From assembly GCA_015064895.1 (NCBI GenBank), contig SVRI01000003.1, positions 62,001 through 126,000 of the forward strand: a DNA stretch of 64,000 nucleotides, read 5' to 3'. Under the pieces are notes generated by a model. The model did not search any database. It had not been told where the DNA came from and was given only the letters and a program-made list of their open reading frames with translations. Positions 1-64,000 of the stretch are shown here, one piece after another (the first letter of the stretch is position 1; each line of letters starts with the position of its first letter). The translations under genes were made by a program, and so were the position numbers. This stretch comes from Oscillospiraceae bacterium. GTDB lineage: Bacteria; Bacillota; Clostridia; Oscillospirales; CAG-382.

Positions 1-223
1 GAATTACGACTGCAAGCAGTAATGAAATCTTTTTCATTTCTGTTATCTTCCTTTCGTGATTGTAATAACATAATAACATTGTATATCATACCTCTCTTGT
101 GTGAAAGGTGTGTGAAGTAATTGCAACATTTTACAATTTATACAAACAAACAATACTTTATTTGGTATATAATATATCTTAGAGTAAAATGCCATAGGTA
201 TGTAAAGAAGGAGGCGGAAGAAG

Positions 224-2314
224 ATGAATAGCATGCAAATGCCCATAACAAAACTTTTCGGCGTAAGCACGGCAAGAGAAAAACTCTTTTCAAAGCTTGG
301 AATCAAGACTCTTTATGACCTTCTCTACCATTTTCCCGCCGCCCATGAAAACAGAGGAAACACCGTTCTTGTCGACGATGCAGAGAACGGCGAATATGCT
401 TCTCTTATTCTTGAGGTAATTACACCTGTTACAAGCACGAGAATCAAATCAAAGGGCGGCAGAGCCATGACGGTGCAGAAGTTTACAGCCTGTGATGAAA
501 CAGGCTCTGTCAAGGTCACCTGCTTTAACAGGGAGTTTCTGGGACAGAGCGTGAAAGTTGGGAATAAGTACCGTTTTTACGGCATAATCAACGGTATTGC
601 AGGACTTTGCAGTATGACAAGCCCTTCGATTGAAGCGGCAGACGGCAAGGTGCTTTTGCCGTATGTTCCGAGATATCCGCTGACGGCAGGACTTACCTCA
701 AACATACTTTCATCTTGTATAAAACAGGCACTTGAGCTGTGCAAAAATGACATAGATGACTATCTTTCCGACTCAGAACGTGAAGAATTTGACCTTTGTA
801 CCCATTATGAGGCACTCTGCGGCATTCATTTTCCCGAAAACGAGGAAACTCTAAGGCAGGCAAAACGAAGACTTGCCTTTGATGAAATGTATGCCTTCCA
901 GTTGAATTCCATACTTCTCGGCGAAAACGTAAAATCGGGCAAGGCTTACAGAGTAGACTATCCCGAAATGCGTGAATTTCTGTCACACCTGCCCTTTGAA
1001 ATGACACGGGCACAGAAAAAGGCGCTCCATGATATACTTTGCGATATGAGCGGCGTGACAAAACCCGAAGATAATACACGTGATGAATTTATTTCGCCTG
1101 CAAGACGGCTTGTTCAGGGCGATGTGGGTTCAGGTAAAACGGTTGTCGCCCTTGCGGCAATGTATGCTGCGGCAAAGTCGGGATATCAGTCGGCTCTCAT
1201 GGTACCGACGGGCATACTTGCAAGACAGCATTATGAGGATGCGGGAAGACTTCTTTCAAAGATGGGACTTCACGTGGCACTTCTCACAGGCGGCACAAAG
1301 GCGGCTGAAAAAAGACAGATTTTAGCAGACCTTAAGTCGGGCGAAATTGACTGTCTTATCGGCACTCACGCACTTATTGAAGATAATGTTGAGTTTAAGA
1401 ATATTGCCCTTGCCGTGACAGACGAACAGCACAGATTCGGTGTGGGTCAGCGAAAGACGCTTGAAGAAAAGGGAGAACGCAAAATATTCCCCCATACCCT
1501 TGTCATGTCGGCAACGCCGATACCCCGAACCCTTGCCATGATTCTTTACTGCGACCTTGACATAAGCATCATCGACGAGCTTCCCAAGGGCAGACAGAAG
1601 ATAGATACCTATGCTGTGGGCGAAGATTATCACACACGTGTCTATAACTTTATCCGCCAGAGGGTAGAGGAAGGCAGACAAGCCTATGTCGTTTGTTCCT
1701 TAGCCGAAGAAAAGAACGCCGAGGGTGAATATATACAGACGGCAAACTATGAAATGAAGTCGGCAAAATCCTTCTGCGAAAAGCTAAAGAGCGAAGAATT
1801 AAAGGGACTGAATGTCGAATATGTCCACGGACGTATGAAGCAGGCAGAAAAGGACGAAATAATGAGCCGTTTTGCCGACGGTGAAATTGATGTGCTTGTG
1901 TCAACCACTGTAATTGAAGTCGGCGTAAATGTGCCGAATTCCGTTGTAATGCTCATAGAAAATGCCGAACGCTTCGGTCTTTCGCAGCTTCATCAGTTAA
2001 GGGGACGTGTCGGCAGAGGAAGTCATAAATCCTACTGTATACTTGTTTCTCCTCTTATGAACAAGTCCAAGGATTCGGACTTTGCAAAAAGAGTGAAAAT
2101 CCTCTGCGACAGCGGTGACGGCTTTGAGATTGCAAAGAAGGATTTGGAACTAAGAGGTCCCGGTGAATTCTTCGGCCGGCGGCAGCACGGAGCTTTGTGC
2201 TTCAGGATGGCGGATGCCATGGGTGATGTAAAGCTTCTCGAACAAACCAAAACTTTGGCAACACGCCACGCAAAAGAAAAAAGAGAATTGGAGATAGAAA
2301 AAATTGGGTTATAA
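224..2314 (+). CDS. recG: ATP-dependent DNA helicase RecG
   Basis: 696 aa; Walker [33 protein letters not shown] helicase motifs; RBS aaggaggcgg upstream. Confidence 0.97.
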
Positions 2315-5129
2315 ATCGCTTAAAATCACGGGCGCAAGAGTCCATAACCTTAAGAATATAGATGTTGAAATCCCGAGGGACAAGCTGGTTGTCTTTACGG
2401 GACTTTCGGGTTCGGGAAAATCCTCCCTTGCTTTTGATACAATCTATGCCGAGGGCCACCGACGCTTTGTGGAATCCCTGTCCTCCTATGCAAGACAGTT
2501 CCTCGGTCAGCTTGATAAACCCGACATCGACGGTATTGAGGGTCTTTCTCCCGCCATATCCATTGACCAGAAAACCACAAGCAAAAACCCCCGTTCCACC
2601 GTAGGTACGGTTACCGAAATATATGACTATCTCAGACTTCTCTACGCAAGAGTCGGCACACCTCACTGCCCCGTTTGCGGCAAGGTTATCGAAAAGCAGT
2701 CTATAGATACAATTCTCGATAAGATTCTGCATCTACCCGAGGGTACAAGGTTCTATGTACTCTCTCCCGTTGTCAGAGGTAAAAAAGGCACGCACGAAAA
2801 ACTCCTTGCCGATTCTCAGAAAAACGGTTATGTAAGAGCAAGAATCAACGGTGAGATTATGTCTCTTTCGGATAATATCGAGCTCGATAAGAATAAAAGA
2901 CACAATATAGAAATAGTGGTAGACAGACTTGTAATGAAGGAAGACATCCGTTCACGCCTTGCAGACTCGGTCGAAACGGCATTCAAACTCTCGGACGGAC
3001 TCTGCGTTATTGCTCTTCACGAGGGCGAATTTGAGGGCATGAGTGAAATGATGTTCTCACAAAACTTTTCCTGTGCCGAGCACGGTATAAGCCTCGGAGA
3101 GCTTGAACCTCGAATGTTCTCCTTCAACAGCCCCTTCGGTGCCTGCCCCGATTGCGACGGACTTGGCGAAAGCTTTGTTCTTTCTCCCGAAAAACTCTTT
3201 CCCGACATGTCAAAGAGCCTTTCCGAGGGTGCCTGTGTGTGTAACGGATATAAGAGTGCAAAGGACGGAACATGGGGTGCCGAGGGCATAAATGCGGCAC
3301 TTCGCGAATTCGGCTGTGATGTTAATACGCCCCTTGACAGAATGAGTAAGAAAGCAAGAGATGTGCTTTTCTACGGCAAAGGCGACGAAAAAATCCGCTA
3401 TGGCTACAGAGGATATAATCTCAGCTTTATCGGTATTGTCCGCGAAATTGAAAGAAGATACAATCAGAACTATACAACTCCCGAAATGAGAGCCTATTAT
3501 GAGCAGTTTATGGACACCGTTCCGTGTTCATCCTGCGAAGGAAAACGTCTGAAGAGGGAATCCCTTTCGGTGACGGTCGGCGGGCTTAATATCGCAGAGC
3601 TTTGTAATTTGTCGGTTGAAAAGGCAAAGGTTTTCTTTGAAAACCTCAAATTCGGTAAGACGGAGGCAGTTATTGCAAAGGAAATCTTAAAGGAAATCCT
3701 GTCCCGACTCAGCTTTCTTGAGAATGTAGGTCTCGGATACCTTTCGCTGTCACGCCGTTCGGGTACCCTTTCGGGCGGTGAAAGTCAGAGAATAAGACTT
3801 GCAACACAGATTGGCTCGTCGCTTATGGGCGTGCTTTATATCCTTGATGAACCCAGCATCGGTCTTCATCAGAGGGACAATTCCAAGCTTATTGCAACAC
3901 TTAAGAATCTGCGTGATATCGGCAACACCGTAATTGTTGTTGAGCATGACGAAGAAACCATGCTTGAATCCGACTACATTGTAGATATCGGTCCTGCGGC
4001 AGGTATTCACGGCGGTCAGATTGTGGCAACGGGTACGCCTAAGCAGATAATGAACAATAAAAACTCGGTAACAGGCGACTTTCTTTCGGGAAGACGTAAG
4101 ATTGCCGTTCCCAAGGAAAGAAGAAAAGGCAACGGTAACTTCCTTAAGGTAATAGGTGCCGAGGAGCATAACTTAAAGAACATCGACGTTTCATTCCCCC
4201 TTGGAACCCTGACTTGTGTTACGGGTGTTTCCGGCTCGGGTAAATCGTCGCTTGTAAATTCAATTCTTTTAAACAGCCTTGCAAAACAGCTTAACCGTGC
4301 CCAGACAACGGCAGGTAAGCACAAGAAAATCGAGGGTGTAGAACACCTCGATAAAGTCATTGCCATTGACCAGTCGCCCATCGGCAGAACACCAAGATCC
4401 AACCCTGCTACGTATACCGGTCTATTTACCGACGTAAGAGATCTTTTTGCCGCAACCCAGGGTGCAAAAATGCGGGGATATAAGAAGGACAGATTCTCCT
4501 TCAACCTCAAGGGCGGCAGATGTGAGGCGTGTGCCGGCGACGGTACGCTTCTTGTGGAAATGCATTTTTTACCCGACGTTTATGTAACGTGTGACGTCTG
4601 CAAGGGTAAGAGATATAATAAGGAAACGCTTGAAGTCAAGTACAAGGGCAAGAGCATATCCGATGTTTTGGAAATGACCTGCGACGAGGGAAGGGAATTC
4701 TTTGAAAACATCCCCTCAATGCACAGAAAACTCAAAACCCTGTGCGATGTGGGTCTGGGATATATCAAGATAGGTCAGTCCTCCACAACTCTTTCGGGCG
4801 GTGAAGCACAGAGAGTAAAGCTTGCAACCGAGCTTTCCAAAAAGAGTACCGGCAAGACGCTGTATATCCTTGATGAACCTACAACGGGTCTTCATACTGC
4901 AGATGTCGAAAAGCTTATTGACGTACTGCAGAAACTGGTCGATGCAGGTAACACCGTAATTGTAATCGAACACAATCTTGACATGATAAAGAATGCCGAT
5001 TACATTGTTGATCTCGGTCCCGAGGGCGGAGATGCAGGCGGTGAAATTGTGTATACAGGTACACCTGAGCAAGTGGCGGAATGTGAAAAGTCCTACACGG
5101 GTGTGTACCTCAAAAAAATACTTGAATAA
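2304..5129 (+). CDS. uvrA: excinuclease ABC subunit UvrA (TTG start overlapping recG end)
   Basis: 941 aa; two ABC ATPase halves, CxxC zinc motifs, [18 protein letters not shown] signatures. Confidence 0.97.
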
Positions 5130-5165
5130 TTCCCTTCAAATATTGCAGGAAAGGAAAATGCAAAA

Positions 5166-7088
5166 GTGATAATACTCAGTGCCTCAGACGTAACTCTGTC
5201 CTTCGGTACGGACGTGATACTTGACAGAGTAAGTCTCGGCATACAGGAAAACGATAAAATAGGAATAGTGGGCGTAAACGGCGCGGGCAAGAGTCTTTTT
5301 ATGAAGATTCTTGCAGGACGTCAGGAGCAGAGCGAGGGTGATGTGTTCCTTGCCAAGGACACAAACATCGGCTATCTCGAGCAGAATACAGGGCTTGAAT
5401 CCGACGGTGAAATGTTTGAGGAAATGTGTAACGCATTCCCGAAGCTTCTTGACATGGAAAAACGTCTTGCCGAACTTGAAAGGCTTATGAACGAAGCCCA
5501 TGACGACGATAAGCATATGAGCCTTGCCAAAGAATATACGACCCTCGAAGATAATTTCAAGCGTGAGGGCGGATATGAGTTCAGAAGCAGAATTTCAAGT
5601 ATGCTCACAGGTCTCGGCTTTGAAAAGGACACCCATACAAGAAGAATCAATACCCTTTCGGGCGGTCAGAAGACAAGGCTTGCCATAGCACGTCTTCTTT
5701 TGTCGGAGCCGGACATACTTATGCTTGACGAGCCTACCAACCACCTTGACATTGAGACGGTTGAATGGCTTGAAGAATACTTAAAGAACTATAAAAAGTG
5801 CCTCATTGTTATTTCCCATGACAGATATTTTCTCGACAAGGTAACAAAAAAGACCTTTGAAATTGAGAATAGGGAAGGCAAGCTCTACAATACTTCTTAT
5901 ACCGACTATGTAAAGCAAAAGGAAATCGACAGAAAAATAGATCAGAAGCACTATGACCTTCAGCAGAAGGAGATAGCAAGACTTGAGTCTTTCATTGAAA
6001 ATCAGCGCAGATGGAACAGAGAACGTAATATTATTGCCGCAGAAAGCAGAATGAAGGCTATCGACCGCATGGAAAAACTGGAAAAGCCCAAGGATTTGCC
6101 GTCTAATATACGCTTTCGGTTTCAGACGAGCGACAGCGGCTTGTGTCCCGATAAAATGCTTGAGGTTACGGGACTTACAAAGGGATTTCCGGGTAAGCAG
6201 CTTTTTGAAAATGTGTCTTTCCTGCTTCACGGCAGAGATAAAATGTTTATTCTCGGTCAGAACGGGGTGGGTAAGTCCACAATGCTAAAAATTCTCTGCG
6301 GAAAAATCGGTCAGGACTTCGGTACGTTTGAATATGCCCGCGGTCTTGCCATAGGTTACTATGATCAGGAGCATCAGGGACTTGATAACAGCAATACCGT
6401 CATTGATGAGCTGTGGGACTGCTTTCCCAATAAGACACAGACCGAAATCCGAAGTGTGCTTGCAGGCTTTCTCTTTACAAGCGAGGACGTGTTCAAGAAG
6501 ATTGACGTGCTGTCGGGCGGTGAAAAGGCAAGACTTACCTTTGCAAAGCTCATGCTTGAAAAGAGCGACCTTCTGATACTTGACGAACCTACAAACCACC
6601 TGGATGCACCCAGCCGTGAAGTGCTGGAGCAGGCACTTGTCGAATACGACGGCACCGTGCTTTGCGTATCCCATGACAGATATTTTGTCAAAAAACTTGC
6701 CAGCCGTATTTTCGAGATGAGAGAAGACGGTACATTTGACTTCAAGGGCGGATATGAGGACTTCTGTTCATATAAGGAAAAGAGAAAGTCTGCGGATTCT
6801 TCGTCGGATTCGGAAAAGACGGGCGTAACCAATTCACAAATGGACTATGAAAAGGCAAAGGAACTCAAAAACAGAAGAAAGAGTGCCGAAAAGAAACTTG
6901 CCGAAACCGAAAAACGCATCGAAGAAACAGAAGCGGCAATTGAAGAAAACCAAAAAAAGCAGGAGGAGTTTGCCTCTGATTATGAGCAGATTTCCAAACT
7001 CTTTTCCGAGCTTTCCGAGCTTAATGACCGTCTTGAAAAGCTGTACGAGACCTGGGACGAACTTCAGTCGGTTTTGAGCGAAAATTAA
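5166..7088 (+). CDS. ABC-F family ATP-binding protein
   Basis: 640 aa; duplicated ABC domains with LSGGQ/LSGGE, DEPTNHLD twice, no TM segments, C-terminal coiled coil. Confidence 0.95.
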   Translation: MIILSASDVTLSFGTDVILDRVSLGIQENDKIGIVGVNGAGKSLFMKILAGRQEQSEGDVFLAKDTNIGYLEQNTGLESDGEMFEEMCNAFPKLLDMEKRLAELERLMNEAHDDDKHMSLAKEYTTLEDNFKREGGYEFRSRISSMLTGLGFEKDTHTRRINTLSGGQKTRLAIARLLLSEPDILMLDEPTNHLDIETVEWLEEYLKNYKKCLIVISHDRYFLDKVTKKTFEIENREGKLYNTSYTDYVKQKEIDRKIDQKHYDLQQKEIARLESFIENQRRWNRERNIIAAESRMKAIDRMEKLEKPKDLPSNIRFRFQTSDSGLCPDKMLEVTGLTKGFPGKQLFENVSFLLHGRDKMFILGQNGVGKSTMLKILCGKIGQDFGTFEYARGLAIGYYDQEHQGLDNSNTVIDELWDCFPNKTQTEIRSVLAGFLFTSEDVFKKIDVLSGGEKARLTFAKLMLEKSDLLILDEPTNHLDAPSREVLEQALVEYDGTVLCVSHDRYFVKKLASRIFEMREDGTFDFKGGYEDFCSYKEKRKSADSSSDSEKTGVTNSQMDYEKAKELKNRRKSAEKKLAETEKRIEETEAAIEENQKKQEEFASDYEQISKLFSELSELNDRLEKLYETWDELQSVLSEN

Positions 7089-7108
7089 TCAAATAACGAA
7101 AAAATGAT

Positions 7109-7155
7109 AATTTGACTATGGGTGAACGAAAAAACACTTATAGTCAAATTTTTTT
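7109..7155 (+). terminator. rho-independent terminator after ABC-F gene
   Basis: 11-bp perfect stem AATTTGACTAT (7109-7119)/ATAGTCAAATT (7140-7150) followed by T-run. Confidence 0.85.
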
Positions 7156-7510
7156 GCGTGTAGAAAATGGAAATGGTTTTTTGTGCAAAAATCACAAACG
7201 GAAAATCAATAACTCAACAAAAACGCCATAGAAAGTTAACAATTGACGTCTAAAATACTTGTAATGTAAATTATAGATTGAAAACTATATCTGCTTATAA
7301 ATTCAAAATTACAAACTTGAATTTAATAAAAACGGCTTAATTACGTAAAAAATCGAGTAGAATATGAAGCATAAATAAATTTATTTCGTATAAATTAGCA
7401 ATAATATACAAACAAAATAATTTACATCAACTGCGGGGCGATAAAAATAATTGTAAAAATTTTGCGTTTTTGCATATCTGAACCCCTTGATTTTCCTTGA
7501 TTTACTGCTA

Positions 7511-7539
7511 TTGACAAACTTTCTTTGCATTGATATACT
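7511..7539 (+). promoter_or_regulatory. sigma-70 type promoter for carbohydrate ABC operon
   Basis: TTGACA (7511-7516), 17-nt spacer, TATACT (7534-7539). Confidence 0.65.
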
Positions 7540-7709
7540 ATGTTCATGTAATTGGGTGCTTTTTGCCCTTTTTTAAGTGTTGTTTGTGTGAATTCGCGGT
7601 GAAGATATTGCGAAAATGTCTCGTCATGCGATGACGCATTTATAATATGAAGAAAAGTGCGGGAAGAACCTTGTACCGAGCAATACTCATTCAGAGGAGG
7701 AAATTAGCA

Positions 7710-10700
7710 ATGATGATTGCAAAAAACAAAAGCAGACTTGTTGTTCTCGTACTTATTGCAAGCATGCTTTTACAAGCGTTTGGTTCAGTTGCTGTCTATG
7801 GTGCTGCGTTATCAGAGCAGGAATATGCAACCAAGCAAAACAACTCGGAAACCGAGAATTCACGTGATGCAATGAAAGAGCTTATGGTTTCTACCGCTTA
7901 CAGTGAATATCTCGTTCTTTACGATGAAATTCCCGATGCTAAGGAAAGCATTCGTATAGAAGCCGAAAATTATGTCAGAGAAGAAGATGCAGGTCAGCAG
8001 AGCCAGAATGCAGCAAGCCAGAGTGCTTATGCAGAGGTAAGAATTGTTGACGGCATGTATCTTGACACACCCGGTTCAGGAAAGGTTTCTTTTAAGTTCA
8101 CTGCTCCCGAAACTGCAATGTATACAATCAAATTAAGATATTTGCCTTTGACGGGAGACGGCGGCTGGATAGTTTCCGAAAACGGTGCTAACTCCACCGA
8201 TGACGACAGCCACAACTCCAACATTGAACGTATCCTTCTTATCGATGACCTTGTTCCTTTCAAGGAAGCACGTACACTTAATTTCTCGCGTACATGGGTT
8301 GACGATTATGCTAACGGCTTTGATAAAGACGGAAGATATAAGTTCAACCGCGACATCAATATGAATGAAATGCGTCCTATCAAGGTTGAAGACCCTGAAT
8401 GGACAGAAACATACCTTTATGATTCCGAAACCTTCTATGAAGATCCTCTTAAGTTCTATTTTGAAAAGGGCGAACACACCATCACTCTTGATGCTGCAAG
8501 TGAACCCTTGAGACTTGACTGGATTGAAGTTGGTTATGCTGAGCCCCTCAAGTCTTATAAGGACTACCTTGAAGAACACAAGGATGCTCCGACTCCCAAG
8601 GCACAGCCTATTATTGTTCACGCAGAAACACCTTCCGCTACAAGCGAACAGGTTATCTACGCAATGAACGACAGAACCAGCGGTATTACATATCCTCAGG
8701 ATCCCGCCCAGTCACTTCTCAACACCCTCGGCGGTAACGGCGGTGACAAATGGAAGAATCCCGGTCAGTGGGTAAGATACGAGGTTCTTATTACAGAATC
8801 CGGTTGGTACGATATCGTTCCCAGATTCAAGCAGACTATCAACCAGGGTCTTTTCTCGTCAAGAGCAGTTAAGATTGACAATGAGTATCCCTTTGAGGAA
8901 GCAAGAGGTCTTCAGTTCAAGTACGCTGATGACTGGCAGGTGGCTCCTCTTAATGACGGTAAGACAAACTTCAAGTTCTATCTTGAAGCTAGCGAAAAGC
9001 CGCATGTAATTGAATTTAAGGCAGTACTCGGCGACATGGCTGACCTTCTTAACGAAATTGAAGGTATTCAGACAAGACTTAACGACTACTACAGACAGAT
9101 ACTTATGATCACAGGTTCTGAACCTGATGAATTTACCGACTACGAATTTTCAAAGCTCATCCCGGGTGTTCTTACAGGTATGAAGACCGAAAAGCAGAAC
9201 CTCCAGAACGTTTCGCTGAGACTTGAAAAGAAGATCGGTACAAAGGGCGAAAATACGGTAATCCTCGACAGAATCGCATTCCTTCTCGGAGAAATGAGCG
9301 GTGATGAAACAAAGATTGCCGCAAACCTCGGTAACTTCAAGAGCTATATCGGCTCACTCGGTACATGGTTACTCAGCACTAAAGCTCAGCCCCTTCAGCT
9401 TGACAGTATATATGTTCAGCCTACAGGAACAAAGCTTCCCAAGGCAAATGCAAACTTCTTCCAGTCCATGGGACACGAGCTCAGCTCGTTTGCAATGTCC
9501 TTCTTCACCGACTATAACTCAATCGGTGCTTCTCAGAAGATTGAAGACGACGACCCCAATGCGGTAGAAGTATGGATTACAACAGGCCGTGACCAGGCGA
9601 CAATCATGCGTCAGCTGGTTGACGGCAGCTTCAACAGCGAAGATATTGCTGTAAACTTAAAGCTGATTGCGGCAGGTACACTTCTTCCTGCAACACTTGC
9701 AGGCGTAGGTCCTGACGTATCAATGGATGCCGACCCCAACGGTTACGGTATCAGAAACGCAGTTATTCCTCTTAACTACTTTGAAGCAGAAACAGTAGGA
9801 AAGATTAATGACAGAGTGTCAATAAAGAATAAACAGCCCGTTCTTTCCTATTCCGATGTTAAGCAGGCTTACTTCAGCAACGAAGACGGTCAGGTAATTG
9901 AAGAACTCTTTGTTCCTCTTACAATCCTCGACCCCGACAGAGTTGAGTATGTTGATAAGGATAACCCCGATAAGGGATATAAGGTTGTTGACGGTGTGGT
10001 AAGAGACGGTAGAGTTGCTTACGGTCTTCCTTACACAATCGACTTCCCGATGCTCTTCTACAGAAAGGATATCTTCGTAGAGCTTGGCCTCGACGTTCCC
10101 GAAACATGGGATCAGGTAGAAACAACAATCAGAGCACTTTCCGAAAAGCAGATGGAAATGGGCTTCTCTCAGGCTATGACTCAGATTTACATGTATCAGT
10201 CAGGTCATGAGTGGTTCAAGTCTGCAAGGGATTATGCACAGTATTATCCTAACGGTGAAGTAAGCGAACGTGAATACTTGAGAACGGTAGGTATCGAATC
10301 CAATCTCGGCTCCAACGGTGCACTTGATGCGTTCCAGAGAATGACCGAATGGTTTACACTCTACGGCGAACCCGTATCCTATGACTTTGCAAACAGATTC
10401 AGAACAGGTGAAATGCCTATTGCAATCGCAAATTACACAACCTATAACCAGCTTAAGGTATTTGCTCCTGAAATTGCAGGTCTTTGGGAATTTGTTCAGC
10501 TTCCCGGTGTTGAAAGAACCGTTGAAGTAATTAACGAAGAAACAGGCGAAACAGAAACAAAAACATATATCGACCATTCCACACCCGGTACTCCTCAGGC
10601 GGTAATGATGATGAAGGATGCTGCGGATGACATCAAGGACGGTCAGGATATCACAGAATCCAAGAAGGCACAGAATGCATGGGCATTCCTCCAGTGGTGG

Positions 10701-11072
10701 GTAAGCACAGATACACAGGTTAAGTTCGGTCAGGAACAGGTAGCCCTCATGGGTACCGCCGCGAAGTACAACACAGCAAACATCGACGCACTTCTCGGTC
10801 AGTCCTGGACAGCACAGGAAAAGAAAAACCTCGAGCAGCAGTTTGCATCACTCAAGGGAACTCCGATGTCCCCCGGTAACTACATCGTTGCAAGATATAC
10901 AAACTTCGCATTCTATAATGTTGTAAACGACGGTGAAGTTGCAGCGGAAGCATTACGCGGTTATGTAGATGACATTGACCACGAGCTTTCAAGAAAACGT
11001 GCAGAGTATGGCTTCATTACAAAGGAAGACTACTTTAAGGAAGATCGCTTTAAAGGCGCGAACTTGGGATAG
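7710..11072 (+). CDS. extracellular carbohydrate ABC transporter solute-binding protein with N-terminal CBM6/35-like regions
   Basis: Track ORF starts at 7647, but RBS gaggagg precedes ATG at 7710; signal peptide; C-terminal family-1 SBP-like region (LPYTIDFPMLFYRKDIFVELGLDVPETWDQ); two N-terminal beta-rich regions of type 'IRIEAENY ... LDWIEVGYA'. Confidence 0.9.
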   Translation: MMIAKNKSRLVVLVLIASMLLQAFGSVAVYGAALSEQEYATKQNNSETENSRDAMKELMVSTAYSEYLVLYDEIPDAKESIRIEAENYVREEDAGQQSQNAASQSAYAEVRIVDGMYLDTPGSGKVSFKFTAPETAMYTIKLRYLPLTGDGGWIVSENGANSTDDDSHNSNIERILLIDDLVPFKEARTLNFSRTWVDDYANGFDKDGRYKFNRDINMNEMRPIKVEDPEWTETYLYDSETFYEDPLKFYFEKGEHTITLDAASEPLRLDWIEVGYAEPLKSYKDYLEEHKDAPTPKAQPIIVHAETPSATSEQVIYAMNDRTSGITYPQDPAQSLLNTLGGNGGDKWKNPGQWVRYEVLITESGWYDIVPRFKQTINQGLFSSRAVKIDNEYPFEEARGLQFKYADDWQVAPLNDGKTNFKFYLEASEKPHVIEFKAVLGDMADLLNEIEGIQTRLNDYYRQILMITGSEPDEFTDYEFSKLIPGVLTGMKTEKQNLQNVSLRLEKKIGTKGENTVILDRIAFLLGEMSGDETKIAANLGNFKSYIGSLGTWLLSTKAQPLQLDSIYVQPTGTKLPKANANFFQSMGHELSSFAMSFFTDYNSIGASQKIEDDDPNAVEVWITTGRDQATIMRQLVDGSFNSEDIAVNLKLIAAGTLLPATLAGVGPDVSMDADPNGYGIRNAVIPLNYFEAETVGKINDRVSIKNKQPVLSYSDVKQAYFSNEDGQVIEELFVPLTILDPDRVEYVDKDNPDKGYKVVDGVVRDGRVAYGLPYTIDFPMLFYRKDIFVELGLDVPETWDQVETTIRALSEKQMEMGFSQAMTQIYMYQSGHEWFKSARDYAQYYPNGEVSEREYLRTVGIESNLGSNGALDAFQRMTEWFTLYGEPVSYDFANRFRTGEMPIAIANYTTYNQLKVFAPEIAGLWEFVQLPGVERTVEVINEETGETETKTYIDHSTPGTPQAVMMMKDAADDIKDGQDITESKKAQNAWAFLQWWVSTDTQVKFGQEQVALMGTAAKYNTANIDALLGQSWTAQEKKNLEQQFASLKGTPMSPGNYIVARYTNFAFYNVVNDGEVAAEALRGYVDDIDHELSRKRAEYGFITKEDYFKEDRFKGANLG

Positions 11073-11117
11073 AAGAGTAAATCCCATCTAAGATAATCGA
11101 TTTAAGGAGTGAAATAA

Positions 11118-12074
11118 ATGTCAGAAAAAGCTGTCACAAAGCAACAGGCTGCACCGAAGCTTAGAAAAGACATGACCAAATGGGAATGGACTCTCCGCGA
11201 AATGAAGGTTAATAAGGTTGGTTACGTAATGGTAGCTCCCTACTATATCGTGTTCCTTCTTTTCACAGTCGTTCCGGTATTCGTGTCGCTGTTCCTCAGC
11301 TTCACACAGTTTAATATGCTTGAAGTACCCCAATGGGTGGGTGTAGATAACTACATAAGACTCTTACTTGATGACGATACATTCCTTCTTGCTGTTGAAA
11401 ACACCCTTGTTTTCGCAACAATGACAGGTCCTGTATCCTATCTTCTCAGCCTTATGTTTGCGTGGTTCATCAACGAACTTACGCCAAAAATCCGTGCCGT
11501 AGTAACACTTATCTTCTATGCGCCCAGTATCTCCGGCCAGGTATATCTTATCTGGCAGACACTGTTCTCCTCTGACCAGTACGGCTGGGTAAACGGTACA
11601 CTCATGAAACTCGGTGTTATAAACAGCCCGATTTTGTGGTTCCAGGATACCAATTATATTATGACACTTTGTATCGTCGTTGCCCTCTGGACATCACTCG
11701 GTACATCCTTCCTTTCCTTCATCGCCGGCTTCCAGGTAGTTGATAAGTCCCTCTACGAAGCAGCCAGCGTTGACGGCGTAAGAAACAGATGGCAGGAACT
11801 CTGGTACGTAACACTTCCCGTAATGAAGAACCAGATGATGTTCGGTGCTATCATGGCGATTACATCGTCCTTCGGTTTCGGCGCAATTGTTACAGCACTC
11901 TGCGGATTCCCGTCCGTTGACTACTGCGCTCATACCATCATGCATCACCTTGATGACTATGGTGGACAGCGTTGGGAAGTAGGTTACGCATCTGCGATTG
12001 CAACAATCCTGTTTGCAATCATGATCGGTTCTAACCTGCTTGTAAATAAATTACTGTCGAAGGTAGGTAAATGA
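11118..12074 (+). CDS. sugar ABC transporter permease (MalF-type)
   Basis: 318 aa; six TM; EAA loop YEAASVDGVRNRWQELWYVTLPVM. Confidence 0.93.
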   Translation: MSEKAVTKQQAAPKLRKDMTKWEWTLREMKVNKVGYVMVAPYYIVFLLFTVVPVFVSLFLSFTQFNMLEVPQWVGVDNYIRLLLDDDTFLLAVENTLVFATMTGPVSYLLSLMFAWFINELTPKIRAVVTLIFYAPSISGQVYLIWQTLFSSDQYGWVNGTLMKLGVINSPILWFQDTNYIMTLCIVVALWTSLGTSFLSFIAGFQVVDKSLYEAASVDGVRNRWQELWYVTLPVMKNQMMFGAIMAITSSFGFGAIVTALCGFPSVDYCAHTIMHHLDDYGGQRWEVGYASAIATILFAIMIGSNLLVNKLLSKVGK

Positions 12075-12943
12075 TGATGAAATTGCCAAAGATTAAAAGA
12101 CGTTCATTTAACCGTTCCGTCGGCGGTGACGTGGGTATCAACTTAATGCTCTTTATTTTCGGTGCATTCATGTTCCTCCCCATGATTTATGCGGTTTCCC
12201 AGTCATTAAAACCTCTTGACGAACTGTGGATGTTCCCCCCGAGATTCTTTGTTATCAATCCTACATTCAAGAACTTCGGCGAACTCTTCAGACTCATGAG
12301 CGAATCCTGGGTTCCCTTCTCAAGATACATATTCAATACAGCATTTGTTTCCATCGCGGGTACATTCGGTCACTTGTTCCTCGCATCCATGGCGGCATAT
12401 GCTATGACAAAGATTAACTTCCCCGGACGTAAGGGTATGTTCATGCTTGTATACTATTCCCTTATGTTTAACTCAACAGTTACATCTCTTTCCAACTTCA
12501 TCATCATGTCTGCACTCGGTTGGATCGATACATATTGGTCTCTTATCATTCCTGCCTTCGGTTATACCCTCGGCTTCTACCTCATGAGACAGTTTATCGA
12601 AACAACAGTTCCGGATTCCGTACTTGAATCTGCAAGACTTGACGGTGCAAAGGAACTTACAATCTACTGGAAGATAGTAATGCCTATGGTTAAGCCTGCT
12701 TGGCTCACACTTATCGTTTACTCCTTCCAGGGTCTCTGGAATAGCGGTACTTCCATTTATATCTATTCCGAACAGCTCAAGACATTCAACTACGCAATCC
12801 AGCAGATTCTTGCCGGCGGTATCACACGAAGCGGTGCGGCAGCAGCTTCAACGGTTATCATGATGATCGTTCCTATCTCCGTATTCGTTGTTACTCAGAG
12901 TAACATTATCGAAACAATGGCAAGCTCGGGTATGAAAGACTAA
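12071..12943 (+). CDS. carbohydrate ABC transporter permease (MalG-type)
   Basis: 290 aa; EAA loop ESARLDGAKELTIYWKIVMPMVKPAW; ATG overlaps upstream stop. Confidence 0.93.
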   Translation: MMMKLPKIKRRSFNRSVGGDVGINLMLFIFGAFMFLPMIYAVSQSLKPLDELWMFPPRFFVINPTFKNFGELFRLMSESWVPFSRYIFNTAFVSIAGTFGHLFLASMAAYAMTKINFPGRKGMFMLVYYSLMFNSTVTSLSNFIIMSALGWIDTYWSLIIPAFGYTLGFYLMRQFIETTVPDSVLESARLDGAKELTIYWKIVMPMVKPAWLTLIVYSFQGLWNSGTSIYIYSEQLKTFNYAIQQILAGGITRSGAAAASTVIMMIVPISVFVVTQSNIIETMASSGMKD

Positions 12944-12957
12944 GGAGGATACAGAAA

Positions 12958-15258
12958 ATGAAAAAATCAATAAAAATTATCCTCTTGACTCTTTGCTTTG
13001 TCTTGCTTCTCGGTATGGCAGCAGTAAATGCTATCATTCCTTATACTACATATACATATGATATCGACGGTAACTACGTTGAATCACCCCATGCATATGT
13101 ACCTTATGAAGTAATTACATCTTCAACTCTCGGTATCGGCGACTCACCTATTACCGACCCTCAGGACTTCTGTACAGGACGTATCTCCCAGATTGGTGAT
13201 GATGCTCAGAAGTACTTCTACTGGGACGGAAAGATTTATATTTCCGACACCAATTCTTCGATTGAAAATCCCGTTCCTAAGGTTGTTATTGCTGAATATG
13301 ATGAAGTCCAGTCCGGTTTTAAATATATAGCTGAAATTTCAACCTTCGTAAATGAATGGGGTGTTCCCGACAGAATCACTTCACCCTCGGGTCTTTACGC
13401 AATCGACAATCTTCTCTTTGTCTGCGATATTGACTCTGCAAGAATCCTTGTTTTTGCTACCGATGATGTAAATGTTGACGGTGTTGAATACAAGCTCGGT
13501 GACTTCGTAAAAACAATTGAAGAACCCGAAAGCGAAGTAATCAGTGACAACCACGTTTACAGACCTCGTGCTGTTGCTGCAAATACTCTTAAGGATAAAG
13601 ACGGTGTTATTTCGTTAGGTTATATGTACGTTGTCGGTGAATCTACTCACCAGGGTGTTATTTCCATCAACGGTGAAGGCGAATTTTCAGGCTTTATCGG
13701 CACTCAGTCCAACACTCTTACATTCTTCGATATGCTCTGGAGAAAGCTTCAGACAGAAGAACAGAGAAATAAGTCTGTAAAGAACGTATCAACATCCTTC
13801 AATAACGTTAATATCAACGAAAAGGGCTTTGTGTACGCAACAACAGATGCCATCAATGATGATGACCTCTTCAAGGCTATTCAGGCAAAGTCCATTACAA
13901 GTGACGTTTCTCCCGTTAAGATGCTTAACCCTAACGGTCAGGACGTAATGAAGCGTTCGGGCTTCTTCCCGCCTGTAGGTGAAATTACATTTACACAGCA
14001 GGCAACTCCCCAGTATTCAATCACAGGTCCTTCAAAGGTAGTTGACGTTGGTCTAGGTCCTGAAGGTACATGGTCCATCATCGACGAAAAGAGACAGAAG
14101 GTATTTACATATGATGAAGACGGTAACCTTCTCTTTGCATTCGGTGATAAGGGTTCGCAGCTCGGTAATATCTCAATGGTAGAAGCTGTAGACTATGCTT
14201 ACAGCGACGATGATGCAAACTCTGCAAACTACCTTATGATCCTTGACAGTACAAATGATGCCATTACTGTTTATAAGAGAACAGAATACGGTGATGTACT
14301 TGTTCAGGCTCTCAGAAATCAGAGAGACAGAAAGTTCGACGAAGCCGAAAAGGACTGGAGAGAAATCCTCCAGAGAAACTCCAACTTCGACATGTCTTAC
14401 ATCGGTATCGGTAAGAGCCTTTACCGTCAGGGTAAGTATGAAGAAGCAATGGCTCAGTTCAAGTTTGCATATGATACGGAAAACTACTCTGAAGCATGGC
14501 AGCAGGTAAGAAAAGAATGGGTTGAAAAGTATGTAATTGTTATTCCCATTGTTATTATCGCATTCCTTCTTCTTGTTTCCTTCATATTCAAGTATGCAAA
14601 GAAGGTAAATGATGCAGGTCTTGCTTTGAGAAAGAAGCGTACACTCAAGGAAGAATTTATGTATGGCTTCCATGTAATGTTCCATCCGTTTGACGGCTTC
14701 TGGGATATCAAGCATGAATACAGAGCTTCCACTAAGGGTGCTACAACAATTCTTATCCTTACTATTCTTTCATTTATATACTATTCAATCGGTCAGGCAT
14801 ACATAATCAGTCCTTATCCTACCGATGTAAGTGTAGTAATGATGTTTGCATCCATTCTTCTTCCCGTATTCCTCTGGGTAATTTCAAACTGGTGCTTTAC
14901 AACACTGTTTGACGGCGAAGGAAGCCTTAAAGACATTTATATTGCAACATGTTATGCTTTGTTCCCGCTTCCTCCGTTCCTCATTCTTACAACACTTCTT
15001 TCCAATATCGTAACAGTAGATGAAGCAGGTCTTCTTACACTTGCTCTGGGCGTATCCCTCTTCTGGTGCGGCTTCCTGCTGTTCTTCGGTATGCAGGTAA
15101 TTCATGACTATACATTGTTCAAGAACATTCTTACAACTCTTGCAACAATTATAGGTATGGTGTTCATTATGTTCCTCGCAGTTCTCTTTACAAGCCTTGT
15201 AACGAAGATTGTTGGATTCGTATATAACATAATCATAGAACTTTCATATAGAGTATAA
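12958..15258 (+). CDS. membrane protein with extracytoplasmic NHL-like beta-propeller region, TPR-like segment and C-terminal Yip1-like membrane domain
   Basis: 766 aa; N-terminal signal/TM, repeated blade-like 'GLYAIDNLLFVCDIDSARILVF' segments, TPR 'IGKSLYRQGKYEEAMAQFKFAYDTENYSEAWQQ', multi-TM C-terminus; RBS aggagg. Confidence 0.75.
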   Translation: MKKSIKIILLTLCFVLLLGMAAVNAIIPYTTYTYDIDGNYVESPHAYVPYEVITSSTLGIGDSPITDPQDFCTGRISQIGDDAQKYFYWDGKIYISDTNSSIENPVPKVVIAEYDEVQSGFKYIAEISTFVNEWGVPDRITSPSGLYAIDNLLFVCDIDSARILVFATDDVNVDGVEYKLGDFVKTIEEPESEVISDNHVYRPRAVAANTLKDKDGVISLGYMYVVGESTHQGVISINGEGEFSGFIGTQSNTLTFFDMLWRKLQTEEQRNKSVKNVSTSFNNVNINEKGFVYATTDAINDDDLFKAIQAKSITSDVSPVKMLNPNGQDVMKRSGFFPPVGEITFTQQATPQYSITGPSKVVDVGLGPEGTWSIIDEKRQKVFTYDEDGNLLFAFGDKGSQLGNISMVEAVDYAYSDDDANSANYLMILDSTNDAITVYKRTEYGDVLVQALRNQRDRKFDEAEKDWREILQRNSNFDMSYIGIGKSLYRQGKYEEAMAQFKFAYDTENYSEAWQQVRKEWVEKYVIVIPIVIIAFLLLVSFIFKYAKKVNDAGLALRKKRTLKEEFMYGFHVMFHPFDGFWDIKHEYRASTKGATTILILTILSFIYYSIGQAYIISPYPTDVSVVMMFASILLPVFLWVISNWCFTTLFDGEGSLKDIYIATCYALFPLPPFLILTTLLSNIVTVDEAGLLTLALGVSLFWCGFLLFFGMQVIHDYTLFKNILTTLATIIGMVFIMFLAVLFTSLVTKIVGFVYNIIIELSYRV

Positions 15259-15272
15259 GAAAGGAAGGGTAA

Positions 15273-17993
15273 TTGAAAATGAAAAATATTAAATTAGTAA
15301 GTTACATTCTTTCCGTTCTTATGCTTGTTGTAGCTCTCGGAGTTTTTGCATCGGCATCCGATGACGGCTTTGCACTTGAGACGGATTATCTCACACAGTC
15401 GTATAAGAGCCCTGAAGAAAAGCTCGCAACAATGGGTATCTATGACGAGGGTACCAAGGAAAGAATTCCTAACTATAAAAATGATAAGTATGAGATCTGG
15501 GCACATGAAGAAACCGGTGAAGTCGGTATTAAGGATCTCACAACCGGACAGATTATTCTTACAAACCCCTATGATATAAGTACATCCAAAGCAGATGATA
15601 CTGTAAAACAGAAGCTTTTATCACAGATCGTTCTCCAGTATAAAGACTCCACCGGCTCTGTTGTTGAATTTAACTCCTATGCACATGCCGCTCTTAACGG
15701 TAAGGTGGTTGGCGGTGAAAGAATCAACCAGATCAGAGTATTTAATACAAGAAACGGTGTCAGAGTTGAATATACTCTCGGTAAGGAACAGGCAAAGTAC
15801 GTAGTTCCCAAGCAGATTGAACAGCTTAGCTTTATTGAAAATCTTGTTAATGTATGGGAAAACAAATCTTCAAGAGAATATGCTCAGTTCCTTGCTTACT
15901 ATGACCTCAAGGACCCCAACGACAAGACTCTTGCAAAAACAGTTCTTACATCCATGAAGGAACAGTTCCCTGCTACAGAAAAGGGTTTTGCAATCTACGT
16001 TCTTGACCCCGGTGTATCCAACAGAGAACTTGAAATGCTCTCGGGTTATATTGAAAACAATACCGACTACAGTGCAGAACAGATGGCTGAAGACTATGAG
16101 CTTATCGACTATGTTGATACATCTGCGGCTCCCGCTATCTTCAGATTTGCAATTGAATATTCGGTAGATGAATACGGTGTTAAGATTTCAATGCCTGCCA
16201 ACAGTATTTCGTATGACTCTTCCAGCTATACACTTACAAACGTAAAGCTTCTTCCTTATCTTGGTGCCGGTAATAATCAGAGTGAAGGCTTCACATTCCT
16301 TCCCGACGGTTCCGGTACAATTACAAGATTTGAAGATATAAAGAATAAGCAGTTTACACTTACAGGTAAGCTCTACGGTAGAGACTACGCATATCACACA
16401 GTTACCGGCAGCAACCAGGAAACAATGAGACTTCCCGTAATCGGTGTTCTCGAAAAGAAGAGAGCTCCCGAGTCCTTGCAGGTAAAGGGTGAGGATGAAA
16501 AGCTTATTGAACAGGGCTTCGTTGCATATTTTGTAGATGGTGACTCACTTGTTGAACTCAGCTCCGACCATGGCGGCGGTGTTCACGGTTACAGCTCTGT
16601 TTATGCTACATTCTATCCTAAGGCAAAGGATACATATGCTCTTACCGGTATTTCCGCATCCGGTGATGCCGAATGGTCCGTAACATGTGAAAGGAAGTAT
16701 ATTGGCGATTATGCCATGAGAATTTTCCCTGTATACGGTGAAGGTGCTGACTACACCGATATGGCGGCAACTATCAGAGGATATCTTGAAGATACAGGCG
16801 TTCTTACTAAGCTTGATCCTGAAGCAGAGACTTCCGAAGATACAGCACTTTACATTGAAAACTTCGGTACAATCAAAACTGATGAAAAGTTTATCGGTTT
16901 CCCCGTAAAGCGTCAGACAACTCTTACAACATTTGATCAGACAGAAGGTATGATTACCGACCTTAATAAGGCAGGCATCAACAATATCAATGTTAAGCTT
17001 ACCGGTTGGTATAACGGCGGTATGGAGCATACTGCACCTTCCTCACTCAGTGTTCCTTCCAAGCTTGGCGGAGCAAAGGGACTTAAGGAACTTGCAAAGT
17101 TTGCAAAGAGCAAGAACGTAGGTCTCTATCCCGACCTTGATTATACATACGTTGAAAACTTCAAGATGTTCGACGGTATTTCCAAAAAGAAGGATACAGC
17201 AAAGACAATTGACGGACGTAATGCCGTGCACAGAGTATACAATGCACTTTATCAGGGCTTTGAATCCGATGATAAGGCACTTATCAGCGCAGGTTCTCTC
17301 CAGAAGCTTTATAAGAAGGTTCAGAAAGAGTACGAAGGCTACGGTGCCGGCGGTATATCTGTAGCTTCACTTGGTTACGACCTTAACTCAGACTTCAATG
17401 AAGATTATGTAATCAACCGTGATGATGCCGAACTTCTTACAGAAGAATTTCTTGCAACTCTTAAGCAGAGAAATGGCAGTGTAATGGTTGACGGCGGTAA
17501 CGCATATGCTCTTGGATATGCCGATCATATTCTCAGTGTGCCGCTCGATAGCAGTATGAACATCAACACAAGTGAATCCATTCCCTTCATGGGCATGGTA
17601 CTTCACGGATATACAGAGTTTGCAGGAACACCTATCAACCTTGACGGTGACTATGAATACAGTATGCTCAAGGCTATTGAAAACGGTGCAAACCTCTACT
17701 TCCTTGTATCTAAGGAAAACACATCTGAACTCAAGGCATTCCCTGAATTCAGTAAGTATTATGCTATAAGCTATGACAACTGGAAAAACGATATCGTTGA
17801 TACTTACACAACATTCAATGAAGCAATGAAGGGTGTTAAGTATTCAGTTATTTCCGAACACGAAAAGATAGGTACAAGACTTGTAAGAGTCAAGTACGAT
17901 AACGGAACAGAATTTATTCTTAACTACAATACTCATTCTGTTACAACCGAGGACGGTACCGAGGTTGAAGCAATGAGCTTTGCGGTTAGATAG
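15273..17993 (+). CDS. DUF5696-like large secreted protein (candidate glycosidase-like fold)
   Basis: 906 aa with type I signal peptide; located between ABC permease pairs; TIM-barrel-like segments; family name from memory. Confidence 0.7.
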   Translation: MKMKNIKLVSYILSVLMLVVALGVFASASDDGFALETDYLTQSYKSPEEKLATMGIYDEGTKERIPNYKNDKYEIWAHEETGEVGIKDLTTGQIILTNPYDISTSKADDTVKQKLLSQIVLQYKDSTGSVVEFNSYAHAALNGKVVGGERINQIRVFNTRNGVRVEYTLGKEQAKYVVPKQIEQLSFIENLVNVWENKSSREYAQFLAYYDLKDPNDKTLAKTVLTSMKEQFPATEKGFAIYVLDPGVSNRELEMLSGYIENNTDYSAEQMAEDYELIDYVDTSAAPAIFRFAIEYSVDEYGVKISMPANSISYDSSSYTLTNVKLLPYLGAGNNQSEGFTFLPDGSGTITRFEDIKNKQFTLTGKLYGRDYAYHTVTGSNQETMRLPVIGVLEKKRAPESLQVKGEDEKLIEQGFVAYFVDGDSLVELSSDHGGGVHGYSSVYATFYPKAKDTYALTGISASGDAEWSVTCERKYIGDYAMRIFPVYGEGADYTDMAATIRGYLEDTGVLTKLDPEAETSEDTALYIENFGTIKTDEKFIGFPVKRQTTLTTFDQTEGMITDLNKAGINNINVKLTGWYNGGMEHTAPSSLSVPSKLGGAKGLKELAKFAKSKNVGLYPDLDYTYVENFKMFDGISKKKDTAKTIDGRNAVHRVYNALYQGFESDDKALISAGSLQKLYKKVQKEYEGYGAGGISVASLGYDLNSDFNEDYVINRDDAELLTEEFLATLKQRNGSVMVDGGNAYALGYADHILSVPLDSSMNINTSESIPFMGMVLHGYTEFAGTPINLDGDYEYSMLKAIENGANLYFLVSKENTSELKAFPEFSKYYAISYDNWKNDIVDTYTTFNEAMKGVKYSVISEHEKIGTRLVRVKYDNGTEFILNYNTHSVTTEDGTEVEAMSFAVR

Positions 17994-18009
17994 AAAGGGG
18001 TGCTGGTAA

Positions 18010-19008
18010 ATGAATAATACAGCTAATGCTAAACAGTCAAGAAATGTTCAAAGCGTGCCTGTAAACACAGCGCCCGCCAGAAAAAAGAAGCCGGCATCAC
18101 TTGATGCAAAGAAGGCAAGAGCCGGATGGTTCTTTGTACTTCCCTTTGTAATCGGTTTCGTAATTCTTTATATTCCCATGCTTTATAAGTCTGTTATGTT
18201 CTCGTTCAGCCAGATTAAGGTTCTTGAAAACGGTGGTTACGAACTTATTTCTATAGGGTTTGATAACTACACCGAAGCGCTTTTCTCTGATGCAAACTTT
18301 GTAAGAACACTTACGGAAAGCTTAAAGCAGCTCGTACTTGATGTACCTGCAATCGTAATTTTCTCGCTCTTCATGGCAATCATGCTTAATCAGAAGATGA
18401 TCGGCCGTGCGGTGTTCAGAGCAATCTTCTTTATCCCTGTTATTCTTACAACAGGTCTTATCGACCAGATAGACCAGGGCAATATGGCTATGGATTACAT
18501 GAACAACGGCGGCGGTATTGATACCGGCGCAGGCAGCGAAGAAGGTCTTATCAATTCAATGGACGTAACAAGTCTGTTAGGCAATATGGCGGTAGGGTCA
18601 GAGCTGGTTGAGTACGTTGTAAACCTGGTTAATGACATTTTCAATATTGTTAACCGTTCGGGTGTACAGATGCTTATATTCCTCTCGGGTCTTCAGTCAA
18701 TTTCACCTGCCATCTACGAATCCTGTAAGATGGACGGTGCTTCCGGATGGGAAACATTCTGGAAGGTTACATTCCCCATGATAAGCCCCATGATTCTTGT
18801 AAATGCAATTTATACCGTAATCGACTCCTTTACGTCTGAATCAAACGCCGTAATGAAGTATATCAATACGGTATATAACACAGGTACTGTCCGCCCCAGA
18901 GAAATCAGTAGTGCAATGTCCTGGATGTATTTCCTTCTTGTACTTGTAATGCTCGGACTTGTAGCACTTATACTCTCGGCGTTCGTATTCTACCAAAGAA
19001 AAGACTAA
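18010..19008 (+). CDS. sugar ABC transporter permease with extended inserted loop
   Basis: 332 aa; EAA loop YESCKMDGASGWETFWKVTFPMISP; acidic/Gly insertion between predicted TM3 and EAA loop. Confidence 0.9.
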   Translation: MNNTANAKQSRNVQSVPVNTAPARKKKPASLDAKKARAGWFFVLPFVIGFVILYIPMLYKSVMFSFSQIKVLENGGYELISIGFDNYTEALFSDANFVRTLTESLKQLVLDVPAIVIFSLFMAIMLNQKMIGRAVFRAIFFIPVILTTGLIDQIDQGNMAMDYMNNGGGIDTGAGSEEGLINSMDVTSLLGNMAVGSELVEYVVNLVNDIFNIVNRSGVQMLIFLSGLQSISPAIYESCKMDGASGWETFWKVTFPMISPMILVNAIYTVIDSFTSESNAVMKYINTVYNTGTVRPREISSAMSWMYFLLVLVMLGLVALILSAFVFYQRKD

Positions 19009-19028
19009 GGAAAGGAGGATAATATATT

Positions 19029-20069
19029 ATGAACAACAATGCTACCAATAACACAACCGATGCTCAGCTCAGAAAAATCTCGAGAAAAGAGATGAAGGTT
19101 GACTTTGAAGGCAAGCTCAGCTTCAAGGAAAGATTCCGTCTTAAGTACCTTTCCTTCCGGTTCCTCGGTGTCATGATTTATAAGTTATTCAGACTTATCT
19201 TGCTTGTAGGTATTTCCTATATCATTATCTATCCTTTCATAACAAAGATTTTGTCCTCCTTTATGAGCACAAATGACCTTGTTGACGTAACGGTAAAGCT
19301 TATCCCGAGAAACCCCACTCTTGACCAGTGGAAGTACATAATTATTGAAAACAAGTATTTCCTTGCACTTTTCAATACAGCAAGAATTTCACTTCTTTGC
19401 GGTTTCTTCCAGACACTCATTTGTGCGATTATCGGTTACGGATTTGCAAAGTTTAAATTCAAAGGCAGAAACATTCTCTTCTTTTGCGTAATTATTACAA
19501 TGCTTATCCCTCATGACACGCTTCTTCTTGCGATGTTCATGCACTTCAGATATTTTGATATCTACGGTCTCTACGGACTCATTACAGGTGCTCAGGGTAT
19601 TAACCTTATTAACACCGAATGGCCTTTGTATCTGCTTTCTCTTACGGGTCTTGCATTTAAGAACGGTCTTTATATCTTTATTTTCAGACAGTTCTATAAG
19701 GGCGTTCCCGATGAACTTGAAGAAGCTGCATACATTGACGGAACAGGTGTGTTCCAGACATTCTTCAGAATTATCCTTCCTCTTTCCGTTCCTATGATGA
19801 CAACAGTATTCATGTTCTCATTCTCATGGCAGTGGACCGATACATTCTACACAGCATCTCCGTTCTTTACAACAAACGATATCCATCTTCTTCCCAATAT
19901 TGTTGAGGTTCCTCAGAGCCTTAAGATGGAATTCGCTGCAAGCGGTCTTTGGGAATCCATTATTATGAATACCTGCGGTCTGCTTGTTATTATACCATTG
20001 TTCATTATCTTCCTCTTTGCACAGAGATCCTTCGTTGAAGGTATTGAACGTTCCGGTATCGTTGGTTAA
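19029..20069 (+). CDS. carbohydrate ABC transporter permease
   Basis: 346 aa; EAA loop EEAAYIDGTGVFQTFFRIILPLSVPMM; RBS aaaggagg. Confidence 0.92.
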   Translation: MNNNATNNTTDAQLRKISRKEMKVDFEGKLSFKERFRLKYLSFRFLGVMIYKLFRLILLVGISYIIIYPFITKILSSFMSTNDLVDVTVKLIPRNPTLDQWKYIIIENKYFLALFNTARISLLCGFFQTLICAIIGYGFAKFKFKGRNILFFCVIITMLIPHDTLLLAMFMHFRYFDIYGLYGLITGAQGINLINTEWPLYLLSLTGLAFKNGLYIFIFRQFYKGVPDELEEAAYIDGTGVFQTFFRIILPLSVPMMTTVFMFSFSWQWTDTFYTASPFFTTNDIHLLPNIVEVPQSLKMEFAASGLWESIIMNTCGLLVIIPLFIIFLFAQRSFVEGIERSGIVG

Positions 20070-20084
20070 TCCAATAAACACTTT

Positions 20085-20114
20085 AAAGCTCCCGTCTTTG
20101 ACGGGAGTTTTTTT
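20085..20114 (+). terminator. rho-independent terminator of ABC operon
   Basis: CTCCCGTC (20089-20096) ttt GACGGGAG (20100-20107) + T7. Confidence 0.93.
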
Positions 20115-20147
20115 GATGCCTTAAATGTTAACAATGAGTTAATTATA

Positions 20148-20186
20148 GAACTTTTGTTTGACAAACCGTGATAATACTGTTATAAT
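20148..20186 (+). promoter_or_regulatory. lexA promoter with overlapping SOS-box-like site
   Basis: TTGACA 20158-20163, 17-nt spacer, TATAAT 20181-20186; GAACTTTTGTTT 20148-20159 resembles Gram-positive LexA box GAAC-N4-GTTC. Confidence 0.7.
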
Positions 20187-20217
20187 TAAATCATAAAGTA
20201 AGGAAGGTGGCGACAGT

Positions 20218-20829
20218 ATGAAGGAACTTAAACCAAAAGAACTGCGCGTATTTGAATATATAAAGCTTAAGATAGAGGAGCAGGGTTATGCCCCTTCGGT
20301 AAGAGAAATATGTGCCGACCTCAACATTAAGTCAACATCCACATCACAGATGTATATTGACCGCCTTATCGATAAGGGCTATCTTGAAAGAGAAAATGGC
20401 AAGAGCAGAACTCTTAAACTCTCACAAGAGGTAGAGTCAACCCGTGCACAGAACTATAAAGTACCGCTTCTGGGTCAGGTTGCTGCAGGTACCCCCATAC
20501 TCACAGCCGAAAACTTTGACGGATATATCAACTTCTCGACAGAAAAGAAGTATTCCGAAAAGGATCTTTTTGCTCTTTCCGTAAAGGGTGAAAGCATGAA
20601 GGAAATCGGTATTATGAACGGTGATATAGTTGTTGTTGAAAAATGCGACTATGCCGATAACGGCAAGATTGTTGTTGCCATGATTGACGATGAAGCAACT
20701 GTCAAACGCTTTTTCAAGGAAAACGGAAAATATAGACTTCAGCCTGAAAACAGCGAAATGAAGCCTATTATTGCCGATGAAGTTGCGGTGCTCGGTCAGG
20801 TGGTTGCAAGCCTGAGGTTCTATAAATAA
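20218..20829 (+). CDS. lexA: LexA repressor
   Basis: 203 aa; winged HTH, cleavage region AAGTPI, catalytic Ser in VKGESMKEIGI and Lys in GKIVVAMID. Confidence 0.96.
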   Translation: MKELKPKELRVFEYIKLKIEEQGYAPSVREICADLNIKSTSTSQMYIDRLIDKGYLERENGKSRTLKLSQEVESTRAQNYKVPLLGQVAAGTPILTAENFDGYINFSTEKKYSEKDLFALSVKGESMKEIGIMNGDIVVVEKCDYADNGKIVVAMIDDEATVKRFFKENGKYRLQPENSEMKPIIADEVAVLGQVVASLRFYK

Positions 20830-21479
20830 TGGGTTTTGCCGACCTTTTCTTTGACAGAAGATGTAAAATATGTAATGAACGTATTTCTAAGGGTGCAATA
20901 TGTCCTGATTGCGATAAAAAGCTTGCCGGTATATTGCAGATACGTAGATATTACATAAATCTCGACGGAAAAGAACTTGAGGTACTGTATCTTTTTGATT
21001 ATGAACATCCGATTGTCAAAAAGCTGTTGTTTGCATTAAAAAGAAATGCCGACAGGGAATTGTTTGTGTATGCGGCAGAGCTGTATGGCAGAATGTTGTG
21101 TGATATAAATGATGCGGGTGTTGTCTTTGCACCAAGACGCGGAGTAAATAAGCGTAACTACGGCTATGATCATATGCAGAGGATATCAAAGCTTTTGTGT
21201 AAAGCAAGCGGCGGAAGATTAAAATATGCACCTTTAATTAAAAGAAGACATTTTACCAAAGAGCAAAAGAACCTCGACTTTGAAAAACGCAAGAAAAATG
21301 TCGAGCATGCCTTTAAGATAACAAAAAACGATATTCCGAAGAATATCGTTCTTGTAGATGATGTTATAACAACGGGAAATACAGCTCTGTCATGTTCAAG
21401 AGCCATTCTTAACCGAAGAAGCGATGCCGAAATAAAGCTTGCGTTTCTTGCATCAGCGGGCAGCTTTACCAAGGTATGA
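20829..21479 (+). CDS. comF: ComF family protein (phosphoribosyltransferase-like)
   Basis: 216 aa; CKICNERISKGAICPDC zinc finger, PRPP motif IVLVDDVITTGNT. Confidence 0.92.
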   Translation: MGFADLFFDRRCKICNERISKGAICPDCDKKLAGILQIRRYYINLDGKELEVLYLFDYEHPIVKKLLFALKRNADRELFVYAAELYGRMLCDINDAGVVFAPRRGVNKRNYGYDHMQRISKLLCKASGGRLKYAPLIKRRHFTKEQKNLDFEKRKKNVEHAFKITKNDIPKNIVLVDDVITTGNTALSCSRAILNRRSDAEIKLAFLASAGSFTKV

Positions 21480-22604
21480 CAATTTGAATATTAATTCCAA
21501 AAGAAGCTCATAGCTGTCAGTGCGTGAGCTTTTTATTTTTTTGTCATATTCAATACATAGCTTTGCACATTGGGAGGAAAAGGTGGTTTTGCCCTTGAAG
21601 TCGCGGTTCCTGTCAAGCAGTATTGCCGACATATTCTTTACACCGAACTCGTTAATGTTCATGGACTTTGAAATAACTGGTACGGGAACACCTTTTTTTA
21701 TAAGATTGTCTGTGACACAAAGGTCATGTACCGCTTTAGAAATGGTGCCGAGAATGAGTATCGGCTTTTCGCGGTTGTCCCTTAAAACATTAAGAGCCTT
21801 TGCCGCTTTTATGAAGTTGCCGGAAAGAGCACCGTTTGATATGTCGAAAACCTGTGCCTGCATTGATTTTATGCAGATGTAGTCAATGTCTGCCTTTTCA
21901 AGTGTGTCTCTGTTTTCAAATTTCAGATAGTCAATCAGCTTGTCAATCTCGTTTTTGAGGTCTGTCATGCTGTTTCCGACAACCTGACAGAGATATACCG
22001 CAACATACCTGTCAACATTGAGCTTTGCCTTGGAAAAGTGCCTGAGTACCCATGTTATAAGTATGCTGCTTGATGGCGGCTCACGTCTGAAGTTGACAAT
22101 GAGTGCAAATTCAGAGAGTTTTTTGTATATTGCTTTTGATAATGCGTCCTCCTCACCGTCATAAAACCAGAAGATAACAATGGTCTTTTCGGGAAGCTTT
22201 TGCAGATAACTAAGAAAGTACTCGGTATCACTGTTTGTAAGCTCGGTAAAATCGGGTGAATACAGCTTTATTACACGATATGCTGATTCGTCATCCGAGC
22301 TTCCTTGGTCCTGCTCGTCAAACATCGAAAACATGTCAAAGCTTTCAACGGCACTCGTGTCGCAGGCGGCTATAAAATCGGGAAGATTGAAATCAGAACC
22401 GTATATTGACGTGACATTCAGCTTGCTTTCGGATTGCTTGATGAGAAGATTTGAGTAATGATTCTTGGTATATTCTTCGTCTCCGTAGAAAATGTATACA
22501 CCGTCGGTTTGACCGTTTTTTATCTTGTCTTTAAGTATCGCAAGATTGTTTGCATGGATGTCCTGCGGTTTTTCTTTTTTTTGCGGTTTTGCCATAATCA
22601 TCAC
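21453..22604 (-). CDS. holA: DNA polymerase III subunit delta
   Basis: 383 aa; YIFYGDEEYTKNHY, VNFRREPPSSSILITWVLRHF, overall HolA pattern. Confidence 0.88.
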   Translation of the reverse strand: MMIMAKPQKKEKPQDIHANNLAILKDKIKNGQTDGVYIFYGDEEYTKNHYSNLLIKQSESKLNVTSIYGSDFNLPDFIAACDTSAVESFDMFSMFDEQDQGSSDDESAYRVIKLYSPDFTELTNSDTEYFLSYLQKLPEKTIVIFWFYDGEEDALSKAIYKKLSEFALIVNFRREPPSSSILITWVLRHFSKAKLNVDRYVAVYLCQVVGNSMTDLKNEIDKLIDYLKFENRDTLEKADIDYICIKSMQAQVFDISNGALSGNFIKAAKALNVLRDNREKPILILGTISKAVHDLCVTDNLIKKGVPVPVISKSMNINEFGVKNMSAILLDRNRDFKGKTTFSSQCAKLCIEYDKKIKSSRTDSYELLLELIFKLSYLGKAAR

Positions 22605-24814
22605 TCCTTTATGTAGAAATTCTTTTTATTGAAGGTGTTGTAAATGCCGTCGGCTTGTGTGTTTTTCGGGATTCGGGTGTAGAATACTTTGCAATCGGGC
22701 TTTGTGTCTGATTCACAATCAAACTGATTCTTTGTTTCTCTTGTGAAGAAGGCACAGATGTCATTATTTTCATCAAAATAGTCTTTGCTGTATTCTTTGG
22801 CGAATACGACACCCGATTTTGTTTTTCCGTCGTCTGCGGTTATTTTGTAATAATCGGCAAAGAAAAAGTCAATTTGAGTGTTTCCGAACTTTATGCTTTC
22901 AGGTATGAAGGAACAGCTGATGTCGTATTCCGTGAGAGCTTCGGCAAGCTTTGTGCCGTCGGGTGTGTCAGGTGTAAATACTGCTTTTATACCGTATCTT
23001 TGCCCAAATATTTTGACACTTGAAGCAAGAATGTCTGTGTCGATATCCTTGTCGGGTAAAAGTAAAAGATAGTTGTTGCCGCCTATGGTGTCAAATTCCG
23101 TAAGATGCTTGTTGTCACATATAAGACTGTCGGCATTGACAATGAGATATCCGTGCCTCGGAAGATGAATATTCAACTTCCTGTCACCTTCATTCTGCCT
23201 GAAATAACTGATGGAATATGTGCTGTCGTGGCTAATTGAAGCATAAAGGGAATGAAATGACAGAAAAATACCGAGATTGATTATTGCAATAATGCAAAAA
23301 GTAATGCCGCGTTTTAGACCGAAAGCTACAAACAGCGTAAGAGCGAAGATGCTTAAAACGTAAATGATCAGAGCAATTTCCGACGTGTCTCTGTCAAGAT
23401 ACGTGTATGAATGTTTCAAATCCGAAAATCTGTCGGAAACCCACACCATAAAGCCGCAAAGCTTAGCACAAACAAAGCCTATAGCATGTAGTATGGGTTC
23501 AAGTATTGACACAAAGGACAGCGGAAATAAAAATATAAGAACAACCAGCAGAGTGAGTAAATACTGGCAGGGTATCGTTACAAGAAATGTGGATATAATC
23601 GAAAGGTTTGATATTCCGCCAAATGAGTAGCATACAATCGGAAGTGTAAACACAACCGCACCGAGATTTGAAATTAGGGCATCTGAAATTCCGACCAATG
23701 CTTTGGAAAAGATGTTTGAAGTGCTTTCAAAATGTACAATGTTGGAAAAAGTAATAATTCCAAAGCATGAAGTGACTGACAGTATAAGTGAAATGTCAAG
23801 AATGCTGTAGGGTGAGAACATGCAAATGATCAGCAAAGAAACAAACAGGGAAGAATACGCATCGGCTTTCTTTCCCGACAACATTGCAACAAATGAAAGT
23901 ATGCACATTATACAGGCTCTTACGGTTGACAACGAACAGCCGGTAAAGAATGTGTAGAGACAGCAGATAAGAATTATGAGAAGACACTTTGTTCGCTTGT
24001 GAAGTGATAAAAAAGAAAAAAGCGAGAAAAACATTCCCGTAATAATTGAAAGGTGCATACCCGATACGCAAAGTATATGGGTAAGCCCGCTTTTTCTGAA
24101 ACTTTGCTTGGTGTCCTGTGATACATAGTCCATGTCTCCTGCAAACATGGCATAACAAACGGATGAGTTTTCGTAGTCGTAGTCATCCCGCACATAATTA
24201 TATATCATGTCACGGCTGAACAGACGTATTTTCGAAAGAAATGAAGGTTTGCCGGGTGAGGATGAGATAATTTTCGCAGAGCTTATGTCAACAAATACAT
24301 TTTTACTACGCAGATAAGAAGCTGTATCAAAGTCCGAGGATGACATGTCAGCAGAATTGTTTGCATAGCCCGAAAAAATAATCTTATCTCCCGAAGAGAT
24401 GCCTTTTGCGGCGTAGCTGCCTATTCTTGCAGGAATACTCTCTTCAAGTTTCTCGCCGTTTATGTGTGTAATGTCAGCAAACATTATCGAATAGGATTTG
24501 TAATGCTGACAGTCGAAAACCTCGGCATTACACTGTATCTCGTTGTTGTCGCCTTTAGAAACAAAATTCTTTGCCCGTAATTCGTCGTTTACATACACTC
24601 TGTAGGGATTGATTACGCTGAAAAGTATAAGGAATACGTAAAGACAGGCATGGAAAAAGCTCTTTTTGAAAAAGAAAAAGGAAAATGCAACAATGGAAAC
24701 AGCAAGAGCTGCATAGAAAATAACCTTGAAATGCTGAGGATATATAAGTGTAATTAAGGTGAAGGTAATTGCCGTAAGAGCGGCAATTACCATATGCCTT
24801 GTCAGAGCTTTCAT
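22601..24814 (-). CDS. comEC: ComEC/Rec2-family competence membrane protein
   Basis: 737 aa; competence domain GLTHILCVSGMHLSIITGMFFSLFSF, DUF4131-like N-terminus; C-terminal MBL region degenerate. Confidence 0.9.
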   Translation of the reverse strand: MKALTRHMVIAALTAITFTLITLIYPQHFKVIFYAALAVSIVAFSFFFFKKSFFHACLYVFLILFSVINPYRVYVNDELRAKNFVSKGDNNEIQCNAEVFDCQHYKSYSIMFADITHINGEKLEESIPARIGSYAAKGISSGDKIIFSGYANNSADMSSSDFDTASYLRSKNVFVDISSAKIISSSPGKPSFLSKIRLFSRDMIYNYVRDDYDYENSSVCYAMFAGDMDYVSQDTKQSFRKSGLTHILCVSGMHLSIITGMFFSLFSFLSLHKRTKCLLIILICCLYTFFTGCSLSTVRACIMCILSFVAMLSGKKADAYSSLFVSLLIICMFSPYSILDISLILSVTSCFGIITFSNIVHFESTSNIFSKALVGISDALISNLGAVVFTLPIVCYSFGGISNLSIISTFLVTIPCQYLLTLLVVLIFLFPLSFVSILEPILHAIGFVCAKLCGFMVWVSDRFSDLKHSYTYLDRDTSEIALIIYVLSIFALTLFVAFGLKRGITFCIIAIINLGIFLSFHSLYASISHDSTYSISYFRQNEGDRKLNIHLPRHGYLIVNADSLICDNKHLTEFDTIGGNNYLLLLPDKDIDTDILASSVKIFGQRYGIKAVFTPDTPDGTKLAEALTEYDISCSFIPESIKFGNTQIDFFFADYYKITADDGKTKSGVVFAKEYSKDYFDENNDICAFFTRETKNQFDCESDTKPDCKVFYTRIPKNTQADGIYNTFNKKNFYIKE

Positions 24815-25686
24815 TATTCGTAAATGTTTTTAAATGATGAAATAACCATTACCTTGTCGCAGAAAACAGAGGCATGTTCAATTTTGACTATAGCTTTGTT
24901 TGAATGGGTTCCTGCATCGGGTGCAAAACCTTCAACACTGCCTATTTTAAGACCTCTCGGATAGATTTCACCGTATCCGCTTGTAAGTATTTTGTCGCCC
25001 TTTTTGAAGGTTGTTTCCTGCGGCAGGTTTTTAATGACACACTTGTTTTGTGAGAATGTGTCGTAGCTGCCCGAAAGAATTGCAGTTTCACCGGTTCTTT
25101 CGTTGTATATACCTTCGTTCATGTCATATGATAAAATCGACTTGCATCTTGTGGAGGTTACATCAACCGAATGTGTGATGCCGACAAGGGTGCCTTCATC
25201 CGATATTACCGGCATGCCGGGTTTTATACCATGGGATGAACCTTTGTTGATGGTGAAGAATATTGAATACCCTCCGGTATTTCTCGAAATAACATCTCCG
25301 TCAATAAATTCAAAGTCGGAGTGTTCTTTTTTGATGCCGAGAAACTTTGAAAGCGACTCGTTTTCTTTGGTTAATCTGTCGATGGTTTCGTTTTCTTCCT
25401 TTAACTGCTTGTTCTCAAGAGTAAGTCTGTCGTTTTCTTTCTTTAAACTGTCGACACCTTCGAAATAAGTACCTACAGACTCAAAAAAGTTATATATACT
25501 TTTTGTTGCACTCTGAAGAGGCGTCACGGTAACAGAAAGACCGTTTGTAAGAAAATTGCTTACACCGAACGAACGTGAAGCAAAGCAAAACGCCGATATT
25601 AAAACTGCTATAGCAAGCATTATGGGAATGGAATAATCCCTTTTTCTGTGCGGTATTTTCATATTTTCACTTCCTTTGGAAGACAT
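24814..25686 (-). CDS. mreC: rod shape-determining protein MreC
   Basis: 290 aa; N-terminal TM, coiled coil, GDVISRNTGGYSIFFTINKGSSHGIKPGMPVISDEGTLVG. Confidence 0.95.
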   Translation of the reverse strand: MSSKGSENMKIPHRKRDYSIPIMLAIAVLISAFCFASRSFGVSNFLTNGLSVTVTPLQSATKSIYNFFESVGTYFEGVDSLKKENDRLTLENKQLKEENETIDRLTKENESLSKFLGIKKEHSDFEFIDGDVISRNTGGYSIFFTINKGSSHGIKPGMPVISDEGTLVGITHSVDVTSTRCKSILSYDMNEGIYNERTGETAILSGSYDTFSQNKCVIKNLPQETTFKKGDKILTSGYGEIYPRGLKIGSVEGFAPDAGTHSNKAIVKIEHASVFCDKVMVISSFKNIYE

Positions 25687-25787
25687 TACTAAAAATTAAA
25701 AAATAACAATTTACTTTTGTCTCATTCTATATTATAATGTATAAAGACAGTATTTGCAATAATAAAAATGTAAAAAGAGGAGAAGAT

Positions 25788-27791
25788 ATGACAAAACCTC
25801 TTATTCTTTCGCCTGCGGGCTCATATGAAGCACTTACGGCGGCAATCAATGCAGGTGCCGACGAAGTCTATTTCGGACTTCCCGAGTTTAATGCAAGATA
25901 CAACGCAAAAAACTTTACCGATGAAGAACTTCAAAATGCACTTAAAATGTGCCGTATTCTCGGAGTAAAATCAAATATTACCCTAAACACGCTGCTGACT
26001 GATAGAGAAATACCGGAGGCACTCGATATGGTGTATAAGGCGGCAAGCCTTGGGGCAGATGCATTTATCGTGCAGGACCTTGGCTTTGCACGTGAAATAA
26101 AAAGGGAAATGCCGTCTGTCATACTTCATGCCAGTACCCAGTGTGCATGTCATAATCTTGAGGGAGCAAAAAAGCTTACTGAGCTTGGCTTTGACAGGGT
26201 GGTGCTTGCCCGTGAAATGCCTAAGGAAGAAATACAGAAGGTCATAGACCACGGAATAGAAACGGAAATTTTTGTCCACGGTGCCCTTTGCGTGTGCCAG
26301 TCGGGTATGTGCCTTATGAGCAGTGTTATAGGTGACCGAAGCGGTAACAGGGGACTTTGCGCCCAACCCTGCCGACTCCCGTATAATATGACTGAAAACA
26401 AAAACAGATATCCTCTCAGCCTTAAGGACTTGTCCTTGGGTACAAGGGTAGAGGAGCTTGTTGGTATGGGTGTGACAAGCCTTAAAATTGAGGGCAGAAT
26501 GAAAAGCCCGGAATATGTCTACGGCACGACAAAAATCTGGCGGGAGCTTGTTGACGGCGGTGTAAATGCCACAAAACAGCAGATGAATGAGCTTGAAGAC
26601 ATATTCTCAAGAGGCGGATATACCGACAAGTATTTTACCGGCGGGTACATGAGGGATAACCGTGACATGTACGGTGTAAGAAGTGAAAACGACAAGGAAA
26701 ATACAAGAAAAATTGAAAAAGACCTTGATTTTTCAAAGACTGTCAGAAAAAGAAAAATAGAGCTTTTTTGCAGTCTCGTACCCGAGGAAAAGGCAAGAGC
26801 TTCGGCTGTTTGCGGCGATATAAAGGTTGAAGTTACATCCGATTTTATTGTGCCTTCGGCAACAGGCAGACCGCTGACAGAGGATGATGTAAAGACGTCT
26901 CTTACAAAGCTGGGCACAACGCTGTTTGAAGCCGATTGCGACAGTGTAAAAGTGGAAGTATCAGGGCAAGTATTCCTCAGTAAATCCATGCTCAATTCCA
27001 TAAGACGCGACCTTTGCGAATCGCTCGAAAAGGCATTGTCGGGGCAGAACGGGGTGGAAAGAAACACATTTGAAAAGACATTTTCAAGAAGAAAACGGGT
27101 AGAGGATATGCAGAAAATTGTGTCCTGCATGAGCGTTGAAGCGGCAAAAAAAGAAAACGCCGATTGTGTCAGCTTTCCTCTTTGTGATGTGGAAAAGGAA
27201 TTTGATTTACAAGGCAAAACATTTGGTGTTACATTGCCGAGAGTTATATATTCATGCGAAATGGATGAATGTATGAGACTTCTTGAAATCGCAAAGCAAA
27301 AGGAAGCAAAGTTTGCCCTTGTTTCAAACATAGGTCATGTGGATGCCGTGAAAATGTCAGGTCTTTCTCTTTACGGGAACATAGGCATGAATGTCTTTAA
27401 TTCAAGTACAATAGATGTGCTTGAAGATATGGGCTTTTGTCTGATTACCGTATCGCCTGAGCTAAACGAGGCACAAATCAGAGACCTTGGTAAAAAAGAT
27501 GAAACAAAGCTTTGTGCTTTTGTCAAGGGAAGACTTCCTCTTATGGTGCTCGAAAGCTGTATTGTCAGAGCGGGCGGCACATGCAAAATGCAAAATGATG
27601 AGCCTTGCACATATCTTTGCGACAGAATGAATATAAATTTCCCCGTTTACGGCGAAAAGAGACTGTCCGTGCAGCCGTATCCCTGCAGAAACATAATATA
27701 TAATTCTACTGTCACGGATATACTTTCAAAGAATGAAAAAATGCAGAAGATGAATGTCGATGCGGCACTCATTTATTCCCTGGAGAAATAA
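25788..27791 (+). CDS. peptidase U32 family protein
   Basis: Track ORF from 25737; RBS agaggagaag precedes ATG at 25788; LSPAGSYEALTAAINAGADEVYFG, EIFVHGALCVCQSGMCLMSSVIGDRSGNRGLCAQPCRLPY, DUF3656-like C-terminal part. Confidence 0.95.
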   Translation: MTKPLILSPAGSYEALTAAINAGADEVYFGLPEFNARYNAKNFTDEELQNALKMCRILGVKSNITLNTLLTDREIPEALDMVYKAASLGADAFIVQDLGFAREIKREMPSVILHASTQCACHNLEGAKKLTELGFDRVVLAREMPKEEIQKVIDHGIETEIFVHGALCVCQSGMCLMSSVIGDRSGNRGLCAQPCRLPYNMTENKNRYPLSLKDLSLGTRVEELVGMGVTSLKIEGRMKSPEYVYGTTKIWRELVDGGVNATKQQMNELEDIFSRGGYTDKYFTGGYMRDNRDMYGVRSENDKENTRKIEKDLDFSKTVRKRKIELFCSLVPEEKARASAVCGDIKVEVTSDFIVPSATGRPLTEDDVKTSLTKLGTTLFEADCDSVKVEVSGQVFLSKSMLNSIRRDLCESLEKALSGQNGVERNTFEKTFSRRKRVEDMQKIVSCMSVEAAKKENADCVSFPLCDVEKEFDLQGKTFGVTLPRVIYSCEMDECMRLLEIAKQKEAKFALVSNIGHVDAVKMSGLSLYGNIGMNVFNSSTIDVLEDMGFCLITVSPELNEAQIRDLGKKDETKLCAFVKGRLPLMVLESCIVRAGGTCKMQNDEPCTYLCDRMNINFPVYGEKRLSVQPYPCRNIIYNSTVTDILSKNEKMQKMNVDAALIYSLEK

Positions 27792-28756
27792 TGAAAATAG
27801 GAAATGTAGAAATCAAAAACGGTGTGTTTTTAGCACCCATGGCAGGCGTCACCGACAGAGCATTCCGCTATATGTGCAAGAAGTACGGTGCAGGCGGAAT
27901 GACTACCGAAATGGTGTCGGCAAAGGCAATCTGCTACAAGGATAAAAAGACGGCAAAGCTTGCATTTATTGCCGACGAAGAACGCCCCTGCGGACTTCAG
28001 CTTTTCGGCAGCGAGCCCGAGATTATGGCAAAGGCGGCTGTGGAAGTATATGATATGTTCCACCCGGAGTTTATTGATGTGAATATGGGCTGTCCCGCAC
28101 CCAAAATCGTAAATAACGATGAAGGCTCAAGCCTTATGAAGAACCCTTCGCTTTGCGGTGAAATAGTCAGGGCAATGAAGACTGCACTTTCGGGCAGATG
28201 CCCTCTTACCGTTAAAATCCGCCGCGGATTTGATGCAGGTCATATTAACGCGGTTGATGTTGCAAAAGTGTGCGAGCAAGCGGGTGCCGATGCAATCTTT
28301 GTTCATGCAAGGACAAGGGAGCAGATGTATATGCCGCCGGTGGAATATTCCACCGTTGCCGAAGTAAAAAGTGCGGTAAAAATCCCCGTTATAGGAAACG
28401 GGGACATAATGTGCGGACTTGATGCAGTAAATCTTATGAAGCAAACGGGCTGTGACGGAGTAATGGTCGGCAGAGCATCTCAGGGCAACCCCTTTGTATT
28501 TGACGAAATCAACCATTTTCTTGAGGGAAAAGAATACATACCGCCGTCAAATAAAGAAAAACTTGAGTGCGTCAAAGAGCATATAGCTCTGCTTATAGAA
28601 GATAAGGGCGAGTTTGTGGGTGTGCGTGAAGCTAGAAAGCATGTGGCTTGGTACATCAAGGGAATGCCGGGTTCAGCATCCATGCGTAACAGAGTAAATC
28701 TTGCCGAAAGCACTGATGAGATGATGTCTCTTATTGACGAAGCATTTATGAATTAA
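27791..28756 (+). CDS. dusB: tRNA-dihydrouridine synthase (DusB-type)
   Basis: 321 aa; LAPMAGVTDRAFR, VNMGCPAPKIVNNDEGSSLMKNP, GNGDI, GVMVGRASQGNPFVF. Confidence 0.95.
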   Translation: MKIGNVEIKNGVFLAPMAGVTDRAFRYMCKKYGAGGMTTEMVSAKAICYKDKKTAKLAFIADEERPCGLQLFGSEPEIMAKAAVEVYDMFHPEFIDVNMGCPAPKIVNNDEGSSLMKNPSLCGEIVRAMKTALSGRCPLTVKIRRGFDAGHINAVDVAKVCEQAGADAIFVHARTREQMYMPPVEYSTVAEVKSAVKIPVIGNGDIMCGLDAVNLMKQTGCDGVMVGRASQGNPFVFDEINHFLEGKEYIPPSNKEKLECVKEHIALLIEDKGEFVGVREARKHVAWYIKGMPGSASMRNRVNLAESTDEMMSLIDEAFMN

Positions 28757-29855
28757 GAATTTTCTTTATATACTTATCGCTTATTTTTTCTACCGTCGTG
28801 TAATTGGTGCACTGACGGTAGATTTTTTCTGTATCTGCGTGTGCATTACCTGCGTTTTTCAGGTATTCAAGTGCTTGGTTTTCCATGTTTAGCGACAGCT
28901 TTTCATAGAATTTTCTCAGTGGCTTTGTGTGTGAAAGAGCCTTTATATCAATGAATCTTTTGAGATTTACGATTTTACATTTTTTCAAATTTCTGTCGCA
29001 TTTGTTGACGGCATTTTCATCATATAATGAAATTGAAATGCCTTCTTTCGGGAAATAAAGAGCATTGATTTCATCTTTTTTATCTGCCTTGAAGCTGACA
29101 TACATTTGTGCACCGGCATTATCTGCACAGTCGTAAACACGTTTTAAAAACAGGTGTGAAAGACGGCAGCCTGCAAACGGTTCTTTTAGGAATACACATT
29201 GCTTTGCCGTATCTTCAAAGGTGAAGAGCCTGATTTTCCCGAGAGAAGAAAAGGCTTCGGTTATTCGTATTTTTTTATTGGCTTTTACGTCTTTTTCATT
29301 TTTTCTGAATACACTTTTAGCCAGCCTTAGTGCAGACTTATCAAGCTTATCAAAGAGTATGTTTGGAAATGTGAGCTTATATATAAGTCCGTCCATGACA
29401 TCCTTACTGTAGAGACAGCCGTAGGCTTCTTTATAGCATTTTTGCTTTTGTCTGCAGAGCTTTGTTATTTCATCTTTATTCTGATAGAGTTTATCTGTGT
29501 CCCAGCCCTCACCGAGGTTGATTATAATCTCACGCACACCTGCATATTTGGGTTCGGCGGCATGGGGATTTGTTCCGTCAATAACGGCAACTTTTTTGTC
29601 TTTGATTATGATACCGTCAAGTGATTCTGGGTCGGATGAGCAGTGGAAATATTCCACATTAAGACCCTTTTCTTCTGCTGCTGTGCCGAGTTTTTTCATG
29701 AATGTGCTTTTACCGCATCCGGGACCGCCTTTCAGGATATAAACCCTGTCGCAGTCGCTTTCGCAAAAGATTTCATCGAAGTAGCTTACAAATCCTTCTT
29801 TTGTATTGGAGGCGGCAAAAAATCTTATGCCGTCTTTTTTATATAAACCGTTCAT
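28746..29855 (-). CDS. uncharacterised P-loop ATPase (PRK06851-like)
   Basis: 369 aa; GGPGCGKSTFMKKLG; family label from memory. Confidence 0.75.
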   Translation of the reverse strand: MNGLYKKDGIRFFAASNTKEGFVSYFDEIFCESDCDRVYILKGGPGCGKSTFMKKLGTAAEEKGLNVEYFHCSSDPESLDGIIIKDKKVAVIDGTNPHAAEPKYAGVREIIINLGEGWDTDKLYQNKDEITKLCRQKQKCYKEAYGCLYSKDVMDGLIYKLTFPNILFDKLDKSALRLAKSVFRKNEKDVKANKKIRITEAFSSLGKIRLFTFEDTAKQCVFLKEPFAGCRLSHLFLKRVYDCADNAGAQMYVSFKADKKDEINALYFPKEGISISLYDENAVNKCDRNLKKCKIVNLKRFIDIKALSHTKPLRKFYEKLSLNMENQALEYLKNAGNAHADTEKIYRQCTNYTTVEKISDKYIKKILNS

Positions 29856-29916
29856 GGCAAACTTCTCCTTTCAGATGTCTATACTTTATCCTATGCCGAA
29901 GACAGCACCTGTGTGC

Positions 29917-29945
29917 TTGACAAAACGGCGAGAAAAAGGTATAAT
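29917..29945 (+). promoter_or_regulatory. consensus promoter of rnpB
   Basis: TTGACA 29917-29922, 17-nt spacer, TATAAT 29940-29945. Confidence 0.85.
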
Positions 29946-29953
29946 AACACTTA

Positions 29954-30295
29954 CGACTGGGGTGAACAATCGCGCTGGACAGAAATGTCGGTGAGGAAAG
30001 TCCGGGCTTCACAGAGCAGGATAACGGATAACGTCCGCCGGAGGCGACTCCCGGGATAGTGCAACAGAGATATACCGCCGTATTTTACGGTAAGGGTGGA
30101 AAGGCGAGGTAAGAGCTCACCGGCGTGGTGGTGACATCACGGCCCTGTAAACCCTATCCGAAGCAACACCGAATGCAGAGAGCTTTATGCTACGTTTGCT
30201 CGACGGAATCTGTGAGGTGGCAACAGAGCTTTATGGCAACATAAAGCCAAGATAGATGATTGTTCTCGACAGAACCCGGCTTACAGCCCCAGTCG
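29954..30295 (+). ncRNA. rnpB: RNase P RNA (bacterial)
   Basis: Conserved GAGGAAAGTCCGGGC and ACAGAACCCGGCTTACAG cores; terminal P1 helix CGACTGGGG (29954-29962)/CCCCAGTCG (30287-30295). Confidence 0.96.
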
Positions 30296-30349
30296 CGGGT
30301 AGCACCCGCCGGCAATTTCACGGGCGGTGCTTGATTTTAACAAACAAAA

Positions 30350-30616
30350 GGTGTCGCGCAACGAACATCGTTTGCGTTGCATAAATCCAACAACGCAAAC
30401 TCATCGAAACACCGACGAAAGTTCAGAAAAACATACAGATATAATGCACGATTGTCCGTTCACAACCGTCAAACACCGACGGTTGCGAACTGTAAACAAA
30501 TTAGCACTACACCCAATGTGAGGAGTTAAGCCGCCTCTTTTTGAGTGGTCGGTTTGGTTCACTTTCCTGAGTGAAAATGAACGGAAAACGCACGTCGCAA
30601 CGTGCGGAATCCTCAC
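30350..30616 (+). other. structured intergenic region between rnpB and ruvX (several stem-loops)
   Basis: 10-bp stem 30370-30379/30391-30400; 12/13-bp stem 30458-30470/30478-30490; enclosing GTGAGGA/TCCTCAC 30518-30524/30610-30616 with inner stems 30557-30582 and 30589-30606. Confidence 0.6.
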
Positions 30617-30663
30617 TACATATAACTTAGCACTATATTAAACTCAAGAAGGAAAATATAAAA

Positions 30664-31083
30664 ATGCGAATTTTAGGAATTGACTACGGCGACGTAAGAG
30701 TCGGTCTTGCAATCTGTGACCCCACGGAATTTTTGGCAAGCGGTATCGGCAACGTAGTTATAAAAGGCATGAACGATGCGGTTGAAAAGGTCTGCGAGAA
30801 AATAAAAGAAACCTCTGCCGAAAAAATAGTCCTCGGACTTCCCGTCAACATGAACGGAACACAAGGCGACAAGGCGGAAAAAATCAAGGTCTTTGCCGAG
30901 AAGCTGAAAGATGCCTCGGGGCTTGAAATTGACTTTATCGATGAAAGACGCACCACTATCATGGCACACGGCTTCATGAACGAAACAGGAACCCACGGCA
31001 AAAAACGCAAGGACTCGGTAGATACTCTGTCTGCACAGATAATACTTCAGACATATCTCGACATGAAAAGAGGAAACAAATGA
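30664..31083 (+). CDS. ruvX: Holliday junction resolvase RuvX/YqgF
   Basis: 139 aa; ILGIDYGDVRVGLA, LGLPVNMNGTQG, DERRTTIMA, KDSVDTLSAQIILQTYLD. Confidence 0.95.
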   Translation: MRILGIDYGDVRVGLAICDPTEFLASGIGNVVIKGMNDAVEKVCEKIKETSAEKIVLGLPVNMNGTQGDKAEKIKVFAEKLKDASGLEIDFIDERRTTIMAHGFMNETGTHGKKRKDSVDTLSAQIILQTYLDMKRGNK

Positions 31084-31826
31084 GTTTTTCCACAAAAGAT
31101 ACCATTCTTGACTATTGTAAACTGAATAATATTGATATTTCGCAAGAAACAGCCGAAGGGTTTGAAAAGCTGTCGGATATGCTTCTTGAGTTCAATTCCC
31201 ACACCAATGTGACGGCACTCAAAACACGGGAGGATATTGCGGTGAAGCACTTTGCCGACTCTTTGGCGGTGCTGAAATATGACCTTATCAAGAAGAACGC
31301 ATCCGTCATTGACATCGGTTGCGGTGCGGGTTTTCCCGGGCTTCCCGTAAAGATGTTGAGAGATGACATTAAAATCACCTTCGTTGACAGTACGGCAAAG
31401 AAGCTGAGGTTTACAAATTCCGTTGCCGAAGCATTCGGAATGTCGGATGTTGAAACCTGTCCCGAAAGGGCAGAGGAGCTTGTGGCAAAGGGCAAACGTG
31501 AAAAGTATGATGTTGCCGTGTCCCGTGCCGTTGCATCCTTGCCCGTTCTCGTGGAGTTGGTGCTCCCCTTTGTCAAGGCGGGCGGCTGTTTTGTTGCATA
31601 TAAAAGTTCAATTGAAGCTGATATAAACAACAAGGAAAGTGAGCTTTCAAAGTCGCTGAATGGCATAAAAAGACTCGGCGGCAAGGTTGAGGATATACTT
31701 GATGCGTCCCTGCCGGGTGTCAATGACGAAACCCAGAAGCATTCTCTTATCGTAATCAGAAAGGTGGGCAAGACACCCATCGAATTTCCGAGAAGATATG
31801 CTCAGATTGTCAAAAAACCGCTTTAA
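31080..31826 (+). CDS. rsmG: 16S rRNA (guanine527-N7)-methyltransferase RsmG
   Basis: 248 aa; VIDIGCGAGFPGLPVKM, FVDSTAKKLRF, VSRAVASLPVLVELVLPFVKAGG. Confidence 0.95.
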   Translation: MSFSTKDTILDYCKLNNIDISQETAEGFEKLSDMLLEFNSHTNVTALKTREDIAVKHFADSLAVLKYDLIKKNASVIDIGCGAGFPGLPVKMLRDDIKITFVDSTAKKLRFTNSVAEAFGMSDVETCPERAEELVAKGKREKYDVAVSRAVASLPVLVELVLPFVKAGGCFVAYKSSIEADINNKESELSKSLNGIKRLGGKVEDILDASLPGVNDETQKHSLIVIRKVGKTPIEFPRRYAQIVKKPL

Positions 31827-31917
31827 AATTTAATATATAATCGACACGCTTTTAGCCTTTTCCCGCATGTGCTTTGATAGAATAACATTGCACGCACAAA
31901 AAAGGGAGGTTAAAAAC

Positions 31918-32535
31918 GTGTCGGAATTTTTTTATAAGGAAACAATAGGACCTGTGCTTTCACCTGTAATAAAGGTCAGGCACAGCAGTATTTCTCCGAC
32001 GGTAGTGTCGGCAATTGACAATCTGCTTTCACCCTCGGGTAATATGTTCACACGGGCAGAAACAGTCAAAAATCTCATGAAAATAGAAAAACTGAGCCTT
32101 GATGAAACGTCAAAGGTTTTGTCAATAAAACGCACGGATGTTGCCAACAAGCTCAGACTTCTGGAGTTTTCGAAAAAAGAACGCTCGGCAATTCTCGAAT
32201 ACGGCTTTTCGGAAACCGAGGCACTTGAATTTTTGGCTCTTGACAAATCTGCAAGGCTGTATGCAATAGAGTACTATCATAAGAATCTTTCGGGTTCTGT
32301 GGGTACACGTGAATATGTTGATTCTTACCTTAAAAACGAGTCGGGTCTTTTGCGTAAACAGAACAAACCGACAGAAGGTGTAAGAAAGTTTGTCATACGT
32401 GATGCGGGATTTGTTGTAAATTCTCTTGAAAATATTGTGAAAAATGCAAGAAAAGCAGGATTTCAGATAGATGATGAAACAAATGAAAGCGATGATTGTT
32501 ACGATATACATATAACCTTAAAAAAGAATAAGTAA
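31918..32535 (+). CDS. Noc/ParB-like DNA-binding protein lacking the N-terminal CTPase region
   Basis: Track ORF from 31867; RBS gggagg precedes GTG at 31918; ParB-type HTH KLSLDETSKVLSIKRTDVANKLRLLEF and Noc-like C-terminus; downstream of rsmG as noc/parB often is. Confidence 0.72.
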   Translation: MSEFFYKETIGPVLSPVIKVRHSSISPTVVSAIDNLLSPSGNMFTRAETVKNLMKIEKLSLDETSKVLSIKRTDVANKLRLLEFSKKERSAILEYGFSETEALEFLALDKSARLYAIEYYHKNLSGSVGTREYVDSYLKNESGLLRKQNKPTEGVRKFVIRDAGFVVNSLENIVKNARKAGFQIDDETNESDDCYDIHITLKKNK

Positions 32536-32547
32536 TGCTGCTTTAAG

Positions 32548-32576
32548 TTGACAAAAATCAAGTCGGCGAGTATAAT
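32548..32576 (+). promoter_or_regulatory. promoter for CDF transporter
   Basis: TTGACA 32548-32553, 17-nt spacer, TATAAT 32571-32576. Confidence 0.8.
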
Positions 32577-32610
32577 ATACTAAAATCACATCTTGTGAGG
32601 TTGCAGATTA

Positions 32611-33780
32611 ATGATTACTCTTTTGTCAAAGCTTTTTATAAAAGACAGTACCAATTATGAAAATTCCGACGTTCGCAGCAAATATGGTTTTTTGTGTGCC
32701 ATAGTCGGAATTGTTCTCAATATTCTTTTGTTCTGTGCAAAAATGCTGGCAGGACTTCTGGCAAACTCCGTCTCTGTTCTTGCAGATGCCTTCAATAACC
32801 TTTCGGATGCGGGCTCAAGTCTTGTTACCCTTTTCGGCTTTAAGGCGGCAAGCAAAAAGGCAGACAGCGACCATCCCTTCGGTCACGGCAGATACGAGTA
32901 TATAGCTGGTCTTGTTGTTTCGGTGCTCATAGTTGTAATGGGTGTTGAATTTATCAAAAGCTCGATTGAAAAAATAGTGTCGGGTGAAAATGATACACAT
33001 TTCACCCTGCTTACGGCAGGAATACTTGTTTTTTCAATTCTTGTAAAGGTTTATATTTTTATTTTCAATAAAAACGTAGGCAAGAAGATATCTTCCCCCG
33101 CACTTCTTGCAACGGGCGCCGATGCCCTTTCCGACTGTATTGCAACCGGTGCAATTATCGTGTCGGCTGTAATTTCAAACGTGACAAGCTTTGCGGCAGA
33201 CGGCTGGTGCGGTCTTGTGGTATCGCTTATGATTATTGTCGCAGGTCTTAACGCGGCAAGAGAAACGATAAATCCCCTTCTTGGACAGCCTCCGAGCAAG
33301 GAGTTCGTAGAAAAAGTCGAGAGCCTGCTTATGGCACATGACGAAATTGTTGGCATTCACGACCTTGTTGTCCACGACTATGCACCGGGACATATTATGA
33401 TTTCCGTTCATGCGGAAATTTCCGATAAGTCCGACATCATCGAGGCACATGAGCTTATAGATAATGTCGAACGTGAGATTGCCCAAAAGCTGTCCTGCGA
33501 GGCGGTTATACATATGGACCCCATTTCTACCGACGATGATAGGGTAAATGAGATAAAGCAAAAGGTTTGCAATGTTCTTCTTTGCATTCACGAGGACGTT
33601 ACAATACACGATTTCCGCATGGTTGACGGTAATACGCTTACAAATCTGATTTTCGATATTGTGGTGCCCTTTGATGTGAAAATGGATACCGACGAAATTA
33701 AGAAGGAAGCCGACAGACTCGTGAAAACCATCGATAAAAAGTATAATGCTGTGGTCGATGTGGACAGAAAAATGGTTTGA
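32611..33780 (+). CDS. cation diffusion facilitator family transporter
   Basis: 389 aa; SVLADAFNNLSDAGSSLVTLFGFK, HPFGHGRYEYIAGL, C-terminal dimerisation domain. Confidence 0.94.
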   Translation: MITLLSKLFIKDSTNYENSDVRSKYGFLCAIVGIVLNILLFCAKMLAGLLANSVSVLADAFNNLSDAGSSLVTLFGFKAASKKADSDHPFGHGRYEYIAGLVVSVLIVVMGVEFIKSSIEKIVSGENDTHFTLLTAGILVFSILVKVYIFIFNKNVGKKISSPALLATGADALSDCIATGAIIVSAVISNVTSFAADGWCGLVVSLMIIVAGLNAARETINPLLGQPPSKEFVEKVESLLMAHDEIVGIHDLVVHDYAPGHIMISVHAEISDKSDIIEAHELIDNVEREIAQKLSCEAVIHMDPISTDDDRVNEIKQKVCNVLLCIHEDVTIHDFRMVDGNTLTNLIFDIVVPFDVKMDTDEIKKEADRLVKTIDKKYNAVVDVDRKMV

Positions 33781-33798
33781 TGCAAAAAGGAGATTATC

Positions 33799-33987
33799 AT
33801 GGATAAAAAAGAAACAGGCTGTAACTGTGACTATTGCGTGCATTATGATTGGGACGAAGAAGGGGAGTATTACGAATGTAATATGAGCCTTGATGAGGAC
33901 GAAATGGTGTACTTTCTGAAAGGTCAGTATAAGAACTGCCCCTATTTTCAGGCGTATGACGAATACAAAATTGCACGTAAGCAGTAG
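33799..33987 (+). CDS. small Cys-rich DUF6472-like protein
   Basis: 62 aa; CNCDYCVHYDWDEEGEYYEC...CPYF; RBS aaggag; family name from memory. Confidence 0.7.
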   Translation: MDKKETGCNCDYCVHYDWDEEGEYYECNMSLDEDEMVYFLKGQYKNCPYFQAYDEYKIARKQ

Positions 33988-34097
33988 TAAATCATTATAA
34001 ATTTGTTAATTTATCACAATTCCCCTTGATATTTTGATATATGTGGTCTATAATAACATATGGATAAAAATGTCCAAGGCGAAAGTGAGTGATATAA

Positions 34098-34358
34098 ATG
34101 TTCGAAAACAGAAATGATCAGACAAAGACCTTTTCAATTTCACAGCTCAAAGAGCTTGAAACAAAGCAGACGCTCCGTCAGGTTTATGATGCTCTTGTTG
34201 AAAAGGGATATAACCCCATAAATCAGATAGTCGGCTATATTCTGTCCGAGGACCCGACATATATTACAAGCTATAATAATGCCCGCGGACTTATCAGAAA
34301 GCTTGACAGAGACGAACTTATGAAGATTCTTGTCAACAGCTATCTCAGAAATGACTAA
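34098..34358 (+). CDS. ireB: IreB family regulatory phosphoprotein (UPF0297)
   Basis: 86 aa; [50 protein letters not shown]. Confidence 0.95.
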
Positions 34359-34378
34359 AAGCCGAAAGGAAGATAATT

Positions 34379-34648
34379 ATGGCACAGCCTATGATTTATA
34401 AGGGAAGACCTGTAGTCAGAGACGGAAACAAGCTTTATTTCGGAGAACCCACAAACCCCTTTATGGTAGTACTTACGGTTCTTCAGAATGTAAACGATGT
34501 TCCTTCAAGAATACTTGTACAGCTTCAGAACACAGATCCCGCCCTTGCATTTTCAAACGAAAAAATTGTAAAGGAAGCAGAAAGAAAGAACCTTTTTGAT
34601 GCATTTGAACTGTGTTCTCTTTGGCTTGAAAAACAGCTCTCCGAATAA
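34379..34648 (+). CDS. conserved hypothetical protein
   Basis: 89 aa; good RBS aaaggaag and operon-like spacing after ireB. Confidence 0.75.
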   Translation: MAQPMIYKGRPVVRDGNKLYFGEPTNPFMVVLTVLQNVNDVPSRILVQLQNTDPALAFSNEKIVKEAERKNLFDAFELCSLWLEKQLSE

Positions 34649-34655
34649 TTTTTAT

Positions 34656-34687
34656 GCTCCGATAAATTCGGAGCTTTTTCTTTTTTT
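34656..34687 (+). terminator. rho-independent terminator
   Basis: GCTCCGA (34656-34662)/TCGGAGC (34668-34674) + T-rich tract. Confidence 0.85.
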
Positions 34688-34747
34688 GTGTTGACTTTGC
34701 AAATTAAAAGATTTATAATCTTTACGGATTCGGACGGAGGTGTCATT

Positions 34748-36028
34748 GTGAACGGAGTGTTTGAAAAAAAGGAGTATAAACATTCAAGAGTAGCATACGC
34801 AATGCAGGCCACACTTGAATATCTTATTACCCTGATGGTTACCGACGCATTCCTTGCAAAAATACTTACTCATCTTGGAATAAGCGACTCTGCAATAGGT
34901 ATAATTGCAACCTTTATATCCCTTGCCATGGTGATACAACTCGGTTCGCTTTCGCTTTCGGGAATAAAGGCAAAGACAAAGACTGTGGTTACTGTCTGTT
35001 CCACGGTGAGTCAGATGCTGTTTGCACTTGTGTATGTAATACCTTTTATTCCCATTGCCGCAACATTGAAAAAGGTTCTTGCGATAGCGTTTATACTGGT
35101 GGCATATGCTTCCATGTATGTGGTCTGGCCGATAATGTACAGATGGGCTTATAAATTTGTCTCTCCCGATAAAAGAGCAAGCTTTTCCGCCACAAAGGAA
35201 ATGTTGTCTCTGGGTCTTGGAATTGTGTTTACTCTTGTCGTGGGGTGGGTAATTGACAGATTTGAAGGACTTGGGAATATAAGCGGAGCATTTGTTTTCA
35301 TTGCCGTTTCGATGGCGGTGATAAGTGTATGTAACGTTTTGTGCCTGCTTTCGATGAAAAGCGAACCTGACGAGGGAGAAAGGATGAAAAAAAGAAGCTT
35401 TTCGGAGATTGTTTCCAATACTTTCGGAAATAAAAGCTTTAACAGCTGCGTTTTTGCCATATCGCTGTGGGAATTTGCAAGATTCTTTCAGCTCGGCTTT
35501 ATGGGAACCTTCAAAACCAAGGATTTGCTCATATCCGTCTCTGCAATTCAGGTAATAAATATGGTGGGTTACGGCATAAGACTTGCCCTGTCAAAGCCCG
35601 TGGCGAGATTTTCTGATAAATACGGATACAGTGCCGGCTTTCAGCTCGGACTTGTCATTGCGGCGTCGGCTTTTCTGATAAATGTATTCACAACAAAACA
35701 GACATGGTATTTTGTTGTAGTTTATACCGTTCTTCATCAGCTTTGCTATGTTGGCGTAAATTCAAACAGCTATAATATCCTTTACAGCTATGTGGATAAT
35801 GCCTACATATCCGAGGCACTTGCCATCAAGAACTGCATTGCCGGTATATCGGGCTTTGCGGCGGCACTTATCGCAGGAAAACTTCTTTCTTTTGTTCAGC
35901 AAAACGGAAACACATTCTTTGGCATCAGGATGTTCGGACAGCAGCTGCTATCGGCAGTATCATTCCTTCTTGCCGTGGCGGCATTGCTCTATGTCAGATT
36001 TGTTCTTTCAAAGCAGAAAAACGAATAA
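34748..36028 (+). CDS. MFS-type transporter
   Basis: Track ORF from 34688; ggagg RBS precedes GTG at 34748; 10-12 predicted TM helices. Confidence 0.85.
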   Translation: MNGVFEKKEYKHSRVAYAMQATLEYLITLMVTDAFLAKILTHLGISDSAIGIIATFISLAMVIQLGSLSLSGIKAKTKTVVTVCSTVSQMLFALVYVIPFIPIAATLKKVLAIAFILVAYASMYVVWPIMYRWAYKFVSPDKRASFSATKEMLSLGLGIVFTLVVGWVIDRFEGLGNISGAFVFIAVSMAVISVCNVLCLLSMKSEPDEGERMKKRSFSEIVSNTFGNKSFNSCVFAISLWEFARFFQLGFMGTFKTKDLLISVSAIQVINMVGYGIRLALSKPVARFSDKYGYSAGFQLGLVIAASAFLINVFTTKQTWYFVVVYTVLHQLCYVGVNSNSYNILYSYVDNAYISEALAIKNCIAGISGFAAALIAGKLLSFVQQNGNTFFGIRMFGQQLLSAVSFLLAVAALLYVRFVLSKQKNE

Positions 36029-36035
36029 TCAAGAT

Positions 36036-36068
36036 AAGCGGCTACCGTAAATGGTGGCCGCTTTTGTG
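36036..36068 (+). terminator. rho-independent terminator
   Basis: AAGCGGC..TACC..TGGTG..GCCGCTT stem followed by TTTT. Confidence 0.7.
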
Positions 36069-36280
36069 TGAACAAAAAACAACTTTGTTAATTTTGATAT
36101 TCGACAAAATATGTGCAATATGCACAATTATCGCAATCGTTTTTTACGTGTTTACATATATATAACAAATTATGATAAAAAACTTTTAATATTCTGCTTC
36201 GAAATTGTTGATTTAATAATCTGAGTATGGTAAAATACAATATATAATAGTTTAACTTATATATAATATGGTGAAATAAT

Positions 36281-37120
36281 ATGATTATAAAGTCGGATTG
36301 GCATATACATAGCGAATATTCCCATGATGCTACCCAGACACTTGAGCATGTGGCATCAAGGGCAAAGGAAGTAGGACTTGAGAAATTCGGTATAACTGAC
36401 CATGTGAATTTAAATGATACGCAGTTTCTCGGAATATTGAAAAAATCTTCCATGGGCGTCCGTGAATTTCAGAAAACACATCCCGAGGTTGTTCTCGGAG
36501 TGGAGCTTACTCCCATTGAAAAGCCGGAGTTTGATTATCTTGCAAAAAACGGCGGAATCCGTGAAGGCTATGTTGCTCCGGCAACAGATAAGCCTTATGA
36601 TATAGAGCTTGCCGTAACAAAAGAAGAACTTATAAATCACGGTGTAAGATATGCAGTTGGTGCATCTCACTGGAGGGTTGACAGACCGGGACTTAACTTT
36701 GATTTTTCGGATGTAAACGAAGTTATAAAGGAATGGTACCGCCAGCAGATGTGGCTTGCCTGCGACGAAAGAGTAACGATACTCGGACATCCCTGGTATA
36801 ATGGTTCAAAACTCTGGTATCAGGATTTTTCGGTGATTCCCCACTCCATGAATATGGATATTGCGGCGGCACTCAAGGAAAACGGAAAGTATGTGGAATG
36901 TAATGCATACGTTGCGTACCCGCCCGAATCGAGTGAAAAATTCCGTTATCAGTATGCGGAATTCCTTCGTGAACTCTTTGAAATGGGAATTCCCGTAACA
37001 TACGGCTCGGATGAACACGGCTGTTACAGCGACAGAATTTTTGAAATCGAAAAGCTTCTTTCGTCTGTCGGATTCAAAGAAGGAGATATTTCGGGAATTG
37101 CCGAAGAACATCTCTGGTAA
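36281..37120 (+). CDS. PHP domain-containing phosphoesterase
   Basis: 279 aa; DWHIHSEYSHDATQ, ITDHVN, GVELTPIE, GHPW, GSDEHG. Confidence 0.9.
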   Translation: MIIKSDWHIHSEYSHDATQTLEHVASRAKEVGLEKFGITDHVNLNDTQFLGILKKSSMGVREFQKTHPEVVLGVELTPIEKPEFDYLAKNGGIREGYVAPATDKPYDIELAVTKEELINHGVRYAVGASHWRVDRPGLNFDFSDVNEVIKEWYRQQMWLACDERVTILGHPWYNGSKLWYQDFSVIPHSMNMDIAAALKENGKYVECNAYVAYPPESSEKFRYQYAEFLRELFEMGIPVTYGSDEHGCYSDRIFEIEKLLSSVGFKEGDISGIAEEHLW

Positions 37121-37138
37121 AACTTAAGCGGAAAGGAT

Positions 37139-39034
37139 ATGCGTATGGCTACAAAAAAGGAAAACCTTGCACAGTATTATTTTCACCAGGGCACAAATTT
37201 CACAGCCTATGATTATATGGGTGCTCACTTTGACGAAAAGAAAAATGCATATACCTTCAGGACATGGGCTCCGAATGCCGATAAGGTTTATCTTGCCGCC
37301 GATTTCAATGAGTGGAAGAAAACACATGCCATGACAAGAGAAAGTGAAGGCGGTGTGTGGAGCATAGATGTGCCGCCGGAATGTTTTAGTGACAGTGATA
37401 TTTATAAATACATTATCGAACGTGACGGAAAATGCGAATATAAGGCAGACCCGTATGCTTTCTATGCCGAGCTTCCTCCAAAAACCGCATCAAGAATATA
37501 TAATATCGACGAGTATGAGTGGAACGATGCCGCGTGGCTGAAATTCCGCAAAAAGAACGTCAAAGAACCCTATGGTTTGCCGATGAATATTTACGAGGTT
37601 CATGCAGGCTCTTGGAAACTCAAGGAAGACGGAAGCTTTTATAATTACAGAGAGCTTGCAATAGAGCTTGCCTCCTATGTCAAGAGTATGGGTTATACAC
37701 ACATAGAGCTGATGCCCGTAATGGAGCATCCGTTTGACGGTTCGTGGGGATATCAGGTGACGGGATATTTTGCACCGACCTCACGTTACGGAAACCCCGA
37801 TGATTTCAAATTCTTTGTAGACTATATGCATTCTGCGGGAATCGGTGTAATCCTCGACTGGGTACCTGCCCATTTTCCCAAAGACGGACACGGACTCTAC
37901 GAATTTGACGGCGGTCCTTTGTATGAGTATCAGGGCTGGGACAGAATGGAAAGCCGTGACTGGGGTACAAGACGCTTTGACGTGGGCAGAAACGAGGTGC
38001 AGTCATTCCTCATATCAAATGCCCTTTTCTGGCTCAGAGAATACCATGTTGACGGACTTCGTGTAGATGCTGTGGCATCCATGCTTTACCTTGACTTTGG
38101 CAGAGAAGCCGGTGAATGGTGTCCCAATGAAGACGGAAGCAATCATTGTAAAGAGGCGGTTGCTTTCTTCCAAAAGCTTTCGCGGGTTATACGTGATACC
38201 TGCCCGGACACGCTTCTCATTGCCGAGGAATCCACAAGCTGGAAGGATGTTACAAAACCCGAAGGACTCGGATTTACACATAAGTGGAACATGGGCTGGA
38301 TGAACGATGTTTTAAAGTATATCGAAACAGACCCCGTGTTCAGGAAATATCATCACGAAAAGCTGACATTCTCTCTTATGTACGCCTTTAACGAAAACTT
38401 TATCCTGCCCATTTCCCACGATGAAGTGGTACACGGTAAAAAGTCGCTTCTTGATAAGGCGGTGGGGGACTACTGGCAGAAGTTTGCATCCACAAGGGCA
38501 TTTCTTACGTATATGATGACACATCCCGGAAAGAAACTGCACTTTATGGGCAATGAAATAGGTCAGTTCAGGGAATGGGACTACAAGGGAAGTATAGAAT
38601 GGTTCCTTCTCGATTACGAATCCCATTCCAAATTCAAGGATTTTTCGAGGGATCTGAATTTTGTATATCTTGAAAACAAATCCATGTGGGAGGTTGAAAA
38701 CTCCTGGTCGGGATTTCAGTGGATAGATGCAGATAACAGAGACTGGAGTATGCTTTCCTATGTGAGATATGACGCAAAGGGCAATGCGGATGTTGTCATA
38801 GTGAATCTTACACCCGTCGGAAGATACGGATATATCTGCGGAGTTCCTTATGACGGTGTTTACGAAGAACTGATAAACAGCGACGATTATAAATACGGCG
38901 GCACGGGTATGGTAAATAATGAACCGATTCCCGTAAGATATGAAGGCTGTCACAATATGCCCTATTCAATACAGCTTGATATCGGACCGTATGGCTCGGT
39001 TGTTCTTAAAAATATCAGGAAAAAGGCAAAATAA
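37139..39034 (+). CDS. glgB: 1,4-alpha-glucan branching enzyme
   Basis: 631 aa; ELMPVMEHPFDGSWGYQVTGYFAPTSRYG, DGLRVDAVASMLY, AEESTSW, LPISHDEVVHGKKSL. Confidence 0.97.
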   Translation: MRMATKKENLAQYYFHQGTNFTAYDYMGAHFDEKKNAYTFRTWAPNADKVYLAADFNEWKKTHAMTRESEGGVWSIDVPPECFSDSDIYKYIIERDGKCEYKADPYAFYAELPPKTASRIYNIDEYEWNDAAWLKFRKKNVKEPYGLPMNIYEVHAGSWKLKEDGSFYNYRELAIELASYVKSMGYTHIELMPVMEHPFDGSWGYQVTGYFAPTSRYGNPDDFKFFVDYMHSAGIGVILDWVPAHFPKDGHGLYEFDGGPLYEYQGWDRMESRDWGTRRFDVGRNEVQSFLISNALFWLREYHVDGLRVDAVASMLYLDFGREAGEWCPNEDGSNHCKEAVAFFQKLSRVIRDTCPDTLLIAEESTSWKDVTKPEGLGFTHKWNMGWMNDVLKYIETDPVFRKYHHEKLTFSLMYAFNENFILPISHDEVVHGKKSLLDKAVGDYWQKFASTRAFLTYMMTHPGKKLHFMGNEIGQFREWDYKGSIEWFLLDYESHSKFKDFSRDLNFVYLENKSMWEVENSWSGFQWIDADNRDWSMLSYVRYDAKGNADVVIVNLTPVGRYGYICGVPYDGVYEELINSDDYKYGGTGMVNNEPIPVRYEGCHNMPYSIQLDIGPYGSVVLKNIRKKAK

Positions 39035-39068
39035 AAACGATAATAAAACGTATGGAGGTTTTATATAA

Positions 39069-40274
39069 ATGTTCAAGAAAAAAGAGTGCGTAGCAATGTT
39101 ACTTGCAGGCGGTCAGGGCTCAAGACTCTATGCCCTTACCGAATTTACGGCAAAGCCTGCCGTTTCCTTCGGCTCAAAGTACCGCATCATCGATTTTCCC
39201 CTCTCTAACTGTATCAACTCGAATATTGATACTGTCGGTGTTCTTACCCAGTATCAGCCCTTGCAGCTCAATGAATATATCGGCAACGGTCAGCCCTGGG
39301 ACCTTGACAGAACCTTCGGCGGCGTTACTGTTCTTCCTCCTTATCAGGGCAAGAACGGTGCCGACTGGTATAAGGGTACGGCAAACGCCATTTATCAGAA
39401 CCTCAAATATATCGAAAGATATGACCCCGAGTATGTACTCATCCTTTCGGGCGACCATATCTATAAAATGGACTATGCAAAGATGCTTCAGTTCCATAAA
39501 AAGACGGGTGCTGCCTGCACAATAAGCGTACTCAATGTGCCCATAGAAGAGGCAAGCAGATTCGGTATTCTTTCTTCCGATGAAAACAACAAGATTTTCA
39601 AGTTCGAAGAAAAGCCCCCCAAACCTCAGAGCACAAAGGCGTCCATGGGTATTTACATATTCAATAAGGACGTGCTCTTCAAGTACCTCATTGAGGACGA
39701 AAACACAGAAGGCTCCTCCAATGACTTCGGTAAGAATATTATTCCCACAATGCTCGAGAGAGGCGAACCTATGTATGCATATGAGTTCGACGGATACTGG
39801 AAGGACGTGGGAACAATCAAGAGCCTCTGGGAAGCAAACATGGATCTTCTCGGAAAGAACCCCGAATTTGACATTGACGACGACAATTGGAGATTCCGTT
39901 CGAGAAATGCGGCGGCAGCTCCTCAGTTTATAGGAAATGATGCGGTTGTTGAAAACTCGATTATAACAGAAGGCTGCGTAATAAACGGCACTGTTATAAA
40001 CTCGGTTCTTTCGGCAAATGTCACTGTGGAAGCAGGTGCCGTTGTCAAGGACTCGGTAATCATGCAGGGTACAACAGTAAAGAAGAACGCATCGGTTCTT
40101 TACTCTATCATTGACGAAGAAGCAACCGTCGGCGAAGGCGCAGTTGTCGGTAACGATAGGGAAAACGCCAAGGAAGTAACGGTTCTCGGAATGGGAGCAG
40201 ACCTTCCCGCAGGTGCCAAGGTTGAAGAAGGCAAAATCCTCAGTGCAGAAGACGTGAAAGGAGGAAACAAGTAA
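39069..40274 (+). CDS. glgC: glucose-1-phosphate adenylyltransferase
   Basis: 401 aa; [48 protein letters not shown]. Confidence 0.97.
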
Positions 40275-41410
40275 TGGCTACAGCAGCAGGACTTATTTTT
40301 TCAAATATACACGACAGAAATGTTCCCGAGCTTACGGGAAAAAGAAGCATGGCATCCGTTCCCTTCGGAGGCAGATACAGACTTGTTGATTTTGCACTTT
40401 CAAATATGGTAAATGCAAATATCACAAAGGTGGGTATTATCACACACTATAACTATCAGTCGCTTGTTGACCACCTCGGCACAGGTAAGGACTGGGATTT
40501 GGCTAGAAGCACAGGCGGTCTTAAAATTCTTCCTCCTCAGATTACGGCATTTGACAACGTGGGCACAAGGACAGTATTTTCATCCCGTCTTGATGCCCTC
40601 ATGAATGCATACAACTTTGTTTCCAAGAGCACAGAGGAATATATTGTTCTTTCCGACTGCGATATCGTGTGCAATATTGACCTCAAGGATGTTATAAAGT
40701 TCCATATTGAAAACGGTGCTGATATCACTCTTGTCACAAAGAATGTGTACATGACTAAAGAAATGGCAAAGAACTGTACCATTGTTGAAACCGATTCAAA
40801 GGGCAGAGTTACAAATCTTGTTGATAATCCTGCTTCCATGGAAGGCATGCTCGATGTCTGCCTTAACATTTTCGTTCTCAGACGTGAATATCTCAACAGA
40901 ATCATCGTTGATACCCTTTCCCGCGGCTATAAGAGCTTTACAAAGGATATTATTGCGGCGAACAAGGATAATATGAAGTTCATGAAGTACGAATATGCCG
41001 GCTACTTTGCAACAATTAATACCCTTGACGGCTACTTCAAGAGCAGTATGGACCTGCTTTGTGCAGACGTAAGAGACTGCATCTTCGGTGTTAAGTCAAG
41101 ACCCGTTTATACAAAGGTCAAGAACTCTGCACCTGCAAAGTATATGGAAGGTGCTTCCGTTAAGAATTCTCTTATTGCCGACGGTTGTGTAATCGAAGGC
41201 GTGGTTGAAAATTCCATTCTTTTCCGTGGCGTTCACGTTGGCAAGGATACTGTTATAAAGAACTGTATTATAATGCAGGATTCCACAGTCGGTAAGGGCG
41301 TAAATCTTAACTGCGTAATTGCAGATAAGAATGTTGTTATCAAGGACGGACGTAATCTTTCGGGTCACGAAACACATCCATTCTCGCTTGCAAAAGGAAC
41401 GGTTATTTAA
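40274..41410 (+). CDS. glgD: glucose-1-phosphate adenylyltransferase subunit GlgD
   Basis: 378 aa; GlgC paralogue lacking GGxGxRL; ATG overlaps glgC stop. Confidence 0.95.
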   Translation: MATAAGLIFSNIHDRNVPELTGKRSMASVPFGGRYRLVDFALSNMVNANITKVGIITHYNYQSLVDHLGTGKDWDLARSTGGLKILPPQITAFDNVGTRTVFSSRLDALMNAYNFVSKSTEEYIVLSDCDIVCNIDLKDVIKFHIENGADITLVTKNVYMTKEMAKNCTIVETDSKGRVTNLVDNPASMEGMLDVCLNIFVLRREYLNRIIVDTLSRGYKSFTKDIIAANKDNMKFMKYEYAGYFATINTLDGYFKSSMDLLCADVRDCIFGVKSRPVYTKVKNSAPAKYMEGASVKNSLIADGCVIEGVVENSILFRGVHVGKDTVIKNCIIMQDSTVGKGVNLNCVIADKNVVIKDGRNLSGHETHPFSLAKGTVI

Positions 41411-41434
41411 GTTAGGAGTTTGGAGTTAGGAGTT

Positions 41435-41650
41435 AGGAGTTAGAAAAGGCTGCAATTCGGGCAGAAACATCTGAGCTTTTGATATCATACCCCGAAATTA
41501 AAAAGGTCTTTGTTTACTTTCTCCTTAAGAAAGTAAAAGGAGTTAGAAAAGGCTGCGATTCGGGCAGAGACATTTAAAATATTGATATCATACCCCGAAA
41601 TTAAAAAGGTCTTTGTTTACTTTCTCCTCAAGAAAGTAAAAGGAGTTAGG
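41435..41650 (+). repeat. tandem direct repeat, two 103-bp units plus start of a third
   Basis: Units 41435-41537 and 41538-41640 (about 8 mismatches by eye), each ending in TTTACTTTCTCCT(T/C)AAGAAAGTAAA hairpin; third partial unit supplies glgA RBS. Confidence 0.93.
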
Positions 41651-41656
41651 AATTAT

Positions 41657-43111
41657 ATGGCTATAAAGAAGAAAAAGAAAATATTAATGGTAGGCGGCGA
41701 GGCAATGCCCTTTGCCGCAACAGGCGGTCTTGGCGATGTTCTTGGTTCACTTCCCGCAGCAGTTCAGGCTGAAATGAAGAATGCCGACGTGAGACTTGTT
41801 ATGCCGCTTTACAGTGCCATGAAGGACGAATACAGAAAGATGCTTCAGCTCGAATGCGTTTTCGAGGTTGACCTTGCATGGCGTAAGCAGTACTGCGGAG
41901 TACTCAGCCTTGAAAAGGACGGCGTGACATATTACTTTATCGACAACGAGTATTATTTCAAGCGTCCCGATATGTACGGAAACTTTGACGACGGTGAAAG
42001 ATATGCCTATTTCTGTAAGGCTGTAATGCAGATGATGCCAAAGATAGGCTTCTATCCCGACATTCTCCATGCCCATGACTGGCAGAGTGCACTCACCATG
42101 GTGTATCTAAAGACAGAGTACAGAGACGTTCCCGAATACAAGAATATGCGCGGAATTTATACCATCCATAATATTGCATATCAGGGTAAATACGATATGG
42201 GTATACTCTGGGATATTTTCGGCATAGACTATAAGTACGCATCAATTATGTCTTATGACGGCTGTATCAACCTCATGAAGGGTGCTATTGTTTGTGCCGA
42301 CAGGGTTACAACGGTAAGTCCGACATACTCAAAGGAAATCAAGTACCCCAAACATTCCGAAGGACTTCACTATATCCTTCGTGAAAACAACTATAAGCTT
42401 TCGGGTATCCTTAACGGTATCGACTACGATTACTATAATCCCGAAACGGATAAGGCAATAAAGGCAACCTTTACTGCCGACGACCTTTCGGGAAAAGCCA
42501 AGTGCAAGAAGGCACTTCAGAAGGAGTGCGGACTTCCCGAAAAGAAGGACGTTCCTCTTATTGCCATTATCACACGTCTTGCAGGGCATAAGGGTCTTGA
42601 CCTTGTTGAACGCATAATGGAAAGCGTAGTTGCAAATAATGATGTTCAGCTTGTAATACTCGGCAAGGGCGAAGAAAGATACGAAAACTACTTCAAGTAT
42701 CTCGATGCAAAGTATCCCGAAAAGGTGAAGGCTCTTATCACATATGACAGAGACCTGTCAAAGAGAATTTACGCAGGTGCGGATATATTCGTAATGCCCT
42801 CAAAGAGCGAGCCCTGCGGACTTGCACAGATGATTGCATCCCGTTACGGCACAGTGCCCGTAACAAGAGAAACGGGCGGTCTTTACGACTCCATCAAGGG
42901 CTATTATGAGCTTGACGGAGAGATTTACGGCAACGGTTTTACCTTTGCAAATTACTCGGAAGCAGAGCTCAAAGACCGCATTGAAGCTGCACTCGGACTT
43001 TATGGAAACGGTGACAAGTGGACACGTTTGACAAAAAAGATAATGAACATAGACTTCAGCTGGAATATTTCAGCTAAAAAGTATATTGAAATGTACGAAA
43101 ATCTGTGTTAA
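41657..43111 (+). CDS. glgA: glycogen synthase
   Basis: Track ORF from 41582; ATG at 41657 after aggag RBS; GGEAMPFAATGGLGDVLGSLP, HAHDWQSAL, PSKSEPCGLAQMIASRYGTVPVTRETGGL. Confidence 0.96.
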   Translation: MAIKKKKKILMVGGEAMPFAATGGLGDVLGSLPAAVQAEMKNADVRLVMPLYSAMKDEYRKMLQLECVFEVDLAWRKQYCGVLSLEKDGVTYYFIDNEYYFKRPDMYGNFDDGERYAYFCKAVMQMMPKIGFYPDILHAHDWQSALTMVYLKTEYRDVPEYKNMRGIYTIHNIAYQGKYDMGILWDIFGIDYKYASIMSYDGCINLMKGAIVCADRVTTVSPTYSKEIKYPKHSEGLHYILRENNYKLSGILNGIDYDYYNPETDKAIKATFTADDLSGKAKCKKALQKECGLPEKKDVPLIAIITRLAGHKGLDLVERIMESVVANNDVQLVILGKGEERYENYFKYLDAKYPEKVKALITYDRDLSKRIYAGADIFVMPSKSEPCGLAQMIASRYGTVPVTRETGGLYDSIKGYYELDGEIYGNGFTFANYSEAELKDRIEAALGLYGNGDKWTRLTKKIMNIDFSWNISAKKYIEMYENLC

Positions 43112-43137
43112 AATTATACTTAGGTAATTTTATTCTT

Positions 43138-43172
43138 CGGGGTGATATTATTCACCCCGTTTGAGTTTTTTT
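43138..43172 (+). terminator. hairpin/terminator between glgA and glgP
   Basis: CGGGGTGA (43138-43145)/TCACCCCG (43152-43159) then TTTGAGTTTTTTT. Confidence 0.8.
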
Positions 43173-43205
43173 ATTGGCAATAAAACTGAAAGGTTGAATA
43201 TATAA

Positions 43206-45641
43206 ATGGCGCTTAGTAAAACACAGGTAAAACAGAATATTGAAACAAAGCTTTCACGTCATTTCGGTGTTTCTCCTAAGGAGGCAACACGCGAGCAGAT
43301 GTATAAGGCTTGTGCAATTACGGTTAAGGATATTCTTACCGAAAAGAGAAACGACTATAAAAAGCTCGTAAATGCCAAGGGCGGCAAGAGAGTTTATTAT
43401 ATGTGTATGGAGTTCCTTCTCGGAAGATCCTTTAAGACAAATCTTTGCAATTTGGGTCTTGAAAAGCAGTATTCGGATGTACTTTCCGAAATGGGCTTTA
43501 ATCTTAATGACCTTTATGAGGAAGAACCCGATGCAGGTCTCGGTAACGGCGGTCTCGGCAGACTTGCCGCCTGCTTCATGGACTCACTTTCATCCCTTGA
43601 CTATCCCGCAACAGGCTTTTCCATCCTCTATGAATATGGTCTTTTCAAGCAGAAGCTTGTTGACGGACTTCAGGTAGAGCTTCCCGATGTATGGCTTCCC
43701 GGCGGTGAAGTATGGCTTGTACCCAGAACCGACAGAACCTTCAAGGTCCGCTTTGACGGCAGAATCAAGGAAGAGTGGAAGGACGGCAGATGTGAAATCC
43801 TTTATGAGGATGCAGAAGAAGTCGAAGCATGTGCATACGATATGATGATTTCGGGTGCCGGCTCCGAAGCTGTGTCGCTTCTGCGCCTATGGAAAGCAAG
43901 AGATATAACAAACTTCGATATGAAGGCATTTACACAGGGTCAGTATATGAAGGCAATGGAAAAGAACACTAACGCAGAAGCTATCTGTAAGGTTCTTTAT
44001 CCATCCGATAACCACCTTGAAGGTAAGATGCTGAGACTTACACAGCAGTATTTCCTTACCTCCGCATCCTGTCAGAGCATTATCCGCGACCATATGGCAG
44101 TTTACGGAACTCTTGAAAACCTTCCCGAAAAGGTTGCAATCCATATCAATGACACTCATCCTGCTCTCTGTATTCCCGAACTTATGAGAATCTTCCTTGA
44201 TGACTATTGCTTCTCGTGGGAAAAGGCATGGGAGCTTGTTACAAAGATTGTTTCCTATACAAACCATACAGTTATGCCCGAAGCTCTTGAAACATGGAAT
44301 GAAGACCTCTTCCGATTAAAGCTTCCCAGAATCTATAACATCCTTTGCGAAATCAACAGACGCTTCTGCATTGAAGCATGGGATAAGGTTGGTAACTTTG
44401 ATAAGATAAGTGCTATGTCGATTATAGCATATAACCAGATAAGAATGGCAAACCTTTCTGTTATCGCTTCGCATACAGTAAACGGCGTTTCGGCACTTCA
44501 CTCGGAAATCTTAAAGAATTCCTGCTTCAAGGACCTTTATAAGATGTACCCCGAAAAGTTTACTAATGTCACAAACGGTATTGCCCACAGAAGATGGCTC
44601 TGCTATTCCAACCCCTCTCTTGCGGCACTTCTTGATGAAACCATCGGAAAGGGTTACAGAACAAAGCCGAATGAGCTTCGTAAGTTTGAAGCGTTTGCAG
44701 ACGATAAGAGCGTTCTTGACAGACTCGCACAGATAAAGCATTCCAATAAGGTAGCTTTCTCCGACCTTGTGTTCAAGAAGACGGGCGTTAAGATTAACCC
44801 CGATTCTGTGTTTGACGTTCAGGCTAAGCGTCTTCATGAATATAAGAGACAGCTTCTCAATGCAATGAGAATTGTCGACAGATACCTTGCACTCAAGGAA
44901 AACCCCGACCTTGATGTTACACCGCAGACCTTTATCTTCGGTGCAAAGGCGGCTCCCGGTTATGATATGGCAAAGCAGATTATCAAGCTTATCTGCGCTA
45001 TTTCCGCCGATATCAATAAGAACCCCAAACTTTCCGAAAAACTTCAGGTTGTGTTCCTTGAAAACTACTGCGTAAGCCTTGCCGAAAGCCTTATGCCTGC
45101 CGCTGATATCAGTGAACAGATAAGCCTTGCAGGTAAGGAAGCAAGCGGTACGGGTAACATGAAGTTTATGATTAACGGTGCTTTGACAGTTGGTACTCTT
45201 GACGGTGCAAATGTTGAAATGCTCGAAGAAGTAGGTAAGGACAACATCTACATCTTCGGTCTTACAACACCCGAAGTTGATGACCTGTGGCTCAAGGGCT
45301 ATAATGCTTCAAGCTACTATCATCATAATGCAAGACTTAAAAAGGTTGTTGATGCCTTCAATGTTGGCTTTAACGGCGAAAGCTTTGCAAATATCTATGA
45401 CTATCTTCTTGTCGGCAGAGGCGGTATTTCCGACCCGTATATGTGTCTTGCCGACTTTGATTCCTACATGCTCTGTAAGGATACGGTAATGAAGGATTAT
45501 CTCGACAAGGATAAGTGGCAGAGAATGTCTCTCATGAACATTGCCGCAGCAGGCAAGTTTGCATCCGACAGAAGTATTGAAGACTATGCAAAGAACATCT
45601 GGCATCTTTCCAAAATCACATCGGAGAATAAGAAAAAGTAA
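43206..45641 (+). CDS. glgP: glycogen/starch/alpha-glucan phosphorylase
   Basis: 811 aa; EEPDAGLGNGGLGRLAACFMDS, NVTNGIAHRRWL, PLP site EASGTGNMKFMINGALTVGTLDGANVEM. Confidence 0.97.
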   Translation: MALSKTQVKQNIETKLSRHFGVSPKEATREQMYKACAITVKDILTEKRNDYKKLVNAKGGKRVYYMCMEFLLGRSFKTNLCNLGLEKQYSDVLSEMGFNLNDLYEEEPDAGLGNGGLGRLAACFMDSLSSLDYPATGFSILYEYGLFKQKLVDGLQVELPDVWLPGGEVWLVPRTDRTFKVRFDGRIKEEWKDGRCEILYEDAEEVEACAYDMMISGAGSEAVSLLRLWKARDITNFDMKAFTQGQYMKAMEKNTNAEAICKVLYPSDNHLEGKMLRLTQQYFLTSASCQSIIRDHMAVYGTLENLPEKVAIHINDTHPALCIPELMRIFLDDYCFSWEKAWELVTKIVSYTNHTVMPEALETWNEDLFRLKLPRIYNILCEINRRFCIEAWDKVGNFDKISAMSIIAYNQIRMANLSVIASHTVNGVSALHSEILKNSCFKDLYKMYPEKFTNVTNGIAHRRWLCYSNPSLAALLDETIGKGYRTKPNELRKFEAFADDKSVLDRLAQIKHSNKVAFSDLVFKKTGVKINPDSVFDVQAKRLHEYKRQLLNAMRIVDRYLALKENPDLDVTPQTFIFGAKAAPGYDMAKQIIKLICAISADINKNPKLSEKLQVVFLENYCVSLAESLMPAADISEQISLAGKEASGTGNMKFMINGALTVGTLDGANVEMLEEVGKDNIYIFGLTTPEVDDLWLKGYNASSYYHHNARLKKVVDAFNVGFNGESFANIYDYLLVGRGGISDPYMCLADFDSYMLCKDTVMKDYLDKDKWQRMSLMNIAAAGKFASDRSIEDYAKNIWHLSKITSENKKK

Positions 45642-47530
45642 TGTTTCCGCATCTTTTTGACAGCAGCGAAGTTCAAAAATTCATAAAGCTTAAAAAATCT
45701 GCCAAAGGTAAATCCGCCTCCCGTCGAGGTGCATTTTCATGTTCTGAAAAACTGAAAATAGAGCTTGAAATCACAAGAAAACTCGGTGTCACCAAGGTGT
45801 ATTTGTGCCTGGATGACGATAATGAAGGCACAGAACATGAGATTGAAATGCCGGTTGAGGAAACCCTCGGAAGCATAGACTGTTATTCGGCAACTCTTGG
45901 CTTTGAAAGCCTTTGTCCCGACGGCGACGGTCTGTTTTTCTGGAAGATAAAGCTTTTTGTCGGAAACCGTGCTTTTTATTCCCATTCCATAAATAACGTT
46001 GATTATTGCTTTTCCGACCTTGAGGACACAAAGCCCTTCAGACTTTTAGTGTATAATAAGGATTTTTCCACACCCGACTGGGCAAAGAGCGGTGTCATGT
46101 ATCAGATTTTTGTTGACAGATTTTGTAAGGGAAACAAAAAAGTACCTGTAAGAAAAGACTGCAAAATCAACCATGACTGGTATGACGGCATCCCTGAATT
46201 TGCCGCAAAAAACGGCGACCCTTTAGAAAATAATATGTTCTTCGGAGGCACTCTTTGGGGCGTTATCGAAAAGCTCGACTACCTCAAAGAACTCGGCGTA
46301 AATATACTCTATTTCTGTCCCATATTCAAGGCTTTTTCAAACCATAAGTACGACACGGGTGACTATGAAACTGTTGACGAAATGTTCGGCGGTGATAAGG
46401 CGTTTTCAGAGCTTGTAAAAGAAGCAAAGAAACGTGATATGAGAATTATTCTTGACGGTGTTTTCAACCATACGGGCGACGACAGCAAGTACTTCAACCG
46501 CTACGGTAAGTATAAGAATGTCGGTGCGTATCAGTCGCAAAAGAGTAAGTACTTTGATTGGTATAAGTTTGAGGAATTTCCCGACAAATACGAAGCGTGG
46601 TGGGGCATTGAAATTTTGCCGAGACTTATGGGTGATAATCCCAAGGTCAAAGACTATTTCCTGTCTGAGAAGGGTATTGTCAGAAAATGGATAAAAAGCG
46701 GAATTGACGGCTGGAGACTTGACGTTGCCGATGAGCTTTCCGAATCTTTCCTCGAAGGTCTGAATAAGGCAGCAAAGCAAGAAAAAACGGATGCACTTGT
46801 TATCGGTGAAGTCTGGGAAAACGCTGCAGATAAGGTGTCCTACGGCAAAAGACGTAAATACTTCCGCGGCAAACAGCTTGATTCTGTTATGAACTATCCC
46901 GTAAAGTACGCAATTATAGACTTTATCAAGGATAAAAACGCAGAAAAGTTCTATAATTCCGTAACCGAAATATACTCAAGCTACCCGCAGTTTTGTTCTG
47001 ATGTTCTTATGAACCTTGTGGGAAGCCACGATACCGAGAGAATACTTACAATCCTCGGCGGTGAGTCTCCCGAAGGTAAGACCAATGCAGAACTTTCGAC
47101 CAAGAAAATGACACCCGAACAGCTACGTGACGGTATACAAAAACTCAAAGTTGCATCTGTTTTGCAGTTTACGCTACCCGGTATGCCCATGATTTACTAC
47201 GGCGATGAGGCGGGAATGGAAGGGTATCACGACCCGTTCTGCAGAAAGCCTTATCCGTGGGGCAGGGAAAACAAGGAACTTCTCAGCCACTATACAAGGC
47301 TATGCCATATAAAGAGAGAAGAAACATCGCTTCATTCTTCACCCCTCGAATTTGTCTGCCATAGTGACGGACTTGCGGTTTACAAAAGAGGCAGTCTTTT
47401 GATTCTCGTAAATACCTCGGATGAGGAAAAAACATTTGAGGTTAAATGCAAGTACACAGAGCTTCTTCTGGGAAAACCCGAAAAGGATGTTGTGACGCTT
47501 CCTGCCATGACTGCAAAAATACTCAAATAA
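45641..47530 (+). CDS. glycoside hydrolase family 13 (alpha-amylase/neopullulanase-like)
   Basis: 629 aa; DGVFNHTG, GWRLDVADE, IGEVWE, VGSHDTERI. Confidence 0.94.
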   Translation: MFPHLFDSSEVQKFIKLKKSAKGKSASRRGAFSCSEKLKIELEITRKLGVTKVYLCLDDDNEGTEHEIEMPVEETLGSIDCYSATLGFESLCPDGDGLFFWKIKLFVGNRAFYSHSINNVDYCFSDLEDTKPFRLLVYNKDFSTPDWAKSGVMYQIFVDRFCKGNKKVPVRKDCKINHDWYDGIPEFAAKNGDPLENNMFFGGTLWGVIEKLDYLKELGVNILYFCPIFKAFSNHKYDTGDYETVDEMFGGDKAFSELVKEAKKRDMRIILDGVFNHTGDDSKYFNRYGKYKNVGAYQSQKSKYFDWYKFEEFPDKYEAWWGIEILPRLMGDNPKVKDYFLSEKGIVRKWIKSGIDGWRLDVADELSESFLEGLNKAAKQEKTDALVIGEVWENAADKVSYGKRRKYFRGKQLDSVMNYPVKYAIIDFIKDKNAEKFYNSVTEIYSSYPQFCSDVLMNLVGSHDTERILTILGGESPEGKTNAELSTKKMTPEQLRDGIQKLKVASVLQFTLPGMPMIYYGDEAGMEGYHDPFCRKPYPWGRENKELLSHYTRLCHIKREETSLHSSPLEFVCHSDGLAVYKRGSLLILVNTSDEEKTFEVKCKYTELLLGKPEKDVVTLPAMTAKILK

Positions 47531-47536
47531 ACAAAT

Positions 47537-47556
47537 CGGCACCCGAAAGGGTGCCG
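47537..47556 (+). terminator. GAAA-tetraloop hairpin after GH13 gene
   Basis: CGGCACCC gaaa GGGTGCCG, weak T-tract. Confidence 0.55.
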
Positions 47557-47565
47557 TGTTTCGAC

Positions 47566-47593
47566 TTGACAAAGACGAAGATTTGTGTATAAT
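47566..47593 (+). promoter_or_regulatory. promoter of tRNA-Arg
   Basis: TTGACA 47566-47571, 16-nt spacer, TATAAT 47588-47593. Confidence 0.8.
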
Positions 47594-47609
47594 ATTTATA
47601 GTTTAATAT

Positions 47610-47684
47610 GCCTGCATAGTTAAATGGATATAACAAGCCCCTCCTAAGGGCTAGTTGTGGGTTCGATTCCCGCTGCGGGTGCCA
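47610..47684 (+). tRNA. tRNA-Arg (anticodon CCT), CCA encoded
   Basis: Acceptor GCCTGCA/TGCGGGT, D stem GTTA/TAAC, anticodon arm AGCCC-CTCCTAA-GGGCT, T arm GTGGG-TTCGATT-CCCGC, GCCA end. Confidence 0.95.
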
Positions 47685-47686
47685 GT

Positions 47687-47733
47687 CGAGAGCCTCGACA
47701 CGCTTTTTTGCGTAGCCGGCTCTCGGCTTTTTT
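47687..47733 (+). terminator. terminator after tRNA-Arg
   Basis: CGAGAGCC (47687-47694)/GGCTCTCG (47718-47725) followed by gctttttt. Confidence 0.8.
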
Positions 47734-47931
47734 GTATATTGAGGATTCACGCATCAAATCCCAATGCACCTCAATCCGCAAGAGGTGCATTTCATACAGA
47801 AAATTGGAGACCTCAGAAACAAAGGTCTCCTTTGCTTATAAATGTAATTTATCGAAAAACGATAAAAATATATTGACAAACGCAAAAATTCATGATAAAC
47901 TACAAGTACAGTAAACAATTGGAGGCTGGCT

Positions 47932-48360
47932 ATGAAAAATAAAAACCTCTCGCATTATGCGGCAAAAATTATTATAGATGTGCTGATTCTTGTTGGCGCG
48001 ATATCTGTTGTAACGGTTCCGCTTTGGGAAAAACTGAACGACAAGTGGCTCTTTACAATGGTGATTCTCATGCTGACGGGTGCTGTAGGCGTATATATCC
48101 TCATTACTCTTCGAGGTATGTACAAAACACTTATTTCGGGAAATCCCTTTGTACAAAGCAATGTTAAGGCATTTGGCAGGATGGCGGTCAGTTGTTTGAT
48201 TATTGCACTTTGCTATATTGTAAAATGCTTTGTTGTTTTCTCGCTCGGTACGGTTATTGTAGTGGTAGTTTTTGTCATTGCTTCACTTTTCTGCATGACC
48301 CTCCAGGATTTGTTTGCGAGAGCCGTTGAATATAAAGAAGAAAACGATTGGACGGTGTAA
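47932..48360 (+). CDS. DUF2975-like membrane protein
   Basis: 142 aa, four TM, RBS ggagg, immediately followed by small XRE regulator. Confidence 0.75.
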   Translation: MKNKNLSHYAAKIIIDVLILVGAISVVTVPLWEKLNDKWLFTMVILMLTGAVGVYILITLRGMYKTLISGNPFVQSNVKAFGRMAVSCLIIALCYIVKCFVVFSLGTVIVVVVFVIASLFCMTLQDLFARAVEYKEENDWTV

Positions 48361-48362
48361 TT

Positions 48363-48569
48363 ATGTCAATAAACGTAAACCTTGATGTAATGATGGCAAA
48401 GCGGAAAATCGGACTTATGGAGCTTGCCGAAAAGATAGATATAACACCTGCAAACCTTTCGATTCTCAAGAATAATAAGGCAAAGGCGGTGCGTTTTTCA
48501 ACCCTTGATGCCATATGTAAGGCACTTGACTGTCAACCTTCTGACATTTTGGAGTGGGTGGAGGATTAG
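48363..48569 (+). CDS. XRE/YozG-type HTH transcriptional regulator
   Basis: Track ORF from 48348 (TTG); ATG at 48363; MMAKRKIGLMELAEKIDITPANLSILKNNKAKAVRFSTLDAICKALDCQPSDIL. Confidence 0.9.
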   Translation: MSINVNLDVMMAKRKIGLMELAEKIDITPANLSILKNNKAKAVRFSTLDAICKALDCQPSDILEWVED

Positions 48570-49052
48570 GTGATGAAGCGGAAAATTTTAATACCTGTAC
48601 TTATAACAGTTGGTGTGCTTGTGTGCCTGTATTTGATGATAATGTTTTTCAGGTTTTTGGAAAATCCTGCTTTGGCAAGTCTTCCGAGATATCAGAGCAA
48701 AAAGGGGTATATCAGCGACGGCTTTCAGGACTACACAATCTACCGTGAATATCATTATTCCAACAGCAAGAAAATGAATAAAGGCCTTGAAAAGAGTTTG
48801 TTTTTTCAAAAAGTTGAAGAAGATGACGTTGATGTGATAAATGGATATCTTGACAATTTTAAGGCTTGGCTGGAACATACGGATTTTGAAAACGAATGTA
48901 AATTTGATTCTGAGTGTATTGACACGTCTGACTACTGGTATTTAATCAACAAATGGGAAAATGACGGAGACGATCACCGGTATTATGACTATGATTTGTA
49001 TTATTATGATGCCGAAACCATGACTATGTATATGATTCATAATAATATTTAG
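48570..49052 (+). CDS. hypothetical membrane-anchored protein
   Basis: 160 aa; N-terminal TM, acidic C-terminal region; adjacent to upstream stop. Confidence 0.65.
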   Translation: MMKRKILIPVLITVGVLVCLYLMIMFFRFLENPALASLPRYQSKKGYISDGFQDYTIYREYHYSNSKKMNKGLEKSLFFQKVEEDDVDVINGYLDNFKAWLEHTDFENECKFDSECIDTSDYWYLINKWENDGDDHRYYDYDLYYYDAETMTMYMIHNNI

Positions 49053-49061
49053 AGAGGGAAT

Positions 49062-49433
49062 ATGAAACGAAAAATTAGATACATCCTGCTCGGCGTAATA
49101 TTAACCCTTGTCTGCATATACGTTGGCACGCTTGTGAAAATCGAAATACTGACACATAACCACAAGGACGAACTTATTGATGTGTGCAAAGAAAACACGA
49201 TGGTAGGCGATGATTTTGATTTTTTCAAGGTGTTGGAGTATAGCGAATGCGGTTTTGCAAGGGTCTACCTTATATCTGGCGGCAAATATGCAACAACGGG
49301 AAATGTGTTTACCCTCGGTTACGAAGACGGCGAATGGCATGAAGTGAGTTGGAATACAAGATGGTCAACTTCCGGCAATGCCGATAAAACCGTCTATCCC
49401 TATTTCTGGCATTGGATATACTTTATGTTTTAA
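49062..49433 (+). CDS. hypothetical membrane-anchored protein
   Basis: 123 aa; N-terminal TM then soluble domain; RBS agaggg. Confidence 0.65.
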   Translation: MKRKIRYILLGVILTLVCIYVGTLVKIEILTHNHKDELIDVCKENTMVGDDFDFFKVLEYSECGFARVYLISGGKYATTGNVFTLGYEDGEWHEVSWNTRWSTSGNADKTVYPYFWHWIYFMF

Positions 49434-49444
49434 CGGTGATTGAA

Positions 49445-49867
49445 ATGAAAAAAACAAATTCAAAAAAACAAATATGGCTTATTATCCTTCTCACCGCCTA
49501 TCTTTTAATCCTTTTTCGCCTCACCGTTTTCCGTTCCGCTTCCTACCCCACAGAAATGTCGGTCAACCTGTCCCTTTTCACAGACCTTGTTGCAACCTAT
49601 CACGAAAACGGCATATGGATGGTAATATACCTTGTTGTCGGCAATATTGTATGGTTTGTGCCATTCGGTTTTATGCTTCCTGCCATATGGCAAAAGCTGA
49701 AATCCTATCACATAATCCCTCTTGGCTTTTTGCTGTCGCTGATTATCGAAACGGGCCAGCTTGCCTTGAGTAAAGGTATGTTTGAAATTGACGACCTTGT
49801 GCTGAATACACTCGGTACGGCAATCGGATGCCTTATATATAAAATTTACCGAGACTTCAGAAAATGA
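49445..49867 (+). CDS. VanZ family protein
   Basis: Track ORF from 49412, likely ATG 49445; VNLSLFTDL, VGNIVWFVPFGFMLP, ETGQL, EIDDLVLNTLGTAIG. Confidence 0.88.
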   Translation: MKKTNSKKQIWLIILLTAYLLILFRLTVFRSASYPTEMSVNLSLFTDLVATYHENGIWMVIYLVVGNIVWFVPFGFMLPAIWQKLKSYHIIPLGFLLSLIIETGQLALSKGMFEIDDLVLNTLGTAIGCLIYKIYRDFRK

Positions 49868-49888
49868 AGCCCCGGTTTTACTTTACTG

Positions 49889-50893
49889 TTATAAAGATGA
49901 ATTATAAATTCTTTCAATCAGTTCTACGGGGATTTTTCCCTCGTTTTCGTCAATGTATTCGTTGCTGTTTCCGTTAAGAGCACTTATAAATCCCTCAATC
50001 TGACGTTTGTGCCCTTTGGAGTCAAGAAGCATGTTGCTGGTTGCTGCGCCCGACGACACGAATTTTTCGCAGGGGATTTTTTCGCCTTCGACAATAAGCT
50101 CTACCAGCTTTGTTTCAATAAGATGTGCATATCCTTTTGTGCCGAAAATCTTCATTTCTCTGTCAAATCCGGGAGGTACTGCCGTGCTTGCCGTAACAAT
50201 TCCCAGTGCACCGTTTTCAAACTCAAGATTTGCAACCGCCGTGTCTTCAACTTCAATTTCATGGGAGAGAGTTCTGACTATGCTCGAAACGTTTCTGACT
50301 TTTCCCACAAGATAGCTAATAAGGTCAATGCCGTGAATACCCTGATTCATGAGAGCACCGCCGCCGTCCATCTTCTTGCTTCCTCGCCATGAACCCTTGA
50401 AATATTCTTGGTCACGGTAGTAGTTCATGTGAAGCTCGACAAGAAGAATTCTGCCGAGGATTCCCGAATCTATAAGCAATTTCAGATGCTTTATGTCGGG
50501 CGCCGTTCTCATCTGGGAGATGACCATGAGCTTCCCTTTTGACTTTTTTGCTGCCTTGATTATTCTGTCGCAGTCAGAGACCGAAATTGCCATGGGCTTT
50601 TCGAGAATTACGTTCTTGTCAGCCTCTAAAATTTTTATGGCAATGTCGGCATGAGTACCGCTTGGTGTGCAGACATTTATTACGTCGATATCGTCATTTT
50701 CAAGCATTTCGACAAGGGACGAGAAAGCTGTTGTTCCATGCTTTTTGGCAAATTTTTCTGCATAGGGAAAAGAAATGTCTGAACATCCGCAAAGAGTGGC
50801 ATTTTCAATTTCGCCTATAACCTTTGCATGGGTGTTTGCAATGACGCCACAGCCATAAATACCAAAGCCGATTCTTTTTACTGTATCTGTCAT
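49889..50893 (-). CDS. Gfo/Idh/MocA family oxidoreductase
   Basis: 334 aa; GIYGCGVIANTHAKVI, VCTPSGTHADIAIKILEADKNVILEKPMAIS, GGGALMNQGIHGIDL. Confidence 0.93.
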   Translation of the reverse strand: MTDTVKRIGFGIYGCGVIANTHAKVIGEIENATLCGCSDISFPYAEKFAKKHGTTAFSSLVEMLENDDIDVINVCTPSGTHADIAIKILEADKNVILEKPMAISVSDCDRIIKAAKKSKGKLMVISQMRTAPDIKHLKLLIDSGILGRILLVELHMNYYRDQEYFKGSWRGSKKMDGGGALMNQGIHGIDLISYLVGKVRNVSSIVRTLSHEIEVEDTAVANLEFENGALGIVTASTAVPPGFDREMKIFGTKGYAHLIETKLVELIVEGEKIPCEKFVSSGAATSNMLLDSKGHKRQIEGFISALNGNSNEYIDENEGKIPVELIERIYNSSL

Positions 50894-50899
50894 TGTCTG

Positions 50900-52249
50900 T
50901 TACTTCTTTTTCTGCTGATTTTCTGCGTTTTCCGCACCATGCCATCTACCGCCCTGAATCTTGTCATCGTCGCCTTCAAGAAGGTCCTTGTAGTTTTCTG
51001 CTACCTTCTTGTAAACTTCAACAAACTTGTCAATCCATTCCTTGTCAAGATTCTTAAACCAGGGAGCGCTTACGCTGTAGAGGTTATCGGAGGGTGCGAG
51101 AGCCTTGTCATCTTCTCTTACATCTCTGTCATTAAAGGCGATTCTTGAGGGTTTACCAACACCGAAGAAGTCGAATGTCTTGAAGTAATCATGGGTATGA
51201 AGGTTATAGTTTGCACCTTCCCAGCAAGTAAATGTGCCGTCGCATTCTGCAGTGATTGCCTGACAGAATCTCTTGGAGGAAAGACCGCCGAAGTATTCGG
51301 GATAGTAGGAAATCATGGGGCTGTAGAAACCACCCATGCATGATCCGTCGGATTCGTCAACACGGATAGGAGAAAGACCGGGAATCTTTTCAATCTGGTC
51401 ATAGAAATAGTTCATGGCAGCTCTGATTTTTTCGCATCTTTCATCATAATACTTGAGCTGAACACGGGCAAGTGCGGTAGAAGTCTGGTTTGCTCTACCC
51501 TTAACACCGCCGAGGGCAATGTGGAAGTAGTTTTTAAGGTCTTCGCTATCTGTTATGTAATTTGCATTGTTTCTTTCGTAGTGACCGTATGCAAGTGCTC
51601 TTTCGTAGAGTTTTCTGTCATCTGTAACGAGTATGCCGAGCTCACCTGCCGCAAAGGATTTTGTGCTCATGAGGGACATTGCCGCAATATGACCGAATGT
51701 ACCGCACTTTTTGCCCTTGTATTTTGAGCCCTGTGCATGGGAAACATCTTCGATTACATAGAGATTATGCTTGTTTGCAATTTCCATGATTCTGTCCATG
51801 TCGCAGGGGTAAGCTATGTAGTGAACGACCATGATAGCCTTTGTTCTGGGGGTAATGCAGCGTTCAATGTCATCGGGATCCATGCTGAGCTTGTCATTGA
51901 TGTTACAGAAAACTGCAGATGCACCAAAGCAAGAAGCCTGGGAAATGCTGCCCCAGTATGTTTTTGTGGGGCAGATGATTTCATCGCCCATGCCAAGACC
52001 GATTGCAAACATTGCAGCGGAAAGGGACATTGTACCGTTTGTGAAAGCAAGTGCATGCTTTCTGCCTATCCATTCTGCAAATTCAACCTGAAACTGTTCT
52101 GTGATTTCAGTAAATGAAAATCTGTTGTTTTTAACAACATCAACAACCGCGTCTATATCTTCCTGTGTAATAATCGGCCACTTGAAAAGGCTCTCTGCGG
52201 GTTTGGAATTTATGAGTTTTTTTCCTCCGAGAAGTGCAAGCTTTGACAT
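50900..52249 (-). CDS. DegT/DnrJ/EryC1/StrS family aminotransferase
   Basis: 449 aa; ALAFTNGTMSLSAAMFAIGLGMGDEIICP, VIEDVSHAQGSKYKGKKCGTFG, Lys in SLMSTKSFAAGELG. Confidence 0.92.
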   Translation of the reverse strand: MSKLALLGGKKLINSKPAESLFKWPIITQEDIDAVVDVVKNNRFSFTEITEQFQVEFAEWIGRKHALAFTNGTMSLSAAMFAIGLGMGDEIICPTKTYWGSISQASCFGASAVFCNINDKLSMDPDDIERCITPRTKAIMVVHYIAYPCDMDRIMEIANKHNLYVIEDVSHAQGSKYKGKKCGTFGHIAAMSLMSTKSFAAGELGILVTDDRKLYERALAYGHYERNNANYITDSEDLKNYFHIALGGVKGRANQTSTALARVQLKYYDERCEKIRAAMNYFYDQIEKIPGLSPIRVDESDGSCMGGFYSPMISYYPEYFGGLSSKRFCQAITAECDGTFTCWEGANYNLHTHDYFKTFDFFGVGKPSRIAFNDRDVREDDKALAPSDNLYSVSAPWFKNLDKEWIDKFVEVYKKVAENYKDLLEGDDDKIQGGRWHGAENAENQQKKK

Positions 52250-52271
52250 AATATTATCTCCTTATTATGAT

Positions 52272-53186
52272 TTATTCTTTTTCGTCAAGTCCGAGAAGCT
52301 TTATCGCATTTCCTCTGACAAATTTGTAGTAGTTTTCTTCGCTTATTCTCTTGTCTTCTCTGAACTTTTTAAGAAAGTCATTGAACATATACTGATGCTG
52401 ATTGAAACTGTGACAGATATCACATCCGTAAAGTAAACGGTCGGAAAATTCTTCAAAGAATCTCTCAGTGAAATCCGGGTCGCGTGTAAGGGCATTTGCA
52501 CCGCTTCCTGCCGAACAGTCGCAGTATAGGTTGGGGTATTTGCGCAAAAGCTCTACGAGTCTTCCGTCTTCAACCTTGCCCTTGGGCACACCGTTTCTGT
52601 TTTCGTTGTCAACGTTTGTTCCGAGTTCTGCCCAGAAGGGCTGTGAATGACCGAGTACCTTGAGGCCGGGATGCTTTTTGAGCATGCTTTCAAGTCTGTA
52701 AAGACCAAGCTCGTCCACAATGCCGTAGCAATTACCGAACTGTGGTGCAATGTGTATTGTCACAGGCATGTTGCAGGCGGCACAGTGCCCAAAGAGATTG
52801 TCCATAAGCGGATCGTCTGCATAAAGGTTTGCCGTAAGCTCACCCATGCCGAGAGCACCTATTGACTTGTAGAACATAAGCACTTCGGAAAGGTCGGCAT
52901 TTTCGTTGTAGCCTGCAGCTCTCGGGTCGACGTTGCAGAACCAGAGGAATCTGTCGGGATAGGAGTCGGCAACGTGTTTGCAGTCGCTTGAAGTAAACGT
53001 TTCAAACTGCCACTCTGTCGAAGCAATTGGAAGAAGCACACCCTTTTCGATATCAAGTTCATCGTAAAAACCTATAAGGTCTTTTGGAGCTATCCAGTGT
53101 TCACCGCGGAATATTTTGATTTTCGGTGCATATTCAGGAAAAGGTGTCACGTGTGCATGAATATCTATTTTCCGGATTCTTTCCAT
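52272..53186 (-). CDS. amidohydrolase family protein (metal-dependent hydrolase)
   Basis: 304 aa; KIDIHAHVTPFPEY, LKVLGHSQPFW, NLYCDCSAGSGANAL, RLLYGCDICH. Confidence 0.88.
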   Translation of the reverse strand: MERIRKIDIHAHVTPFPEYAPKIKIFRGEHWIAPKDLIGFYDELDIEKGVLLPIASTEWQFETFTSSDCKHVADSYPDRFLWFCNVDPRAAGYNENADLSEVLMFYKSIGALGMGELTANLYADDPLMDNLFGHCAACNMPVTIHIAPQFGNCYGIVDELGLYRLESMLKKHPGLKVLGHSQPFWAELGTNVDNENRNGVPKGKVEDGRLVELLRKYPNLYCDCSAGSGANALTRDPDFTERFFEEFSDRLLYGCDICHSFNQHQYMFNDFLKKFREDKRISEENYYKFVRGNAIKLLGLDEKE

Positions 53187-53299
53187 AAAAATCCCCCTTC
53201 GTGTTGTCTTTACTAAATAATACCACCGAAAAGCATAAAAAACAATGAGTATATTTGCTATAAAATTGTGCTATATTGCTCTTTTTGAACGAAAATGGC

Positions 53300-53339
53300 A
53301 AAAAAACACAGACTCTCTGCATTTTTTACAAAGAGTCTG
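53300..53339 (-). terminator. terminator after AraC-family gene
   Basis: CAGACTCT/AGAGTCTG stem; T-rich tract on minus strand. Confidence 0.75.
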
Positions 53340-53345
53340 TAGTTG

Positions 53346-54197
53346 TCAGCTTTGTTTTCTTGCTTTGCCGGGAGAAGTGCCTTTGACACGCTTGTAGCAT
53401 TGATAAAAGTAACTCACATCACCAAATCCGCAGGTTTCTGAAATGTTTTTGATGCTCTGGTTTTCGTTCTTGAGAAGCGAGTCTGCAAGGGATATGCGGT
53501 AGTTTATGATGTACTGCGTAACCGTCATGCCCATGTGCTGTTTAAACAGCCTGCAGAAGTGATATTTACTTATACTGCAAAGTTCGGAAAGGTCATCAAT
53601 TGTAATATTCTGCGAGTAGTCGTTGAATATTTTCTGAAGGGCGGGCGAGAGAATATCGCCTCTGTGCATGTTTTCGTGATTGCTTTCGTTCGTGTCGGCA
53701 AGTTCTTCACGCAAAAGAAGGGCAAACATTTCTGCAAGAAGGTTTGCGACAATCATGCGGTAGTATTCCTTGCTTTCGGTTACTTCTTCGTGTATGCGCA
53801 TGATTATGCGGTTGAGCCTTGAATTGTTTTTTATGTGATGATTGAACTTATGGTGCTTTGCAAGAAGAAGATGTCTGAGGTCCATGTCTGAAATACCCGT
53901 ATCGGCAAAGAAATCGAGATCGATAATGAGGCTGTAATACTTTCCGTTGTAGGCTTCATTTACAATGTTTGTATGTATTTCATAAGGATTTGCAATTGTA
54001 ATATCTCCGCTTTCGGCAACGATGACATCAGAGTCTATGAGAAGCATAGCTCTGCCCTCGTAAAAATATTTTATCTCGATTGCCTCGTGAAATGCCTTGT
54101 CCCAGGATAACGGCTGACCGCCCGAAACGAGAATACGGAAATCGTTGGCATAATAATTGATATTTTGATTCTGAACTTTTTCCTTCTTGTTTTTCAT
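53346..54197 (-). CDS. AraC family transcriptional regulator
   Basis: 283 aa; cupin-like N-terminus, double HTH ending YRISLADSLLKNENQSIKNISETCGFGDVSYFYQCYKRVKGTSPGKAR. Confidence 0.92.
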   Translation of the reverse strand: MKNKKEKVQNQNINYYANDFRILVSGGQPLSWDKAFHEAIEIKYFYEGRAMLLIDSDVIVAESGDITIANPYEIHTNIVNEAYNGKYYSLIIDLDFFADTGISDMDLRHLLLAKHHKFNHHIKNNSRLNRIIMRIHEEVTESKEYYRMIVANLLAEMFALLLREELADTNESNHENMHRGDILSPALQKIFNDYSQNITIDDLSELCSISKYHFCRLFKQHMGMTVTQYIINYRISLADSLLKNENQSIKNISETCGFGDVSYFYQCYKRVKGTSPGKARKQS

Positions 54198-54259
54198 TTC
54201 TGTAACCTCTGCAAAGCGACATGTTGAAAATCCCCGACATGAGTCGGAGATAAACTTTA

Positions 54260-55306
54260 TTAAACTTCAGGATACTTGATAGTGATGGGTCTATTTTCCT
54301 TGGCGGACTGAACTGTAGCCACTGCAACAGCGACAGTCTTTGCACCTTCCATGGAGGAAATCGGCACATTCTTGCCCGAAAGAAGAGCCTCTGCAAATAC
54401 CTGTGCTTCACCCTTTGTGTTGTGGTTGTTAACGACGGCGGAAATCTTTTCTGCCTTTGATTCGTGTCTCCAGTCTTCACCGTCACCCTTGTCTTCAAAG
54501 AGAAGAATGTGGTCGGAAGTGTTGTCGCAGATAATTGTACCCATTGTACCGTAGAGAACAGTTCTCATGGTGTAAGGACGCTTACAGCCTGTTGAAACGA
54601 AAACCTTGCCTGCAACATTGTTCGGGAACTTGTAAAGAGCAACTGTGCAGTCGTTTGTAGGCCAGTCGGTAAGACACTTGTGGTTTGCAAGGGCATATAC
54701 CTCTGTGGGATCGCCTGCAATCCAGCGAAGAAGGTCAACCGCATGACAGCCGCCGCCGATGAAGCCGTCTCTTTCGGGAGTAACTCTCCAGTCGTCGTAA
54801 CCTCTTGCGTGTATGTAACTGTGAGCATATTCGCTTTCCACAAAGAAGAGCTCACCTATTCTTCCAGCGTCTACGAGTTCTTTCGCTTTCTTGAAGTTGT
54901 CTGTAAAACGGCAGATCTGACCAATCATGAGCTGCTTGCCCGTTTCCTTTTCAACCCTCATCATTTCTTCACATTCTTCCATTGTGAGAGCCATGGGCTT
55001 TTCGCAAAGAACGTGCTTGCCGTCTCTGAGGAATGCAAGAGTCATCTCCAAATGAATCTGGTCGGGGACAACAAGAAGAACTGCGTCAATGTTTTCGTCA
55101 CCAAGGAGCTCCTTGTAATCCTTTACCGCAACGGGAACATTAAATTCTTCTTTGGTCTTTTGAAGTCTGTCATCGCGTGCTGAGTCGCAGATAGCATAAA
55201 GATTGATGCCTTCAATTTCTGTAAGACCCTTTATGTGTATTCTTCCCATTTCTGAACAGCCGATAGCTGCAATATTCAAAATGTTTTTAGCCATAATACT
55301 TGCCAT
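54260..55306 (-). CDS. Gfo/Idh/MocA family oxidoreductase
   Basis: 348 aa; IAAIGCSEMGRIHIKGL, DGKHVLCEKPMALTMEECEEM, GGGCHAVDLLRWIAGDPTEVYA. Confidence 0.93.
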   Translation of the reverse strand: MASIMAKNILNIAAIGCSEMGRIHIKGLTEIEGINLYAICDSARDDRLQKTKEEFNVPVAVKDYKELLGDENIDAVLLVVPDQIHLEMTLAFLRDGKHVLCEKPMALTMEECEEMMRVEKETGKQLMIGQICRFTDNFKKAKELVDAGRIGELFFVESEYAHSYIHARGYDDWRVTPERDGFIGGGCHAVDLLRWIAGDPTEVYALANHKCLTDWPTNDCTVALYKFPNNVAGKVFVSTGCKRPYTMRTVLYGTMGTIICDNTSDHILLFEDKGDGEDWRHESKAEKISAVVNNHNTKGEAQVFAEALLSGKNVPISSMEGAKTVAVAVATVQSAKENRPITIKYPEV

Positions 55307-55366
55307 CCTTTCTTTTTTATGATATGATTATAGCATACGCAAGAAGTAAACGCAACACATATTTGT

Positions 55367-56200
55367 TTGTTGTTTTCTTCAATTTGTTGGGTGGTGATAA
55401 GAGTGCTTTACGAACATTTTGTGAAAGAGCATAGGGAAGAGCCGTCTGTTTGCTATTCGGGTCAGGATAAAAACCTTGAGCCGGGTGTAAGATTCGGCCC
55501 TGTTATCAGGGATATTTATATTGTCGAGTGCTGTACCGGCGGCTTCGGTTCTGTAATAATAAACGGCACGGAATTTCCTCTTCAAAAAGGGGATTGCTAC
55601 TTTCTGTTTCCCGGCGATACCGTAACCCATACCGCGGCAGAAGTGAATCCCAGAGAAGGGGTCTGGTGTGCCATGGACGGACTGGGAATCGGTGCGGTAC
55701 TGAGAAAAGCGGGCATAACAAGCTCTTCGCCCTTTGCACCGAAGGAAGCCTTTAAAGAAATTACCGACGCCGTAAAATGTGTTGTCGATATGAGGGATGA
55801 AAACGATGCGGGGGCAGACCTTCGTCGAACGGCACTCATATATTCTGTCCTTGGTGCTCTTATGAAGCATACGTCTGTAATATCCGATAAAAATATATGG
55901 GTGAAAAAGGCGATAGGTGTTATGGAAACAAACTATCACGAGAATATCACGGTGGAGGATATTGCCTATGAAATAGGACTTGACAGGAGCTATTTTTCAA
56001 CACTTTTCAAGGCACAGACGGGTAAAACACCTCACGCATATCTTACGACGCTCAGAATAAAGAAGGCTTGCACACTTATGCGTCAGCAGAGTATTTCGGT
56101 GTCGGAGGCGGCGAGGTCGGTGGGACTTGACGCACGTAATTTTGCAAGACTTTTCAAAAAGGAAACAGGAATGACACCAAAGGAATATATAAAAAAATAG
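55367..56200 (+). CDS. AraC family transcriptional regulator (start may be GTG near 55403)
   Basis: 277 aa; C-terminal AraC HTH pair YFSTLFKAQTGKTPHAYLTTLRIKKACTLMRQQSISVSEAARSVGLDARNFARLFKKETGMTPKEY. Confidence 0.92.
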   Translation: MLFSSICWVVIRVLYEHFVKEHREEPSVCYSGQDKNLEPGVRFGPVIRDIYIVECCTGGFGSVIINGTEFPLQKGDCYFLFPGDTVTHTAAEVNPREGVWCAMDGLGIGAVLRKAGITSSSPFAPKEAFKEITDAVKCVVDMRDENDAGADLRRTALIYSVLGALMKHTSVISDKNIWVKKAIGVMETNYHENITVEDIAYEIGLDRSYFSTLFKAQTGKTPHAYLTTLRIKKACTLMRQQSISVSEAARSVGLDARNFARLFKKETGMTPKEYIKK

Positions 56201-56220
56201 GGAGCGTCAGCTCCCTTTTT
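56198..56220. terminator. short bidirectional terminator between convergent genes
   Basis: GGGAGC gtca GCTCCC flanked by A-run and T-run. Confidence 0.8.
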
Positions 56221-57119
56221 CAATGTAAGTGCCCGTGTGAATGACAGCATGTGTGCCCCTTTTCGACTGACAGCAAACAAGCCTTTTCATGACATATTTC
56301 ATCGGTTTTTTCAAGCTCTAAAGTTACGTGATGTATGCCGTGTTTCTTGAATTCTTCCCGTACCTTTTCCTTTATTTGCGGTGCATTTCCCGATGCCACA
56401 ATGTGAAGTGTCGCAAGCTTTTGACCGTTTGCGTGCGACCAAATGTGTAAATGGTGGACGTCTTCGACACCGTCTGTTTGTAACAGATGTTGTCTGATTT
56501 CAAAGACATCTGTGTTTTTCGGAACCTTTGCAAGAAATACATCAAAAACATCCCTTATGTTTTCCAATGAGTGTAAAATAATATAGCTTGAAACGGCTAT
56601 CGACATAATGGGGTCAAGTATATAAAAATCGGTAAAATGCATGACTACCGCACCTAAAAGAACACAAATCCAGCCAAGAACATCCTCCAGCATATGAAGA
56701 TTTACGGCCCTTTGATTTGCCGAGTCCTTTCCCCTTGTCACAAATGCGGCAAGAGCATTTATAACAACACCGAATATGGCAAAGGCAATCATTTTCCCGT
56801 ATTCGATTCTGACGGGTGATATGATTCGCATTACGGCGTTTGCTATGATTAACACCGAACCGACGAGCAAAATAAGGGTGGTAAACAATGCACCGATAAG
56901 CGAATAATTGCCGTAGCCGTAGGTGTATTTTTCATCGGGTGGCCTTCGGCTTTTTTTCTCCAATAATAAGGATACTCCTATGCCGAGTGCATCCGCTGCA
57001 TCGTGAAATGCGTCGGAGGTTACGGCAAAGCTACCCGAGACCATACCGCCGATAAATTCAAAAATTGAAAAAGTAAAATTAAGTATGAAGGCAAAAAACA
57101 TATTTTTCTGAGTTTTCAT
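56220..57119 (-). CDS. cation diffusion facilitator family transporter (CzcD-like)
   Basis: 299 aa; GSFAVTSDAFHDAADALGIGVSLLLEKKSRRPPDEKYTYGYGNYSLIGAL, C-terminal CHSHGHLH. Confidence 0.94.
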   Translation of the reverse strand: MKTQKNMFFAFILNFTFSIFEFIGGMVSGSFAVTSDAFHDAADALGIGVSLLLEKKSRRPPDEKYTYGYGNYSLIGALFTTLILLVGSVLIIANAVMRIISPVRIEYGKMIAFAIFGVVINALAAFVTRGKDSANQRAVNLHMLEDVLGWICVLLGAVVMHFTDFYILDPIMSIAVSSYIILHSLENIRDVFDVFLAKVPKNTDVFEIRQHLLQTDGVEDVHHLHIWSHANGQKLATLHIVASGNAPQIKEKVREEFKKHGIHHVTLELEKTDEICHEKACLLSVEKGHTCCHSHGHLH

Positions 57120-57158
57120 TTTGATTTCCTTTCGGTTGTGAGCTTCTGTTTTACACGG

Positions 57159-57281
57159 TTGACTTTAATGTTGAAACAATGTATAATATATATAATACCG
57201 AACACATTGTTCGATAATATTGTAAAAACAATCGGGCGGTATTTCAATAAGCAGCAAAATGCAAATGTTCGTTACCGAACA
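57159..57281 (+). promoter_or_regulatory. divergent control region with two palindromic operator-like sites
   Basis: TTGACT/17 nt/TATAAT at 57159-57187; CGAACAcatTGTTCG 57199-57213; TGTTCGttacCGAACA 57266-57281. Confidence 0.6.
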
Positions 57282-57309
57282 AATACGGAAAAATGTATGG
57301 AGAAAAACT

Positions 57310-57870
57310 ATGGACAGACGGCAGAAAAAGACACGGCGGGCGATATTTTCGGCTTTCACTTATCTTTTGTCCCGTAAAAAGTATTCGGGTATAACCATAG
57401 GCGAAATAATAGATGAGGCAGATGTCGGCAGGGCTACATTCTATTCCCATTTTGAAACAAAGGACCATCTTTTAAAAGAACTGTGCCAAGAGCTGTTTTG
57501 CCATGTGTTTGACAGCCTTGACGGCAATGAAAAGGGTCATTGCCATATTTTCGAATGCGACTCAAAGGAAAATGTTTTTCTGCATCTTCTGAGACATCTG
57601 GATAAGAACGACAACAATGTTTCAAAGCTTCTTGTGGGCGAGAACAATGAACTGTTTTTGGGATATTTCAAAAATGAGCTGGGCCGGCTTGTTGTCGGTC
57701 GGAGTGAAATTAAAGGGCTTGCAAAAAACAGGAATATTCCTGAAGACTACTGGATAAACCATGTGTCGGTATGTTTTGTTGAGACGGTAAAATGGTGGCT
57801 GTCGGGAAAAAACAATGATACACCCGAAAGAGTATATGAGTATTTCTTGGGTGCTTTGGGTGTTGGTTAA
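57310..57870 (+). CDS. TetR/AcrR family transcriptional regulator
   Basis: Track ORF from 57259; likely ATG at 57310 after ggag; KYSGITIGEIIDEADVGRATFYSHFETKDHLLKEL. Confidence 0.9.
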   Translation: MDRRQKKTRRAIFSAFTYLLSRKKYSGITIGEIIDEADVGRATFYSHFETKDHLLKELCQELFCHVFDSLDGNEKGHCHIFECDSKENVFLHLLRHLDKNDNNVSKLLVGENNELFLGYFKNELGRLVVGRSEIKGLAKNRNIPEDYWINHVSVCFVETVKWWLSGKNNDTPERVYEYFLGALGVG

Positions 57871-57935
57871 AGAAATATCAATTCTTGACTTTGTGTTTTT
57901 TCGCAAGTATAATGAACCAAAAGGGGGAGATGACC

Positions 57936-59366
57936 ATGAAAAAATATAATCCCGCCATGCTGTGCGACTTCTACGAATTTACCATGTCAAACGGCTATTT
58001 TCAAAACGGATATTATAAAAAGACCACATATTTTGATGTATTCTTCAGAAAAGTGCCCGACGGCGGAGGCTTTGCCATTGCCGCAGGACTTGAAAGCGTT
58101 ATAGAATATATAAAGGATTTCCACTTTGATAAAGAGGATATAGAATATCTCAGAGGCAGAAATATGTTCTCGGAGGATTTTCTTGAATACCTTGCAAATC
58201 TGAAGTTTACAGGGGATATCTATGCCGTTCCCGAAGGAACACCCGTGTTTCCCCATGAGCCAATCCTTACGGTAAAGGCTCCTGCCATTGAGGCGCAGCT
58301 TATCGAAACCTATCTGCTTCTCACCCTTAACCACCAGTCTCTTATTGCAACAAAGGCAAACAGAATTGTAAGAAGCGCCGAGGGCAGGGGAGTTATGGAA
58401 TTCGGTTCCCGCCGTGCTCAGGGCGAAAGCGGTGCGGTTATAGGTGCGAGAAGCGCATATATCGGCGGCTGTACATCAACGGCATGCACGGTTTCGGATG
58501 AACTCTACGGTGTTAAGGCTGTGGGAACAATGGCACACGCATGGGTTCAGATGTTTGACTCGGAATATGAGGCATTCAAGACATATTGCGAAACATATCC
58601 CGATAACCCCACACTTTTGGTTGACACCTATAACACGTTGAAATCAGGTGTTCCGAATACAATAAAGGTATTCAAGGAACTTGGCATAACCAAGGGCGGT
58701 ATACGTCTTGATTCGGGCGATATCGCGTACCTTTCCAAAAAGGCAAGAAAAATGCTTGACGATGCGGGGCTTACGGAGATAAAGATTGTAGCCTCCAATT
58801 CCCTTGACGAATATCTTATACGCGACCTTATGCATCAGGGCGCAAAGATTGACCTTTTCGGCGTAGGCGAAAGACTTATCACATCGAAGTCAACTCCGGT
58901 TTTCGGTGGTGTGTATAAGCTGTGTGCCGTTGAGGATGACGACGGAAATATAGTACCTAAAATCAAAGTCAGCGAAAACACGTCAAAGATTACAAATCCC
59001 CATTTCAAGACTCTTTACAGACTTTACGATAATGAAACGGGCAAAGCCATTGCCGACCAGCTCTGCGTATATGACGAGACAATTGACGATACACAGCCTC
59101 TTACCATTTTCGACCCCAATGAACCGTGGAAGACAAAGACAATAGAAAACTTTACGGCAAAGAAGCTTATGGTGGATATATTCAAAAACGGAAAATGCGT
59201 CTACCAAAGTCCGAGCCTACCCGAAATACAGAAGTACTGTCTCGGACAGATAGACAACCTCTGGGATGAACTCAAAAGATTTGAGAATCCCCATGAATAT
59301 TATGTTGACCTTTCAAAAAGATTGTGGGATATCAAGCAGAATCTTCTCTTGTCAGTCAGCAAATAA
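57936..59366 (+). CDS. pncB: nicotinate phosphoribosyltransferase
   Basis: Track ORF from 57885; RBS aaggggga before ATG 57936; MLCDFYEFTMSNGYF, EFGSRRAQGESGAVIGARSAYIGG, GIRLDSGDIAYLSKKAR. Confidence 0.95.
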   Translation: MKKYNPAMLCDFYEFTMSNGYFQNGYYKKTTYFDVFFRKVPDGGGFAIAAGLESVIEYIKDFHFDKEDIEYLRGRNMFSEDFLEYLANLKFTGDIYAVPEGTPVFPHEPILTVKAPAIEAQLIETYLLLTLNHQSLIATKANRIVRSAEGRGVMEFGSRRAQGESGAVIGARSAYIGGCTSTACTVSDELYGVKAVGTMAHAWVQMFDSEYEAFKTYCETYPDNPTLLVDTYNTLKSGVPNTIKVFKELGITKGGIRLDSGDIAYLSKKARKMLDDAGLTEIKIVASNSLDEYLIRDLMHQGAKIDLFGVGERLITSKSTPVFGGVYKLCAVEDDDGNIVPKIKVSENTSKITNPHFKTLYRLYDNETGKAIADQLCVYDETIDDTQPLTIFDPNEPWKTKTIENFTAKKLMVDIFKNGKCVYQSPSLPEIQKYCLGQIDNLWDELKRFENPHEYYVDLSKRLWDIKQNLLLSVSK

Positions 59367-59385
59367 AAAAGCATTATAAATAACC

Positions 59386-59418
59386 AATTCCGACAGTCAT
59401 ACAGCTGTCGGAATTTTT
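59386..59418. terminator. terminator between convergent genes
   Basis: 11-bp stem AATTCCGACAG/CTGTCGGAATT + T-run. Confidence 0.88.
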
Positions 59419-59420
59419 GT

Positions 59421-60956
59421 CTATGGAATTATAAGTATGTGCTTTGAGGATATATCGGAGTTTTCTATGGCGTTTGCCTCGGCAATCGTATCTGGCTTTA
59501 CCGTGTACTTTTTTGCAACCGACCACAGACTGTCATTTTTACACGGGTAGTATATGATTATTCTGCCGTTGTCGGATATCGTTTCACTTGACGAGTCGAT
59601 ATTGATGTCTGTAACGGCGGTGTATGCCTTTGAAAGTGCAATTATTCCCGACATATCTATTTCAAAATCGCATAAAAGCTCTCCCTCCTTGACAGAGGCG
59701 TTACAGTTTTTAATTGAAAGAATAATATCCGAAACGGCGTTGTCGGGAAACGTTTCTCCCGATGAAACGGGTACATGAAGATTTACCGTGCTGTCGAATG
59801 CCGTAAGCTCTCCAAGAGTATTAGTGCCGAACACTTCAAGAGCACACTTGATAAGTGCAAAGAATTTTCCGTCCGTGCGTTCGGTTGAAACTGACAATAC
59901 ACTCGGCTTACATGCGGATATTTCTGCTATATCCCTGATATCTGCCCGAACAGGTTCCGATACTCTTACCGTGTCGGATATTCTTTTATAAAGACTGTCT
60001 ACAGAAACTGATGAATATACCGGTGCCGAGATGCGGTTTTCGGCAAAGGCATCAAGTGCCAAGGTTACGTCTGACATTTCATATATGACGGGACAGGCAT
60101 TGTATTTGAGTGTAAATGACAAAACTCTGTTATCGCCGTATGCGTCAAAGGATACCGACGGCTCGACCGAACATACGTCAAAGTAAATACTGCCGACGCA
60201 GTTTTCATTGACGGAGTAGTTTTCTATTATGCCGTTTACCGTGACGTCAGAACTTATAAAGGCGTACTCGGTATTTTCGGCATTTTCGTTTTCGTCATAC
60301 ACTTCATATAATGCAAGAATTTTGAATACCGCTTCATATTCAAGTGAAGCTTCCATGGCTTTGCATGAAGAGGAACAAAAGTAAGCATCGGCACAGATAA
60401 TATCCTTTACGGCAGGCTTTGAGGCATCCAGTGTGATATCGGCTCCGTATTCAGCCCTCTGTTCCGAAAGAGTTGTTTTTGTGCAGATTTGGAGCTGTTT
60501 TTCAAGCACACAGATTTTATCATCATCTTTTGCATCAAAAAAGGGCAGAGCACTTTTGGTTTTTCCGACCACTGAAGCATGGCATATTGCCGACACCGAC
60601 ACTTTTCTGGGAGAGACAGGTTTTGCAATGAGGTTTGAAACACATGCAGATGTGAAAAATGACGCATCACTGTTATTGTCCTGCACGTCCGAGAGGGGTA
60701 TGGATACCGTTTCGCGGAAAAGTGCACTTTTTATTTTACTGCCGAAATCCGACACATAAATTATTCGTATACAGATATCTGTATCGGCAAACGATGAGCC
60801 GGTGTCCTGTCTGAATGTGCATTTTTCCACCCATGCCGAGCTTTTTATGATTTTTGAAATGTTGGGAAGATATTCGGGAAGAATAAACTCGTATTCGAAA
60901 CTGTTATCTTTTTTTGCGGAGAAAATCAAAGCTTCACCCGATAAATACTGTTGCAT
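59421..60956 (-). CDS. DUF3794 + LysM protein, SipL-like spore morphogenesis factor
   Basis: Track ORF to 60962; ATG at 60956 after aaggag; repeated DUF3794-like blocks and C-terminal LysM 'YYPCKNDSLWSVAKKYTVKPDTIAEANAI'. Confidence 0.82.
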   Translation of the reverse strand: MQQYLSGEALIFSAKKDNSFEYEFILPEYLPNISKIIKSSAWVEKCTFRQDTGSSFADTDICIRIIYVSDFGSKIKSALFRETVSIPLSDVQDNNSDASFFTSACVSNLIAKPVSPRKVSVSAICHASVVGKTKSALPFFDAKDDDKICVLEKQLQICTKTTLSEQRAEYGADITLDASKPAVKDIICADAYFCSSSCKAMEASLEYEAVFKILALYEVYDENENAENTEYAFISSDVTVNGIIENYSVNENCVGSIYFDVCSVEPSVSFDAYGDNRVLSFTLKYNACPVIYEMSDVTLALDAFAENRISAPVYSSVSVDSLYKRISDTVRVSEPVRADIRDIAEISACKPSVLSVSTERTDGKFFALIKCALEVFGTNTLGELTAFDSTVNLHVPVSSGETFPDNAVSDIILSIKNCNASVKEGELLCDFEIDMSGIIALSKAYTAVTDINIDSSSETISDNGRIIIYYPCKNDSLWSVAKKYTVKPDTIAEANAIENSDISSKHILIIP

Positions 60957-61026
60957 AATCAATCTCCTTTTTTGCTTTTTTGATAAAGCATATGAAAGAG
61001 AAGACCGAAATATTACAAAAGCCCTT

Positions 61027-61176
61027 TCATCTTGAACAAAGAATCAGAAAACCTGAAACTATAAGAAGCACCGACTGAATACATATGAGAAACGAGTCGG
61101 GCAGAAACATGGACAGAAGTATTCCAAAGCCTGCCGCAAGCAATCCGACCCCTATGATAAACGACAACCTTTTCAA
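61027..61176 (-). CDS. small two-helix membrane protein, 49 aa (below ORF track threshold)
   Basis: TTG start with strong RBS aaaggaggtgccggc; MKRLSFIIGVGLLAAGFGILLSMFLPDSFLICIQSVLLIVSGFLILCSR. Confidence 0.65.
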   Translation of the reverse strand: MKRLSFIIGVGLLAAGFGILLSMFLPDSFLICIQSVLLIVSGFLILCSR

Positions 61177-61225
61177 TGCCGGCACCTCCTTTTGCTTATT
61201 ACATTGTATGCAAAAAGCAAAAAAC

Positions 61226-61254
61226 TTGACAAAGCAACGTCAAAGTAATATAAT
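61226..61254 (+). promoter_or_regulatory. consensus promoter for yicC
   Basis: TTGACA 61226-61231, 17-nt spacer, TATAAT 61249-61254. Confidence 0.85.
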
Positions 61255-61308
61255 CTTGTTGTATGTGAAGTGCATACATTTTTCAGTTTCTAATGTTCGG
61301 AGGAGATT

Positions 61309-62199
61309 ATTATTCTTAGTATGACAGGCTGCGGATATGCCAGAATTACGGGTACCGACAGCATAATAACGGTTGAAATCAAATCAGTAAATTCCAGATA
61401 CCTTGACCTTAATGTAAAAATGCCCAGAATGTACTCAAGGGTTGAAGAAAAGGTTAAGGCACTCCTCGGAAAATACACAACACGAGGCAAGGTTGACATC
61501 TACATTTCAAGTGAAGCACTTCCCGGTGCAGAGGATGCATTTATATCCCTTGACGAAGTATATCTTGAAAACTATCTTGCATGTCTCAAAACTTTAAACG
61601 AAAAGTACGGTCTTAAAGATGACATATCCGTAATGACAGTAGCTCAGAACAGAGATGTTTTCACAAATGTAAAATCGACGGAATATACCGTTGACGAGCT
61701 TTGGGAAAGACTTGAGGGTGCGGCGACAGCTTCCATGGAGGATTTCTTTAAAATGAAGCAGACGGAAGGAAAACGTCTCGGCGAAGATATCCTTGCAAAG
61801 CTTGATATTATTTCATCTTATGTTGACATCATTGAAAAGGCGGCTCCCGTGGTTGTTGAGGAATATTCCAAGAGAATCCACGAAAGAGTTGAAGAAGTTC
61901 TTGACGGCAAGGATATCGACGAAACAAGAATAATTCAGGAAGTGGCAATATTTGCAGACAGAGTGGCAATTGACGAAGAGCTTGTAAGACTTCGCAGTCA
62001 CATCGACCAGTTTACAAAGATTATCAAAGAAACAGGTAATGAACCCTGCGGCAGAAAGCTCGACTTTTTACTTCAGGAAATCAACCGCGAAATCAACACC
62101 ACGGGTTCCAAGTGCAACAACGCAGACATTGCAAAGGTTGTTGTAGATGCAAAGAGCGAGGTTGAAAAAATCCGCGAACAGGTTCAGAACATAGAGTAA
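61309..62199 (+). CDS. yicC: YicC/YloC family endoribonuclease (possible ATT start; ATG-only start is 61321)
   Basis: SMTGCGYARITG...VEIKSVNSRYLDLNVKMPR, C-terminal LDFLLQEINREINTTGSKCNNADIAKVVVDAKSEVEKIREQVQNIE; GGAGGAG at 61299-61305. Confidence 0.92.
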   Translation: MILSMTGCGYARITGTDSIITVEIKSVNSRYLDLNVKMPRMYSRVEEKVKALLGKYTTRGKVDIYISSEALPGAEDAFISLDEVYLENYLACLKTLNEKYGLKDDISVMTVAQNRDVFTNVKSTEYTVDELWERLEGAATASMEDFFKMKQTEGKRLGEDILAKLDIISSYVDIIEKAAPVVVEEYSKRIHERVEEVLDGKDIDETRIIQEVAIFADRVAIDEELVRLRSHIDQFTKIIKETGNEPCGRKLDFLLQEINREINTTGSKCNNADIAKVVVDAKSEVEKIREQVQNIE

Positions 62200-62233
62200 C
62201 TTACTTTTTCTTTTGCAAAAAAGAAAAAGTAAG
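62200..62233 (+). terminator. perfect 15-bp hairpin with GCAA loop directly after yicC
   Basis: CTTACTTTTTCTTTT (62200-62214) gcaa AAAAGAAAAAGTAAG (62219-62233). Confidence 0.6.
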
Positions 62234-62509
62234 CAAAAAGAAAAGAAAACGGGACTACATCTCAGTTTTCACTCGATGTCAGTTCCCGAGAGACATTCCG
62301 TTTGTCCGCCACAAATCAAAGCGGACAAACTCAGGACAGTTTTTGGCAAAGAAAAAGTAAGCAAAACGAAAAGAAAACGAGACTACATCTCATTTTTCAC
62401 TCGATGTCAGTTCCCGAGAGACATTCCGTTTGTCCGCCATAAATCGAAGCGGACAAACTCAGGACAGTTTTTAGCAAAGAAAAAGTAAGAAAAAAAGAAA
62501 ACGGGACAT
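62223..62509 (+). repeat. tandem repeat, period 128 bp (two full units plus partial third)
   Basis: Units 62223-62350, 62351-62478, partial from 62479; each contains GTTTGTCCGC/GCGGACAAAC hairpin. Confidence 0.93.
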
Positions 62510-62579
62510 AGTGGTCTTTACACAGGGGACGAATAAAAGTCAGTAAGTTTTGTGCTTGCTGGCTTTTTGCTATTTTTCT

Positions 62580-62805
62580 GTACTTTTGCCCCGATGCAAA
62601 AGTACCAAAAAATCTCCACTCAAAAAGAGGGGATGGCTCATTCGGGAGAAACAAAGTGCTAAAAGGCAAATTTTGACTCGGACAAATGAAACCAAATACT
62701 TCTACGAAGCCGTCAAAATTTGGATTCTACCAATTTCAATGATACTGCCGCCCTCATTCCGCTGACCTCCCCTCTTTTGCCGTGGTGGCTTAACTCCCCT
62801 CATTT
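62580..62805 (+). repeat. dispersed intergenic repeat copy (plus orientation)
   Basis: GTACTTTTGC-CCCGAT-GCAAAAGTAC hairpin, ACCAAAAA, TCTCCACTCAAAAAGAG, ..., TGACCTCCCCTCTTTTGCCGTGGTGGCTTAACTC; matches reverse complement of 62915-63057. Confidence 0.75.
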
Positions 62806-62914
62806 ATATTTGTGCTAATTTGAAGCATATTCGGTTGGTTGGATTAGAGTATACCAAACTAATCCTGATACAGTTTCGCGATAATGAATGTTTGAATCCT
62901 GTAAACAATTACCC

Positions 62915-63057
62915 GCGTTGAGAGAGGTAAGCCGCCGCGGCAAAGGAGAGAGGTCACGCAGACTCGCTGACATGACGGTTTTTGATGAGATTGGTGTCGA
63001 GTCATCTCTCCTTTTGAGCGGAGAATTTTTGGTTCTTTTGTTTCGGGACAAAAGAAC
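62915..63057 (-). repeat. dispersed intergenic repeat copy (inverted relative to 62580-62805)
   Basis: GAGGTAAGCCGCCGCGGCAAAGGAGAGAGGTCA ... CTCCTTTTGAGCGGAGA ATTTTTGGTTCTTTTGT ttcggg ACAAAAGAAC. Confidence 0.75.
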
Positions 63058-63082
63058 AAAGAACGTCACCGCAGTGAATATG

Positions 63083-63112
63083 TATAAAGAAAGGCGTACC
63101 GCAGTACGCCTT
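63083..63112 (-). terminator. terminator of the clpC-like gene
   Basis: AAGGCGTAC (63091-63099)/GTACGCCTT (63104-63112), T-rich on minus strand. Confidence 0.8.
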
Positions 63113-63142
63113 CCAATTTCATTTGTCCACAAGGATTATTTG

Positions 63143-64000
63143 CTATACCTTTTTATACACTACTCTGTTTTCCTCAAGAACCGCCTCAACCTTATCGCCG
63201 CCGGAAATTTCACCCTCAAGAATTTTCAGCGAAAGACTGTCCTCAATCTGTCTTTGCATTGCACGTCTGAGGGGTCTTGCACCGTAGACGGGATCAAAGC
63301 CTTCCTTTGCAAGATGGCTTATCACCTCATCCGAGAAGGTAAGGTCAATGCCGAGATTCTTAATTCTTTCATTTATCTGCGACAGCATAAGTGTTGCAAT
63401 CTTCTTTATGTCTTCATCCGTAAGTTTTCTGAAAACGACAATTTCATCGACTCTGTTCAAAAACTCGGGTCTGAAGTGTCCTTTGAGAGCTTCAAGCACA
63501 AGCTTTTCGGTCTTTATCTGTTCCTTTTCATCATCGGTTTCGTTATTGAAGCCGAGTCTTTTTGGTTCGGTAAGCGAGCCTGTGCCGAGGTTTGAGGTCA
63601 TAATAATGACAGTATTTTTGAAGTCAACGCTTCTGCCGTGGGAATCGGTTAAGATTCCGTCATCAAGCACCTGCAAAAGAAGATTGAACACGTCGGGATG
63701 TGCCTTTTCGATTTCATCAAAAAGCACTACCGAATAAGGATTTCGGCGGATTTTTTCGGTAAGCTGTCCCGCATCCTCAAAGCCGACATATCCGGGAGGA
63801 GAACCTATAAGCTTTGACACCGAATGCTTTTCCATGTATTCCGACATATCAATTCGGACAATTGCATTTTCATCCCCGAAAACGGCTTCGGCAAGTGCCT
63901 TGGAAAGCTCTGTCTTACCGACACCCGTCTGTCCGCAGAAAATAAACGAGCCCTGAGGTCTTTTGGGGTCTTTGAGCCCCGTTCTGCCACGACGTATTGC
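63143..64000 (-). CDS. clpC: ATP-dependent Clp protease ATP-binding subunit (ClpC-like), 3' part; 5' end outside window
   Basis: Frame stays open to 64000; Walker [65 protein letters not shown]-terminal [19 protein letters not shown]. Confidence 0.93.

Follow-up and report, generated by a model that had tools for sequence, protein, structure and literature searches.

How an operon with two permease pairs, a single substrate-binding protein (SBP) and two large accessory proteins might work was the question raised by a locus located in a 64,000-nucleotide stretch of Oscillospiraceae DNA, referred to here as the window. Between positions 7710 and 20069, seven ORFs of the + strand encode in succession a large SBP, a first permease pair (P1-P2), a protein that combines an NHL propeller, TPR and Yip1 regions (protein X), a DUF5696 protein and a second permease pair (P3-P4), and no transporter ATPase is encoded within this operon. 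As the initial annotation pointed out, and as still holds, protein X and the DUF5696 protein are accessory proteins without a demonstrated role, yet in none of the examined loci do they occur apart from the permeases. The interpretation favored here, with a probability of about 70%, is that the operon encodes a glycan (oligosaccharide) uptake unit in which two coupled CUT1 importers, kept together with two envelope proteins, serve in this lineage as a hub for several SBPs and depend on a shared ATPase.

The limits of the operon are well defined. Its ORFs are separated by -4 to 45 nt, and each of the seven starts is preceded by a plausible ribosome-binding site. A promoter matching the consensus at 11 of 12 positions (TTGACA-17-TATACT with an extended -10 TG; 7511..7539, + strand) is also conserved in two congeneric species. 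Just past the expected transcription start, a leader hairpin (GGGTGCTTTTTGCCC followed by T6; 7554..7574, + strand) is strictly conserved across three species and may play an attenuator-like role. A longer ORF would place the start of the large SBP at 7647. This start was rejected because the frame between 7647 and 7710 is broken by indels in two species of the genus and because GGAGG and ATGATGATT are conserved among same-genus species; position 7710, the start originally proposed, is therefore the correct one. Downstream, an intrinsic terminator (CTCCCGTC-TTT-GACGGGAG-T7; 20089..20114, + strand) forms a perfect 8-bp hairpin ahead of its T-run. It is absent from the list produced by the consensus scan and was read directly from the sequence. 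The seven co-oriented genes, their families and the terminator that closes them were all verified. A search for a catabolite-repression (cre) site upstream of the operon returned weak matches only, and such a site was rejected.

The predicted transport components match those of a CUT1 importer. The product of the first gene (7710..11072, + strand), comparable to XloE, matches SBP structures in profile searches with E-values down to 5e-28. An N-terminal signal or transmembrane segment is followed in this protein by two CBM35-like beta-sandwich regions, a coiled region and the C-terminal SBP domain. Searched alone, the window protein matched no Pfam family; its assignment to the SBP_bac_1 type comes from the family profile, SBP_bac_1/8 being matched by 25 of the 26 aligned homologs, some of which also match CBM_35 or jelly-roll models. 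The four permeases all match PF00528 and carry an EAA motif: P1 (MalF/UgpA-like and XloF-like, 11118..12074, 1e-9) and P2 (MalG/UgpE-like and XloG-like, 12071..12943, 2e-11) make up the first pair, P3 (MalF-like and AxoF-like, 18010..19008, 2e-9) and P4 (MalG-like and AxoG-like, 19029..20069, 1e-12) the second, all on the + strand. They are thus paired BPD_transp_1 permeases with the EAA loop, as in CUT1 systems. A loss of the loop that couples permease to ATPase was considered and rejected, the EAA loop being conserved in all four permease families and, for P1, in 114 homologs.

The ATPase itself would have to be provided from elsewhere, as had been anticipated. The ABC gene located just upstream (5166-7088) was rejected as the missing subunit, since it encodes an ABC-F translation factor. 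The sole MalK-type ATPase of the genome is an orphan of the UgpC/MsmX type on another contig (C19; NF008653, 497 bits), and would drive both permease pairs. The operon resembles in this respect the MsmK/MsmX-dependent CUT1 importers, whose permease pairs lack an ATPase of their own and rely on such an orphan. It differs from the typical members of this group by its two permease pairs and its two conserved accessory proteins.

The first of these accessory proteins, protein X (12958..15258, + strand), consists of an N-terminal transmembrane segment, an extracytoplasmic NHL beta-propeller with TPR, a second transmembrane segment around residues 520-550 and a C-terminal Yip1 domain. The Yip1 match is solid (PF04893, 2e-14; 54 bits against a curated cut-off of 28.6), and the propeller is real, as 26 of the 27 members of the family match NHL. 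In many taxa, the protein is divided into two adjacent genes of about 490 and 210 aa. A literature search for Yip1 in connection with sugar transporters gave no relevant paper. With its propeller outside the cytoplasm and its domain in the membrane, protein X would anchor or organize the complex.

The second accessory protein (15273..17993, + strand), described earlier as DUF5696-like, is a genuine member of this family since it matches PF18952 with an E-value of 7e-154. A signal or transmembrane segment precedes an extracytoplasmic domain predicted to adopt the GH129 fold. Profiles of GH129 structures match it with E-values of 8e-12 and 4e-8. An AlphaFold2 model built on a 53-sequence alignment (pLDDT 86; a single-sequence run at pLDDT 32 was discarded) retrieves the same structures with Foldseek (5opq, 3e-31; 5wzn, about 2e-24), with TM-scores of 0.70-0.74 over the target. 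The PF11308 profile is uninformative on GH129, having found no match in 250 genomes nor in the control genomes, and a literature search on DUF5696 returned no paper. The window protein and the two characterized enzymes, NagBb (5wzn) and DagB/ZgGH129 (5opq), share this fold with an identity of 11-13%. Unlike them, it is membrane-anchored and tied to permeases, and a catalytic Asp/Glu pair is not evident at its strand ends. Strand counting places Ser699 and Asn743 at the ends of beta4 and beta5, by an approximate matching to Asp435 of NagBb and Asp486/Glu517 of DagB; the conserved Asp707 lies nearby. Across the family, residue 699 is an Asp in just 64% of the members and residue 743 an Asn in 98%.

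In the favored interpretation, the DUF5696 protein would trim or hold the incoming glycans outside the membrane. That it has no glycosidase activity and is instead a non-catalytic lid or glycan-holding protein built on a GH129 fold comes close to an even bet, and this alternative competes solely with the trimming half of the proposal. The identity of residues 699 and 743 on a well-supported fold favors it, and a structural part would fit a protein that always accompanies permeases, whose substrates vary. Several carboxylates are nevertheless well conserved in the family, namely Asp345, Asp371 and Glu803 (98%), Asp707 (93%) and Asp767 (90%, a Ser in the window), which counts against this alternative.

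The argument for a single unit comes from the comparison of homologous loci. The genes for the Yip1 protein, the DUF5696 protein, P3 and P4 are contiguous in all 106 DUF5696 loci with enough flanking sequence, and the SBP-P1-P2 genes are also attached in 96 of them. This neighborhood analysis shows that the proximity of DUF5696 and Yip1 genes to permeases, previously mentioned for other Firmicutes, is conserved and not random. The gene set is present in about 10% of the sampled Bacillota genomes and in 13 of 13 drawn relatives from the family of the window. No stretch of the whole-family DUF5696 alignment was conserved enough for the contig scan and a narrower alignment was used, so that the named loci are biased towards Paenibacillaceae-like relatives. 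Evolutionary distances are correlated among the seven genes, with most values at about 0.9 or more (0.72-0.78 for P1). Joint inheritance of a unit would produce such correlations, which partly reflect common species history as well.

The same order, SBP-permease-permease-X-GH129/DUF5696-permease-permease without ATPase, is that of the xylan degradation locus (XDL) of the thermophile Caldicellulosiruptor (Anaerocellum) bescii, published as the xylan-induced operon xloEFG-X-GH129-axoFGE-xynF... (PMC8579813, Table 3). The system can consequently not be called wholly undescribed in function; the published "X" is the Yip1-type protein and "GH129" is the DUF5696 protein. This link was established by matching the gene order and the GH43 partner, loci L066-L077, with a large SBP of about 950-990 aa, being taken as Caldicellulosiruptor on account of the XynF-like GH43 protein of 1347-1370 aa behind the operon. 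The msmK deletion data of C. bescii show that this organism needs MsmK to grow normally on xylan as well as on other poly- and oligosaccharides, and the regulation of the XDL is assigned to XynR/AraR (PMC8579813).

The C. bescii annotation describes XloEFG and AxoFGE as two separate transporters with X and GH129 in between (PMC8579813), which favors an alternative: two ordinary CUT1 importers would share an operon, and the accessory proteins would be passengers such as an extracellular glycosidase or a general envelope protein. The fact that each permease pair keeps its own EAA loops points in the same direction. Passengers, however, would be lost or shuffled, and this alternative is therefore disfavored: in the 106 complete contexts, DUF5696 never occurs without protein X and P3-P4, the order is almost invariant, and nine contexts lacking the large SBP still contain Yip1-DUF5696-P3-P4 intact. 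It is considered rather improbable, the single uptake unit being preferred.

The surroundings of the window copy differ from those of the XDL. In C. bescii, axoE and xylanases stand directly behind the operon; in the window, xylanolytic genes are not adjacent, lexA occupies the position directly behind P4 where the small SBP (axoE) would stand, and the small SBPs are remote. ABC-F, lexA, thiI, nifS and polyamine genes surround the operon in the window and in two annotated relatives of the order, and no CAZyme or sugar regulator adjoins it in any of these, a point that counts against the favored interpretation. The adjacent CAZyme and regulator of a Gram-positive polysaccharide utilization locus, absent here, are present in many homologous loci of other taxa, whose flanks carry GH43, GH10, GH30, GH26-CBM35, GH95, GH29, GH106, GH38 and GH35 enzymes and regulators of the LacI or AraC/histidine kinase types, a context in favor of glycan uptake.

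Propeller/TPR proteins frequently mediate binding. Together with the histidine kinases and AraC-type regulators that flank many copies, this might suggest a glycan-sensing assembly in which glycans bound by the SBPs and the propeller would trigger a signal through contacts between Yip1 and the permeases. Sensing had indeed been put forward as a function, and finds no direct support here. Against it, the EAA loop that couples to the ATPase is retained in each of the four permeases, the operon contains no signaling domain and no sugar regulator adjoins the window copy. This proposal is very unlikely compared with glycan uptake.

A genome-wide census finally bears on the binding proteins. The statement that one SBP serves two permease pairs is true of the locus and fails at the scale of the genome, where five tandem small SBP genes were found on another contig (C23) beside pfkA, with no permease nearby. 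Eight BPD permeases were detected by the PF00528 search, namely P1-P4, two PotBC and two of the amino-acid type that come with ATPases of their own. No CUT1-type permease besides P1-P4 was detected in this census of a 40-contig assembly, in which the Pfam model may miss a divergent permease. The operon, as the only CUT1-type importer found, would therefore act as a hub for several SBPs. The large CBM-bearing SBP would deliver to P1-P2 and the small lipoprotein SBPs most likely to P3-P4, a pairing suggested by elimination and by analogy with neighboring genes elsewhere. A small SBP adjoins the operon in 104 of 134 loci, and a few loci carry arrays of four to five directly behind P4. Their remote position beside pfkA could also mean that the five SBPs are receptors, storage proteins or partners of a permease type missed by PF00528. 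This is rather unlikely, given the adjacency of the same family to the operon elsewhere and the lack of any other CUT1-type permease in the census.

A more specific version of the uptake unit can be proposed tentatively, at somewhat less than an even chance: in Gram-positive bacteria, a dual-permease complex organized by the propeller/TPR/Yip1 protein, with the GH129-fold protein as lid or trimmer, would be supplied with cargo by interchangeable lipoprotein SBPs, whose genes lie in permease-less arrays across the genome, and be energized by one shared ATPase. If so, specificity would evolve by SBP duplication and not by the acquisition of new transporters, substrate range could be read from the orphan SBP arrays, and counting permease-adjacent SBPs alone would miss much of the sugar-uptake repertoire. 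As the operon of C. bescii is accessible to genetic manipulation, the roles of protein X and of the GH129-fold protein are directly testable. The genome of the window contains one transporter operon for at least six SBPs, and many more permease-less SBP arrays are found in its relatives.

The operon at 7710-20069 is best read as a conserved dual CUT1 unit for importing glycans, already described in part in Caldicellulosiruptor bescii; its transport activity and substrate are inferred. The window corresponds to C26:62001-126000 of a 2.28 Mb genome (40 contigs, 98% complete). Its seven close-packed plus-strand genes, each preceded by a ribosome-binding site, encode in order a large substrate-binding protein (SBP), the permeases P1 and P2, protein X, a DUF5696 protein and the permeases P3 and P4. 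Pfam recognizes four BPD_transp_1 permeases and a genuine DUF5696 family member; Pfam and profile searches assign NHL propeller, TPR and Yip1 domains to X, and a CBM35-like N-terminal part to the large SBP. Among loci L033-L168, X is a single gene in some taxa and in many others two neighbours (about 490 and 210 aa), split between the TPR and Yip1 parts. A near-consensus promoter (7511-7539) lies upstream and a terminator with an 8-bp hairpin (20089-20114) lies 3' of the operon. In two other species of the genus the operon has the same flanking genes, ABC-F and lexA. Position 7710 is the true start, since the frame 7647-7710 is broken by indels in two congeneric species. Directly after the promoter, a terminator-like hairpin (GGGTGCTTTTTGCCC followed by T6, 7554-7574), strictly conserved in three species, is a possible leader or attenuator.

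Of 399 genomes sampled across the phylum, 39 carry a DUF5696 match above the Pfam cut-off; in the order the figure is 104 of 197, and every one of 13 genomes sampled from the window's family has a match. One 1.8 Mb genome of the order (G408) has six matches, versus the usual single copy in the window's family. Loci were sampled from the DNA around DUF5696 matches and from 80 named loci on genome contigs, most from Paenibacillus and Cohnella, others from Lachnospiraceae, some Bacillaceae and a single Spirochaetaceae MAG; 134 contain a DUF5696 gene, and the 106 with at least 7.5 kb of flank on each side served for order counts. The initial annotation had proposed a conserved system, to be set against random association, and it is the former that is observed: the Yip1 protein, DUF5696, P3 and P4 are contiguous in 106/106 loci. 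SBP-P1-P2 precedes this block in 91 and follows it in 5; the large SBP is absent nearby in 9. All seven genes occur in order in 40/40 further loci from the window's order, and their evolutionary distances are correlated. Median identity is highest for P1 and P2 (59%) and lowest of the seven for DUF5696 (35%), with 26% for the adjacent small SBP. The copy on a Spirochaetaceae-labelled contig (L156, SKVA01000107.1) suggests transfer out of Bacillota or misbinning.

The expected need for a shared MsmK/MsmX-type ATPase is matched by a single orphan gene, located between those for S-adenosylmethionine synthetase and phosphoglycerate mutase. Its product is the only protein of the genome with a MalK OB-fold domain (497 bits against the UgpC/MsmX subfamily). 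The search found eight BPD permeases in the genome: P1-P4, a PotB-PotC pair that has its own PotA, and two amino-acid types, which likewise have ATPases of their own. No CUT1-type permease was thus detected outside the operon, and no motor for P1-P4 is evident other than the orphan ATPase. The EAA loop, which contacts the ATPase, is kept in all four permease families.

In 104 of 134 loci, one end of the module directly adjoins the gene for a second SBP (SBP_bac_1/8 type, about 460 aa); in the window, none was found at the operon ends. The count of one SBP for two permease pairs thus holds at the locus but not genome-wide, where a family profile search gave five strong matches, all in tandem at C23:113780-121772. 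This array (L234:9781 onward, L235:1-5772; 468-612 aa, 73-87% pairwise identity) follows pfkA, encoding phosphofructokinase, with no permease nearby; a simple scan found a clear lipobox in three of the five. By profile, small SBPs are present in 20/21 family genomes, some with 10-20 copies, these being upper estimates because the profile may also catch SBPs of other sugar importers; the count is cleaner for the window's own genome. Across 20 such places in 13 family genomes, each place spanning about 16 kb, there were 58 small SBPs, of which 50 have a lipobox, and no P1-P4 homologue. Most genes around these SBPs have housekeeping roles; a few are of the pectin-lyase-fold or Gfo/Idh/MocA type.

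Copies of the module in other taxa neighbour genes for varied glycan enzymes (GH43, GH10, GH30, GH26, GH95, GH29, GH106, GH38 and GH35) and for LacI or AraC/histidine-kinase regulators, a setting that points to glycan uptake, the substrate differing from copy to copy. The initial description of the system as functionally undescribed stands for X and DUF5696, for which no published function was found in the literature searched, but not for the gene order: the C. bescii xylan degradation locus, which is induced on xylan and whose regulation is ascribed to XynR and AraR, is listed as xloEFG-X-GH129-axoFGE-xynF onward, and its authors name two CUT1 importers there (PMC8579813). Deletion of msmK impaired C. 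bescii growth on xylan and other polysaccharides (PMC8579813). Complete genomes of one group (f94) show this exact order, then a small SBP and a GH43 protein whose length of 1347-1370 aa matches that of C. saccharolyticus XynF (Csac_2411; PMC5658599); gene order and size strongly imply that they are Caldicellulosiruptor. In one Caldicellulosiruptor-like genome, P2 is broken by an insertion-like, opposite-strand 442-aa ORF (L067:3562-6421). The window's operon shares the seven-gene order but, unlike the C. bescii locus, appears in its lineage as a stand-alone hub without CAZymes, the small SBPs being dispersed. Which SBP would feed which permease pair is conjectural, as are the roles of X and of the GH129-fold protein.

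In profile searches the DUF5696 family hits two GH129 structures, DagB (5opq, 8e-12) and NagBb (5wzn, 4e-8). A model built from a 53-sequence alignment (mean pLDDT 86) resembles both in fold, with E 3e-31 for 5opq and about 2e-24 for 5wzn (TM 0.70-0.74 over the target). NagBb Asp435 is equivalent to DagB Asp486, and further DagB carboxylates are required for activity (PMC5698469). By strand counting, an approximate mapping, Ser699 and Asn743 occupy the matching strand ends in the window's protein; family-wide conservation is 93% for Asp707 and 98% for Glu803, Asp345 and Asp371. Catalysis is putative, the residue mapping being approximate.

Elsewhere in the window, two GH13-type alpha-amylase-family genes (about 37673-38728 and 46103-47260), the genome's only GH13 matches, possibly serve alpha-glucan metabolism.
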